NCBI GenBank assembly: GCA_903825285.1
Contig: CAIJZY010000027.1
Coordinates: 1 to 45,656 of the forward strand
Direction: 5' to 3'
From: an uncultured Opitutia bacterium
GTDB lineage: Bacteria; Verrucomicrobiota; Verrucomicrobiia; Opitutales; Opitutaceae
DNA: 45,656 bases
The notes beneath the pieces were generated by a model that searched no databases, had not been told where the DNA came from, and saw only the letters and a list, made by a program, of their open reading frames with translations. Below, piece by piece: positions 1 to 45,656 of this stretch; the stretch's first letter is position 1, and the number at the start of each line of letters is the position of its first letter. The position numbers and the translations under genes were made by a program.

Positions 1-799
<799 letters not shown>

Positions 800-908
800 G
801 GTAGGTGGAGCTGCAGGGTTGGTGGATGAAAGGGGCGGGGTGAGGACTGGAAGTCGCGGAGGGCGTTCGTTCAACCCTCAACTTTCCACGGGCAACTGCG
901 CCGGCGGG

Positions 909-1379
909 CTAGCGCTTCAGCGCCAGGCGGCCGGTGCGGGCGATCTCGATGATGCCGAAGGGCTCGAGCAGGCCGAGGAGCGCGGAGACCTTCTCGTCGT
1001 CGCCCGTGGCCTCGATGATCAGGGCGTCGAGCGAGAGATGGACGATCTTGGCGCGGAAGATGTCCTTGATCTGGAGCAGCTCGGGACGCGTGCGGTTGTC
1101 GGCGCGGACCTTCACCAGGACTAGCTCGCGCGCGACGGCCTGGCCTTCCTTGAAATCGAGCACGTCCACCACGTTGACCAGCTTCCGCAGCTGCTTGATC
1201 ACCATGTCCAGCGCGGCGTCGTCGCCCTTGAGGACGACGGTGATGCGGGACGTGGAGGCGTCGTGCATGGGCGCGACGTTGAGCGAGTCGATGTTGAAGC
1301 CCCGGCCGGAAAACATTCCGGCCACGCGGGCCAGCACACCAAACTTGTTCTCAACGATGACCGAGATCGTGTGTCGCAT
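909..1379 (-). CDS. ilvN: Acetolactate synthase small (regulatory) subunit
   Basis: Regulatory subunit of acetohydroxyacid synthase, which binds valine and gives feedback control of the catalytic IlvB subunit. The 156 residues match the usual length. The N-terminus MRHTISVIVENKFGVLARVAGMF is the ACT domain, followed by GRGFNIDSLNVAP, and the C-terminal half is the ALS_ss_C domain. The ATG start fits the family exactly although no Shine-Dalgarno sequence is visible. ilvC follows on the same strand. The catalytic ilvB, usually directly upstream, is not there; tRNA-Val and then asd take its place, so ilvB must be elsewhere in the genome. It is upstream of ilvC and likely co-transcribed with it. 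Confidence 0.95.
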   Translation of the reverse strand: MRHTISVIVENKFGVLARVAGMFSGRGFNIDSLNVAPMHDASTSRITVVLKGDDAALDMVIKQLRKLVNVVDVLDFKEGQAVARELVLVKVRADNRTRPELLQIKDIFRAKIVHLSLDALIIEATGDDEKVSALLGLLEPFGIIEIARTGRLALKR

Positions 1380-1406
1380 GGGAAGAGTGAGATTGGAGGA
1401 AAGATG

Positions 1407-1428
1407 GGGCTTTGCCTAGCCAAAGCTC
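1407..1428 (-). other. Stem-loop between tRNA-Val and ilvN
   Basis: GCTTTG (1409-1414) and CAAAGC (1421-1426) pair around a 6-nt loop, and the stem can extend by one G-U and one G-C pair. It lies downstream of tRNA-Val and about 30 bases upstream of the ilvN start on the minus strand. It lacks a T-run, so it is a poor intrinsic terminator. It could be an RNA processing element or a leader hairpin, or chance. Confidence 0.3.
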
Positions 1429-1474
1429 ACAGCGATGAAGCCCCGGCCGCATCCTGCCAAGACCAGACTTCGGC

Positions 1475-1548
1475 TGGACGCCGAGGGACTCGAACCCCCG
1501 ACCCTCTCGGTGTAAACGAGATGCTCTAACCAACTGAGCTAGGCGTCC
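1475..1548 (-). tRNA. tRNA-Val (anticodon UAC)
   Basis: On the minus strand the sequence folds as a complete cloverleaf: 7-bp acceptor GGACGCC/GGCGTCC, D-arm GCTC/GAGC, anticodon stem TCTCG/CGAGA with loop TTTACAC (anticodon TAC, reads GUA), and T-arm with TTCGAGT. The discriminator base is A, as expected for valine. The 3' CCA is not encoded, unlike the tRNA-Met further right, so CCA must be added after transcription. It sits upstream of ilvN on the same strand. Confidence 0.97.
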
Positions 1549-1561
1549 GAGCCGAGGGCGG

Positions 1562-1591
1562 AGCTAAGCGTCGGCCGGGCGCTTATGACAA
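1562..1591 (-). promoter_or_regulatory. Possible sigma70-type promoter of tRNA-Val
   Basis: On the minus strand TTGTCA (1591-1586) is followed after 18 bases by TTAGCT (1567-1562), 13 bases before the tRNA 5' end. The -35 element matches TTGACA at five of six positions and the -10 is weak. The same TTGTCA element at the same 18-base spacing precedes the tRNA-Met gene, which supports it. Confidence 0.4.
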
Positions 1592-1627
1592 GGAATTATT
1601 CCGACCCCAGCCGCCCAGGGCCTCCGG

Positions 1628-2662
1628 TCAGGCGCGCTTCGGCCGCAGCAGACCCTCGCGGATCATGAGCTCGGCGTTCTGCAGCGCGTTGAGGGCGGCG
1701 CCCTTCCAGAGGTTGTCTCCGGCCACCCAGAAGGAGAGGCCGTTGTCGAGGGCGGTGTCCAGGCGGATGCGCCCCACCCCGCACTTCACCTTCTCGGCAA
1801 AATCCAGGGGCGTCGGGTAACGCGACTTCGCCGGCTCGTCCACCAGCTCCGCGCCCGGGAAGGCCGCGATGGCGGCGCGGGCCGCCTCGACACTGACCGG
1901 ACGCTCGAACTCGGCGGCCACGGAGATGGAATGGGCCCGGACCACGGGGACGCGGACGCAGGTCGCGGAGACCTTGAGGTTGGGCAGCCCCATGATCTTC
2001 CGGCTCTCGAGCATCATCTTCGACTCCTCGCCGGTGTAGCCATCCGGCCCGAAGGTGTCCACCTGCGGCAGCGCGTTGAACGCGATCTGGTACGGGTAGA
2101 CCTTGCGCGGCAGCGGCGTGCCCTTGACGTAAGCCTGGATCTGGCCCTCGAGCTCGCGGACGGCTTCCGCGCCCGTGCCGGAGACCGACTGGTAGGTCGA
2201 GGCGATGTAGCGCTTCAGGCCGAACGCCTGGTGCAGCGGCCACAGGCCCATCAGCGTGACGGCCGTCGAGCAGTTCGGGTTCGCGATGATGCCCTGGTGC
2301 CGGCGCAGCTCCTGCGGATTGATCTCCGGGATGACGAGCGGCACGTTCGGGTCCATGCGGAGGGCCGAGCTCTTGTCGATGACGAGGCAGCCGGCCTTGA
2401 CCGCATCGGCCGCCAAGGCCCGCGTGACCGAGCCGCCCGCGGCGAAAAAGGCCACGTCCACGTCGGCGAACACGCCGGGCCGGGCCTCCTCAATCGTGAG
2501 TTTCTTGCCGCCAAACTCGATCACCTTGCCCGCCGAGCGCGCCGAGGCGAAGAGCCGCAGCGTGCCCATGGGGAAATTTCTTTCGTGCAAGAGCCTCAGG
2601 AGCTCTTGACCGACGGCGCCCGTGGCGCCGACGATGCCGACTGTGAAGGAGGATGCGTTCAC
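1628..2662 (-). CDS. asd: Aspartate-semialdehyde dehydrogenase
   Basis: Reduces aspartyl phosphate to aspartate semialdehyde, the branch step to lysine/diaminopimelate, threonine and methionine. The protein shows the NADP motif VGIVGATGAVGQELLRLL at its N-terminus, the catalytic-cysteine block IIANPNCSTAVTLM, and the C-terminal substrate segment VRVPVVRAHSISV. I chose the GTG at 2662-2660 (344 aa, usual length) because GGAG lies 9 bases upstream and the protein then starts VNASSFTVGIVG. An upstream in-frame ATG at 2716 would add 18 residues unlike the family. The start codon lies one base from the start of the divergent gene at 2664, so its promoter must lie within that gene. Confidence 0.95.
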   Translation of the reverse strand: MNASSFTVGIVGATGAVGQELLRLLHERNFPMGTLRLFASARSAGKVIEFGGKKLTIEEARPGVFADVDVAFFAAGGSVTRALAADAVKAGCLVIDKSSALRMDPNVPLVIPEINPQELRRHQGIIANPNCSTAVTLMGLWPLHQAFGLKRYIASTYQSVSGTGAEAVRELEGQIQAYVKGTPLPRKVYPYQIAFNALPQVDTFGPDGYTGEESKMMLESRKIMGLPNLKVSATCVRVPVVRAHSISVAAEFERPVSVEAARAAIAAFPGAELVDEPAKSRYPTPLDFAEKVKCGVGRIRLDTALDNGLSFWVAGDNLWKGAALNALQNAELMIREGLLRPKRA

Positions 2663-2663
2663 G

Positions 2664-3200
2664 ATGGAATCTCCAATGGAGCGGGTCACGAAAACCTGCA
2701 CCCGCCTCGGTATCAAGCCCGCAGCGCGTATTCTTACCGTCCGACTGGAAACCCAGACGCTGCAGTTCCACCGCGCGGGACAACTGGTCCGAAGCTACGC
2801 CGTCTCCACCTCCCGCCGCCCGCCTTCCAACATCAAGGACTCCCTCGGCACCCCCTCCGGCCTGCACGAGATCGCCGAGCGCATCGGCGACGGCCAGCCA
2901 CCGGGCATGGTGTTCAAGTCCCGCATTCCCACCGGCCGGCACTTTTCCGAGCTGCCGGACAACGGCCCCGACGCCAATCTGATCACCACGCGAATCCTCT
3001 GGCTGCGCGGCCTCGAGCCGGATGTGAACCGCGGCGGCCAGGTGGACACCTACGAGCGCTACGTCTATATTCACGGCACCAATCTCGAGGACCGACTCGG
3101 CGAGCGCCTGAGCGCCGGCTGCGTCCTGATGCGCAACCTCGACGTCATCGAACTCTACGACCAGGTCCGCGTCGGGGACCTGGTGTGGATCCAGGACTAG
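2664..3200 (+). CDS. L,D-transpeptidase (YkuD) domain protein without a visible signal peptide
   Basis: A 178-residue YkuD-fold protein. The catalytic block is present near the C-terminus: HGTN followed about 13 residues later by SAGCVLMRN, matching the family's HGTN...S.GC.R pattern with the nucleophilic Cys. The fold normally cross-links peptidoglycan stem peptides outside the cell. Here no signal peptide or membrane segment can be seen (N-terminus MESPMERVTKTCTRLGIKPA), so export route or alternative role is unclear. The ATG at 2664 is preceded by GGAGG at 2648-2652; ATG 2676 is an alternative start. The gene is divergent from asd with starts almost touching. Asd feeds diaminopimelate synthesis, so the pairing with a peptidoglycan enzyme may be meaningful, but this is inference. 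Confidence 0.85.
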   Translation: MESPMERVTKTCTRLGIKPAARILTVRLETQTLQFHRAGQLVRSYAVSTSRRPPSNIKDSLGTPSGLHEIAERIGDGQPPGMVFKSRIPTGRHFSELPDNGPDANLITTRILWLRGLEPDVNRGGQVDTYERYVYIHGTNLEDRLGERLSAGCVLMRNLDVIELYDQVRVGDLVWIQD

Positions 3201-3228
3201 GCGAGTTACGGCTCCACGAGCGCGATTC

Positions 3229-3243
3229 CCGGAGGCGCTCCGG
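3229..3243. terminator. Stem-loop between convergent genes, possible bidirectional terminator
   Basis: CCGGAG-GCG-CTCCGG forms a perfect 6-bp GC-rich stem in the 65-base gap between the convergent L,D-transpeptidase and metal ATPase genes. There is no T-run on either side, so it would be a non-canonical terminator. Confidence 0.35.
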
Positions 3244-3265
3244 ACACGTCGTCATCCGGCCACCC

Positions 3266-5506
3266 TCACCGGTTCTTGCCGAACAGGAGCCGCAGCGAAT
3301 TGAGGCAGACGACCAAGGTGCTGCCCTCGTGGGCCGCGACGCCGACCGCCAGCGGCACGGCGCCGAAGGCAGTGGCGATCACCATCACGATCACGACGCC
3401 CAGGGAAATGGTCAGGTTCTGCCGGATCACGGTTCGCGCGCGCCGGCTCAGCCGGTGGGCGGCAAGGAAGTTCTCGATGCGGTCGTGCATCAGGATGACC
3501 TCAGCCTGCTCGAGCGCCGCGTCGCTGCCCCGCGCGCCCATGGCCACGCCGACATCCGCGGCGGCCAGGCAGGGCGCGTCATTCACGCCGTCGCCGACCA
3601 TCGCCACCTGCCGGTGTCCGCCGGCCCGCTTGAGATCAATGATGGCCTCCACCTTCTGCTCGGGAGTGAGGTTGGCCCGCACCTCGGCCAGGCCCAACTG
3701 CCGTGCCACGGCCTCGGCCGCGAGTCGGCGATCACCCGTGAGCATGACGGTGTGGATGCCCAGTCGCTTCAGCTCGGCCAGCACGCCGCGGGACTCCGCC
3801 CGGATCTGGTCGCGCAGCAGCACGCGGCCCAGCACGTCCTTGCCCACGACCCAGATTTCGGCGAGCTCGGCCGACGCGGGCGGCAGCTTCTCGGCCCACT
3901 GCGCCAGCGGACCCTCCTCGAGCAGTTCCCGGCGGCCCAGCAGCGCCTGCGCCGATCCGAACCGGCCGCTGACGCCCGATCCGGCCATGTTGCGGAACTC
4001 AGCGACGTCGGTGAGGCGGACACCCCGCGCACGGGCATCGCGGACGATCGCCCGGGCGAGCGGATGCTCCGACTTCGCCTCGAGCGCGTAGGCCAGCTCC
4101 ATCACCTCGGTCTCGCGGCCCGGCGGAAAGCTCTCGTAGCCCACGACAGTGAGCTCGCCGGTGGTCAGCGTGCCGGTCTTGTCGAGCGCCACGACATTGA
4201 CGTCGGCCAGCTTCTCGATCGCGCCGCCGCCGCGGAACAGGACACCGTGCCGCGCGCCCCAGGCGATCGCGGCCAGGATGGCCGACGGGATCGACAGCAC
4301 CAGCGCACATGGGCTGGCGACGACCATCAGGGTCATCGCGCGGTAGAATGCCGAGCGGACCTCCGGCGTGTTGGTGAACGGCGGCAGGTTGAACCCGAGC
4401 CACCAGACGAGAAACATGGCGAACGACCCGCCGATGACCGCGTAGGTGTAGCCCGTGCCAAACTTGTCGGTAAATCGCTCGCTCGGCGCCTTCAGCTTCT
4501 GCGCCGTCTGGATCAGCCGGATGATCTTGCGCAGCGTGCTCTCCGCCGGCAGTCGCATCACCTCGAAGTCCAGCGCGCCCCAGATGTTGATGGTCCCGCT
4601 GAACACCGGATCGCCCGGGCCCTTCTCGACCGGCGTCGCCTCGCCCGTAAGCGTGGATTCATCGGTGGCGCTTTTTCCAACCAGCACGGTGCCGTCGGCG
4701 GCAAAGGCCTCTCCCGGCTTCACCCGCACGCGCTGCCCGACGAGCAGTTCCTCCACTCCGACCTCGCGCTCGGTGCCGTCGGGCAGCACGAGCAGGGCGC
4801 GCTTGGGCGCGGTCTTCAGGAGCGCGCCGACCTCGCGCTGGGTCCGGTCGAGCGCATACTCCTCCATCGCACCGGCGGCGGAGAACAGGAACAGCAGGAG
4901 CACCGCCTCGCCCCACGCGCCGATGAAGACGGCCCCGATGGCGACGGCGAGCATGAGAAAGTGGATGTCGATCCGGCCCTTCGCGAGCTGCTCCCGCGTG
5001 TCGATGACCGCATCCCAGGCACCCGCCACGAGCGCGACCGCGTAGAGGACGTGAGCCAGCCACGGCAGCGGGGGTCCGAAGTGCTGGGTCAGCACGCCGA
5101 TGATGCCGAACCCGCCGCAGATCGCGGCCAGCGTGGCCAGCGTGCGCCACTCCTGCTCCGCCGCCGTCGGCTCGGCCTTGATCTCCGGCCACTCCATCTC
5201 CCGCCAGAGCCAGAGATTCTCGGCCGTCGCCGGGGACTCGCGCCCGATGACCGTCGCGCTGCCGTCCTGGCGCAGCGAGTAGCCGGCCGGCGTCGGCCCG
5301 GGCGTCCGCGCGGCCAGCCGCGCCTCGACGGCCGCGATGGTCGCGGCGAGCTTGGCCTCCAGGGCGGTGACATCCACCGGCCCGACCGTGGCGATCGAGA
5401 TCTTGTGCGCGTCCGGGTCGAGGCGGACGGCGCTGACGCCTGGCTGCGAGCGCAGGAACTGCACCAGCTCGTTCACCCAGGGTGTTGCTTGGTCCGGCTT
5501 CGACAT
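3266..5506 (-). CDS. P1B-4-type heavy-metal P-type ATPase
   Basis: An ATP-driven efflux pump of the inner membrane, 746 residues. Family marks in order: phosphatase loop STLTGEATPVEKG, membrane metal site SPCALVLSIPSA, phosphorylation site DKTGTLTTGEL, nucleotide-domain MLTGDRR and hinge VGDGVNDAP, and a last-helix HEGSTLVV. SPC instead of CPC together with HEGST defines the P1B-4 subgroup, whose characterised members (CoaT, CtpD, PfeT/FrvA) export Co2+ or Fe2+. The N-terminal ~65 residues resemble an HMA domain in pattern but lack CXXC. The start is the ATG at 5506. A perfect 16-bp palindrome lies 33 bases upstream, a plausible metal-regulator operator. Substrate is not provable from sequence. 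Confidence 0.9.
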   Translation of the reverse strand: MSKPDQATPWVNELVQFLRSQPGVSAVRLDPDAHKISIATVGPVDVTALEAKLAATIAAVEARLAARTPGPTPAGYSLRQDGSATVIGRESPATAENLWLWREMEWPEIKAEPTAAEQEWRTLATLAAICGGFGIIGVLTQHFGPPLPWLAHVLYAVALVAGAWDAVIDTREQLAKGRIDIHFLMLAVAIGAVFIGAWGEAVLLLFLFSAAGAMEEYALDRTQREVGALLKTAPKRALLVLPDGTEREVGVEELLVGQRVRVKPGEAFAADGTVLVGKSATDESTLTGEATPVEKGPGDPVFSGTINIWGALDFEVMRLPAESTLRKIIRLIQTAQKLKAPSERFTDKFGTGYTYAVIGGSFAMFLVWWLGFNLPPFTNTPEVRSAFYRAMTLMVVASPCALVLSIPSAILAAIAWGARHGVLFRGGGAIEKLADVNVVALDKTGTLTTGELTVVGYESFPPGRETEVMELAYALEAKSEHPLARAIVRDARARGVRLTDVAEFRNMAGSGVSGRFGSAQALLGRRELLEEGPLAQWAEKLPPASAELAEIWVVGKDVLGRVLLRDQIRAESRGVLAELKRLGIHTVMLTGDRRLAAEAVARQLGLAEVRANLTPEQKVEAIIDLKRAGGHRQVAMVGDGVNDAPCLAAADVGVAMGARGSDAALEQAEVILMHDRIENFLAAHRLSRRARTVIRQNLTISLGVVIVMVIATAFGAVPLAVGVAAHEGSTLVVCLNSLRLLFGKNR

Positions 5507-5538
5507 GGAGGAGAAAGCCTGCCGACGAGGCGATGCGC

Positions 5539-5554
5539 CGCAATTTCAATTGCG
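5539..5554. promoter_or_regulatory. 16-bp palindrome, candidate operator upstream of metal ATPase
   Basis: CGCAATTTCAATTGCG consists of perfect 7-bp arms CGCAATT/AATTGCG around TC. It is an AT-rich island in the 87-base gap between the divergent ATPase (start 5506) and helicase (start 5594). Size and position suit a homodimeric repressor. No regulator gene is adjacent, so the binding protein is unknown. Confidence 0.5.
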
Positions 5555-5593
5555 CCGCCCTCGGGCCGACCGTTGGGTTAAGAACCCTGCTTC

Positions 5594-7672
5594 ATGATCG
5601 GCATTCGCGACGATACTGACTCCGCCCCGCCGCCGCCGCCGAGTCGCGCGCCGGCCCTGGCCGCGCGGATCTTTGCCGAGGGCGGCTGGCTGCACGACGG
5701 CCTCCAGCTCGAGCACCGCCCGCAGCAGGAGCAGATGGCCCGCACCGTGGCCGCCGCGATGAAGGCGGACGAGGCGCTGCTGTTCGAGGCCGGCACCGGG
5801 GTCGGCAAGTCGCTCGCCTACCTCCTGCCGGGCCTCATCCACGCGATCGACCAGTCCCGCCAGCTGATCGTCTCCACCCACACGATCTCGCTGCAGGAGC
5901 AGATCGAGACCAAGGACCTGCCGCTGTGCCGGCGCGTGTTCCGCTCGCGGCCGGAGCTCGCGGCCTACGCGGACTTCAAGAGCGCGGTGCTGGTCGGCAA
6001 GGGCAACTACCTCTGCCCCACCCGCCTCGCCGCGGCCCTGCGGGACCGGCAGGAGCTCTTCGCCACGCCGGAGCACAGCGAGCTCCAGCGGATCGCCACC
6101 TGGGCGGCGACGAGCACCGACGGGCTCCGGCACGAGCTGTCCCCCGCGCCGGCGCCGGAGGTCTGGGAATGGGTCAACGCCGACTCCTCGGCCTGCTCGC
6201 GCAAGCACTGCGACGGCGAGCGCTGCTTCTACCAGCGGGCCCGCGGCCGGCTGCGCCAGGCCCAGGTGATCATCGTCAACCACTCCCTGCTGTTCGCCCA
6301 CCTCAACGCCAGCGGCGCGGCGGAGAAGGGGGGCACCCGCGGCGTGCTGTTTCCCGACGACTTCGTGGTGCTCGACGAGGGCCACACCGTTCCGGAGGTG
6401 GCCACCGATCACTTCGGCCTGCGCCTCAGCAGCTACGGCACGGAACGGATGCTGAAGTACCTCTACAATCCCAAGACCCGCCGCGGCCTGCTGGCCAAGC
6501 ACGGCGGGCCGGTGGAGCAGCAGCTCGTGGCGGACGCGCTGGACGCGGCCGAGCAGTTCTTCGGCTTCCTCCGTGACCGGCTGCTGGACAAGCACGCCCT
6601 CGTGCGCGTCCGCGACGCGGGCGCCTGTGAGCCATGGCTCGACGGCCCGCTGCTCGCGCTCATCAAGGCGGTGAGCACCCGCGCGGACCAGCTCGACGAG
6701 GGCCCCGCGCGAGACGAGCTCCTCGAGCAGCGCGGCCGGCTCCAGTCCTGCCAGACGAGCCTCCGGCAGTGGCTCGAGGTGGCCGACCCGAAGTTTGTCT
6801 ACTGGCTCGAGCGTACCGGCCGCCGCCACAGCATCGTCACCCTGCGCACCGCCCCGATCGATGTCGCCCCGTACCTGCGCGAGGAACTGCTGGCCCGCCA
6901 CACCTCCGTGGTCTTCACCAGCGCCACGCTCGCCGTGGGCGGGCACATTGAGCCGTTCCAGGAGCGCGTCGGTGCGGAGTCGGCCCGGACCGCGATCGTC
7001 CACTCCCCTTTCGACTACGCCCGGAACATGCGCGTCTACGTCGCGGCCGATGTGCCGCTCCCGACGGCCCAGGGCGCCAAGCTCGCGATCGCGGCCCTCG
7101 TGGATTACATCCGGTTCTGCACGCTGCGGGTGTCCGGCGGCTCGCTGGTGCTGTTCACCAGCTACCACGACATGCGGCAGGTGGCCGACGCGCTGGCCGG
7201 GGATTTCGCGGCGGCGCAGCGGCCGTTCTTCATGCAGGGCCTGGATTTCTCCCGCACCGAGCTGACGCGCCGGCTGCAGGCCGCCGGCAACGGCGTGCTG
7301 TTCGGCACGGACAGCTTCTGGGCGGGCGTCGACGTGCCCGGGCCGTCGCTGTCCCAGGTCATCATCACGCGCCTGCCCTTCGATCCGCCGACGCATCCGG
7401 TGGCCGAGGCCAAGGGCGAATGGATCCGCGACCGGGGTGGCAGCCCGTTCAACGAGCTCACGCTGCCCGATGCGCTCATCAAGTTCCGCCAGGGCGTGGG
7501 GCGCCTGATCCGCTCGGCCACGGATCGCGGGATCATCACCATCCTCGATTCCCGCATCCTGGCGAAGACCTATGGCCAACTCTTCCTCGACAGTTTGCCC
7601 CATTCACAGTTTACCAAGCTGACGCTGGAACTACGTAACGAACAATTTCCTCCTTTCGATTCACGCGGATGA
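5594..7672 (+). CDS. DinG/XPD-family ATP-dependent helicase
   Basis: A superfamily 2 5'-3' DNA helicase of the Fe-S type, 692 residues, cytoplasmic. It has the Walker A FEAGTGVGKSLAYLLP near residue 75 and motif Ia STHTISLQEQ. A cysteine set follows, with one Cys in GNYLCP and three in SACSRKHCDGERC, the expected 4Fe-4S ligands. Motif II is VLDEGH, and the C-terminal motifs include TSATL, FWAGVDVPG and RQGVGRLIRS. These enzymes unwind R-loops and D-loops and act in DNA repair. The ATG start at 5594 is the first candidate after the divergent promoter region. Downstream, 19 bases away, is a PP2C phosphatase on the same strand, so the three genes to 8729 probably form one operon. Confidence 0.92.
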   Translation: MIGIRDDTDSAPPPPPSRAPALAARIFAEGGWLHDGLQLEHRPQQEQMARTVAAAMKADEALLFEAGTGVGKSLAYLLPGLIHAIDQSRQLIVSTHTISLQEQIETKDLPLCRRVFRSRPELAAYADFKSAVLVGKGNYLCPTRLAAALRDRQELFATPEHSELQRIATWAATSTDGLRHELSPAPAPEVWEWVNADSSACSRKHCDGERCFYQRARGRLRQAQVIIVNHSLLFAHLNASGAAEKGGTRGVLFPDDFVVLDEGHTVPEVATDHFGLRLSSYGTERMLKYLYNPKTRRGLLAKHGGPVEQQLVADALDAAEQFFGFLRDRLLDKHALVRVRDAGACEPWLDGPLLALIKAVSTRADQLDEGPARDELLEQRGRLQSCQTSLRQWLEVADPKFVYWLERTGRRHSIVTLRTAPIDVAPYLREELLARHTSVVFTSATLAVGGHIEPFQERVGAESARTAIVHSPFDYARNMRVYVAADVPLPTAQGAKLAIAALVDYIRFCTLRVSGGSLVLFTSYHDMRQVADALAGDFAAAQRPFFMQGLDFSRTELTRRLQAAGNGVLFGTDSFWAGVDVPGPSLSQVIITRLPFDPPTHPVAEAKGEWIRDRGGSPFNELTLPDALIKFRQGVGRLIRSATDRGIITILDSRILAKTYGQLFLDSLPHSQFTKLTLELRNEQFPPFDSRG

Positions 7673-7691
7673 GCCGCAGACTTTCCCTTCC

Positions 7692-8411
7692 ATGATTTCG
7701 CTACGTGCTGCCGCGCTGACGGATATCGGCCGGGTCCGGCAAAGGAACGAGGACCGTTACCTGCTGGATCTGGAGACCAATGTCTTCGGCGTGGCGGACG
7801 GCGTGGGCGGGCTCCCGGGCGGCGCCGACGCGGCGCAGCGGGCGGTGGACGAGGTTTCCGCGGCCCTCCGCGAGGCGGGTCCGACACCCGACTACACGGC
7901 GATCGTGCACCAGGTGAACCTGAGCGTGCACGCGCTGGGCGTGAAGCTCAGCCCGAGCATGGGCATCGGATCCACGCTGACCTTCGGCCACGTGCAGGGT
8001 GCAACGCTGCACATCGTCCATGTCGGCGACTCGCGCTGCTATGCGTTCCGCAAGGGAGCGATTCAGCTGCTGACCGAGGACCATTCCGTCGAGAACGAGG
8101 CAAAGGTCCGCCGGTCCCGGGGCGAAACGGTCTATTATCACGAGGCGAACCGCAACGCGCTCACCCGGTGCATCGGCCAGCCCACGCCGCCGATCGTGGA
8201 CCTGATCGAGCGTCCGCTGGAGGTCGGCGACCGCTATCTGTTCTGCTCGGACGGCGTCACGCGCCTCGTGCGCGAGGCCGAACTCTGCGACCTGATCGAC
8301 CACGACGCGACGCCGGAGGACGTGCTGCACGAGATCGTGGAGCTCGCCGTGCGGCGCGGCGGACCGGACAACGCCACGGGCGTGCTGGTGTACGTCGACG
8401 CGGCAACCTGA
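7692..8411 (+). CDS. PP2C-type serine/threonine protein phosphatase
   Basis: A 239-residue single-domain PPM/PP2C phosphatase without membrane segments, of normal size for bacterial Stp/PrpC proteins. Motifs: DIGRVRQRNEDRYLL, where the Asp of NED is a metal ligand; VADGVGGLPGG; GSTLTFGHV; HVGDSRCYAFR; LTEDHSV; LFCSDGVTRLV; and the terminal GGPDNATGVLVYV. All canonical metal-coordinating Asp residues are present, so the enzyme should be active. Its partner would normally be a Hanks-type Ser/Thr kinase, and none is in this window. It follows the DinG helicase by 19 bases and is followed 3 bases later by a TPR protein. Confidence 0.93.
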   Translation: MISLRAAALTDIGRVRQRNEDRYLLDLETNVFGVADGVGGLPGGADAAQRAVDEVSAALREAGPTPDYTAIVHQVNLSVHALGVKLSPSMGIGSTLTFGHVQGATLHIVHVGDSRCYAFRKGAIQLLTEDHSVENEAKVRRSRGETVYYHEANRNALTRCIGQPTPPIVDLIERPLEVGDRYLFCSDGVTRLVREAELCDLIDHDATPEDVLHEIVELAVRRGGPDNATGVLVYVDAAT

Positions 8412-8414
8412 CGC

Positions 8415-8729
8415 ATGCCGGCGCGGTCCGAGCAGTTCGCGGTGCTGGTCCGGCAGCAGCCGGAGAATACGCTCTTTCGCTTCAGCCTGGCACAGGCCCT
8501 GGTGCAGGAAGGCCGCGCGGACGAGGCCCGGCCCCATTACGAGTTCTGCGTGGCCAGCCGCGACGACTGGATGATGCCCCGCATTCTGCTCGGCAAATTG
8601 CTGCTGCAAGCCGGCCGGCCGGCGGAGGCCAAGCCGCTGCTCGCCGCGGCCCTGCAGCTCGCGGTCGACCAGCACCACGAGGAACCCGAGCACGAGCTGA
8701 GAGCCCTGCTGGCCAGCCTGCCGGGGTGA
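8415..8729 (+). CDS. Small tetratricopeptide-repeat protein
   Basis: A 104-residue helical protein, MPARSEQFAVLVRQQPENT onwards. It shows about two TPR-like units, for example NTLFRFSLAQALVQEGRADEARPHYEF followed by PRILLGKLLLQAGRPAEAKPLLAAAL. Such proteins are protein-interaction scaffolds. It starts 3 bases after the PP2C stop codon and is probably translationally coupled, so it could be an adaptor for the phosphatase; this is inference from position only. No signal peptide is seen. Confidence 0.8.
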   Translation: MPARSEQFAVLVRQQPENTLFRFSLAQALVQEGRADEARPHYEFCVASRDDWMMPRILLGKLLLQAGRPAEAKPLLAAALQLAVDQHHEEPEHELRALLASLPG

Positions 8730-8773
8730 CCTGAAACGCGGTGAACCGTTCGCACCGCGCAGCGCGGGTCATT

Positions 8774-9175
8774 GACTGGCTCGCCAAGTCGTAGCCGCTC
8801 ACTAAGTCGTTGCCCGCCTTCGCTCGCTGAACGCGAGCTTCCGCCGTCGGTCTTCGAGCTATGGCGTGACGAGACGGCGCGGCAGTCTTCTGGCCGCTGT
8901 TGCGGCGGCGAACCACATGGGACGCAACACTGGATTAGACTGGCTCGCCGAGTCGTAGCCGCTTGCTAAGTCGCGGCCCGCCTTCGCTCGCTGAACGCGA
9001 ACTACGGCGCGGCAGTCTTCTGGCCGCTGTCGCGGCGGCGAACCACATGGTACGCAACACTGGATTAGACTGGCTTGCCGAGTCGTAGCCGCTTGCTAAG
9101 TCGCAGCCCGCCTTCGCTCGCTGAACGCGAACTACGGCGCGGCAGTCTTCTGGCCGCTGTCGCGGCGGCGAAGAC
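8774..9175. repeat. Three tandem copies of a ~130-bp non-coding repeat next to tRNA-Met
   Basis: The 446 bases between the TPR gene and tRNA-Met hold no convincing gene. They are built from three direct copies starting with GACTGGC at 8774, 8938 and 9068. Copies two and three are nearly identical over ~105 bases and repeat at 130-base spacing. Copy one is 164 bases because a short tract near its middle (ACTAC in the other copies) is replaced by about 38 other bases. Copy three is cut short exactly where tRNA-Met begins, and GACTGG recurs at that junction (9173). Each copy carries small inverted repeats such as GACT...AGTC. Units are far too long and adjacent for CRISPR. It may be a genome-specific dispersed repeat amplified beside the tRNA. 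Confidence 0.85.
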
Positions 9176-9250
<75 letters not shown>

Positions 9251-9269
9251 ATCTCCAATCGAGCGGGGG

Positions 9270-9299
9270 TTACTACGCGCTCGGCAAAAGGGGTGACAA
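9270..9299 (-). promoter_or_regulatory. Possible sigma70-type promoter of tRNA-Met
   Basis: TTGTCA (9299-9294, minus strand) is followed after 18 bases by TAGTAA (9275-9270), 19 bases before the tRNA. The -35 and spacing are the same as those before tRNA-Val. Confidence 0.45.
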
Positions 9300-9375
9300 G
9301 CAATTTCGCCGCCGGGTCCGGAACACTGGCCAGGAGGCCGTCCGCCGCCTTCCATCCAGGACCATCCGAAACTTT

Positions 9376-10653
9376 CTAGAACGGCGCCGTTGAAAGCGGC
9401 AGCCGGGTGCAGGAATCGGCCGCCACGGGCAGGTAGATCCGGCAGGAAGTGCCCATTCCCTCCTGCGTCTGCAGCTGCAGGAACCCGCCGTGGCGCTTCA
9501 CGATGCTCCGCACGGTGGGCAGCCCGAGCGAGGTCTCTTTGCCCAGCAGGCGCGCGGCCGCCAGTGGCTCCCAGACCTTTGCCAGCAACTCGGGATTGAT
9601 GCCACAGCCGGTGTCCTCGACCCGCAGTCGCACAAACGCCCCCACTCTGCCAAAGGGCAGGCAGTCCGCCGGCAGCTCGTCGATCCGGCAGTTCTCCGCA
9701 ACGAGGCTCAGCACGCCACCGTTCGGCATGGCCTCGCGGGCATTGGTGCAGAGGCTGAGCAGCGCATGGCGCAGCTGCGCCGGGAACGCCTTCACGGGTG
9801 CGATCGAGGCGTCGATCGTCGATTCCACCGTGATGCTGCACGGGAAGGTCGCGCGGGCAAAGGCCGCGACCTCCTCCACGATCGCCTCGGCCTGGAGCCG
9901 GCGCGCCGCCGCCCGGTCTGCCGTCGCGAAGGCCAGGACCTGCGCCACCAGGTCCGCGCCACGGTGCGCGCTGCGTTCCACGGTGTCCAACAGCGCGCGG
10001 GCCTCGGCTGTTTCCGCCGCATCCCGCAGCATCGGCACGGCCATGAAGATCGGGGCCAGGATGTTGTTGAGCTCGTGGGCCGAGCCCGTGGCGAGCAGGC
10101 TGATATCTTCCAGCCGGCGGATGCGCTCGACGGGGTCGGCGAAGCTGAGAGTAAGCTGGCGGGACTCGCGGAGCTCCAGCTCGAGCTGGCTGATCCGCTG
10201 CTCGGCCACGTGACGCAGTTGCCGCTCCTCCCGCAGGTCGAGCACGCGGTGCAGCGCCGCGCCGAGGCGCCGGAAATGTCCCTTGGGCACGCAATCCTGG
10301 GCGCCGCGCGCCAACGCCTCGCCGGCGCGGTCGTCTCCGAGGTCGCCGGAATAAAAGATGAACGGAACCTGCGGTGCGAATGCCCGGGAAAGGGCCAGGG
10401 CCTCGAAGCCGTCGAACGCCGCCGGGGAATAGTCCGCGAGGATCAGGTCGCAGGACTGCTGGCGCAGCTCGCCGACGAACGCCGGGCGGTTTGTCACCAC
10501 GGTGTGCCGGGCGCCGGGAAACTCTCGCGCGATCAGCATCTGCACGGCCTCGGCCTCCGGGAGATTGTCCTCCAGGTGCAGGACCCGCAGCCCGCTGGTG
10601 GGCTCGTGCCGAGACTTCACGTCGGCACTCGGGCGGGTAAGCGTGGCGTCCAT
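9376..10653 (-). CDS. Response-regulator receiver/histidine kinase fusion
   Basis: A 425-residue soluble protein. Residues ~20-135 are a receiver domain: acidic pocket LHLEDN, phospho-acceptor Asp74 in ILADYSP, FYSG and Lys124 in VPKG. A coiled coil (~140-185) leads to a dimerisation helix with the His box SAHELNNILAP (His193). A HATPase domain follows with an N box (CTNAREAM), DTGCGI, and LGLPTVRSIVKRHGG. It has no membrane segment, so input comes through the receiver, from another kinase. The ATG at 10653 overlaps the stop of the YcaO gene by one base (TGATG), so translation is coupled. The longer reading upstream is a shadow of the YcaO gene. Role in the locus: probably a relay within the peptide/YcaO operon, by inference. 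Confidence 0.88.
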   Translation of the reverse strand: MDATLTRPSADVKSRHEPTSGLRVLHLEDNLPEAEAVQMLIAREFPGARHTVVTNRPAFVGELRQQSCDLILADYSPAAFDGFEALALSRAFAPQVPFIFYSGDLGDDRAGEALARGAQDCVPKGHFRRLGAALHRVLDLREERQLRHVAEQRISQLELELRESRQLTLSFADPVERIRRLEDISLLATGSAHELNNILAPIFMAVPMLRDAAETAEARALLDTVERSAHRGADLVAQVLAFATADRAAARRLQAEAIVEEVAAFARATFPCSITVESTIDASIAPVKAFPAQLRHALLSLCTNAREAMPNGGVLSLVAENCRIDELPADCLPFGRVGAFVRLRVEDTGCGINPELLAKVWEPLAAARLLGKETSLGLPTVRSIVKRHGGFLQLQTQEGMGTSCRIYLPVAADSCTRLPLSTAPF

Positions 10654-11540
10654 CACCAGAAGAAATAATCGTTCCCGGCGCGCAGGAACCCGTCGGACGG
10701 CGGCCGCAGGGCGAAGCGCCAGACCGTGGCATACTCCGACCACGGTCCGGGAATATCTCGATCGCAGGCCACCGTGGGCCGCTCCATGCGGGACGTCGCC
10801 GGCGTGCGCAGCCGGCGCTGAAACTGCGCGTGACCGGCCTCCGTGGAGAAATAGAGGCAGCGGCGCTCGAAGCGGTCGCTCGGCGCGGATCTCTCCCCGG
10901 AGACATAGGAGAGCCAGGACGAGCGCAGGACCCACTCATGGCGGGCCAGCTCGATGACCGCGCGCTCGCAGGCGCCGCCGAAGGATTCCTCGGCCGCGTG
11001 ACCATACGCATAGCCGCCGTAGGGGGTGCGGGCGTACGCGACCACCGTCACGCCACCAAAGGGACCGTCGATGGCCACGGCGGAGACCCCGGGCCAGTCC
11101 GTGCTGAACTGCCGGCCCTCTGCGCGGCCCTCCCACCACGACACGAGGCTGTAGCGCTCGACCGCCTCAAGCATCGCCTTGCGGCGGGCGTGGGAGCGCA
11201 GCAACCCGGGAAACGCGGACATCCCGTTCGAGGAGGGATCCACGTCGAAACCGAATTCCTCGGCCCGGTCGGAGCGCACCACCGAGTGGAAGGCCCAGCG
11301 TTCCAGGGCCTCGGAGACGGCCATGTGCCGCGCGACGCTCAGCCGCGCATGGGTGCCGCTGCCGTCGGCATCGCTGTAAATGCTGAGGGCGCGGCGCGGA
11401 GTGAGGCCGGCGGTGAGTCGGGCATTCGCCTGAAACATCCGCCGGCCACACACCGGGAACACACCCGTTTCAATGCGGGCAACCGGCCCACCATGGGTGG
11501 CGAGCACATTGCGGTAACGCAGCGCGGCCAGGCTGAGCAT
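10653..11540 (-). CDS. YcaO-domain protein, putative RiPP-modifying ATP-dependent enzyme
   Basis: The 295 residues carry the three conserved YcaO blocks in order: HMAVSEALERW (Glu-rich Mg/ATP site, ~73-82); NGMSAFPG followed by RRKAMLEAVERYSLVSWW (~106-136); and GHAAEESFGGACERAVIELAR (~180-200). YcaO enzymes phosphorylate a peptide backbone amide to make azolines, thioamides or amidines in ribosomal peptides. No azoline E1-like partner, TfuA or dehydrogenase is next to it, and the protein is short for the family (often 380-450), so the C-terminal part is reduced. It follows a small Cys/Thr peptide gene by 26 bases and overlaps the downstream kinase gene by one base. ATG at 11540, no Shine-Dalgarno. 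The domain call is good; the reaction is unknown. Confidence 0.8.
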   Translation of the reverse strand: MLSLAALRYRNVLATHGGPVARIETGVFPVCGRRMFQANARLTAGLTPRRALSIYSDADGSGTHARLSVARHMAVSEALERWAFHSVVRSDRAEEFGFDVDPSSNGMSAFPGLLRSHARRKAMLEAVERYSLVSWWEGRAEGRQFSTDWPGVSAVAIDGPFGGVTVVAYARTPYGGYAYGHAAEESFGGACERAVIELARHEWVLRSSWLSYVSGERSAPSDRFERRCLYFSTEAGHAQFQRRLRTPATSRMERPTVACDRDIPGPWSEYATVWRFALRPPSDGFLRAGNDYFFW

Positions 11541-11566
11541 GGTGGTCGGGGGTTGAGGGTTAGCGT

Positions 11567-11773
11567 TTAGTCATCACCGCCGTCGCCACCCGTGCAGGGC
11601 AACGTGCAGGGAGGAACAGAGGCCCCCGTGACCACCGTGCCGCCCAGCGTGAGACGATCACTCTGACTCATCGGATCGAGACGATCAGCGGCCCGGGCAA
11701 GCCCGGCCGCGAGAAGGAGGGTTGAAACAACCCCGAGAACGAGACGTTTGGCTGAATTCATAGCGCAGAGCAT
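11567..11773 (-). CDS. Small secreted peptide, candidate precursor for the YcaO enzyme
   Basis: A 68-residue ORF; starting at the second Met (11761) gives 64. It begins MNSAKR, then a hydrophobic stretch LVLGVVSTLLLAAGL and the likely signal-peptidase site ARA/AD. The mature part is about 40 residues and ends VPPCTLPCTGGDGGDD, with two Cys-Thr pairs, Gly-Gly repeats and an acidic tail. It is the first gene of an apparent operon with a YcaO protein, the enzyme class that acts on Cys/Ser/Thr backbone sites, so it is a plausible substrate. I recognise no family. Against it: most YcaO substrates have non-Sec leaders. It could also be an ordinary small envelope peptide with a disulfide. Confidence 0.65.
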   Translation of the reverse strand: MLCAMNSAKRLVLGVVSTLLLAAGLARAADRLDPMSQSDRLTLGGTVVTGASVPPCTLPCTGGDGGDD

Positions 11774-11774
11774 C

Positions 11775-11803
11775 TTCTTTGCGTCTGCCGGGACTGCGAT
11801 AAT
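11775..11803 (+). promoter_or_regulatory. Candidate promoter for the hybrid kinase gene
   Basis: An extended -10 element TGCGATAAT (11795-11803) lies 17 bases after a weak -35 TTCTTT (11775-11780). Transcription would begin close to the inverted repeat at 11809. Only the -10 is convincing. Confidence 0.3.
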
Positions 11804-11808
11804 TCCGA

Positions 11809-11826
11809 CTACCGGGATTCCGGTAG
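11809..11826. promoter_or_regulatory. Inverted repeat in the divergent promoter region of the peptide and kinase genes
   Basis: CTACCGG (11809-11815) and CCGGTAG (11820-11826) are perfect 7-bp arms around GATT. The site is in the 99-base gap between the peptide operon and the hybrid kinase, so one bound dimer could control both. The nearby LuxR-type regulator (15690-16352) is an obvious candidate. A second perfect palindrome, TTCACTAGTGAA (11866-11877), covers the GTG start codon of the kinase. Confidence 0.5.
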
Positions 11827-11872
11827 GTGTGGCCCAAATTCGAATCGCCAGACGAAAGGTAATGGTTCACTA

Positions 11873-14800
11873 GTGAAAATAACGGTGACCCCTCCAAGTC
11901 ACATACGGTTTCGCGTCGTTGTCTCCTGCCTCGCGCTGGCCTGGGGAGCCGGCTTTGGCATACCTTCCCTGAGGGCTGCTGGGCCCGGTGTGCCCATGGT
12001 GACGAGTTTCACCAGTTCTCAGATTGGCACGGAAACCTCCAGCTGGGTGATGAAGCCGGGGCCGAATGGCGTGCTCTATTTTGGCAGCAGTTCCCTCGTG
12101 AGCTATGACGGGGAGCGCTGGCGCAGCAGCCCGTTGCCCGGGACTTACGCGATTCGCAGCCTGGACTTTGGCCCGGATGGACGACTCTGGGCGGCCGCGA
12201 CGGGCGAGATCGGCTGGTTTGAGCAGGCGACGGATGGCAGCTGGAAATTCAATTCGCTCAAGGACCGCCTGCCGAAAAACGAGCGCGAGCTGGGTGAGGT
12301 CTGGCATGTGACCGCCACCACGACGGGGGCAATCTTCGTGTCGGCGGAGAAGATTTTCCGATGGAACGGCAGCGAGTTCCAAAGCTGGACGATGCCGACC
12401 TCTCGGCGCCTCTTTGCCAACCAAGTGGGCTCGGAACTCTACGTCCACCACCCGGCCACCGGGCTATATCACATGGGTCCCAGTGGACCGGAGTTGGTCA
12501 TTTCTTCCGAGGTGCTGGGCCGCTCGGGCATCATCTGGATGGAAGCGCAGGGCGACGGCTGGCTGCTGGCCACCGGCCGCGGGCTTTTCACCTACCATCA
12601 GGGACACCTGCAACCTTTCGGTCCGTCCTCGGCCGACGTGATTCGTCACCAGGCTTTGAACAATGCGGTCCGGCTGCCTGACGGTCGCATCGCGCTCGCC
12701 ACCTTGGCGGGCGGGATCATCCTGCTGCGGGCCGACGGCGCGGTGGACCGCTTCCTGACGGAAAACGACGGACTGCCCTCCCGCGTGATCTATTCGGTCG
12801 GCCTCGACCGCCACGGCGATTTGTGGGCCACGTCGAGTGCGCATGTGTTCCGGATCGGCCTGGATTCCAAGTCCACGATGTTCGACCCGACGCGCGGCCT
12901 GGCGGCGCACAACTGCCGGGCAGTGCTGCCAACCGGTGAAAATGTCTTTGCCGCCACCGATGCCGGCGTCTTCGTCCTTGAGCCCGGTCACGCTGAATTT
13001 CGGCCGATACCCTCACTTCGGGACACCTATTTTGATTTGCTCGCGGGACCGGCGGGCCCGCTCGTCGCTGGTTTCCACGCGGTGTTTGCGTTGACCGGCG
13101 ATGCCGTCACGCCCTTCAGCCATTCCCTGCAGGACGTCTTTGTCCTGAGCCACTCGCGGCTCAGGCCTGACCGCCTGCTGACCTCGCATGGACATTCCAT
13201 CGTGGAACTGGATGCCCAGGCGCATGAGCGCGTTTTGGTTCGCAACCTGCCCGACATCGCGACGTCCATCGCCGAGGGCGCCGATGGCAACCTGTGGCTT
13301 GGCACCACGTCGCGGGGAATCCTGGTGGCCCGACCCGATGCGTCCGGCCCCGTGGAGGCGCGTCGCTCACCGTTGGCTGATGCCGTGGTGGACGCCCAGG
13401 GATCCGGCCAGGTCGTCGCGGCGCCCGACGGCACCATGGTGCTCCTTGGCTCGGCCGGAGGCTGGATCCTGCCGCGGGGCTCACAGTCACTCGTCCCGAT
13501 CGAGAATTATCCGCAGCGCTTGCTCGCGGCGGCCTCGAGCGTGGACCCGGATGGCGCCATGTGGGTCGCCTTTTCGCCCACCGACCGATCCGGCGCCGCG
13601 GTCGCCCGCATCACGCTGACGGAGGCCCGCGCCGTCGCCCAATCACACTATGTCGAGGGACTGGAGGGGCTCGGCGCCTTGAGCTGCATCGTGCCCCAGG
13701 TCACGGCGGGCCGCGACCGCGTCCTCTGGATCGGCGGCGTGAATGGCCTCCTGCGCAATGACGTCTCGACCGGCCTGCTCGCCCCACAGCCTCGCGCCCC
13801 GGTGCTGCGCGCGCTGGTGCGGAGTGCCGACCAGCAAAGGCTGCAGGAGATTTCACCGACCTTGCCTTACTCCACCCGCGGGCTCGTCTTCGAGTTCGCC
13901 GCGCCCGAGTATGCGCTGCGGCCCTCGCTGCGGCTGGAGACACGCGTCGTGGGCATCGATGACGGCTGGATTCCGGCGGAGGCCAATTCCCGCCGCGAGC
14001 TGACGGCGCTGCGCGACGGCACCTACACGTTCCAGGTTCGCGCGGTCTCCGCGACCGGTGTGGCCAGCGAGGTCACGAGCAGCAAGTTCGAGATCCTGCC
14101 ACCCTGGTGGCGCACTCCACCGGTGATCCTCGGCGCGCTCCTCGCCCTCGCCCCGCTGGGCTACGGCAGCTACCGCCTGCGCGTGCGGACCCTGCAGCGG
14201 CGCAACGCCGAGCTCGAGGACCGTGTCAGCCAGCGCACCGAGCAGCTCGCGCTGGCCAGCGCGGCCAAGACCCAGTTCGTCGCCAACATGAGCCACGACA
14301 TCCGCAATCCGCTTAACGGCATTGTCGGGCTCGCCCTCGCGCTGGAGGAAACCCCGCTCGATGATCGCCAGCGTGAGCTCGTCTCGACCCTGCGTGAGTG
14401 CACCGGCTACCTGTCCACGCTCGTGGACGACGTCCTGGATTTCGCCAGCATCGAGGCGGGCCGCGTCGAGCTGCGGCCGGGGCCGTTCTCACCCGCCGAG
14501 CTGCTCCGCTCCGTGGCCACCACGCTGCAGGCCGACGCCGTCCGGCGCGGCGCGACCCTGCTCGTGGAGGCGGATCCCCAGCTGCCGGGCACGCTCCTCG
14601 GCGACGCCGGCCGGATCCAGCAGATCCTCGTCAACTATGTCAGCAACGCGCTGAAATACGCCGGCGGCCGGATCCGCCTCTCCGCCGTGGAGCCCGCCGA
14701 TGCCCCGGGTGAAGTCGAGTTCGCGGTCACGGATGAGGGCGCGGGCATCAGCGCCGCGGAGCAATCCACGCTGTTCACCAAGTTTCACCGCCTGGCCGAT

Positions 14801-15736
14801 GCGCGCGAGAGCACCGTCAAGGGCTCCGGCCTCGGCCTCGCGGCCTGCCGTGCGCTGGCCGACCTCATGGGCGGATCCGTGGGCGTCGCGAGCCGGCCCG
14901 GCCAGGGGGCGCGTTTCCACCTGCGCCTGCCGCTGGCCGCGGCCTCCGCCCCGGCGCCGGTCGCCGACGGCGTGCTGCCGGACACGTCCGTCCTCGTGGT
15001 CGAGGATGCCGATTACAACGCCTGGGCCGCAACGGCGGTGCTGGCCAAGCTCGGCCTCACCTGCGAGCGCGCCCGCACCGGCGCGGAGGCGCTGCAGCTT
15101 TTCGCCGCGAAGCGCTACAACCTCGTGCTGCTCGACCGCAACCTGCCCGACATGGACGGCTGCGAGGTGTCGCGGCAGATGCGCACCCTGGAGGAGGACG
15201 GCCCGCGGGCCGTCGTCCTCGCCGTGACGGCGTATTGCACGCCCGAGGACCGGGCGCTCTGCCTGCAGGCGGGCATGGACGCGTTTGTCGGCAAGCCGCT
15301 CACGCCGGCAAAGCTCCGCAAGATTCTCATCGCGGCGGGCCGCCGCCTGCTAACCACCGCCACGATGCACGTGGCGCCCAAGGCGGCCGCCCTGGTCGAC
15401 CTGTCATTGCTGGATTATATTTCCGATGGCACCGAGCAGGGGCTGGGCGACCAGATCGAGCGCTTCCTGGTGGCGCTGGCGGAAGGTGAGGCCCGGCTGG
15501 CCCAGGCCTCGCGTTCGCGTGATTACGCGACGCTGGGCGATGCCGCGCATTACGTGCTCTCGCAGGCCAAGCTGGTGGGCAGCGCGGCGCTGGAGGAGGC
15601 CGCCGTTGCGCTCGAGCGCGCGGCGCGGGCCCACGACGCCTTTGCCTTCGGCGAGATGGAACAGCGCGTGCACCGCGAGGTGCAGGCCGTCACGGCAGCA
15701 ATGCGCCGGCACCGCCCGGCGGCGCAGACAGCGTGA
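11873..15736 (+). CDS. Hybrid sensor kinase: periplasmic propeller, Y_Y_Y, HisKA, HATPase, REC, HPt
   Basis: A 1287-residue one-component phosphorelay. A signal-type N-terminus ([20 protein letters not shown]) is followed by a periplasmic region to ~640 of propeller repeats, many with GxLWxG-like loops (DGRLWAA, HGDLWAT, DGNLWLG, DRVLWIG). A Y_Y_Y domain (~655-740) and one membrane helix (~746-768) come next. The cytoplasmic part has a HisKA with SHDIRNPLN (His808), an ATPase domain with N, G1 and G2 boxes, a receiver with Asp1088 ([11 protein letters not shown]), and an HPt domain with His1226 in [14 protein letters not shown]. Such sensors often detect carbohydrates or other periplasmic ligands. 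The GTG start overlaps a palindrome. The gene is divergent from the peptide/YcaO operon and its last 47 bases overlap the convergent regulator gene. Ligand unknown. Confidence 0.92.
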
Positions 15737-16352
15737 AGCCGTGGTCCCGGGCATAGCGCCCGAGCTCGGCGGTCGTCTGCAGGCCGAGTTTCCGGAGGAT
15801 GTTGAAGCGGTGCTTTTCCACCGTCTCCGGCGCGATCCCGAATCGTCCTGCAATTTCCCCGTCGGTGAGCGGCTCGCCAATCAGCGCCAGCACCTCCCGC
15901 TCACGGTCGGTCAGCAGTTTGTCGAAGGACCCGGGATTATCGTGGCGCTGCGACTTGATGCGTTGGAATGTCTCCGAGAAATACGTCTTGCCCTGCCCGA
16001 CCGCGGTGATGGCGGCCTTGAGGATCGGGATCGTGTTGGTGTTCTTGTCCACGAAGCCGTGGACATGCGCCCGCTCCGCGCGAAAGACGGTGTAGTCATC
16101 GCAGTGGGAGGAAAGCACGAGCACGCGCACCAGCGGCACCGCGCGCTTCAGCGCCTCAACCACGCCGAAGCCATCCAGATTCGGCAGATGCAGGTCCAGC
16201 AGCACCAGGTCGGGAAACGTTTTGATCACCAGTTCCACGGCGGACCTTCCATCCGCAGCCTCACCCACGATGGTATGGCGCAACTCGCGCACGCAGACCT
16301 TCCGCAATACCTCGCGGAACATCAGGTGGTCCTCGACAATCACGATTTTCAT
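15690..16352 (-). CDS. NarL/LuxR-family response regulator
   Basis: A 220-residue transcription regulator. The receiver domain shows VIVEDH, Asp53 in LVLLDLHLP, VLVLSSH and the conserved Lys in GFVDKN. The DNA-binding domain is the LuxR type: LTDREREVLALIGEPLTDGEIAGRFGIAPETVEKHRFNIL. It should be phosphorylated by the adjacent hybrid kinase and act as a dimer on inverted repeats; 11809-11826 is a candidate target. It is convergent with the kinase gene and the two coding regions overlap by 47 bases, an arrangement that would allow mutual transcriptional interference. The ATG start fits the receiver fold; no Shine-Dalgarno is visible. Confidence 0.93.
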   Translation of the reverse strand: MKIVIVEDHLMFREVLRKVCVRELRHTIVGEAADGRSAVELVIKTFPDLVLLDLHLPNLDGFGVVEALKRAVPLVRVLVLSSHCDDYTVFRAERAHVHGFVDKNTNTIPILKAAITAVGQGKTYFSETFQRIKSQRHDNPGSFDKLLTDREREVLALIGEPLTDGEIAGRFGIAPETVEKHRFNILRKLGLQTTAELGRYARDHGFTLSAPPGGAGALLP

Positions 16353-16419
16353 CCGACGGAGAACATTGAGTGTTGGGGGAATGCCTGTTCGTCAGCAAGA
16401 AACGAACCATGCTAGGTAG

Positions 16420-17007
16420 TCACCGTATGGACTTTTCCGGACTCACTTTATCAACCAGCAACCGCCACTGCACCTCCACCGCTCCACGCTGGTAGGGCGG
16501 CAGCAGCAGCAGCAGCGCTCGTTCCGCCGGCGGGACGCGTGTTGCGAGGGAGCACGCCTGATAACTCCGTCCCTTCACCTGAGCGCGGAGGTTAATGTCC
16601 GTGCCGCTTTCCGCCGGGATCAATCGGTCCGCGCCGCTCTCCATTGAAACAGAGCGCTGCCCGAGCAAGCCGGTCAGTCGAATCCCGCTGTCGTTGATCA
16701 GCCGCAGAGTCCCTGCTGGATGACTTGCGGATCCATCGCTGACCCAGGTCACGTGAAGCCGCCGCGCGCCGTGCAACCCGGGTCGCGGAGTAACAATGAG
16801 CAGCAGACGATGAACTCCCTTCGGCAGCACAACCTCGCCCGCGTGCTTGGCATCCTGTCCTACCAACAACTCCAGTCGACTGGGTCCGGCGTAAGCATAA
16901 TCGGGCGATCGCGCCGTGGGATAAAACACGAGCGGCTCGGGCGCGCGATCCGGCCGCGGCCGATAACTCAATCCCGTCAGTGGCTCCGGCGAGAATACGG
17001 TGAACAC
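16420..17007 (-). CDS. Unknown envelope protein, last gene of the pseudopilin operon, apparently frameshifted at its start
   Basis: About 195 residues in the open frame from a GTG at 17007, mostly beta-rich (LVFYPTARSPDYAYAGPSRLELL..., then GAVEVQWRLLVDK near the end). I do not recognise a family. Its true start is probably the ATG at 17072-17070, which overlaps the stop of the upstream large gene as ATGA, the coupling seen elsewhere in this operon. From there the reading is out of frame. One extra A in the AAA run at 17067-17069 would give MKTLPRPALAASLLWTAANPP, a clean Sec signal peptide running straight into this ORF. So either one base was lost (pseudogene or sequence error) or the GTG is used without a signal peptide. 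Confidence 0.6.
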   Translation of the reverse strand: MFTVFSPEPLTGLSYRPRPDRAPEPLVFYPTARSPDYAYAGPSRLELLVGQDAKHAGEVVLPKGVHRLLLIVTPRPGLHGARRLHVTWVSDGSASHPAGTLRLINDSGIRLTGLLGQRSVSMESGADRLIPAESGTDINLRAQVKGRSYQACSLATRVPPAERALLLLLPPYQRGAVEVQWRLLVDKVSPEKSIR

Positions 17008-17068
17008 AATGGGGGGATTCGCCGCAGTCCACAGGAGGGAAGCAGCAAGAGCAGGACGTGGCAGAGTT

Positions 17069-20044
17069 TCATAGGTCCGAATTTTGCAGCCAGCGAAAGG
17101 AAACCATGCGGAAGCGGCGGCCGAATCGCCGGTTGGTCGAGTTCAATTCCGCCGGGAGCGACGCGGCTTCCTGGCGGTCATCCAAGTAACCCGGAAATCG
17201 TTGCACCATCGCCTCGGCCCACGCACGTCCCGTCGTCTCTCCCGTGGCCGGGTTCAGCACCTCACCGTACACGCGGACCCGAAAGGTATCCGATCGCGCC
17301 GCTAGCACCGGTGCCAGACCGGACATGACATCACCGGAGGTCAGCCACTGTGAGCAGAATTCTGGCACGACGGCCGGATCATTAAGGTTGGTCAGGGCAA
17401 TTGCCTGCTCGAGCAGGTTGTGTCCTCCAAACTCGGCCACCGGGGCGAGAAATTCCTCGACGCTCCGAAACGGTCCCACACTCACCAGTCGCTCTCTCAC
17501 CAGTCGAGCCACCGCCTGGGCCAGAGTGAGGGTCTGCGCGGCAGTGAGGCTCCGGACGCCGCGGCGATACAGGTGAGTGTTGGCGGCCGCCGGTGCATTC
17601 GGCGCCACCGGGGGCACGGTTGTGCTGGCCGCATAACCAGCGTCGGCCTTGTACGTTTCTTGGGCGGACATCGGGAATCGATAGAATGCCGTGGCGGACA
17701 TCATCGGTGCCACGACGGCAATGTCGTCCGCCGTGCCGGTCGATGCCGAGGCGTTCAGGTAGGTGAATCCCGCGTCCGGATCCATGCGGCCGCTGCGAAG
17801 GACTGACAACCACGCAGTCTCGTTGGTGGAGTTCATGTTGAAGGCCCCGGCCTGCAGCAGAAACATGGAGGAATAGCCGGTCGCGGCTTCGGCCAGAAGT
17901 TCATCCACGCGCGTGGCAGAATCCACCAGGCGCAGGAATGGATTGGGCATCCGCGTTTCCGACGCACCCATCGCGGTGCTCACCTCTGGCGTGAGTCCGG
18001 AAAAGAAATATCGGTCGAAGCAGGCGTTCCAGTGGTCGGCAGCGCCCCAGGAATTCCCGATGGCAAATGGCCGGGCGCCAGCCACGGGCAGGTGCTGCAG
18101 GGCACCGACGGAAAGCATCGGCTGGCGTGGCAGCTCGAAGACGGGCGTATCCTCGTTGTACGACTGTCCCGTGGAACTCGACGCGCTGGCCGGCAGCGCT
18201 CGATCCAGCAGGCGATCGGGAAAAGCGATCGCCGTGTAGTTGGGATACAGCTCCGGCCTGGGTCCATTCGCACCCGGCGAGTAGGCAGTGGATGGCACGG
18301 TGCTTTCACGCGGATCCTGTCCCAGAGTGCCAAGCCAGATGTCCGGCGCTCCCGGCGTGTCGGTGCTTTCGGCGAGATGAAAGAGGTAGGTTACCTGATA
18401 GGTGGCCGCGCTGATGGGTGCGGGCGTGGTCACAAATGCGGAGAACGTCGGGCTTAGAAAAGTGCGGAGTAATTCCCGGCCCGCCGTGGACCCGACTCGG
18501 TACAGGCGCAGTTGAAGCTGCGTCGAATTTCCAGCCAGATGAGCCATGGCTGAATTGGCCAGCGCCGTGCCCGGCATCGCCCGTTGCACACCCTGTCCGG
18601 CGGCCGAACTCAGTGTCCGGGTGTAGAACACACTGCCAAACCCCGCGGCTGGAGGCGACCCCTGCTTGTTCAGATCCTCACCGGATGCCCAGGTATGCAC
18701 GCGGCCCGGAAGCCAGGTTTGACGGTCGGGTCGGACGTCCGCCACCCAGGGCAGGCTGATGCGCAGCGGCGACCCGTAAAGCGCATCGAGCGCCACCACC
18801 GCCGAGCCCGTGCCTCCCGTGTCATCAATCACCTGCACGGACGGGAGATTCTCCACCTCGAGTTGGAGATCCTCGGGCACCAGTGCGCTGGTGAAGGGAT
18901 TCCACAGCGACACGAGCCAGCGCGCCCTCACCTCCAGCGGACGCGTGCTTCCGCTCACGGATTGATCGGTGCGAACATTGAACGTGAGCAGCAGGTACGA
19001 GAGCACGGGTGTGATTCCATGTGTCACCCCCGCCGATGTTCGGGGCGGCGTCATGAGGCAGCGGTGACGCAGTGAAGCGCCCGTGGCACCCATCGGCTGG
19101 GCATAGGTGGAGTACTGCGCCCAGGCCGCAAAGCTGTCGCCCAGGCACTCCGGCTTCAGGGACAGATCCCGGCGCAGGCCACCGCGTCGCGGATCCGCGA
19201 GGACTGCCCGGTGATTGACGGTCCAACTGTCGAAACTCGCGCGCACCGGCTCGCGGCCCGCGGGAACCGCGCCCGCTGCGCTTTTCATCCACGCCAGTTG
19301 CTCGAGCATCCAGACCTTGGACAGCAGCGGCTGATTTTCCAGAGTGCGGGGTTCAAACACGAGATTGCCAGCCGCATCGGAGGGACCCGCACCCAGCGCG
19401 AGCTGCTGACGCACGCGGCGTCGCGCCTCGTCCGAGTCAAAGGGAGCATACGTGACCCCGGAGATGTCCCCGCTAAGCGCCACCGAAGCCTTTACGCCCT
19501 CGTCACCCACCCACCAAGCCAAGCGCCCAATCGTCCTGCGTTCTGCGCTGCCCAACGGCCAGGCTGCCTCAATTGGCTGCAACGGCGCCAGCGTCCCACC
19601 CGAGGCCGACGTGGAGTTGGCACCGACCAGTTCAATGGTCGTTCGATTCCGCAGATCCAACTCCTCCATGGCTCCGGTCTGCGCACCACTCACCAGCCAG
19701 GTCAGCGGAGTGATTCCAGACTCCGCGCTATCCCACACGCCCGTGTAGCGCTGCGTCGCAGTCGTTCCCGTCCATGCTTCTGCCGACGTGGTGACGCGCG
19801 TGTCGGGTCCCGCCGTTTCCTGCAGCCGGCCGAGCGCGAGGGCCAGGGCGACGCGGGCATTTTGCCGCGCCTGGGCGCGAGCCACCGTCTGATCCGCCAC
19901 GGCGGTTTCAATCCGCGCATACACCGTCAGCGCCCCCAGCAACACGCCAAGCGATGCCACGACGACCAGCGTCACAACGAGCACGAATCCGCTTGTGCGC
20001 GACGCCCCTCCGACCGCTGCAGACACTCGTTGAACTTCAGGCAT
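17069..20044 (-). CDS. Verru_Chthon cassette protein A-like, large membrane-anchored pilin-cassette protein
   Basis: 991 residues. The N-terminus has one long hydrophobic helix (SGFVLVVTLVVVASLGVLLG, ~18-45) preceded by a short positive segment, like PilX/GspK-type proteins, and is followed by a periplasmic region without catalytic motifs I can see. The C-terminus RRFRMVSFRWLQNSDL resembles the typical end of this family. In known genomes protein A is encoded with prepilin-like proteins B, C and D, and that is so here: D, B and C lie directly upstream. It starts three bases after the stop of gene C. The function of the cassette is not established; a surface or secretion pseudopilus is the usual guess. 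Confidence 0.8.
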   Translation of the reverse strand: MPEVQRVSAAVGGASRTSGFVLVVTLVVVASLGVLLGALTVYARIETAVADQTVARAQARQNARVALALALGRLQETAGPDTRVTTSAEAWTGTTATQRYTGVWDSAESGITPLTWLVSGAQTGAMEELDLRNRTTIELVGANSTSASGGTLAPLQPIEAAWPLGSAERRTIGRLAWWVGDEGVKASVALSGDISGVTYAPFDSDEARRRVRQQLALGAGPSDAAGNLVFEPRTLENQPLLSKVWMLEQLAWMKSAAGAVPAGREPVRASFDSWTVNHRAVLADPRRGGLRRDLSLKPECLGDSFAAWAQYSTYAQPMGATGASLRHRCLMTPPRTSAGVTHGITPVLSYLLLTFNVRTDQSVSGSTRPLEVRARWLVSLWNPFTSALVPEDLQLEVENLPSVQVIDDTGGTGSAVVALDALYGSPLRISLPWVADVRPDRQTWLPGRVHTWASGEDLNKQGSPPAAGFGSVFYTRTLSSAAGQGVQRAMPGTALANSAMAHLAGNSTQLQLRLYRVGSTAGRELLRTFLSPTFSAFVTTPAPISAATYQVTYLFHLAESTDTPGAPDIWLGTLGQDPRESTVPSTAYSPGANGPRPELYPNYTAIAFPDRLLDRALPASASSSTGQSYNEDTPVFELPRQPMLSVGALQHLPVAGARPFAIGNSWGAADHWNACFDRYFFSGLTPEVSTAMGASETRMPNPFLRLVDSATRVDELLAEAATGYSSMFLLQAGAFNMNSTNETAWLSVLRSGRMDPDAGFTYLNASASTGTADDIAVVAPMMSATAFYRFPMSAQETYKADAGYAASTTVPPVAPNAPAAANTHLYRRGVRSLTAAQTLTLAQAVARLVRERLVSVGPFRSVEEFLAPVAEFGGHNLLEQAIALTNLNDPAVVPEFCSQWLTSGDVMSGLAPVLAARSDTFRVRVYGEVLNPATGETTGRAWAEAMVQRFPGYLDDRQEAASLPAELNSTNRRFGRRFRMVSFRWLQNSDL

Positions 20045-20047
20045 GCG

Positions 20048-21010
20048 TTACCGTCCGCCCAGCGGCAGCAGGATGCGGCGCGTGAAGACATACGACTCCG
20101 ATTCCGCGATCTGCCACCAGTCCCCCGTGAGTTGCCCCGATTCCAGCGCCGCGATCCGGCGCGCGCCCTCGGGAGAGAGGATGCGCAGCAGAACATCCGC
20201 GACGAAAAGCCGGGGCGCATGCCCGGCCGTCACTCCCTCATCTCCGCCCACTGCATACTCGAGTGTCCCTCCCGCCTTGGGAAACAGTCGGATCAATGAG
20301 GTCCCATCCGCACCTGGAAACTGCGCGTCGCGACTAAACCGCACGCCAAAATCCACGACCTCCTCCGCCAGCAGGGCGCGCAGCGGCGGCGACACGAGAC
20401 TGCCCGCCGACCCCGCTGCCACCGAGGCAGTCGTGTAGGCGGCCGCGGATAGGTCATAACCGCCGGCAAACGTCGCCGACGCCGTCGCCTCGGACCGATA
20501 CAGCAGGTAGCGACCTTGCGTGCTGCCGGCCGTGGGTGCTCGTCGAATGAGCTGGTAAGCCACCGCCGCTGGCGCCGTGGGTTCAGCGGAGCGCGCATCG
20601 CCGCCGCGCCGTGTTGTGATACAGCGCAGCCACATTCCCGCCCGGCCAAATCGGGCGGTGCGGAACGGCTCTGCATCCAGTCGCACCGAAGACTCCTCCT
20701 GCTTGGCCCCACCGACCCAGGCACCACTGGCACCGCCTCCGCCCTGGACCGTGGCCGCCAGCCAGATGCCAGGTCCGTCAGGTCCCCGTGCCCCCTGCAG
20801 GTCGAGGGTCAGCAATTCCAGCACATGGAGTGCCTCCGCTTCCGCGGCTAGGCGTCCCTGCGTCCGCTCCCACCCCGTCATTATGCGCGCCAGCATGAAC
20901 GCCAACGCCGCCATGATCACCACGCTGATCGCAACTGCGACCAGCAGTTCGAGTAAAGTGAACCCCGCGGGCAGCGCGTCACCTGACTTTGGTGCTCGCG
21001 TTGCCCTCAT
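20048..21010 (-). CDS. Verru_Chthon cassette protein C-like prepilin
   Basis: 320 residues. The prepilin motif is PAGFTLLELLVAVAI: Gly before the cleavage site, Phe at +1, Glu at +5, then a hydrophobic helix. I chose the ATG at 21010-21008 because it overlaps the upstream stop codon as ATGA. A longer reading from 21127 would run inside gene B and push the motif unusually far in. The mature domain is long for a pseudopilin, resembling GspJ-like minor pilins. Likely processed by a prepilin peptidase, which is not encoded in this window. Confidence 0.78.
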   Translation of the reverse strand: MRATRAPKSGDALPAGFTLLELLVAVAISVVIMAALAFMLARIMTGWERTQGRLAAEAEALHVLELLTLDLQGARGPDGPGIWLAATVQGGGGASGAWVGGAKQEESSVRLDAEPFRTARFGRAGMWLRCITTRRGGDARSAEPTAPAAVAYQLIRRAPTAGSTQGRYLLYRSEATASATFAGGYDLSAAAYTTASVAAGSAGSLVSPPLRALLAEEVVDFGVRFSRDAQFPGADGTSLIRLFPKAGGTLEYAVGGDEGVTAGHAPRLFVADVLLRILSPEGARRIAALESGQLTGDWWQIAESESYVFTRRILLPLGGR

Positions 21011-21570
21011 GGATTTACGGCTAGGGTGAGCACCACGAATGACATCTGCGAAGGATCGACCGTGACTGCGCCCGATGTCTTCCCGTGAGGGTAAGGCCAC
21101 CAAACCCAGGCCGTCGCCACCAGGCAACCCGCCTCGAGGGCCGCACCTGACAGCGGCGGATTCGCCCGCACCTCTGCGAGAAAAAATCGCTCGTCGGGCG
21201 CGATGCCCAGCGCGCAGTCATCGGCATCTTCCTCGCACACGACTCTGAGGCCGTCCGCATCACCGATGAACCGCAGTGGCGCCGGCCCTGCTTCCGAGGG
21301 CATCCGGGCCGCAAGCGAGGCCAGTCTCTCCCAGGGATCGCTTCCTGGGGCCGTGCGCAGTAGGCGTTGCAGTTCCACTTCGATCGGTTCGGCCAGATGC
21401 ACGGCTCGCGTGCGTGACATCGCGTCGGACGCCAGTCGGTTCCCCGCGACCATGAGCATGATCAGGCTGGTCGAGGCCAGCGCGAGGATCCCGATCGCGA
21501 GCAACACCTCGACGAGGGTAAAGCCTCTCCGCCAACACCCCTGCCTCCGCCTGAAATTTGAGCCTCTCAT
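21007..21570 (-). CDS. Verru_Chthon cassette protein B-like prepilin
   Basis: 187 residues beginning MRGSNFRRRQGCWRRGFTLVEVLLAIGILALAS: a basic leader, then G/FTLVE with Glu5 intact and a hydrophobic helix, as in GspI/PilV-like minor pseudopilins. It follows gene D by 15 bases and overlaps the start of gene C by four (ATGA). No other motif is visible in the periplasmic part. The assignment to B rests on order (D-B-C-A) and size. Confidence 0.75.
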   Translation of the reverse strand: MRGSNFRRRQGCWRRGFTLVEVLLAIGILALASTSLIMLMVAGNRLASDAMSRTRAVHLAEPIEVELQRLLRTAPGSDPWERLASLAARMPSEAGPAPLRFIGDADGLRVVCEEDADDCALGIAPDERFFLAEVRANPPLSGAALEAGCLVATAWVWWPYPHGKTSGAVTVDPSQMSFVVLTLAVNP

Positions 21571-21585
21571 GCGTCCGACTGCCGA

Positions 21586-22248
21586 TCAGAATCCAAGGCC
21601 CGCGAACCGATCGACCGGCAGGGCGAGTCCATAGTCGCTCAGTACGATGCCATGCGCGGACATCGGGAGTTTGAGTTCAACCCCAGCCGGCGTTCGCCGT
21701 CCCGCGGCCAGCACCACTCGATCGTCGCTTCCCGCCACCGGCGTGTCGGTTGGTCCCAGCGGGTGCTGCAGGCGAAGCCATGCGCGCGGTCCAGAGTCCT
21801 CCGCCACCAGACTCTCGGGCTCGGCCAGCACCAGCGTTGACACCCACGCCGCCGGCCAGGGCGCACCGTCGTTTCGCAGGCTCACGCCTTGGACACTGGC
21901 CGTGCCCGGAACCACGAACACGCCCGAAGGCAACAGGACGCCACTGTCCAGTGGCTGCCAAAACTCGGAATCCGGCGCGTCTTCCGCAGCCAAACGCAGT
22001 CGGCGCAGAAATCCTTCGCTGGTCGGTTCAGCATCGACGAGCAACACCACCCGCGTGGCATGCAGGGCGGCGTATCCGCGTCCGGCTGCCAGCATGGCGG
22101 CGACCAGCGATTGACCGGACCGCAGCATCGCCGTGGTCGGACCCGATCGAAGCGACGAGCCGCCGGCGACGGCCAACACGGCGATCAGCGCTAACACCAC
22201 CAGGAGTTCGATCAGGGTGAAGGCGTGAGTGAACGGATGTGTTTTCAT
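21586..22248 (-). CDS. Verru_Chthon cassette protein D-like prepilin
   Basis: 220 residues, MKTHPFTHAFTLIELLVVLALIAVLAVAGG. The cleavage motif is HA/FTLIE: Ala replaces the usual Gly at -1, which prepilin peptidases tolerate to a degree, and Glu5 is present. The remaining domain resembles GspH/FimT-type minor pseudopilins. Its ATG overlaps the stop of the preceding prepilin gene as ATGA, so translation is coupled. Gene B follows after 15 bases. Confidence 0.77.
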   Translation of the reverse strand: MKTHPFTHAFTLIELLVVLALIAVLAVAGGSSLRSGPTTAMLRSGQSLVAAMLAAGRGYAALHATRVVLLVDAEPTSEGFLRRLRLAAEDAPDSEFWQPLDSGVLLPSGVFVVPGTASVQGVSLRNDGAPWPAAWVSTLVLAEPESLVAEDSGPRAWLRLQHPLGPTDTPVAGSDDRVVLAAGRRTPAGVELKLPMSAHGIVLSDYGLALPVDRFAGLGF

Positions 22249-22835
22249 CTCCAGCTCAGCACCAGGTCCTCAGGCTGAGAACCACGTCCGGCTGAGTAAA
22301 AGATGACCCCCGCATTGATCCCGACGTGCAGGTCGAGCGCATCGGATATTGGCGACAAAGGCTCGCCCCCGTCCGCGCGCACCGGCCGGGCCGGTCCATC
22401 CGTTTCGGTGATCCTTCCGTCCCCATCGTGATCATAGAGCACCCCGATGTCGGTGTTTCCGAAGGCATCCACCAGTGCGTCCTTGGCGGCGTTCATCTCC
22501 TCCTCCCCGATCGCGTAGAACACAGCCTGACGGTAATTTCCTCCCAAGGCCTCGCTCGGGGCCGGCGCTGATCCGTCCACTGTCCTTCCGGTCACCGCAC
22601 CCGCGAATCGCGCGGCGTCCAGTTTTCCGGTGCCGGCATCCACCGCGGGAAAATAGCCGTACTCCTGCCGGAACAACTCCATGGCCGCGGCCCATTGGCC
22701 GAAGCGCACCTTGGTGCGGGCCCGCTGCGCGGTGATGCGCGCCGCGGCCGTGGTTGGAATCAGAATGCCGGCCAGCAATCCGATGATGGCGATCACCGTC
22801 AGCAGCTCGAGAAGCGTGAAGGCCGCGCGTCGCAT
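22245..22835 (-). CDS. Type II secretion/type IV pilin-like protein
   Basis: 196 residues from the ATG at 22835, beginning MRRAAFTLLELLTVIAIIGLLAGILIPTTAA. The short basic leader, A/FTLLE with Glu5, and the helix are those of GspG/PilA-type proteins, followed by a helix with QRARTKVRFGQWAAAMELFRQEYGYFP, the usual major-pseudopilin pattern. The mature part contains YDHDGDGRITETDG, resembling an EF-hand-type calcium loop; GspG proteins bind calcium, so this may stabilise the pilin. It starts two bases after the upstream gene's stop and overlaps gene D by four bases. Confidence 0.82.
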   Translation of the reverse strand: MRRAAFTLLELLTVIAIIGLLAGILIPTTAAARITAQRARTKVRFGQWAAAMELFRQEYGYFPAVDAGTGKLDAARFAGAVTGRTVDGSAPAPSEALGGNYRQAVFYAIGEEEMNAAKDALVDAFGNTDIGVLYDHDGDGRITETDGPARPVRADGGEPLSPISDALDLHVGINAGVIFYSAGRGSQPEDLVLSWR

Positions 22836-22837
22836 GC

Positions 22838-23431
22838 TCAGCGATTCGCATAGAGATTGGCCGCGGCATTCGGCGCCGTGGAAACCACGCCTCCGCGCGC
22901 ACCCGTGCGCTCCGGCACCACCGTGTCCACGCTCGGCAGGAGTTCGGATTTGCTGCGGGCGCCGTACGAAAAGAGCACGAACCCACGCTCCGCCGCGGAC
23001 GGTCCCCTCGTGCGCGCAAAGTAGGCGTACTGGTATTCGCGCCCCCACGGATCGACGAAGCTGTTACCGACGGCTGCCGGATGCGCCTCGTCGCGCAGCA
23101 CGATTCGCGCGGAACCCACGCAACTGCGCCCGTTCATGGCCGCACCCTCGGGACCCATGTGTCCGCTCAAGGCCTGGTACAATTCCTGTGGCGTGCCGAC
23201 CGCCTGGGGATAATCGCCGTTGTCGCGGCGATACTGCTCCAGCATGAGGCTGATGGCCGCGAGCTCCGTCCTCGTCCGCTCCACCGCCGCCTGACTCCGG
23301 GCGCCCTGCATCGCACCCAGGCCCAGCATCATGAGCAGGCCCATGATCGCCATGACCGCCAGCAGTTAGAGCAGCGTGAACGCCGCCCGGCGAACGCAGG
23401 CTGCATCAAGCTTAACTGGGACGCACAACAT
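22838..23431 (-). pseudogene. GspG-like pseudopilin with a stop codon at the conserved Glu5 position
   Basis: Read from the ATG at 23431 the frame gives MLCVPVKLDAACVRRAAFTLL, then TAA (23368-23366), then LLAVMAIMGLLMMLGLGAM and a normal pseudopilin body (MLEQYRRDNGDYPQAVGTP). The stop sits exactly where every prepilin has Glu5; GAA to TAA is one base change. Downstream of it the frame is open for 171 codons and looks conserved. A protein restarted at the ATG at 23353 would lack the cleavage site and the first part of the helix and could not be a normal pilin. It is the first gene of the operon. Explanations: recent nonsense mutation, sequence error, or, less likely, readthrough. Confidence 0.75.
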
Positions 23432-23457
23432 GGCGCCCAGTCAGCGAACCGAAGCTG

Positions 23458-23483
23458 ATTGCGCAATTAGAAAAGTGCGCAAT
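23458..23483. other. Inverted repeat upstream of the pseudopilin operon
   Basis: ATTGCGCA (23458-23465) and TGCGCAAT (23476-23483) are perfect 8-bp arms around ten bases. It is AT-rich for this genome and lies 27 bases before the first pilin ATG. It could be an operator or part of the acs 3' end. Confidence 0.4.
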
Positions 23484-23486
23484 ACC

Positions 23487-23518
23487 CTTGCAAACAGTAA
23501 GTTACTACTGCTTGCAAG
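23487..23518. other. Long stem-loop between acs and the pseudopilin operon
   Basis: CTTGCAAACAGTA and TACTGCTTGCAAG pair over 13 bases with one mismatch around a 6-base loop. Reading left it lies 18 bases after the acs stop codon, so it may end acs transcription or process the RNA. No T-run follows directly, so an operator is the alternative. Confidence 0.45.
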
Positions 23519-23536
23519 AGACCGCGATAATTCCGC

Positions 23537-25486
23537 TCACTCTTCCTGCTGCAGGCTCGCGACGACGCTGAAGTCCTCGAGCGTGGTGGTGTCGCCCTTC
23601 ACGGCGCCGCCGGCGGCGATTTCCTTCAGGATGCGGCGCATGATTTTTCCGCTGCGGGTCTTGGGCAGTCCCGCGGCAAAGCGGATGTGGTCGGGCTTGG
23701 CGAGCGAACCGATCTCCTTGCCCACGTGGTTGCGCAGCTCCTCCTTCAGCCCGTCGTTCGGCAGGTGGCCGGACTTGAGCGTGACGAAGACGACGAGCGA
23801 CTGGCCCTTGAGCTCGTCGGGGCGGCCGACGGCCGCGGCCTCGGCCACGGCCGGATGCGACACCAGGGCGCTCTCGATCTCCGCCGTGCCGATGCGGTGG
23901 CCGGAGACGTTGAGCACGTCGTCAATGCGGCCGACGATCCAGAAGTAGCCGTCCTTGTCCTGGCGCGCGCCGTCGCCCGTGAAGTAAATCCCGGGAAACT
24001 CGCTCCAGTAGGCCTTGTGGTAGCGGTCGTCGTCGCCCCAGAGCGTGCGCAGCATGGAGGGCCACGGCTTGGTGATGACGAGCTTGCCGCCGGTGTTGCG
24101 CGGGACCTCCTTGCCCTTATCGTCCACGACCTTCGGGACGACGCCGAAGAAAGGCCAGCAGCCCGAGCCGGGCTTGAGCGAGGTGATGCCGGGCATGGGC
24201 GTGATCATGATGGCGCCGGTCTCGGTCTGCCACCACGTGTCCACAATCGGGCAGCGGCGCTTGCCGATCATGGTGTAGTACCACATCCACGCCTCGGGGT
24301 TGATGGGCTCGCCGACCGAGCCCAGCAGGCGCAGCGACGTGAGATGGTGGCGCAGAACGTAGTTGTCGCCCCAGCGCATGAACGCGCGGATGGCGGTGGG
24401 CGCAGTGTAGAGGATGGTCAGGCCGTGCCGGTCGATCATCTGCCAGAACCGGTCGGGCTCGGGCTGGTTCGGGGCGCCCTCGTACATGAAGATCGTGGCG
24501 CCGTTGGCCATCAGGCCGTAGACGACGTAGCTGTGGCCGGTGATCCAGCCGATGTCGGCCGAGCAGAAGTAGCGGTCGTTCTCCTTCAGGTCGAAGACGT
24601 ACTGGGCGCTGAGCTTGGTGCCGAGCAGGTAGCCCGCGCTCGTGTGCAGCACGCCCTTGGGTTTGCCGGTGGAGCCACTGGTGTAGAGGATGAAGAGCGG
24701 GTGCTCGGAATCGAACGCCTTCGCGTGGTGCGTGTTCGGCGCGCCCTCCCAGGCCTCGCGCCACCAGACGTCGCGGCCCTCGACCATCGTGATGGGATTG
24801 CCGCAGCGCTTCACGACGATGACGGTCTGCACGGTCGGCGTGCCCTCCACGGCCTTGTCGACGTTGGCCTTGAGCTCGATGACCTTGCCACGCCGCCAGC
24901 CGCCGTCGGCGGTGATGATCAGCTTGGCCTTGCAGTCGTTGACGCGGTCCTTGATCGCCTCGGCGCTGAAGCCGCCGAAGATCACGGTGTGCACGGCGCC
25001 GACGCGGGCGCACGCCAGCATCGAGATCACCGCCTCGGGAATCATCGGCAGGTAAATCGCCACGCGGTCGCCGGCGCCGATGCCCATGTTCTCGAAAATG
25101 TGGGCAAGCCGGCAGACGTGGAAATGCAGCTGCTTATAGGTGATTGTCCGGACATCGCCCGGCTCGCCCTCGAAAATCAGCGCCGCCTTGTTTTCCCGAT
25201 ACGTGCCGAGATGGCGATCGAGGCAGTTTTCGGAGATGTTTAACTTGCCACCCACAAACCATTTGGCGTGAGGGACATTCCAGTCCAGGACCTTCTTGAA
25301 CGGTTTGCGCCAGACCAGCTGCTCGTTGGCCTGACGAGCCCAGAACTTTTCTGGGGAGTTGACAGACTCGGCATAGAGCTTCTTATAGGCAGCTTCGCTC
25401 CCAAGATTGGCTTGGGCTTTGAACTCGGCCGAGGGCCTGAATTTCCGGTGTTCCCGGGATACTGAGGTAATCGTCTGGTCTGTCAC
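23537..25486 (-). CDS. acs: Acetyl-CoA synthetase (AMP-forming)
   Basis: Activates acetate to acetyl-CoA through acetyl-AMP. The 649 residues are the standard length. Visible marks: the N-terminal ACAS segment, the adenylation P-loop [16 protein letters not shown], the [13 protein letters not shown] motif, [20 protein letters not shown], and the C-terminal [13 protein letters not shown], whose Lys is the residue inactivated by acetylation in this family. ATG start at 25486. It is divergent from the first rho gene across a 100-base gap and convergent with nothing; its 3' end is followed by a stem-loop. Identification is certain. Confidence 0.97.
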
Positions 25487-25586
25487 GTTAGTGGCGGATT
25501 TTAGGGGTTAGGGACGCAAACTGCGGCTCCTTATCCCGCCACGAGTTTCAAGCGTCAAGCGCGGGCGTGAACGTCACACCTTTTGT

Positions 25587-26801
25587 ATGGAAAAGAAACC
25601 TGCGTCCGCCCCGGCGGACACTCCCGCGCCCGCCCCGGCCGCGGCCCCTGTCAGCACTGAAAACTCCGCCCCCGCCCCCGCGCCGGTGGAGACCATCCGC
25701 GTCGAGGGCATCCTGGACATCGACATCCAGCGCGGCGGCAACGGCCAGCTCCTGGACCTCAGCCGCGGCGGCAAGCGCCGGCCGACCGACCCCTTCGTGC
25801 CGAAGGAGCTGATCCGGCGCTTCAAGCTGCGCTCCGGGTCCATGATCGGCGGCACCGCGTTCCCGCCCGACGGCCGCTTTCCGAATCCCAAGATGCGCTT
25901 CATCGAGACCGTGGACGGCGTCCCGCTCGAGGACCGCCGCGCGCGCTTCGAGTTCACCGCGCTCACGACCATCTCGCCCAACCAGTTTCTGAAGATGGAA
26001 ATGAAGGACGGCCGCATGACCACGCGCGCCGTCGACCTGTTCTGCCCGATCGGCAAGGGCACCCGCGGCCTCATCGTCGCGCCGCCGCGCACCGGCAAGA
26101 CCACCCTCCTCCGCGACATGGCGCTGGGCGTGCTCGAGAACAATCCCGAGTGCCACGTCATGATCCTGCTGGTGGACGAGCGGCCCGAGGAGGTCACCGA
26201 CTTCCGCCGCAGCGTGCCGGCCGAGATCTGGGCCTCGTCCAACGACGAGCAGATCGAGAACCACATCCGGATCGCCGACCTCTGCATCGAGCGCGCCAAG
26301 CGCCTGGTCGAGGTGGGCCGCGACGTGGTCCTGTTCGTCGACTCCATCACCCGCCTGTCCCGCGCGCACAACACCGCGCGGAACTCCGGCCGCACCGGCT
26401 CCGGCGGCCTCGATGTCCGCGCGCTCGAGAAGCCGCGCCAGCTCTTTGCCACCGCCCGCAAGACCGAGGAGGCCGGCTCGCTGACCATCATCGCCTCCGT
26501 GCTCGTCGAGACGGGCAGCCGGATGGACGACGTGATCTTCCAGGAGTTCAAGGGCACGGGCAACATGGAGCTGGTCCTCGACCGCAAGTGCGCCGAGATG
26601 CGCCTCTGGCCCGCCATCAACGTGGCGTCGTCCGGCACCCGCAAGGAGGAGCTGCTCATCGACGCCAAGACGCTCGAGGGGATCCATTTCTTCCGGCGCG
26701 CGCTCGTGCAGCAGAAGATCGAGGAGGCCACCGAGACGATGATCGCGCGGCTGTCCAAAACCAAGACCAACGCCGAGTTCCTCAAGCTCATCGCCCGGTA
26801 A
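25587..26801 (+). CDS. rho: Transcription termination factor Rho, short paralogue lacking the Rho_N domain
   Basis: A 404-residue RecA-type hexameric RNA helicase. The Pro/Ala-rich start (~1-35) leads directly into a degenerate cold-shock-like domain (VEGILDIDIQRGGNGQLLDL), where the RNP-type GFGFLR motif is not recognisable. The motor domain is complete: [13 protein letters not shown] (~165-177), [29 protein letters not shown]-loop NSGRTGSGG, R-loop EFKGTGNME, and [16 protein letters not shown]. The Q-loop has Arg where Escherichia coli Rho has Lys283. A second, canonical rho lies at 40862-42700. Loss of the primary RNA-binding region suggests altered substrate choice. ATG at 25587 without Shine-Dalgarno. 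Confidence 0.88.
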   Translation: MEKKPASAPADTPAPAPAAAPVSTENSAPAPAPVETIRVEGILDIDIQRGGNGQLLDLSRGGKRRPTDPFVPKELIRRFKLRSGSMIGGTAFPPDGRFPNPKMRFIETVDGVPLEDRRARFEFTALTTISPNQFLKMEMKDGRMTTRAVDLFCPIGKGTRGLIVAPPRTGKTTLLRDMALGVLENNPECHVMILLVDERPEEVTDFRRSVPAEIWASSNDEQIENHIRIADLCIERAKRLVEVGRDVVLFVDSITRLSRAHNTARNSGRTGSGGLDVRALEKPRQLFATARKTEEAGSLTIIASVLVETGSRMDDVIFQEFKGTGNMELVLDRKCAEMRLWPAINVASSGTRKEELLIDAKTLEGIHFFRRALVQQKIEEATETMIARLSKTKTNAEFLKLIAR

Positions 26802-26886
26802 CTTCACTCTTGCCGCGGCCGCCCCGCGCACGACAAAATTTTAGCTCCCTTTCGCCGCGCCTCCCACCACGACCGAACACCACCGC

Positions 26887-28641
26887 ATGCACAGTTTTTC
26901 CGAGCAATGTCTCGACATGGCCCGCTCGATGCTGGCCCACAACCTGGATTCCATCCAGCCTGACGGCACCATCCTGCCGGCCAACGGGGAGCAGGCCCGC
27001 ACGGATGAACCCGGCCACGTCGCCTTCGCGCTCGGCGAATTCTATCGCGCCACCGGCGACACCACGCTCAAGGGCGTGGACCTGATCGACCTCGCCGCCC
27101 GCAGCATCACCGCGCAGATGTTCACCGAGCCGGCCGCCGAGAACGGCCTGGCCTACGCCGCCCTCGGCCTGCTCGCCTTCGGCCCCTCCAAGGAGCGCAA
27201 CCCCGTCTGGGAGCGGCTCGTCGAGGAGACCCGCGAGCGCATCGACAAGCAGCTGCTGCACCGCAGCGACTACGACAACCACTGGCAGGCCTTCAACGTC
27301 GCCAAGGCCGTCGCCCGCTTCAGCCTCGGTCTGTCCAAGAAGGACGAGACCTCGCGGCTGATCGAGCGCATGGTCGAGCGCATCAACAACACGAGCTCGG
27401 CCGGGTTCTTCGACGACGCCACGCACGGCTTCGGCGGCAACTTCAACCTCTACGGCGTGATGAACTTCGTGTTCATCCGCTCCGCGCTCCAGCTCCACGC
27501 CAACAGCGGCGTGCGCGACCGCAAGCTCCCGACCCTCCGCACCTACGCCGAGAAGTACATCAAGATGATGCCCGACCTCGTCCGCGCCGACGGCCTGGGC
27601 TGGGCCTTCGGCCGCGCCGCCGGCGCCTACGGCCAGATGCACTGCATCAGCCTCATCCTGCAGGGCCTGCGCGACGGATGGATCGCCGACGACCAGAAGG
27701 TCAAGTACTACGACATCCTGCGCCGGCTGTTCATGTTCTTCTACGAGACCTACCTCGACCAGGAGCAGGGTTTCCTCGACCTGCGCGACGACGAGCGCAC
27801 CGCCTACTCGCATCACACGACGCGCATGACGAACTTCGACGCCGCCCGCTACCTCTGCCAGTGGTCCCGCCTCGCCAAGACCGTCCAGATGCCCCCGGGC
27901 GTCCCGAAGATCGAGGCGCCGCGCACCTCCGGCCGCTTCGTCATCTTCGACAAGAGCAACCGCAAGGAGCAGGGCCTGTTCCTGTACCGCGACGCCGAGA
28001 GCGGCCTGCACGCGCAGATCCCGCTGATCAGCTCCGGCTCGACGCTGACGAGCGACTCCCTGCCCTTCCCGCACTGCCCGGGCGTCTTCGACTGGCCGAA
28101 CAACACCTACGCGCCCGTCATGCTGCCCGAGCTCACGTTCGGCGAGCATGTCACCCTCCCCGCCTTCTACGGCAAGAACTGCGTCACGGGCCTCGGCCTG
28201 CGCAACAGCTTCTACTTCCGCTACGAGCAGCCCGAGCTCATCAACATCAAGGAGGAGTTCGTCAAGAACCTCGGCAGCGTGAAGGTGCAGTGGAACTTCT
28301 CCGGCTCCAAGATCAGCTGCGAGTTCGCCTACACGGTGAAGCAGCAGGTCACGCTCGACAAGTTCCGCTACATGCTCGCGATCGCCGCGCCGCACTCGAA
28401 ATACCACGTCAATGGCGGGCTCGCGCTCGGCCCCCAGGGCCATCGCTGCACCGTCGCGAAGGACGATTTCCAGGGCACCTGGCAGGAGACCGAGGTCGTC
28501 AGCGCCGATCCCACCTATCGGACCAACTACGGCAAGATCCACTATCTGCAGTACCTGGTGCGCGATCATCCGCTGATCATGCGGCCCGGCCACGTCTACC
28601 GCCTCGCCGTCAACTTCGAGCCGGACGTCACACACGTCTGA
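26887..28641 (+). CDS. Conserved protein of unknown function, probably alpha/alpha-toroid plus beta domain
   Basis: 584 residues, no signal peptide and no membrane segment. The first ~340 residues are helical with repeated Ala-rich and aromatic helices (HVAFALGEFYRATGD, NGLAYAALGLLAFG, NHWQAFNVAKAVARFSLG, GWAFGRAAGAYGQMHCISL), the look of an (alpha/alpha)6 toroid as in glycoside hydrolases and polysaccharide lyases. The last ~240 residues look beta-rich, as in the C-terminal sheet of such enzymes. I cannot name a family with confidence or point to catalytic residues. It starts 85 bases after rho on the same strand and precedes hisF. A cytoplasmic glycan-processing role is a guess from fold impression only. 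Confidence 0.8.
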   Translation: MHSFSEQCLDMARSMLAHNLDSIQPDGTILPANGEQARTDEPGHVAFALGEFYRATGDTTLKGVDLIDLAARSITAQMFTEPAAENGLAYAALGLLAFGPSKERNPVWERLVEETRERIDKQLLHRSDYDNHWQAFNVAKAVARFSLGLSKKDETSRLIERMVERINNTSSAGFFDDATHGFGGNFNLYGVMNFVFIRSALQLHANSGVRDRKLPTLRTYAEKYIKMMPDLVRADGLGWAFGRAAGAYGQMHCISLILQGLRDGWIADDQKVKYYDILRRLFMFFYETYLDQEQGFLDLRDDERTAYSHHTTRMTNFDAARYLCQWSRLAKTVQMPPGVPKIEAPRTSGRFVIFDKSNRKEQGLFLYRDAESGLHAQIPLISSGSTLTSDSLPFPHCPGVFDWPNNTYAPVMLPELTFGEHVTLPAFYGKNCVTGLGLRNSFYFRYEQPELINIKEEFVKNLGSVKVQWNFSGSKISCEFAYTVKQQVTLDKFRYMLAIAAPHSKYHVNGGLALGPQGHRCTVAKDDFQGTWQETEVVSADPTYRTNYGKIHYLQYLVRDHPLIMRPGHVYRLAVNFEPDVTHV

Positions 28642-28752
28642 GTCGGCTGCGGGGCGGAAGGCGCGTGGCGCGCAGCGTCGGCGGCCTGGAACCGCCGCCT
28701 CGCTGGTTTTTCTACTCGCTACACGCTGCGCCCTGCCCGCTACATTTCACCC

Positions 28753-29514
28753 GTGCTCTCCCGCCGCATCATCCCCTGCCTCGACGTCAACGCCGGCCGC
28801 GTGGTCAAGGGCGTGCGCTTCCAGGAGCTCCGGGACGCGGGTGATCCGGTGCAGTGCGCCCGCGCCTATGACGCCCAGGGCGCCGACGAGCTGATCTTCC
28901 TCGACATCACGGCCTCGAGTGACGGCCGCCACATCATGCGCGACGTCGTGGCCTCGACCGCCGAGCAGTGCTTCATGCCGCTCACCGTCGGCGGCGGCCT
29001 GCGCTCGCTGGCCGACATCGAGGCCATGCTCAAGGCCGGCGCCGACAAGGTCTCCCTCAACACGTCCGCCATCCAGCAGCCCCAGCTCATCGCCGACGCG
29101 GCCCTGCGCTTCGGCAGCCAGTGCATCGTGGTCGCGATCGACGCCAAGCGCGAGCCGGACGGCCGCTCCTGGCGCGTCTACACCCACGGCGGCCGCAATG
29201 CCACCGAGCTCGATGCCGTGAAGTGGGCCCGCCGGGCCGTCGAGCTGGGCGCCGGCGAGATCCTGCTGACCAGCATGGACTGCGACGGGACCGGCGCGGG
29301 TTACGACGTCCCCCTGACCCGCGCGGTCAGCGACGCCGTCACGGTGCCGGTCATTGCCAGTGGCGGCGCGGGGACCCTGGACCATCTGGCGGAGGTGCTC
29401 GCGGACGGCCACGCCAGTGCGGTGCTCGCCGCCAGCATCTTCCACTTCGGCACCTTCACCATTCCCCAGGCCAAGGATCACCTGGCCGCCCGTGGCGTTC
29501 CCGTGCGGCGCTGA
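28753..29514 (+). CDS. hisF: Imidazole glycerol phosphate synthase, cyclase subunit
   Basis: The cyclase half of IGP synthase, which makes imidazole glycerol phosphate and AICAR in histidine synthesis, working with HisH. 253 residues, a TIM barrel. The N-terminus [20 protein letters not shown] carries catalytic Asp11; the second catalytic Asp is in VVAIDAKRE; phosphate-binding loops include VGGGLRS and VIASGGAGT. The GTG start at 28753 gives the exact family N-terminus. No other his gene is adjacent, so the pathway genes are scattered. A stem-loop follows the stop. Confidence 0.97.
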
Positions 29515-29532
29515 GCCCCGCCGTGCCCTCCC

Positions 29533-29557
29533 ATCCCGCCACCGGCGCGGGATTTAT
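29533..29557 (+). terminator. Possible intrinsic terminator of hisF
   Basis: ATCCCGC (29533-29539) and GCGGGAT (29547-29553) form a perfect 7-bp stem with a 7-base loop, 18 bases after the hisF stop, followed by TTAT. The U-tract is short, so efficiency is doubtful. Confidence 0.45.
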
Positions 29558-29642
29558 GTGACAATTCGGTGTCGCGAGCTTATCCGCTCGTTTCGATCCC
29601 GTTTGCTGGTAACGTGTTTGGCTTCCAACCCTTTCCCTCTCC

Positions 29643-31799
29643 GTGACCCGCGGAAAAAAAGTCTCCAAGCTCCCCGCCCACCCCGGAAAGTCCATCGTCA
29701 AGAGCACCGCGTCCACGGGTGCCCGTTATGCGTACGCCAACCGCGAGCAGAGCTGGCTGGCCTTCAACCGCCGCGTGCTGGAGCAGGCCAAGGCGGCCAC
29801 CAACCCGCTGCTGGAGCGCGTCAAGTTCCTGGCCATCGTCAGCTCCAACCTCGACGAGTTCTTCGAGATCCGCGTCGCGGGCCTCATCCAGCAGGTGGAA
29901 TCCGGCGCGGGTGAGCTGAGCCTCGACGGCCTGACCCCGCGGGAACAGCTCAAGCGCGTCCACCGCGCCGCCAACCTCCTCGTCGAGGAGCAGTACCACT
30001 GCTGGAAGGATCAGCTCGTGCCGCTCCTCGCCAAGGAGGGCATCGTCTTCCGCTCCGGGCCGCAGCTCACCGCCAGCGAGCGCACCTGGGTGCAGCGCTA
30101 CTTCGAGGCCCAGGTGCTGCCCGTGCTCACGCCACTGGCCATCGACCAGTCCCACCCGTTTCCCCAGATCGGCAACAAGACCCTCAACGTCCTCGTGTCC
30201 CTCGACAACCCGGACACGCCCGAGCTGGACAAGATGATGGTGATCCTCCCCGTGCCGCGGATCCTCCCGCGCATCGTGCAGATCGAGCCGGGCCCGGACG
30301 GCCCGCAGCGCTACATCTTCCTCAGCGAGATCATCAAGCTCTGCGCCTTCACCCTGTTTCCGGGCTACCAGATCAACAGCGCGCACGCCTTCCGTGTCAC
30401 GCGCAACAGCGACCTCTACATTGACGAGGAGGAGTCGGAGAACCTGCTCAAGAAAATCGAGGAGGAGCTGCGCAACCTCCGGCGCGGCGCCGCCGTGCGC
30501 CTTGAGATCGAGGCCGGCGTGGCCGAGGAGCTCATCACCACCCTCTGCGGCTACATCGGGCTCTCGCTCGACTACGCCTTTCGCCTGCAGGGCCCGCTGA
30601 ACCTGCTGCGCCTGACGAGCCTTTACGACCTCATCGACCGGCCCGACCTGAAATACCCGCCCTTCACGCCCGCCGATTCCCCGGCGCTGCGGGGCGCGGC
30701 CAGCATCTTCGACGTGATGCGCGACCGCGACATCCTCCTCCACCATCCCTACGACTCCTTCACGCCGGTGGTGGACTTCGTGGAGCAGGCCGCGCGCGAC
30801 CCCGAGGTGTTCGCCATCAAGCAGACCCTCTACCGCACCAGCGGCGACTCGCCGGTCGTGCGCGCCCTGATGGACGCCTCCATCAACGGCAAGCAGGTCA
30901 CCGCGCTGGTCGAGCTGAAGGCGCGGTTCGACGAGGCCAACAACATCCACTGGGCCCGCCAGCTGGAGGAGGCGGGCGTGCACGTCGTCTACGGGCTCGT
31001 CGGCCACAAGACCCACTGCAAGTGCAGCCTGGTCGTGCGCCGCGAGGGCGGCGCGCTCAAGCGCTACGTCCACCTCGGCACCGGCAACTACAACCCCAAG
31101 ACCGCCCGGCTGTACACCGACCTGAGCTTCTTCACCTGCCGCGAGTACCTGACGGCCGAGGTGGCGCAGCTGTTCAACACGCTCACGGGCTTCGGCCGCA
31201 CACCGGAGTTCAAGCACATGCTGGTCGCGCCGTTCAACATGCACTCGCGCATCCAGGAGCTGATCGCCGGCGAGGCCGCCAACGCCGCGGCCGGGAAGCC
31301 CGCGCGCATCATCGCCAAGATGAACAAGCTCGTGGACCAGGTCACGATCGACAACCTCTACGCCGCCTCCCAGGCGGGCGTGAAGGTGGACCTCATCGTC
31401 CGCGCCACGTGCTGCCTGTTCGCCGGCGTGAAGGGCCTCAGCGACAACATCCGCCTGCGCAACCTAGTCGGCCGCTTCCTCGAGCACGCCCGCATCCTCT
31501 ACTTCGAGAACGGCGGCAAACCCCTGATCTTCTGCGGCAGCGCCGACTGGATGCCGCGCAACTTCTTCCGCCGCGTCGAGCTGGCCTTCCCCATCGAGGA
31601 CCCGGAGCTGCGCCGGCGGATCATCGAGGAGATCCTGCCCACCGAGCTGCGTGACAACGAGGACGCGCAGGAACTCCAGCCGGACAGCACCTACGTGCCG
31701 CCGGCGCGCGCGGCCGGCGAGCCGGCCTTCTCCGCCCAGCGGTATTTCATGGCGGCCGCGCGGATCCGCGCCGTGCCCCCCGTCGAGGCCGTGGTCTGA
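29643..31799 (+). CDS. ppk: Polyphosphate kinase 1
   Basis: Reversibly polymerises the gamma-phosphate of ATP into polyphosphate. 718 residues, the usual length. The N-domain begins [19 protein letters not shown] and continues [15 protein letters not shown]. The catalytic phospholipase-D-like halves show [15 protein letters not shown], the autophosphorylated His in [19 protein letters not shown], and [22 protein letters not shown] used the GTG at 29643 because it is the only start before the N-domain; there is no Shine-Dalgarno. The gene is 128 bases after hisF and convergent, at 21 bases, with the next gene. Clear identification. Confidence 0.96.
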
Positions 31800-31820
31800 A
31801 TCCGGATGTCCCGCCCCGGC

Positions 31821-32363
31821 CTACGTCCCGCTCGCGACCGGCGCCGGCTCGGCGGCGGGCGCCGCCTTGGGCGGGCCAACCAGCAGGTCGAGCGAGCCCT
31901 GGATCTGGCGGAAAAACGCCTCGTCGAGCGTGCCGACCGGCACTTCATAGAGCTGGTGACTCTTCGCATGCTCCAGAATCTGCCGCGCGCCATCCGGCGT
32001 GAGCCCGCGCGGCCGGAGCAGCTTCTTGCGCTCCAGCATGAGCGCCAGGAACTGCAGCAGCGGCGTGTTCGCCGGGTTGGGCTCCGCCGCCGGGTCGGCC
32101 AGGGTCACGAAGAGGTTTTCCGCGGTCAGCTTGAGCGCGCGGCCCGGGTCGTCCACCCCGTGGCGCGCCTTGTAGCTGACCGTCCAGCTGCACAGTACCG
32201 GGCCCGGCTTCACGTCGGCCCCGTTCTCGCTCTCGAGCACGTCGCGGCGGCCGATCTCGCCCGAGGCCTCGCGCACGAGGTGGCAGACCACCCGGTCGCC
32301 CTCGGCAAAGGTGCGGCCCGAGGCGTGGCAGGTCTTGGCGAGCGGGTGCAGGGTGAGCTCCAT
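31821..32363 (-). CDS. Small conserved protein of a planctomycete/verrucomicrobial family
   Basis: 180 residues, soluble. The N-terminus has CHASGRTFAEGDRVVCHLV, the C..SGR.f..GE pattern followed by a R-R-D segment. The middle has LQFLALMLERKKLLRPRGL. This layout matches small proteins of unknown function often annotated as hypothetical in planctomycetes and verrucomicrobia; that match is from memory. The spaced Cys/His residues might bind zinc. The tail is Ala/Pro-rich. It is convergent with ppk and divergent from the phosphatase at 32420. Function unknown. Confidence 0.75.
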   Translation of the reverse strand: MELTLHPLAKTCHASGRTFAEGDRVVCHLVREASGEIGRRDVLESENGADVKPGPVLCSWTVSYKARHGVDDPGRALKLTAENLFVTLADPAAEPNPANTPLLQFLALMLERKKLLRPRGLTPDGARQILEHAKSHQLYEVPVGTLDEAFFRQIQGSLDLLVGPPKAAPAAEPAPVASGT

Positions 32364-32419
32364 GGCGCCTTGTGTCTAAGGCGCCGCGGAACGTTGGCTA
32401 GTCAATTTCTCCACCGCCC

Positions 32420-33082
32420 ATGAAAGGCCGGATCATCGCCATCGGGGACATCCACGGCTGCCACCGCGAGTTCGCCGACCTGCTGGAAAAACTCCGCCCC
32501 GGAAAGCACGATCGCGTCATCCTCCTCGGGGACCTGGTCAACCGCGGCCCCGACAGCGCCAAGGTCATTGCGCTCGCGCGCGAGCACGCCTGGATGTCGC
32601 TGCTCGGAAATCACGAGCTGCGCCTGATGAATTACCGCAAGACCGGCGACCCGACCCACCTCAAGCGTTCCGACTACGACACGCTGAAGCAGCTGAGCGA
32701 CAAGGACTGGGCCTACATGAACGCAATGCCGCTGACCTTCCATGACGCCTTGCACAATGTGGTGTTGGTCCATGGCGGCTTTCTCCCCAGCCAGCCCTGG
32801 CGGCGCCAACCCGCCCGTGTGGTCACCCGCATCCAGGTCGTCGGCAAGGACGGCGCACCCAAGAAGCGCTCCGAGGAGCCGACCGCGCCGCATTGGTCCG
32901 AGCTCTGGAACGGCCCGCCCTTCGCGATCTACGGCCACACGCCCCGGCCCGAGGTCTCCCGCCTGAAGTGGTCCCTCGGCATCGACACCGGCTGCGTGCT
33001 GGGTGGCTATCTCACGGCCTGCGTCCTGCCCGAGCGCCGCATCGTCCAGGTCCGGGCGCGCGAGAAATATTACTCGGCGTAG
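32420..33082 (+). CDS. ApaH/PrpA-like PPP-family phosphatase
   Basis: 220 residues with all the metallophosphatase motifs: GDIHG near the N-terminus, GDLVNRGPDS, LLGNHE, VHGG and YGHTP. This dinuclear-metal family includes diadenosine tetraphosphatase ApaH and protein phosphatases PrpA/PrpB, and sequence alone does not separate the activities. It has no signal peptide. It is followed after 101 bases by the YhaM-like gene on the same strand. The ATG start at 32420 is close to the divergent gene start (32363), leaving a 56-base shared promoter region. Confidence 0.9.
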   Translation: MKGRIIAIGDIHGCHREFADLLEKLRPGKHDRVILLGDLVNRGPDSAKVIALAREHAWMSLLGNHELRLMNYRKTGDPTHLKRSDYDTLKQLSDKDWAYMNAMPLTFHDALHNVVLVHGGFLPSQPWRRQPARVVTRIQVVGKDGAPKKRSEEPTAPHWSELWNGPPFAIYGHTPRPEVSRLKWSLGIDTGCVLGGYLTACVLPERRIVQVRAREKYYSA

Positions 33083-33183
33083 AGGGGAATTCCAGAAGAC
33101 AGTTGCTTGAAGTTAGGGGCGATAGTTCCGCCCGGCCCGACATTGGGATTGTCATGATCGGTCCTTCACCTTGAAACCAATCC

Positions 33184-34188
33184 ATGCCCGACGCCGCCCC
33201 GGCTCTCTCCTCTGTCCGCGACCTCAAGGCGCTGGAAGGCGCAAACGGCCAGGTCTTCGCGAGCCTGCTCGTGGTGCGCAAGCTCGCCGCGAAGACCGCC
33301 TCCAACGGCAATCCGTTCTTCGGCGTCGATCTCGGCGACCGCACCGGCTCCTTCGGCTGCACGGTGTTCAGCGACAATCCCGCCTTTGAAGTGCTCAAGG
33401 CCGCCGGTGAGGGTTCCGTCGTCCGGGTCGAGGGCAAGGTCGACCATTTTCAGGGCCGGCTCTCGCCCAAGCTCAGCCGCGTCACGGTGCTCTCCGAGAG
33501 CGAGCTGGGCGCGCCGGGCCTGCTCGACAACCTCGTGGAACTGGCGCCCGAGAACGCTGACGCGCTGTGGACCGAGCTGACTGGATTCATCGAGTCCATC
33601 GCCCATGCCGAGCTGAAGGCCACCGTCCGGGCCGTATTCGAGGAAGTCGGAGACGTCTTCCGCTGGTGCCCCGCGGCGGTCTCCATGCACCACGCGTACC
33701 GGCATGGTCTCCTTGAGCACACGGTGCACATGGCCCGCGATGCCCGGGCGCTGCTGCCCCTGTACACCGAGGTGAACGCGGACCTCGCCATGGCGGGCAT
33801 CCTGCTCCACGACACCGGCAAGACCATCGAGTACGAGGGCACGCTGGCCACCAAGCGCAGCCGCCGCGGCATTCTGCAGGGCCACGTCGTGCTGGGCTAT
33901 CAGCTTGCCCGCAAGGCCGGGAAAAAGGCCAAGCTGGATGATGATCTCCTCGAGCGTCTCGAGCACATCATCCTCAGCCACCAGGGCGAACCGGAATGGG
34001 GCGCCGCGGTTTATGCGGCCACGCCGGAAGCGGTGTTCGTGTCGATGATCGACAACCTCGACGCCAAGATGGGCATGGTCCAGCGCGCCCTGCGGCAGGC
34101 CCCCGAGGGCGAGGAATTCTCCGAGCGGCTGCCCGGGCTGAGCGCACAGCTGCTCACCAAGCCACCGCATCCGGCGGTTGGCGCGTAG
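33184..34188 (+). CDS. OB-fold plus HD-domain protein, YhaM-like 3'-5' exoribonuclease
   Basis: 334 residues. Residues ~10-105 form an OB-fold (FASLLVVRKLAAKTASNGNPFFGVDLGDRTG), the nucleic-acid-binding part. The HD domain follows with HHAYRHGLLEHTVHMAR and the metal-binding AGILLHDTGKTIEYE, then ILSHQGEPEWG and VSMIDNLDAKM. The domain order matches YhaM of Bacillus subtilis, a Mn2+-dependent 3'-5' exoribonuclease. The ATG at 33184 fits. Probable role is RNA or single-strand DNA trimming; activity not provable here. Confidence 0.88.
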   Translation: MPDAAPALSSVRDLKALEGANGQVFASLLVVRKLAAKTASNGNPFFGVDLGDRTGSFGCTVFSDNPAFEVLKAAGEGSVVRVEGKVDHFQGRLSPKLSRVTVLSESELGAPGLLDNLVELAPENADALWTELTGFIESIAHAELKATVRAVFEEVGDVFRWCPAAVSMHHAYRHGLLEHTVHMARDARALLPLYTEVNADLAMAGILLHDTGKTIEYEGTLATKRSRRGILQGHVVLGYQLARKAGKKAKLDDDLLERLEHIILSHQGEPEWGAAVYAATPEAVFVSMIDNLDAKMGMVQRALRQAPEGEEFSERLPGLSAQLLTKPPHPAVGA

Positions 34189-34212
34189 TCCGCAGATTAA
34201 GCCGCCCAAGCT

Positions 34213-34587
34213 TCAGTCCGCCTCGAGCCACTTCAGTGCCTCGGCGCGGTCGCTGAAAACCCGCACCTTAAGGCCGCGGTTGCAGCAGGCCGTCTCCCAG
34301 AACCGGGTCATCTCGGCGGGCATGGTCGTGCCCGGGACCAAAATCGCCTCCCTCAGGTTTCGCCCCAAACCGGCGCGGTCGAGCTCTTCCACCACGGCAT
34401 AGAGATCAAACAGTGAATGGCCACCGGTGAGTTCCCGACAATCTCCAAGCAACTGATGCTTGCCCGTGCTCGCCGCCCAATCCGTGGTGGCTTTCACCGC
34501 CTCAACCAGTTCCTTTGGGCTCACCATGCCCGTATAGGTGGTCTCAATGACGGGCGGCTCGGATAATTCAGCGTTCGTCCAAGGCAT
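34213..34587 (-). CDS. Small STAS/SpoIIAA-like protein
   Basis: 124 residues from the ATG at 34587. It shows the layout of SpoIIAA-like proteins: PPVIETTYTGMVSPKELVEAVKATTDW, a beta strand LLGDCRELTGG, a helix, and a terminal segment VRVFSDRAEALKWLEAD, which is typical of these proteins. They are small alpha/beta domains with varied partners. A GTG-type extension to 34644 is possible but adds residues unlike the family. It is the leftmost gene of a leftward run beginning at coaE, but the gaps are wide, so it may have its own promoter. Confidence 0.72.
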   Translation of the reverse strand: MPWTNAELSEPPVIETTYTGMVSPKELVEAVKATTDWAASTGKHQLLGDCRELTGGHSLFDLYAVVEELDRAGLGRNLREAILVPGTTMPAEMTRFWETACCNRGLKVRVFSDRAEALKWLEAD

Positions 34588-34673
34588 AGGTTGGAGATGG
34601 TTAATGTGCGCCCGACGAACCACATGCAAGTCGCGCCAGTGCAAACTAATTGCCCTGTCCTCAGACTAGCCGG

Positions 34674-35063
34674 TCATGCTTGCGCTGTAGCCGCATGAAG
34701 CTGCCTCGGCCCCGGGATCATCCAGGCGCGAACGATCCTGTCGCCGGCCACCTCATAGATCATGACGGCCTGAACCTCGCCGGGGCCCTCGCCCGGGAAC
34801 GTGCGCGTGATGCGCTCGTGATCGATGACAAACGTCCCGCAGACGATGCGTCGCTCAAGCGCGGCCTGCAGGTTGGGCTCCTTGAACCGGGCGGCGAAGC
34901 GCTCCCTCAGCCCAGCGGTGCCGCTGGCCAGCAGGCGCGAGGGGTGTTCGAACATCTGCGCATCGTCCGCATAGATGGCGAGCAGCGCCTCAAGGTTGCG
35001 GGCGTTGTAGGCATCCAGCTGACGCTGCACGACCACCTCCGGGGTTGCTGACGGTTGGCTCAT
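34674..35063 (-). CDS. SnoaL/NTF2-like domain protein
   Basis: 129 residues from ATG 35063. It has the cone-shaped NTF2 pattern: VVQRQLDAYNARNLEALLAIYADDAQMFEHPS at the N-terminus and a C-terminal sheet ending AVMIYEVAGDRIVRAWMIPG. Such proteins are small-molecule isomerases or unassigned. No catalytic set is clear. It lies 45 bases after the gspF-like gene and may be unrelated to it. Confidence 0.82.
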   Translation of the reverse strand: MSQPSATPEVVVQRQLDAYNARNLEALLAIYADDAQMFEHPSRLLASGTAGLRERFAARFKEPNLQAALERRIVCGTFVIDHERITRTFPGEGPGEVQAVMIYEVAGDRIVRAWMIPGPRQLHAATAQA

Positions 35064-35108
35064 GACCACTTGCAGGCTGTGCCCGAGCGCACGCCTGGCA
35101 AGGCGGGA

Positions 35109-36374
35109 TCATTGGAGGTGCTGGATGATGCTCACGATCGGTAGAAACAGCGCCAACACGATGCCGCCCACGACGACCGCCATCCCCACGACCATGGCCG
35201 GCTCGAGGAGCGCCGTCAGGCCGGCCACGGCCTGATCCACCTCCTCGTCGTATGCGTCGGCAATCCGCCGCAGCATCTCGGGCAGCGCACCAGTCTCCTC
35301 CCCGACCTGCACCATTCCCGTCACCAGCCCAGGCAGGACCGAGGTTTCCTCCAGCGCCCCGGACAACGTTTCCCCCTGTTTGACGCGCGCGCAGCACTCG
35401 TCCAAGGCGCCAGCCACCGGGCCACTGCCCGCCGCATCCCGAGCGATGGCGAGGGCCTCCAGGATCGGCACCCCACCCTCCAGCAGGGCGCCGAGCGTGC
35501 GCGTGGCCCGGGCAACGGCCGCCTTCAGCCGGAGGTCGCCCACTCCAGGAATCCAATGCAGAACCCGCTCCTTTGTCCGGGACCCGCGTTCCGTCCGCAT
35601 CAGCCACCGGCCAAGCAAGACTCCCAAGCCACCGCCAACGACCGTGAGGAGAAAGTGAGCCCGCAGCACGCTGCTCAGCATCAGCAGCGCGACCGTGAGC
35701 GCGGGCAGCGGCTGCCCCTTCAAGAGTCCGCTGAAGATCGACTCAAACTTCGGCACCACGAACACGAGCAGCACGGTGAGAATGGCCGTGGCCAGCAGCA
35801 TGATGATCACGGGGTATGTGAGCGCGGTCTTGATTCGTCCGCGCAGCCGCTCCGCTTTTTCCATGAACTGCGCCTGGCGCTCCAGCACCGGCCCGAGCAA
35901 GCCGGCCGCCTCACCGGATCGCGTCATGGTGAGGTACAGCCGATCAAACACCGCCGGATGCCGCCGGAGGCCGTCGGAAAAGTTTCCGCCCGAGCCGATC
36001 GCGCGGGCAAGGTCGACCAGCAGGGCCTGAAAGGCCGGATGACGTTCCTGTCGCTGCAGGATTTCCAGTCCCCGCGCCAGCGGCACACCGGCATTCACGA
36101 GCGTGGCCAGCTGGCGCGTGAATGGCACGAGTTGCCTTCGTCTCACTTTCCCTCGTGGCAGCCACTGCGAAATCCGCGGTCTCGACCGGTTGATGACTGC
36201 ACGCGCCACGCTTCGTTGCGCCGTGGTGGCGGCATCCGTCTCCAGCAAGCTGATCGGGGACAAGCCCTGCTGCTTGAGACGCGCGGCGACCTGCGTGCGA
36301 CTGCTCCCCTCCAGCTTGCCCTGTCGCTCCCGCCCCGTCGCCTGCTCAATCGCGGTGTAGGTGTAGGTCGGCAT
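35109..36374 (-). CDS. Type II secretion/type IV pilus inner-membrane platform protein (GspF/PilC)
   Basis: 421 residues. I chose the ATG at 36374, giving MPTYTYTAIEQATGRERQGKLEG, the standard GspF/PilC start. Two homologous T2SSF domains are visible, each with the FTRQLATLVNAGVPLARGLEIL / ARATRTLGALLEGGVPILEAL pattern, and three membrane helices (near residues 180, 225 and the C-terminus). The protein anchors the assembly ATPase and pushes pilins outwards. It starts two bases after the upstream ATPase gene, so it is in the same operon. It is a likely partner for the pseudopilin cassette at 17-23 kb, by inference. Confidence 0.93.
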   Translation of the reverse strand: MPTYTYTAIEQATGRERQGKLEGSSRTQVAARLKQQGLSPISLLETDAATTAQRSVARAVINRSRPRISQWLPRGKVRRRQLVPFTRQLATLVNAGVPLARGLEILQRQERHPAFQALLVDLARAIGSGGNFSDGLRRHPAVFDRLYLTMTRSGEAAGLLGPVLERQAQFMEKAERLRGRIKTALTYPVIIMLLATAILTVLLVFVVPKFESIFSGLLKGQPLPALTVALLMLSSVLRAHFLLTVVGGGLGVLLGRWLMRTERGSRTKERVLHWIPGVGDLRLKAAVARATRTLGALLEGGVPILEALAIARDAAGSGPVAGALDECCARVKQGETLSGALEETSVLPGLVTGMVQVGEETGALPEMLRRIADAYDEEVDQAVAGLTALLEPAMVVGMAVVVGGIVLALFLPIVSIIQHLQ

Positions 36375-36376
36375 GC

Positions 36377-38026
36377 TCAAGTGTGGCAAAGGACTTCCTC
36401 GAGGGTGGTCTCGCCCCGCCTCGCCGACGCCAAGCCCGCCTCCCGCAGCGTCTGGCACCCCTGCGCCCGTCTCCAGTCACGCAGTCGGCTGACGGGAGAC
36501 TCCTGTCCGACCAACTCGCGCAGCGCATCGGTCATCGGCAGCCACTCAAAGATTCCCATGCGCCCGCGATATCCCGTCTGGGCACAGGACGGACAGCCTT
36601 CGCCGCGAAAATACCGCGCAGTCGGCATCGCGTCGCCAATTTCACCAACGGCCTGCAGCTGCGCCGCCGAGGGCGACCACGGCCCGCGGCACTGTGGGCA
36701 GATTTTCCGCACAAGGCGCTGCGCCAACACCGCCTCCAGGGTGGCTCCCACGAGAAATGGCTCCACGCCGAGATCGAGGAGGCGCGCTATGGCAGTGGGC
36801 GCATCATTGGTGTGCAGGGTCGACAGCACGAGATGCCCGGTCAGGGCCGCCTGGATGGCCATCTGCGCCGTCTCAAGGTCGCGGATCTCGCCGATCATCA
36901 TGACATCCGGATCTTGGCGCAGAAACGCCCGAAGCGCCGTCGCGAAGGTCAGGCCCGCAGCCGGATTCACCCCCAGCTGCATGACGCCCTCCAGTTCGTA
37001 CTCCACCGGGTCCTCGGCCGTCAGCAGCTTCAACTCGGTCTGGTTGAGCAGCTGCAGCGCGCCATAGAGCGTCGTGGTCTTGCCCGAGCCCGTCGGTCCC
37101 GTGACCAGGAAAAGCCCGTTCGGTCGGCTCACCGCGGCCTTTGCGCCGGCCAGGATATCCGCCGGCAGCCCTAGTTCATCGAGCGACAACCGCGTGGCCG
37201 AGGCGTCGAGCACGCGCAGCACGATGCTCTCGCCCGCCTGCGTCGGCAGGGTTGAAACCCGCAGGTCGACTTGGCGGTCTGCGACGCCGAGCCGGATGCG
37301 TCCGTCCTGGGGCACGCGCCTTTCCGCAATATCGAGGTCTGCCAGTACCTTGAGCCGCGAGGCGATGGGCAACGCCAGCGTACGTGGCGGCGGCGTCATC
37401 TCATACAGCGCGCCATCCACGCGGTAGCGGATCCGGAACTCGTCGGCAAAGGGCTCGAAATGGACATCGCTCGCCCGGTCGCGGATCGCCTGTTCCAGCA
37501 CCATGCTCACAAACCGCACGACCGGCGCCTGTCCCGCCATCTCCGCCAACACTGCAACAGAAGGCTCCACGACCGCGGTTGGCGCCGAATCACTCCCGTA
37601 CGCCGCTTGAATCAGCTGCGCCGTCCGCACGGGATCCGCCACGGCCACCCGCACAGCCTGACCAAGCGCAAAGGCGAGGTCCGTGGACAGCGGTTCGTCG
37701 AACGGATCCAGGGCCAGCACAGTCAGACCCTCCGTACCCAAGCGGATCGGAACGATCCCCCGCGCCAACGCCAGATCCCGCGGCACCCTCGCCAGCAGAG
37801 CAGGCTCCACGGTCACTGGTGGGGCCAACTCAAGGGACAGCCCCAGATGCGCCGCCACCGCGGCGAGCACTTGCGCGCGGCTCAAACCTCCGCAGGCGAT
37901 CACTTGCGCAGCCACCGTCACGCCAGCGGTGAGAGCGCCTTGCCTTAGCTCGGCTGAGGGCGGGAGCCTGACGAGGCCTTGGGTTTGGAGCAGTTCGCAG
38001 ATCGCCTCGTCGCGGCCCTCGAACAT
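36377..38026 (-). CDS. Type II secretion/type IV pilus assembly ATPase (GspE/PilB), copy next to gspF
   Basis: 549 residues. An N-terminal GspE_N-like domain is followed by the secretion NTPase: ASDVHFEPF, Walker [18 protein letters not shown], Asp box LTAEDPVEYELEG, LRQDPDVMMIGEIRDLETAQ, and His box HLVLSTLHTND. The zinc site has CPQC and CPSC. All catalytic motifs are intact. It powers pseudopilus or pilus extension from the cytoplasmic face. Order right to left is PilB-like, PilT, this ATPase, GspF. The ATG start at 38026 lies 12 bases after the pilT stop. Confidence 0.93.
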   Translation of the reverse strand: MFEGRDEAICELLQTQGLVRLPPSAELRQGALTAGVTVAAQVIACGGLSRAQVLAAVAAHLGLSLELAPPVTVEPALLARVPRDLALARGIVPIRLGTEGLTVLALDPFDEPLSTDLAFALGQAVRVAVADPVRTAQLIQAAYGSDSAPTAVVEPSVAVLAEMAGQAPVVRFVSMVLEQAIRDRASDVHFEPFADEFRIRYRVDGALYEMTPPPRTLALPIASRLKVLADLDIAERRVPQDGRIRLGVADRQVDLRVSTLPTQAGESIVLRVLDASATRLSLDELGLPADILAGAKAAVSRPNGLFLVTGPTGSGKTTTLYGALQLLNQTELKLLTAEDPVEYELEGVMQLGVNPAAGLTFATALRAFLRQDPDVMMIGEIRDLETAQMAIQAALTGHLVLSTLHTNDAPTAIARLLDLGVEPFLVGATLEAVLAQRLVRKICPQCRGPWSPSAAQLQAVGEIGDAMPTARYFRGEGCPSCAQTGYRGRMGIFEWLPMTDALRELVGQESPVSRLRDWRRAQGCQTLREAGLASARRGETTLEEVLCHT

Positions 38027-38038
38027 GCGGCCCTGCGG

Positions 38039-39121
38039 CTAGAGCACCTTCAGTTGGGCGCCCGCGGCCACCAGTTTCTCGCGCATGACCACGGGGTCCT
38101 GCGCCTTTTCCACGCACTCGTCCGCGCTGATCAGCTCGCGGTTGAAGAGGCTCATCAGGTGGGTGTCCATCGTGATCATGCCCAGGTTCGCACCGGTCTG
38201 GATGTCCGAGTTGATGCGGAACGTCTTGTTCTCGCGGATGAGCGACGCGATGGACGTCGTGTTGATCATGATCTCGTAGCCGGCGATGCGGCCGCCGCCG
38301 ATCTTCTTGCAGAGCACCTGGGAGATGACCGCCTGCACCGACGAGGCCAGCTGCGTCCGGATCATGTCCTTCATGTTCGCCGGAAACGCGTCCACGATGC
38401 GGTCGATGGTCTTGGCCGCGCCGTTGGTGTGCAGCGTGCCGAACACCAAGTGACCGGTCTCGGCCGCGCTGATCGCCGCCTCGATCGTCTCGAGGTCGCG
38501 CATTTCACCGACGAGGATGATGTCGGGATCCTGACGGAGGGCGCGCCGAATGGCCTCCGCGAAGCTCGGCACATCCGAGTGCACCTCGCGCTGCGTGACC
38601 ACGCAGCGCTTGTGGTTGTGGTAATACTCGATCGGGTCCTCGATCGTGATGATGTGGCCGTCGCGGTTTTCGTTGATGTAGTTCACCATCGACGCGAGCG
38701 TCGTGGACTTGCCCGAGCCGGTCGGGCCCGTGACGAGGATGAGGCCGCGCGGACGATACAGCAGCTCCCGCACCTTGTCCGGCAGGCCAATGTCGCGCAG
38801 GCCGAACATTTTGTAGGGAATCTGGCGCAGCACCAACCCGTAGTTGCCCTTGGCGCGCAGCACGGACACGCGGAAGCGGGCCTTCTCGCCGAACGCGAAG
38901 CCGAAATCCGCGCCACCGTTCAGCTTCACATTGCTGATGTGGCTGTCGGGCGTGATCGACTGCATCAGCTGCTCGGTGTCGGCCGGCGTGAGCGCCGGAC
39001 CGTCGATGGGCGTCATGCTGCCACTGAGTCGGAGCGTGGGCGGCTGGTTGACCTGCAGGTGGAGATCCGAGGCGTTTTGCTCGACGACCAATTCGAGCAG
39101 CTCGTTCATTTCATAGCTCAT
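38039..39121 (-). CDS. pilT: Twitching-motility/retraction ATPase PilT
   Basis: 360 residues, starting [24 protein letters not shown], the PilT N-terminal signature. Then come [61 protein letters not shown], and the PilT-specific C-terminal [14 protein letters not shown]. PilT depolymerises pili, so a retractable type IV pilus is expected in this organism; secretion systems alone do not need it. It sits between two PilB/GspE genes with gaps of 12 and 19 bases. Confidence 0.95.
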
Positions 39122-39140
39122 GGTGAATGCGCGTGGTGGG

Positions 39141-40853
<1,713 letters not shown>

Positions 40854-40861
40854 TGGGTGCG

Positions 40862-42700
40862 CTAGCGGCTCAGGCCCATCAGGAACTCGGCGTTGGACTT
40901 CGTCTTCTTGAGCCGGGTGATGAGCATCTCCATCGACTCGATCGGACCCAGGCCCTGCATCGCGCGGCGCAGGCCGTAGATGCGCTGCAATTCCTCGGGA
41001 TGGTAGATGAGCTCCTCCTTGCGGGTGCCGGAGCGGTCGATGTTGATCGCGGGAAAAATCCGGCGCTCGACGAGGCCGCGGTCGAGGTGGAGCTCGCTGT
41101 TGCCCGTGCCCTTGAACTCCTCGAAGATGATCTCGTCCATGCGGCTGCCGGTGTCGATCAGCGCGCTGGCGATGATGGTGAGGCTGCCGCCGCCCTCGAT
41201 GTTGCGGGCCGAGCCGAAGAAGCGCTTGGGCTTCTGCAGCGCGTTGGACTCGAGGCCGCCGGACATCGTCTTGCCCTGGTTGCCGGCCAGCGCGTTGTAG
41301 GCGCGGGCCAGGCGGGTGATGGAGTCGAGCAGGATGACGACATGCTCGCCCTGTTCCACCAGCCGGCGCGCCTTCTCGATGACCATCTCGGCGCAGTGCA
41401 CGTGGCTCTCCGGGGTCTCATCGAAGGTCGACGACACCACCTCGCCCTTGGTGTGACGGCGGAAATCCGTCACTTCCTCGGGGCGCTCGTCAATGAGCAG
41501 GAGGATCAGCTTCGCCTGCGGGCTGTTCTCGGTGATCGAGTTCGCGATGTTCTGCAGCAGGACGGTCTTGCCGGTCCGCGGCGGCGCGACGATGAGCCCG
41601 CGCTGGCCAAAGCCGATCGGCGTGAGGATGTCCACCGCGCGCATCGAGACGTCCTTCTGCACGTCCGGCGCCTCGAGCAGGATCCGCTTCAGCGGGTAGT
41701 ACGGGATCAGCTCCTCGAAGGGCGTGACCTTGGAAATCTCGTCCGGGGAGCCGCCCATGACCTGGTCGATGCGGACGACGGCCGGGCACCGCTCGTTGGG
41801 CTTGGGCGCCTCAACCAGCACCTCGACCCGGTGTCCGCGCTTGAGTCCGTACAGCCGGATCAGGCTCTCGGGCAGATAGGCGTCCTCGGGATAGAGCCGG
41901 TAGTTCACGTGCTCGTGCACGATGAACGCACCGCGGTCCGTCATGTCGATGTAGCCGCGGTCCAGGATGGGACGCTTGCTCTCGCCCGCGAGGGCCAGGA
42001 TCTGCGCGAGGAGCTGCTTGCGATTCGGCGCGCCCTGGAAGGTCACGCCATATTTCCGCGCGAAGGCGGTGAGTTCCGCCAGCGGCAGCCGGTAAAGCTC
42101 ATCAAGGTAAAGCGCGTCGCCCTTGCCAGAGGAGATCTCCTTCGCCAGCGCCTTCAGCGCCTCGACGTCCGCAAAGCGCGCCGGATCCGGCAGGTCGCCG
42201 TAGACCGGCGCCGCGCTCGGCGGCGGCGGCTGAGCGGGATAAGGAGAATTCGGCTGGCCGCCACCGCCACCACCACCGCCACCCGGCTGCCAGTGACCGC
42301 CGCCGTGACGTCCCCGCTTGCGCTTGTTGCGCTTCCAAAATCCACGGTCGCCTCCGCGGTCCTGCCATTCGCCCTGGCCGCCTTGGCCGCCCTGCCCGCC
42401 ACCCCCGTTGGATTCCTGCGGACCGCCCTTGCCGGAGGATTCACCTTCGGGGGCGGTTTCGCGGGGAGCGGAGGGAGTCTCGACGCGAACGGGGGCCTCG
42501 GCGGGAGCGGGACGCTCCTCGCGCTCGACGCGCGGCGCCTCGGCCGCCGGTGCGGGCGCCTCGGACTCCGACTCCGCCCCACGCTTGCCGGCCGGCTTGG
42601 CCTTGGGGGCACGGCCGCGACGGCGCGGCGTCTTCTTGGTGTCGTCGGCGTCAGCCGGCGCGGCGCCGGAGGCGTCGTCGTTTTTCGGAGGGAGATCCAT
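40862..42700 (-). CDS. rho: Transcription termination factor Rho, full-length
   Basis: 612 residues from the ATG at 42700 (a TTG at 42712 is also in frame). The first ~170 residues are disordered and rich in Pro, Gly, Arg and acidic residues, common in Rho of Bacteroidota, Verrucomicrobiota and Actinobacteria. Next come a Rho_N helix bundle ([18 protein letters not shown]), an S1/cold-shock domain ([16 protein letters not shown]), and the motor: [47 protein letters not shown]-loop NQGKTMSGG with the conserved Lys, and [12 protein letters not shown]. This is the canonical Rho; the one at 25587 is a reduced paralogue. Downstream of coaE by 66 bases and probably in its operon. Confidence 0.95.
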
Positions 42701-42766
42701 GGCGGTACTCAACAGGATGACAATGGGGGGTGCGCCGCCCGTTCGGAACCAGCTGCCGCGATTCTC

Positions 42767-43348
42767 TCAGCGTACCGCCAGGAGCGCGGTCACGAGGTGA
42801 TCAACTTGGTCTTGGAGGAATTCGGCGGAGCCTTCATTCCACAAAACAAAATCAGACAGCTCGATTTTGCGCGCCAGGGGCAGTTGCTTCGAAATTCGTT
42901 GCTCGGCGAGCGCGTGCGGTAGGCCACGCTGCTCCAGTCGGGCGAGTTGCTGGGCCGGAGCACACGCGACGCAGACGGTGAAATCAAACCAATTCTCCAG
43001 TTTCTTCTCGAAGAGCAAGGGAACCTCGACCACCAGGTCGCCCGGGGCCGCGGCAAATTCCTGGCGCCAAAGCTCAAACAGCACGGGGTGAGTGTTTTCC
43101 TCGAGCCAGAGCAGCTCGGCATCGTCCGCAAATACGTGGCCGGCCAACTGCGTCCGGTTCACTGTGCCATCGTCAGCCAGGATGCCCGCGCCATAGCGCT
43201 TGGTGAGGAGTTCCTTGATCTCCGGCCGGGACAGGACGCGCTCGCGAATCAGGGCATCCGAGTCGATCCGGCGAAAGCCATGACCCTCCAGCAGCCTCGC
43301 TGCCGTGGATTTTCCGCAGCCCATGCCGCCGGTGACGCCAAGGATCAT
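42767..43348 (-). CDS. coaE: Dephospho-CoA kinase
   Basis: Phosphorylates dephospho-CoA, the last step of coenzyme A synthesis. 193 residues from the ATG at 43348, beginning MILGVTGGMGCGKSTAARLLE, with the P-loop GGMGCGKST. Later come RIDSDALIRERVL (substrate Asp), HPVLFELWR, VVEVPLLFEK and the LID region RISKQLPLARK. A longer reading to 43582 has no family match upstream of this Met. The next gene on the strand is rho. Confidence 0.95.
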   Translation of the reverse strand: MILGVTGGMGCGKSTAARLLEGHGFRRIDSDALIRERVLSRPEIKELLTKRYGAGILADDGTVNRTQLAGHVFADDAELLWLEENTHPVLFELWRQEFAAAPGDLVVEVPLLFEKKLENWFDFTVCVACAPAQQLARLEQRGLPHALAEQRISKQLPLARKIELSDFVLWNEGSAEFLQDQVDHLVTALLAVR

Positions 43349-43463
43349 CGTTTGAGTATTTTCCCCTAGTTTTGGTCTTGCCGACGATATTGGGCAAATC
43401 TTAATCACGCGACATCGTCGCCTTCGATGCGTCGACCGTGAGCCCACCCCTGTTCTTGCCGCC

Positions 43464-44327
43464 ATGCTCAACCCTGTCGACACAAAGAATCCCACCGCCG
43501 TGGCGGGTTTTGTGCGGCGCATTTTCGACGAGCTGTTCCCCGGCGCGACCCCGACGCTGTTCCCGCGGGCCTTCACGGACATCGAGGCCCTCTTCCGCGG
43601 CCAGCACCCGGGCTACCTGCCCCTCGACCTTCATTACCACGACCTGCAGCATACCATGCAGGCGACGGTCTGCCTCACCCAACTCCTGCAGGGGGCGCAT
43701 CTCGCCCGCGATGGCCACGAGCTGACGCCCCGCCAGTACGATGTCGCGATCGTCACCGTGCTCCTGCACGACACCGGCTACCTCAAGATCCGTTCCGACA
43801 TCATCGGGACCGGCGCCAAATACACCCTCACCCACGTGCTGCGCAGCTGCGCGTTCGCCGCGTCGTACCTCCCCACCATCGGCGTGCTCGACACGGAGAT
43901 CACCTCGGTCCTCAGCGCGATCAACTGCACCGGGCCGACCAACGAGATCGGCCGCCTGGTCTTCAATTCACCGATCGACCGTTTCGTCGGCTGCGCCGTC
44001 GCCACCGCGGACTATCTCGGCCAGATGTCCGCGTCCGATTACCCGGACAAGCTCAAGGTGCTCTACGGCGAATTCCTCGAGTCCGACACCTTCATCTCGC
44101 TGCCCACGTCGCGGCGGATGTTCAAGTCGGTCGAGGACCTGACGCGCAAGACCCCGGATTTCTGGACCAAGTTTGTCCTCCCGCGCCTCGATAACCAACT
44201 CGACAAGGTTTACCGCTATCTCGCCCACCCCTACCCGGGCGGCCGGAACGAGTATTTCGAGGCGGTGGAAAAGAACATCGACCTCGTCCGCCAGCGTCTG
44301 GCGGACCGCAGTTCCCCGGCCAACTGA
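43464..44327 (+). CDS. HD-domain phosphohydrolase
   Basis: 287 residues. The metal-binding HD pattern is clear: [18 protein letters not shown] supplies the first His and [13 protein letters not shown] the HD pair, followed by [14 protein letters not shown] and a last Asp in [20 protein letters not shown]. The domain resembles nucleotide or cyclic-nucleotide phosphohydrolases, but the substrate cannot be told. There is no receiver, PAS or membrane segment. The ATG at 43464 lies 115 bases from the divergent coaE. comM follows 37 bases after its stop. Confidence 0.85.
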
Positions 44328-44364
44328 CCGGCTAGCCGGTTTCCGGGGATTGGTTCCGTCGTTC

Positions 44365-45528
44365 ATGCTTGCCACGTTTTTTTCGGCCGCCCTGCAGGGC
44401 ATCGAGGCCGAGCCCGTCCACGTGGAAGTCAGCGCCGTCGAGGCCGGCGAGCCCAAGATCCTCCTCGTCGGCCTGCCCGACGCCGCCGTGAAGGAGTCCT
44501 GCGACCGCGTCTTCACCGCCATCCGCAACTGCGGGTTTTTCCACAGCCGCACCCGCACCACCATCAACCTCGCCCCCGGCCACGTGCGCAAGGAGGGCCC
44601 GCTCTATGACCTGCCCATCGCGCTGGGCATGCTGGTCTCCACCGGCCAGGTGAAGGCCGAGAATGTCGGCGACTGGCTCGTCGCCGGCGAACTCGGCCTC
44701 TCCGGCGCGACGCGACCCGTGCGCGGCGCCCTCGCGATGGCACGGCTGGCGCGGAAACTCGGCAAGCGCGGGCTCCTGCTGCCGGCCATCTCCGCGGACG
44801 AGGCCGCCTTGGTCGAGGGCGTCGAGGTCCACGCCATCCAGTCCCTCGACCAGGCCGTGCGGTTCCTGACCGGCGAGGAGCGGCTGACCCCGCTCGCTCC
44901 CGCCACCGCCCGCGCCCGGGCCCGGCCCGCCGCCGACAGTCCCGTCGACTTCTCCGAGATCAAGGGCCAGCAGGCGCTGCGCCGCGCGGTCGAGGTCGCC
45001 GTCGCCGGCTCGCACAATCTGCTCATGATCGGCCCGCCCGGGTCCGGGAAATCGATGGTCGCGAAGCGCATTCCGACCATCATGCCGGCGCCGACCCTGG
45101 ACGAGCAGCTGGAGATCCTGAGCATCCACTCCGCCGCGGGCCGAACCCTGCGCGGCGAGATCTCGTGGGGTACCCGCCCATTCCGCGGGCCGCACCACAC
45201 CATCTCCGATGTCGGCCTGCTCGGCGGCGGCACCATCCCGGGGCCGGGCGAAATCTCCCTCGCCCATCACGGGGTGCTGTTCCTCGACGAGCTGCCGGAG
45301 TTCAAGCGCTCCGCCCTCGAGGTGCTCCGCCAGCCGCTGGAGGACGGCGAGGTCGCCATCTCCCGCAGCGCGGGCAAGGTCACGCTCCCCTGCGCGTTCA
45401 TGCTCGTCGCCGCGATGAACCCTTGCCCACATGGTTTTGACTTTCTACTGGCAGCCTGTTCGACTCCTTTTTATGGATTTGGCGTTTTCTTACGTTCGTT
45501 GTTCTACCCCCGAGCAGTTGCTTGGTGA
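44365..45528 (+). pseudogene. comM: comM/yifB (Mg-chelatase-like AAA+ ATPase), interrupted at the MNPCP motif
   Basis: The first ~356 codons are a clean YifB/Com[46 protein letters not shown], Walker [24 protein letters not shown], and [11 protein letters not shown]-type residues [11 protein letters not shown]. The family then always continues CG(Y/F) with about 150 more residues. Here the frame instead enters [16 protein letters not shown] and stops at 45528 in unrelated, lower-GC DNA that encodes a serine recombinase. So the gene is split by an insertion near 45425-45432; the rest should lie beyond the element, to the right of this window. ComM is a helicase that extends recombination during natural transformation. 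Confidence 0.9.
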
Positions 45529-45656
45529 TACCCTCCGCCGACAAATCGAGCGGGCAATGATTTACGCGGCGAAGAACGGACTAACTCTAGACCAACGGAG
45601 CTACAAGGATCTTGGCGTGTCCGCGTTCAAGGGAGCCAATTTGGGTGAAGGCGCCG
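45431..45656 (+). mobile_element. Left end of an element inserted in comM (continues beyond window)
   Basis: From about 45431 the base composition falls clearly and codon choice changes (TTT, TTA, GAT, AAG), while the comM frame loses all homology. A serine recombinase starts 42 bases inside. Together this is the attL side of an integrated phage or genomic island. The exact crossover cannot be fixed without attR; it is probably within CCCTTGCCC (45420-45428) or just after it. Confidence 0.82.
45473..45656 (+). CDS. Serine recombinase, N-terminal part (3' end outside window)
   Basis: 61 codons are visible from the ATG at 45473. They begin [19 protein letters not shown], the resolvase-type strand YVR followed by the catalytic Ser in CST, then [18 protein letters not shown] and [17 protein letters not shown]. 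The last motif is the D.GvSa.kg..r pattern of large serine integrases. A further in-frame ATG at 45431 would add 14 residues right at the junction, but MDLAFSYVR matches the family start better. Being oriented inward from the broken comM, it is the likely integrase of the element. Confidence 0.88.

Follow-up and report, generated by a model that had tools for sequence, protein, structure and literature searches.

ComQXPA of Bacillus is a quorum-sensing system with peptide autoinduction, in which a precursor peptide, a modifying enzyme, a membrane kinase and a GerE-domain regulator are encoded together; ComQ is a prenyltransferase that acts on Trp. YcaO chemistry is familiar from antibiotics and protein modification, and bottromycin BotC is a stand-alone YcaO. 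HTCS hybrid kinases of Bacteroides are glycan sensors with a built-in DNA-binding domain.

Two further groups of ribosomal peptides are relevant. Bufferins are described, in the accessible part of the source, with an MNIO enzyme, PME-type partner proteins and a role for copper (PMC12452194). YcaO clusters of Bacteroidales have GG-motif precursors and PCAT transporters, with the term 'signal peptide' absent from that text (PMC10352776).

Here we describe a locus from an uncultured Opitutia bacterium which, in our judgement, probably encodes a modified-peptide autoinduction circuit that is ComQXPA-like in its logic but would rely on a YcaO, export by Sec and a propeller-type kinase.

Results

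Locus organisation and distribution

The window, i.e. the whole stretch of DNA analysed (45,656 nucleotides of contig CAIJZY010000027.1), contains the features listed in Table 1. A first-pass annotation had proposed a 68-residue peptide with a YcaO gene 26 bases further on and a REC-kinase overlapping the latter by one base. The ORF is present (11567-11773, minus strand), with the conserved start at its second Met (11761) and hence 64 residues; the 26-base spacing was confirmed; and the TGA that ends YcaO has base 10653 in common with the ATG at which the 425-aa REC-kinase starts. The REC-kinase, which had been taken as a member of the operon, is so placed here but is clade-restricted and accessory: among 79 fetched loci, of which 67 extend at least 1.3 kb past YcaO, it follows YcaO in 18. 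A count based on a downstream HATPase-core motif (12/56) was too strict and was set aside. The most conserved partners, the divergent propeller kinase and the REC-GerE regulator beyond the annotated coordinates, were missing from that annotation.

Table 1. Features of the locus, with positions in the window.
Feature	Position	Strand	Remarks
Accessory REC-HisKA-HATPase protein	9376..10653	-	One-base overlap with YcaO; part of loci only
Compact partnerless YcaO enzyme, 295 aa	10653..11540	-	Pfam, alignment, AlphaFold/Foldseek
Precursor peptide gene	11567..11761	-	64 aa when started at the conserved Met; 68 aa in the longest ORF, which extends to 11773
Precursor features			Sec-type leader, then A-D-R-L-D-P motif, then variable Cys tail
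Putative modification region of core, V49-C56 (VPPCTLPC)	11594..11617	-	Site suggested by sequence and Pro-Cys enrichment
Inverted repeat CTACCGG-GATT-CCGGTAG	11809..11826	.	Presumed response-regulator site, precursor promoter
Divergent hybrid sensor kinase	11873..15736	+	GTG start uncertain
REC-GerE (NarL/LuxR-type) response regulator	15690..16352	-	Convergent with kinase, overlaps kinase 3' end

The precursor is framed by the propeller kinase and the convergent REC-GerE regulator. A dedicated membrane sensor kinase, divergent from the precursor, was found in 67 of 72 loci and the regulator in 47 of 57, a comparison of linkage and not of ligand. Precursor matches with E<1e-5 occurred in 15 of 57 genomes (own genome included), all of them YcaO-bearing and all at the YcaO locus; conversely, the precursor was present in 15 of the 16 genomes with more than a remnant YcaO. 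Weak matches in four genomes (G005, G009, G025 and G045; E 0.002-0.009, in frames of 203-731 codons) were treated as chance.

Two-component genes are abundant and the REC-kinase occurs in some loci only, as would be expected if unrelated regulatory genes had come to lie together by chance. This explanation is already contradicted by the linkage counts and we consider it extremely improbable, as four-part synteny is retained between genera whose YcaO proteins are as little as about 35% identical, the operator described below is conserved, and one relative (G004) lacks, as a block, the end of the regulator, the kinase, the precursor and most of YcaO. The earlier interpretation holds in part: a minimal YcaO and an exported-type peptide tied to two-component signalling are supported, and the arrangement is conserved in Opitutales.

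No recurrent immunity or transporter gene was recognised, by eye, among the downstream neighbour clusters; one GspF-like downstream flank was seen in six loci. In Bacteriovoracaceae the same YcaO was found with a kinase in 8 of 10 places examined, and with an SBP_bac_5 protein, whose family is chiefly associated with the binding of peptides, in 7 of 10, with one more broken; the sensor type of these kinases differs from the Opitutales propeller and the small ORFs there are without Cys.

The precursor peptide

Of 77 loci, 68 have a leader homologous to that of the small ORF upstream of YcaO (E<1e-3 in 66), and purifying selection on the precursor is clear in two close pairs (dN/dS, for which the closest pairs alone were used; distant pairs were saturated), indicating that this ORF is more than a chance occurrence. 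The first-pass annotation had held that homologous YcaO genes consistently lacking the small ORF would count against it; the leader counts show the opposite. The organisation is that of a RiPP, with an adjacent precursor gene, a conserved leader and a variable core. A canonical A-x-A cleavage site, as judged by eye, is absent from the precursors of some lineages.

The tails are hypervariable but Cys/Pro-rich. Cys is present in 67 of 71 precursors and absent from four; at least two Cys occur in 46 of 71 cores and fewer than two in 25; and in six precursors a core that contains Cys is repeated (2-5 copies). Cys and Thr had been proposed as the recurrent residues, whereas the recurrent pair is Pro-Cys, Pro before Cys being enriched 5.2-fold (71 precursors). 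A tail that is not conserved had also been named as evidence against the proposal, and taken literally this is what we found, core identity being about 22-30% whatever the distance between loci, yet Cys and Pro-Cys recur. In some close pairs the core evolves at a nearly neutral rate, with ratios of 0.69-0.98 (L062/L063, L062/L065, L068/L071). The recurrence of Pro-Cys suggests that the tail may be modified there by the YcaO.

The YcaO enzyme and its possible partners

The 295-aa protein matches Pfam PF02624 with 28.1 bits (cut-off 25.7) over 45 aa only, and scores 24.2 of 219 bits against the NCBIfam SagD model. An AlphaFold model built from 47 sequences (pLDDT 94.9) gave only two Foldseek matches in the PDB at E<=0.001, both McbD chains (6gos_D, E 9.2e-6, TMq 0.53; 6gri_D, E 2.5e-5, TMq 0.52), and the second and third Glu blocks align weakly with McbD by profile (E 0.19). 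Judged by its modelled fold, the protein is a YcaO, divergent in sequence and, in the searches below, partnerless. Among 18 YcaO sequences E77, R81 and E125 are invariant, E80, R129 and E197 near-invariant and an aromatic, FFW-type C-terminus nearly so; the ATP/Mg Glu-rich blocks are intact, as a block-level assignment, and the loss of ATP-site residues that had been named as a counter-indication was not seen within the Glu/Arg blocks. A PDB sequence search with the 18 sequences returned ankyrin-type noise only and was discarded.

E1-like, ocin-ThiF and SagB partner families were absent from the 29 window ORFs scanned with Pfam, and a TOMM/LAP cyclodehydratase with partner was excluded for the locus on the absence of these families. 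A PqqD-type RRE was not found genome-wide by a search that detected its control and that divergent members could escape. TfuA (PF07812) was likewise not found in the whole genome, with the control detected by a method which missed the window's own YcaO; TfuA-type thioamidation was set aside, this partner being absent. When the complete home genome was searched with the Pfam YcaO model, no match was obtained, this gene included, because the family is too divergent; the search is therefore uninformative on further YcaO genes.

These absences, read with the escape of divergent members in mind, and the existence of Cys-less precursors would fit a YcaO step that serves only maturation or protection, or acts on another substrate, the signal being the unmodified exported peptide. 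We regard this as improbable: every strong precursor match in the 57 genomes lies beside a YcaO, the Glu/Arg blocks are intact, and partnerless YcaO enzymes such as BotC are known.

The divergent propeller kinase

The kinase comprises an N-terminal helix, a periplasmic double beta-propeller, Y_Y_Y, a TM helix, HisKA, HATPase and REC, with a weak Hpt match. A search of 12 genomes of the genus matched the sensor domain (E<=1e-30) only in the five that have YcaO. The closest solved relatives of the modelled sensor fold are HTCS periplasmic domains, including that of the heparin sensor BT4663 (heparin from the PDB title), which makes a carbohydrate a possible ligand of the kinase. A partial Mantel test across 51 loci showed no correlation of core with sensor divergence: r was 0.02, a value reached in 297 of 1000 permutations, and the power was low because the cores are saturated.

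The relationship to a heparin sensor, together with this null result, the cores with at least two Cys (46/71) and the binding of copper by Sec-exported bufferins, according to the accessible part of PMC12452194, speaks for an exported effector, i.e. an antimicrobial or metal-binding RiPP, whose production is merely switched by a kinase and GerE regulator sensing some other ligand such as a polysaccharide fragment. We think this unlikely, though a more serious contender than the unmodified signal. The cores are short and hypervariable, 25 of 71 having fewer than two Cys; no immunity or transporter gene recurs among the downstream clusters inspected by eye; the sensor domain was not found without YcaO in the 12 genomes; and the Bacteriovoracaceae YcaO is also accompanied by a kinase, of another sensor type, plus a peptide-type binding protein. 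We favour autoinduction, in which the propeller domain would sense the peptide product in the periplasm.

The REC-GerE regulator and its putative operator

The inner 16 bp of the repeat at 11809..11826 has the NarL 7-2-7 layout of inverted heptamers with a 2-bp gap (TAC...GTA), equal to that of the reference site TACCCCTAAAGGGGTA given in the accessible part of PMC4549865. TACC-N8-GGTA was found in 26 of 68 loci (0.15 expected) and in none at spacings of 4-7 and 9-13. A general form of the 16-bp palindrome, whose location ahead of the precursor gene recurs between loci, was present in 34 of 66 upstream regions, compared with a shuffled mean of 0.78 and maximum of 4, and absent from 32. This palindrome is presumably a binding site for the regulator at the precursor promoter.

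Operator sequence largely follows the regulator recognition helix in most classes, in a comparison (total 53) whose operator classes were drawn up once the data had been seen and follow clade structure: KHR[FL][NT] helices go with TACCGG operators (13/13) and [TSA]H[RK]RN helices with TACCTT (9/9), SRRRD helices match their operator in 8 of 11 only, and G/L-HRRN helices have a TACCTT site in none of four. One assembly, CALFNN01, harbours two systems (L044 and L108), each with its own helix/operator pair. A Fisher test of regulator presence against palindrome was not significant (p 0.28) because nearly all loci have the regulator.

Counted genome-wide with at most one mismatch, the operator was no commoner in the home genome than its reversed control (8 sites against 7), so we claim no regulon; counts were 12 versus 2 in one relative (G003), and at or below the genome's own reversed control in five of the other nine. 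Several of the genome-wide sites lie upstream of REC-kinase-like genes.

Discussion

In the proposed autoinduction circuit the 64-aa precursor would be made and its tail altered at Pro-Cys in the cytoplasm by the stand-alone YcaO, most likely through ATP-dependent azoline formation (-18 Da). Its own leader would direct the modified precursor through Sec, after which the leader would be removed and the tail released, in several copies in some species. The kinase propeller would sense the released product in the periplasm and pass phosphate to the REC-GerE regulator, which may bind the 7-2-7 palindrome in front of the precursor gene, thereby changing transcription of precursor and YcaO, perhaps also of the kinase; the sign of this feedback is a presumption. 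The linkage counts, the operator and its match to the recognition helix, the repeated cores, the two systems of CALFNN01, the joint absence in G004 and the Bacteriovoracaceae neighbourhoods speak for this circuit. Against it stand the null Mantel result, the kinship of the sensor with BT4663, the lineages without an A-x-A site, the small ORFs and precursors without Cys, the nearly neutral cores, the upstream regions without a palindrome, the helix classes that deviate and the operator count in the home genome.

The chances seem to us about even that the locus represents a hitherto undescribed class of peptide pheromones, modified by YcaO, exported through Sec and served in Opitutales by a full circuit of their own (precursor, YcaO, propeller kinase, GerE regulator and 7-2-7 operator), to which the YcaO-kinase-binding-protein module of Bacteriovoracaceae would be related. 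This same reading takes in the multi-core precursors and the two parallel systems per genome seen in some cases, and would amount to modified-RiPP signalling in Gram-negatives. A literature search, with bioRxiv preprints and most subscription papers outside its scope, yielded no description of this cassette, the accessible parts of PMC7794033, PMC10352776, PMC12452194 and PMC4549865 included, and no YcaO-made pheromone. If the proposal is true, Opitutales gain a candidate peptide signal and a compact partnerless YcaO family is explained; and as the genes are small enough for joint expression in E. coli, enzyme, signal, receptor and operator are each directly testable.

The locus resembles several known systems in part. 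Bufferins and other MNIO RiPPs also have precursors that combine Cys motifs with a signal peptide for Sec; a kinase cassette, as found here, is not mentioned for them in the accessible part of the source (PMC12452194). Bacteroidales YcaO clusters with rSAM and PCAT are likewise YcaO-modified ribosomal peptides in Gram-negatives, as far as the accessible text describes them (PMC10352776). HTCS kinases (BT4663, BT3049) have the same double-propeller and Y_Y_Y periplasmic fold in a hybrid kinase, and the locus differs from them in its separate REC-GerE regulator and divergent peptide/YcaO operon. With YcaO RiPP enzymes and TOMM cyclodehydratases such as McbD it shares the YcaO fold, Glu-rich blocks and a precursor encoded upstream, but its enzyme differs in its length of 295 aa, the lack of any E1-like, SagB, TfuA or PqqD partner in the searches above, the FFW-type C-terminus and a barely detectable sequence match to solved YcaO proteins. 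The likeness to ComQXPA lies in a precursor, modifying enzyme, membrane kinase and GerE-domain regulator together, with autoinduction, which is proposed here; the locus differs from it by the YcaO enzyme, the Sec-type leader, the beta-propeller hybrid kinase and its Gram-negative Opitutales hosts.

Gene organisation and the YcaO protein

The first-pass annotation had described a small ORF, a YcaO gene and a REC-kinase gene overlapping it by one base, and this layout was borne out when the window was re-read; the features are listed below.

Coordinates of the cassette and of other features discussed in the text (positions in the window unless a locus is named)
Feature	Position	Strand	Remarks
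Precursor ORF, 64-68 aa	11567-11773	-	
YcaO, 295 aa	10653-11540	-	
REC-HisKA-HATPase protein	9376-10653	-	1-base overlap with YcaO
Hybrid kinase, 1287 aa	11873-15736		Divergent from the minus-strand genes; Reg_prop, Y_Y_Y, HisKA, HATPase, REC, weak Hpt match
REC-GerE regulator, 220 aa	15690-16352		Convergent with the hybrid kinase; outside the range of the first-pass annotation
Putative operator palindrome	11809-11826		CTACCGG-GATT-CCGGTAG
tRNA-Met	9176-9250	-	Near the end of the REC-kinase gene
43-bp direct repeat	9000 and 9130		Beside the tRNA
Three ORFs with pseudopilin-type N-terminal methylation motifs	20048-23048	-	
Regulator/YcaO junction in genome G004	L039, about 8950-9200		
Orphan REC-GerE orthologue of genome G001	L205, 1480-2157		

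The Pfam YcaO match spans only 45 residues (28.1 bits; cut-off 25.7) and SagD was a weak NCBIfam match. Eighteen aligned sequences have a GGP motif close to the N-terminus, three Glu/Arg blocks, and an aromatic C-terminus of FFW type that is almost invariant. An AlphaFold model from 47 sequences reached a pLDDT of 94.9 and, in Foldseek, two McbD chains were its only PDB matches with E<=0.001; McbD also aligns with blocks 2 and 3 of the YcaO profile (E 0.19). No partner family was found among 29 window ORFs by Pfam scan, nor TfuA or PqqD domains in the home genome by a type of search that missed even the window's own YcaO. We take the window protein to be a real compact YcaO, predicted from sequence and model to be an enzyme and apparently without a partner.

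The precursor peptide

Of 77 loci searched with a leader HMM, 68 have a recognisable precursor ahead of YcaO (E<1e-3 in 66); three further loci, truncated by contig ends, are outside this count. There was no match in L082, L100, L101, L105, L112, L113, L115, L116 and L118; all of these except L082 and L105 have a different small ORF, whose N-terminus is hydrophobic. Across 57 genomes, precursor matches with E<1e-5 occurred in 15, all YcaO-bearing and all at the YcaO locus; the sole full-YcaO genome missed (G021) has a candidate precursor with a different leader. Sec signal peptides are highly unusual for RiPP precursors, according to PMC12452194. A precursor-classifier paper (PMC7794033) places Opitutus terrae small ORFs, among ten genomes, in the training data, apparently as negatives. 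Text searches of the literature found no description of the cassette.

The tail contains Cys in 67 of 71 precursors and at least two Cys in 46; Pro directly precedes 65 of the 139 Cys, 5.2 times the expectation. The Cys-containing core is present in 2-5 copies in L059, L078, L080, L098, L110 and L111. A two-fold repeat, one copy of which contains Cys, is present in L100, which is not in the HMM set. The precursor-like ORFs upstream of YcaO in L100 and L101 differ in their leader and have repeats centred on PPGVPPCPGGGIIIK-like units. Two tandem precursor genes are found in each of L062, L063 and L065; one of the two has a Cys-less tail in L063 and in L065.

The repeated core of L110/L111 has 33 synonymous changes over 53.5 sites against 15 non-synonymous over 156.5, and the L076/L109 leader 6 over 26 against 1 over 73; these low non-synonymous rates indicate that the ORFs are coding and constrained. 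The core is near-neutral in L062/L063, L062/L065 and L068/L071 (ratios 0.69-0.98; leader 0.43-0.69). For close pairs (YcaO at least 75% identical; 44 pairs from 51 loci), median identity was 0.64 for the leader, 0.30 for the core, 0.47 for the sensor domain and 0.74 for the kinase part.

The propeller kinase and its regulator

A divergent propeller kinase was present in 67 of the 72 loci whose sequence extends 1.5 kb or more upstream, and was not found in L062, L075, L115, L116 and L118; in some clades the match to the window's kinase is confined to the kinase half. The sensor model (pLDDT 85.5) comprises an N-terminal helix, an all-beta body and a TM helix, and resembles the HTCS periplasmic domains of BT3049 and BT4663. 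Five of the genus's 12 genomes have YcaO, and sensor matches (E<=1e-30) were confined to these five; two of them also harbour a 27% paralogue.

Of 57 loci that reach 5 kb upstream, 47 have the REC-GerE regulator at the 3' end of the kinase gene; in L102, L105 and L106 the match is instead downstream of YcaO, and the other seven lack one there. Genome G001 keeps a 71% REC-GerE orthologue without YcaO or the propeller sensor.

The putative operator

Of 68 loci, 26 have TACC-N8-GGTA ahead of the precursor (0.15 in shuffles), with sites at -63 to -65 from the leader start (16 sites), -86/-87 (8) or elsewhere (5); spacings of 4-7 and 9-13 gave none in the same loci. Of 66 regions, 34 contain a general 16-bp palindrome (YAC-N10-GTR with at least 5/7 arm pairs), compared with 0.78 on average and at most 4 in shuffled sequences; in some it is at -107, the positions stepping by about two helical turns. 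Its layout is that of the NarL 7-2-7 site, given as TACCCCTAAAGGGGTA in PMC4549865. The cassette's palindrome also precedes REC-kinase-like genes in G000, G007, G008 and G009 (L151, L163, L164, L169), the last two lacking YcaO.

Operator type largely tracks the REC-GerE recognition helix, in classes drawn up after inspection: KHR[FL][NT] with TACCGG (13/13, including L051 with degenerate outer bases), [TSA]H[RK]RN with TACCTT (9/9), SRRRD with CACCT (8/11), TFR with TACTGG (2/2) and THRSN with TACnnGAAAA-CGTA (3/4). Other helices, one unreadable, had no recognised class (14 of 53 loci); these include GHRRN and LHRRN (0/4), yet L110 has TACC-N8-GGTA with a different inner sequence. Part of the match reflects shared descent because the classes follow clades. 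One MAG, CALFNN01 (L044 and L108), has both main operator types, each with its own regulator.

Distribution and possible loss

YcaO matches were found in 17 of 57 genomes (home and 56 relatives), that of G004 being only a 26-residue remnant, and in 14 of 387 genomes of a phylum sample (home included), every one in the same order. GTDB r220, at one genome per species, gave 101 relatives; the best 80 of 101 were taken as 79 loci. By record title these belong to Opitutaceae, other Opitutales or Verrucomicrobia, apart from three Bacteriovoracaceae and one entry labelled just "bacterium" (L075). Several genomes have two YcaO loci, among them G032, where a precursor was recognised at only one. A second protein family lies downstream of YcaO in 11 loci (L076, L081, L084, L085, L087, L089, L092, L093, L095, L108 and L109), its L095 member having a HATPase_c domain.

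The REC-kinase gene of G004 is directly preceded by the last 26 codons of YcaO, which in turn adjoin, out of frame, the beginning of the regulator gene; the rest of that gene is missing, as are the propeller kinase, the precursor and the greater part of YcaO. This arrangement fits a single deletion and the window's gene order, and the junction may alternatively be an assembly error in this draft genome of about 130 contigs.

In Bacteriovoracaceae, which belong to another phylum, we examined ten sites carrying this YcaO or a fragment of it (L190-L199), of which L195 and L199 lie at contig edges and are incomplete. A HATPase kinase adjoins YcaO in eight, and an SBP_bac_5 protein lies directly upstream in seven; that of L192, one more, is frame-broken. 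Tiny hydrophobic-leader ORFs precede YcaO in L115 (twice), L116 and L118; the case for these as precursors is weaker because they lack Cys.

A proposed circuit

Most economically, and with somewhat better than even probability in our judgement, the cassette encodes a peptide signal: YcaO would modify the precursor, Sec would export the product, the propeller kinase would sense it, and the GerE regulator would feed back on the precursor promoter. Three observations count against a signal: the core/sensor coevolution test was null, the sensor fold is best known for glycan sensing, and half of the 66 upstream regions lack the palindrome. The peptide might instead be an effector whose production this kinase merely controls, which we consider unlikely. 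The proposed signalling circuit, from modified and exported peptide to kinase and feedback, is similar in logic to ComQXPA.
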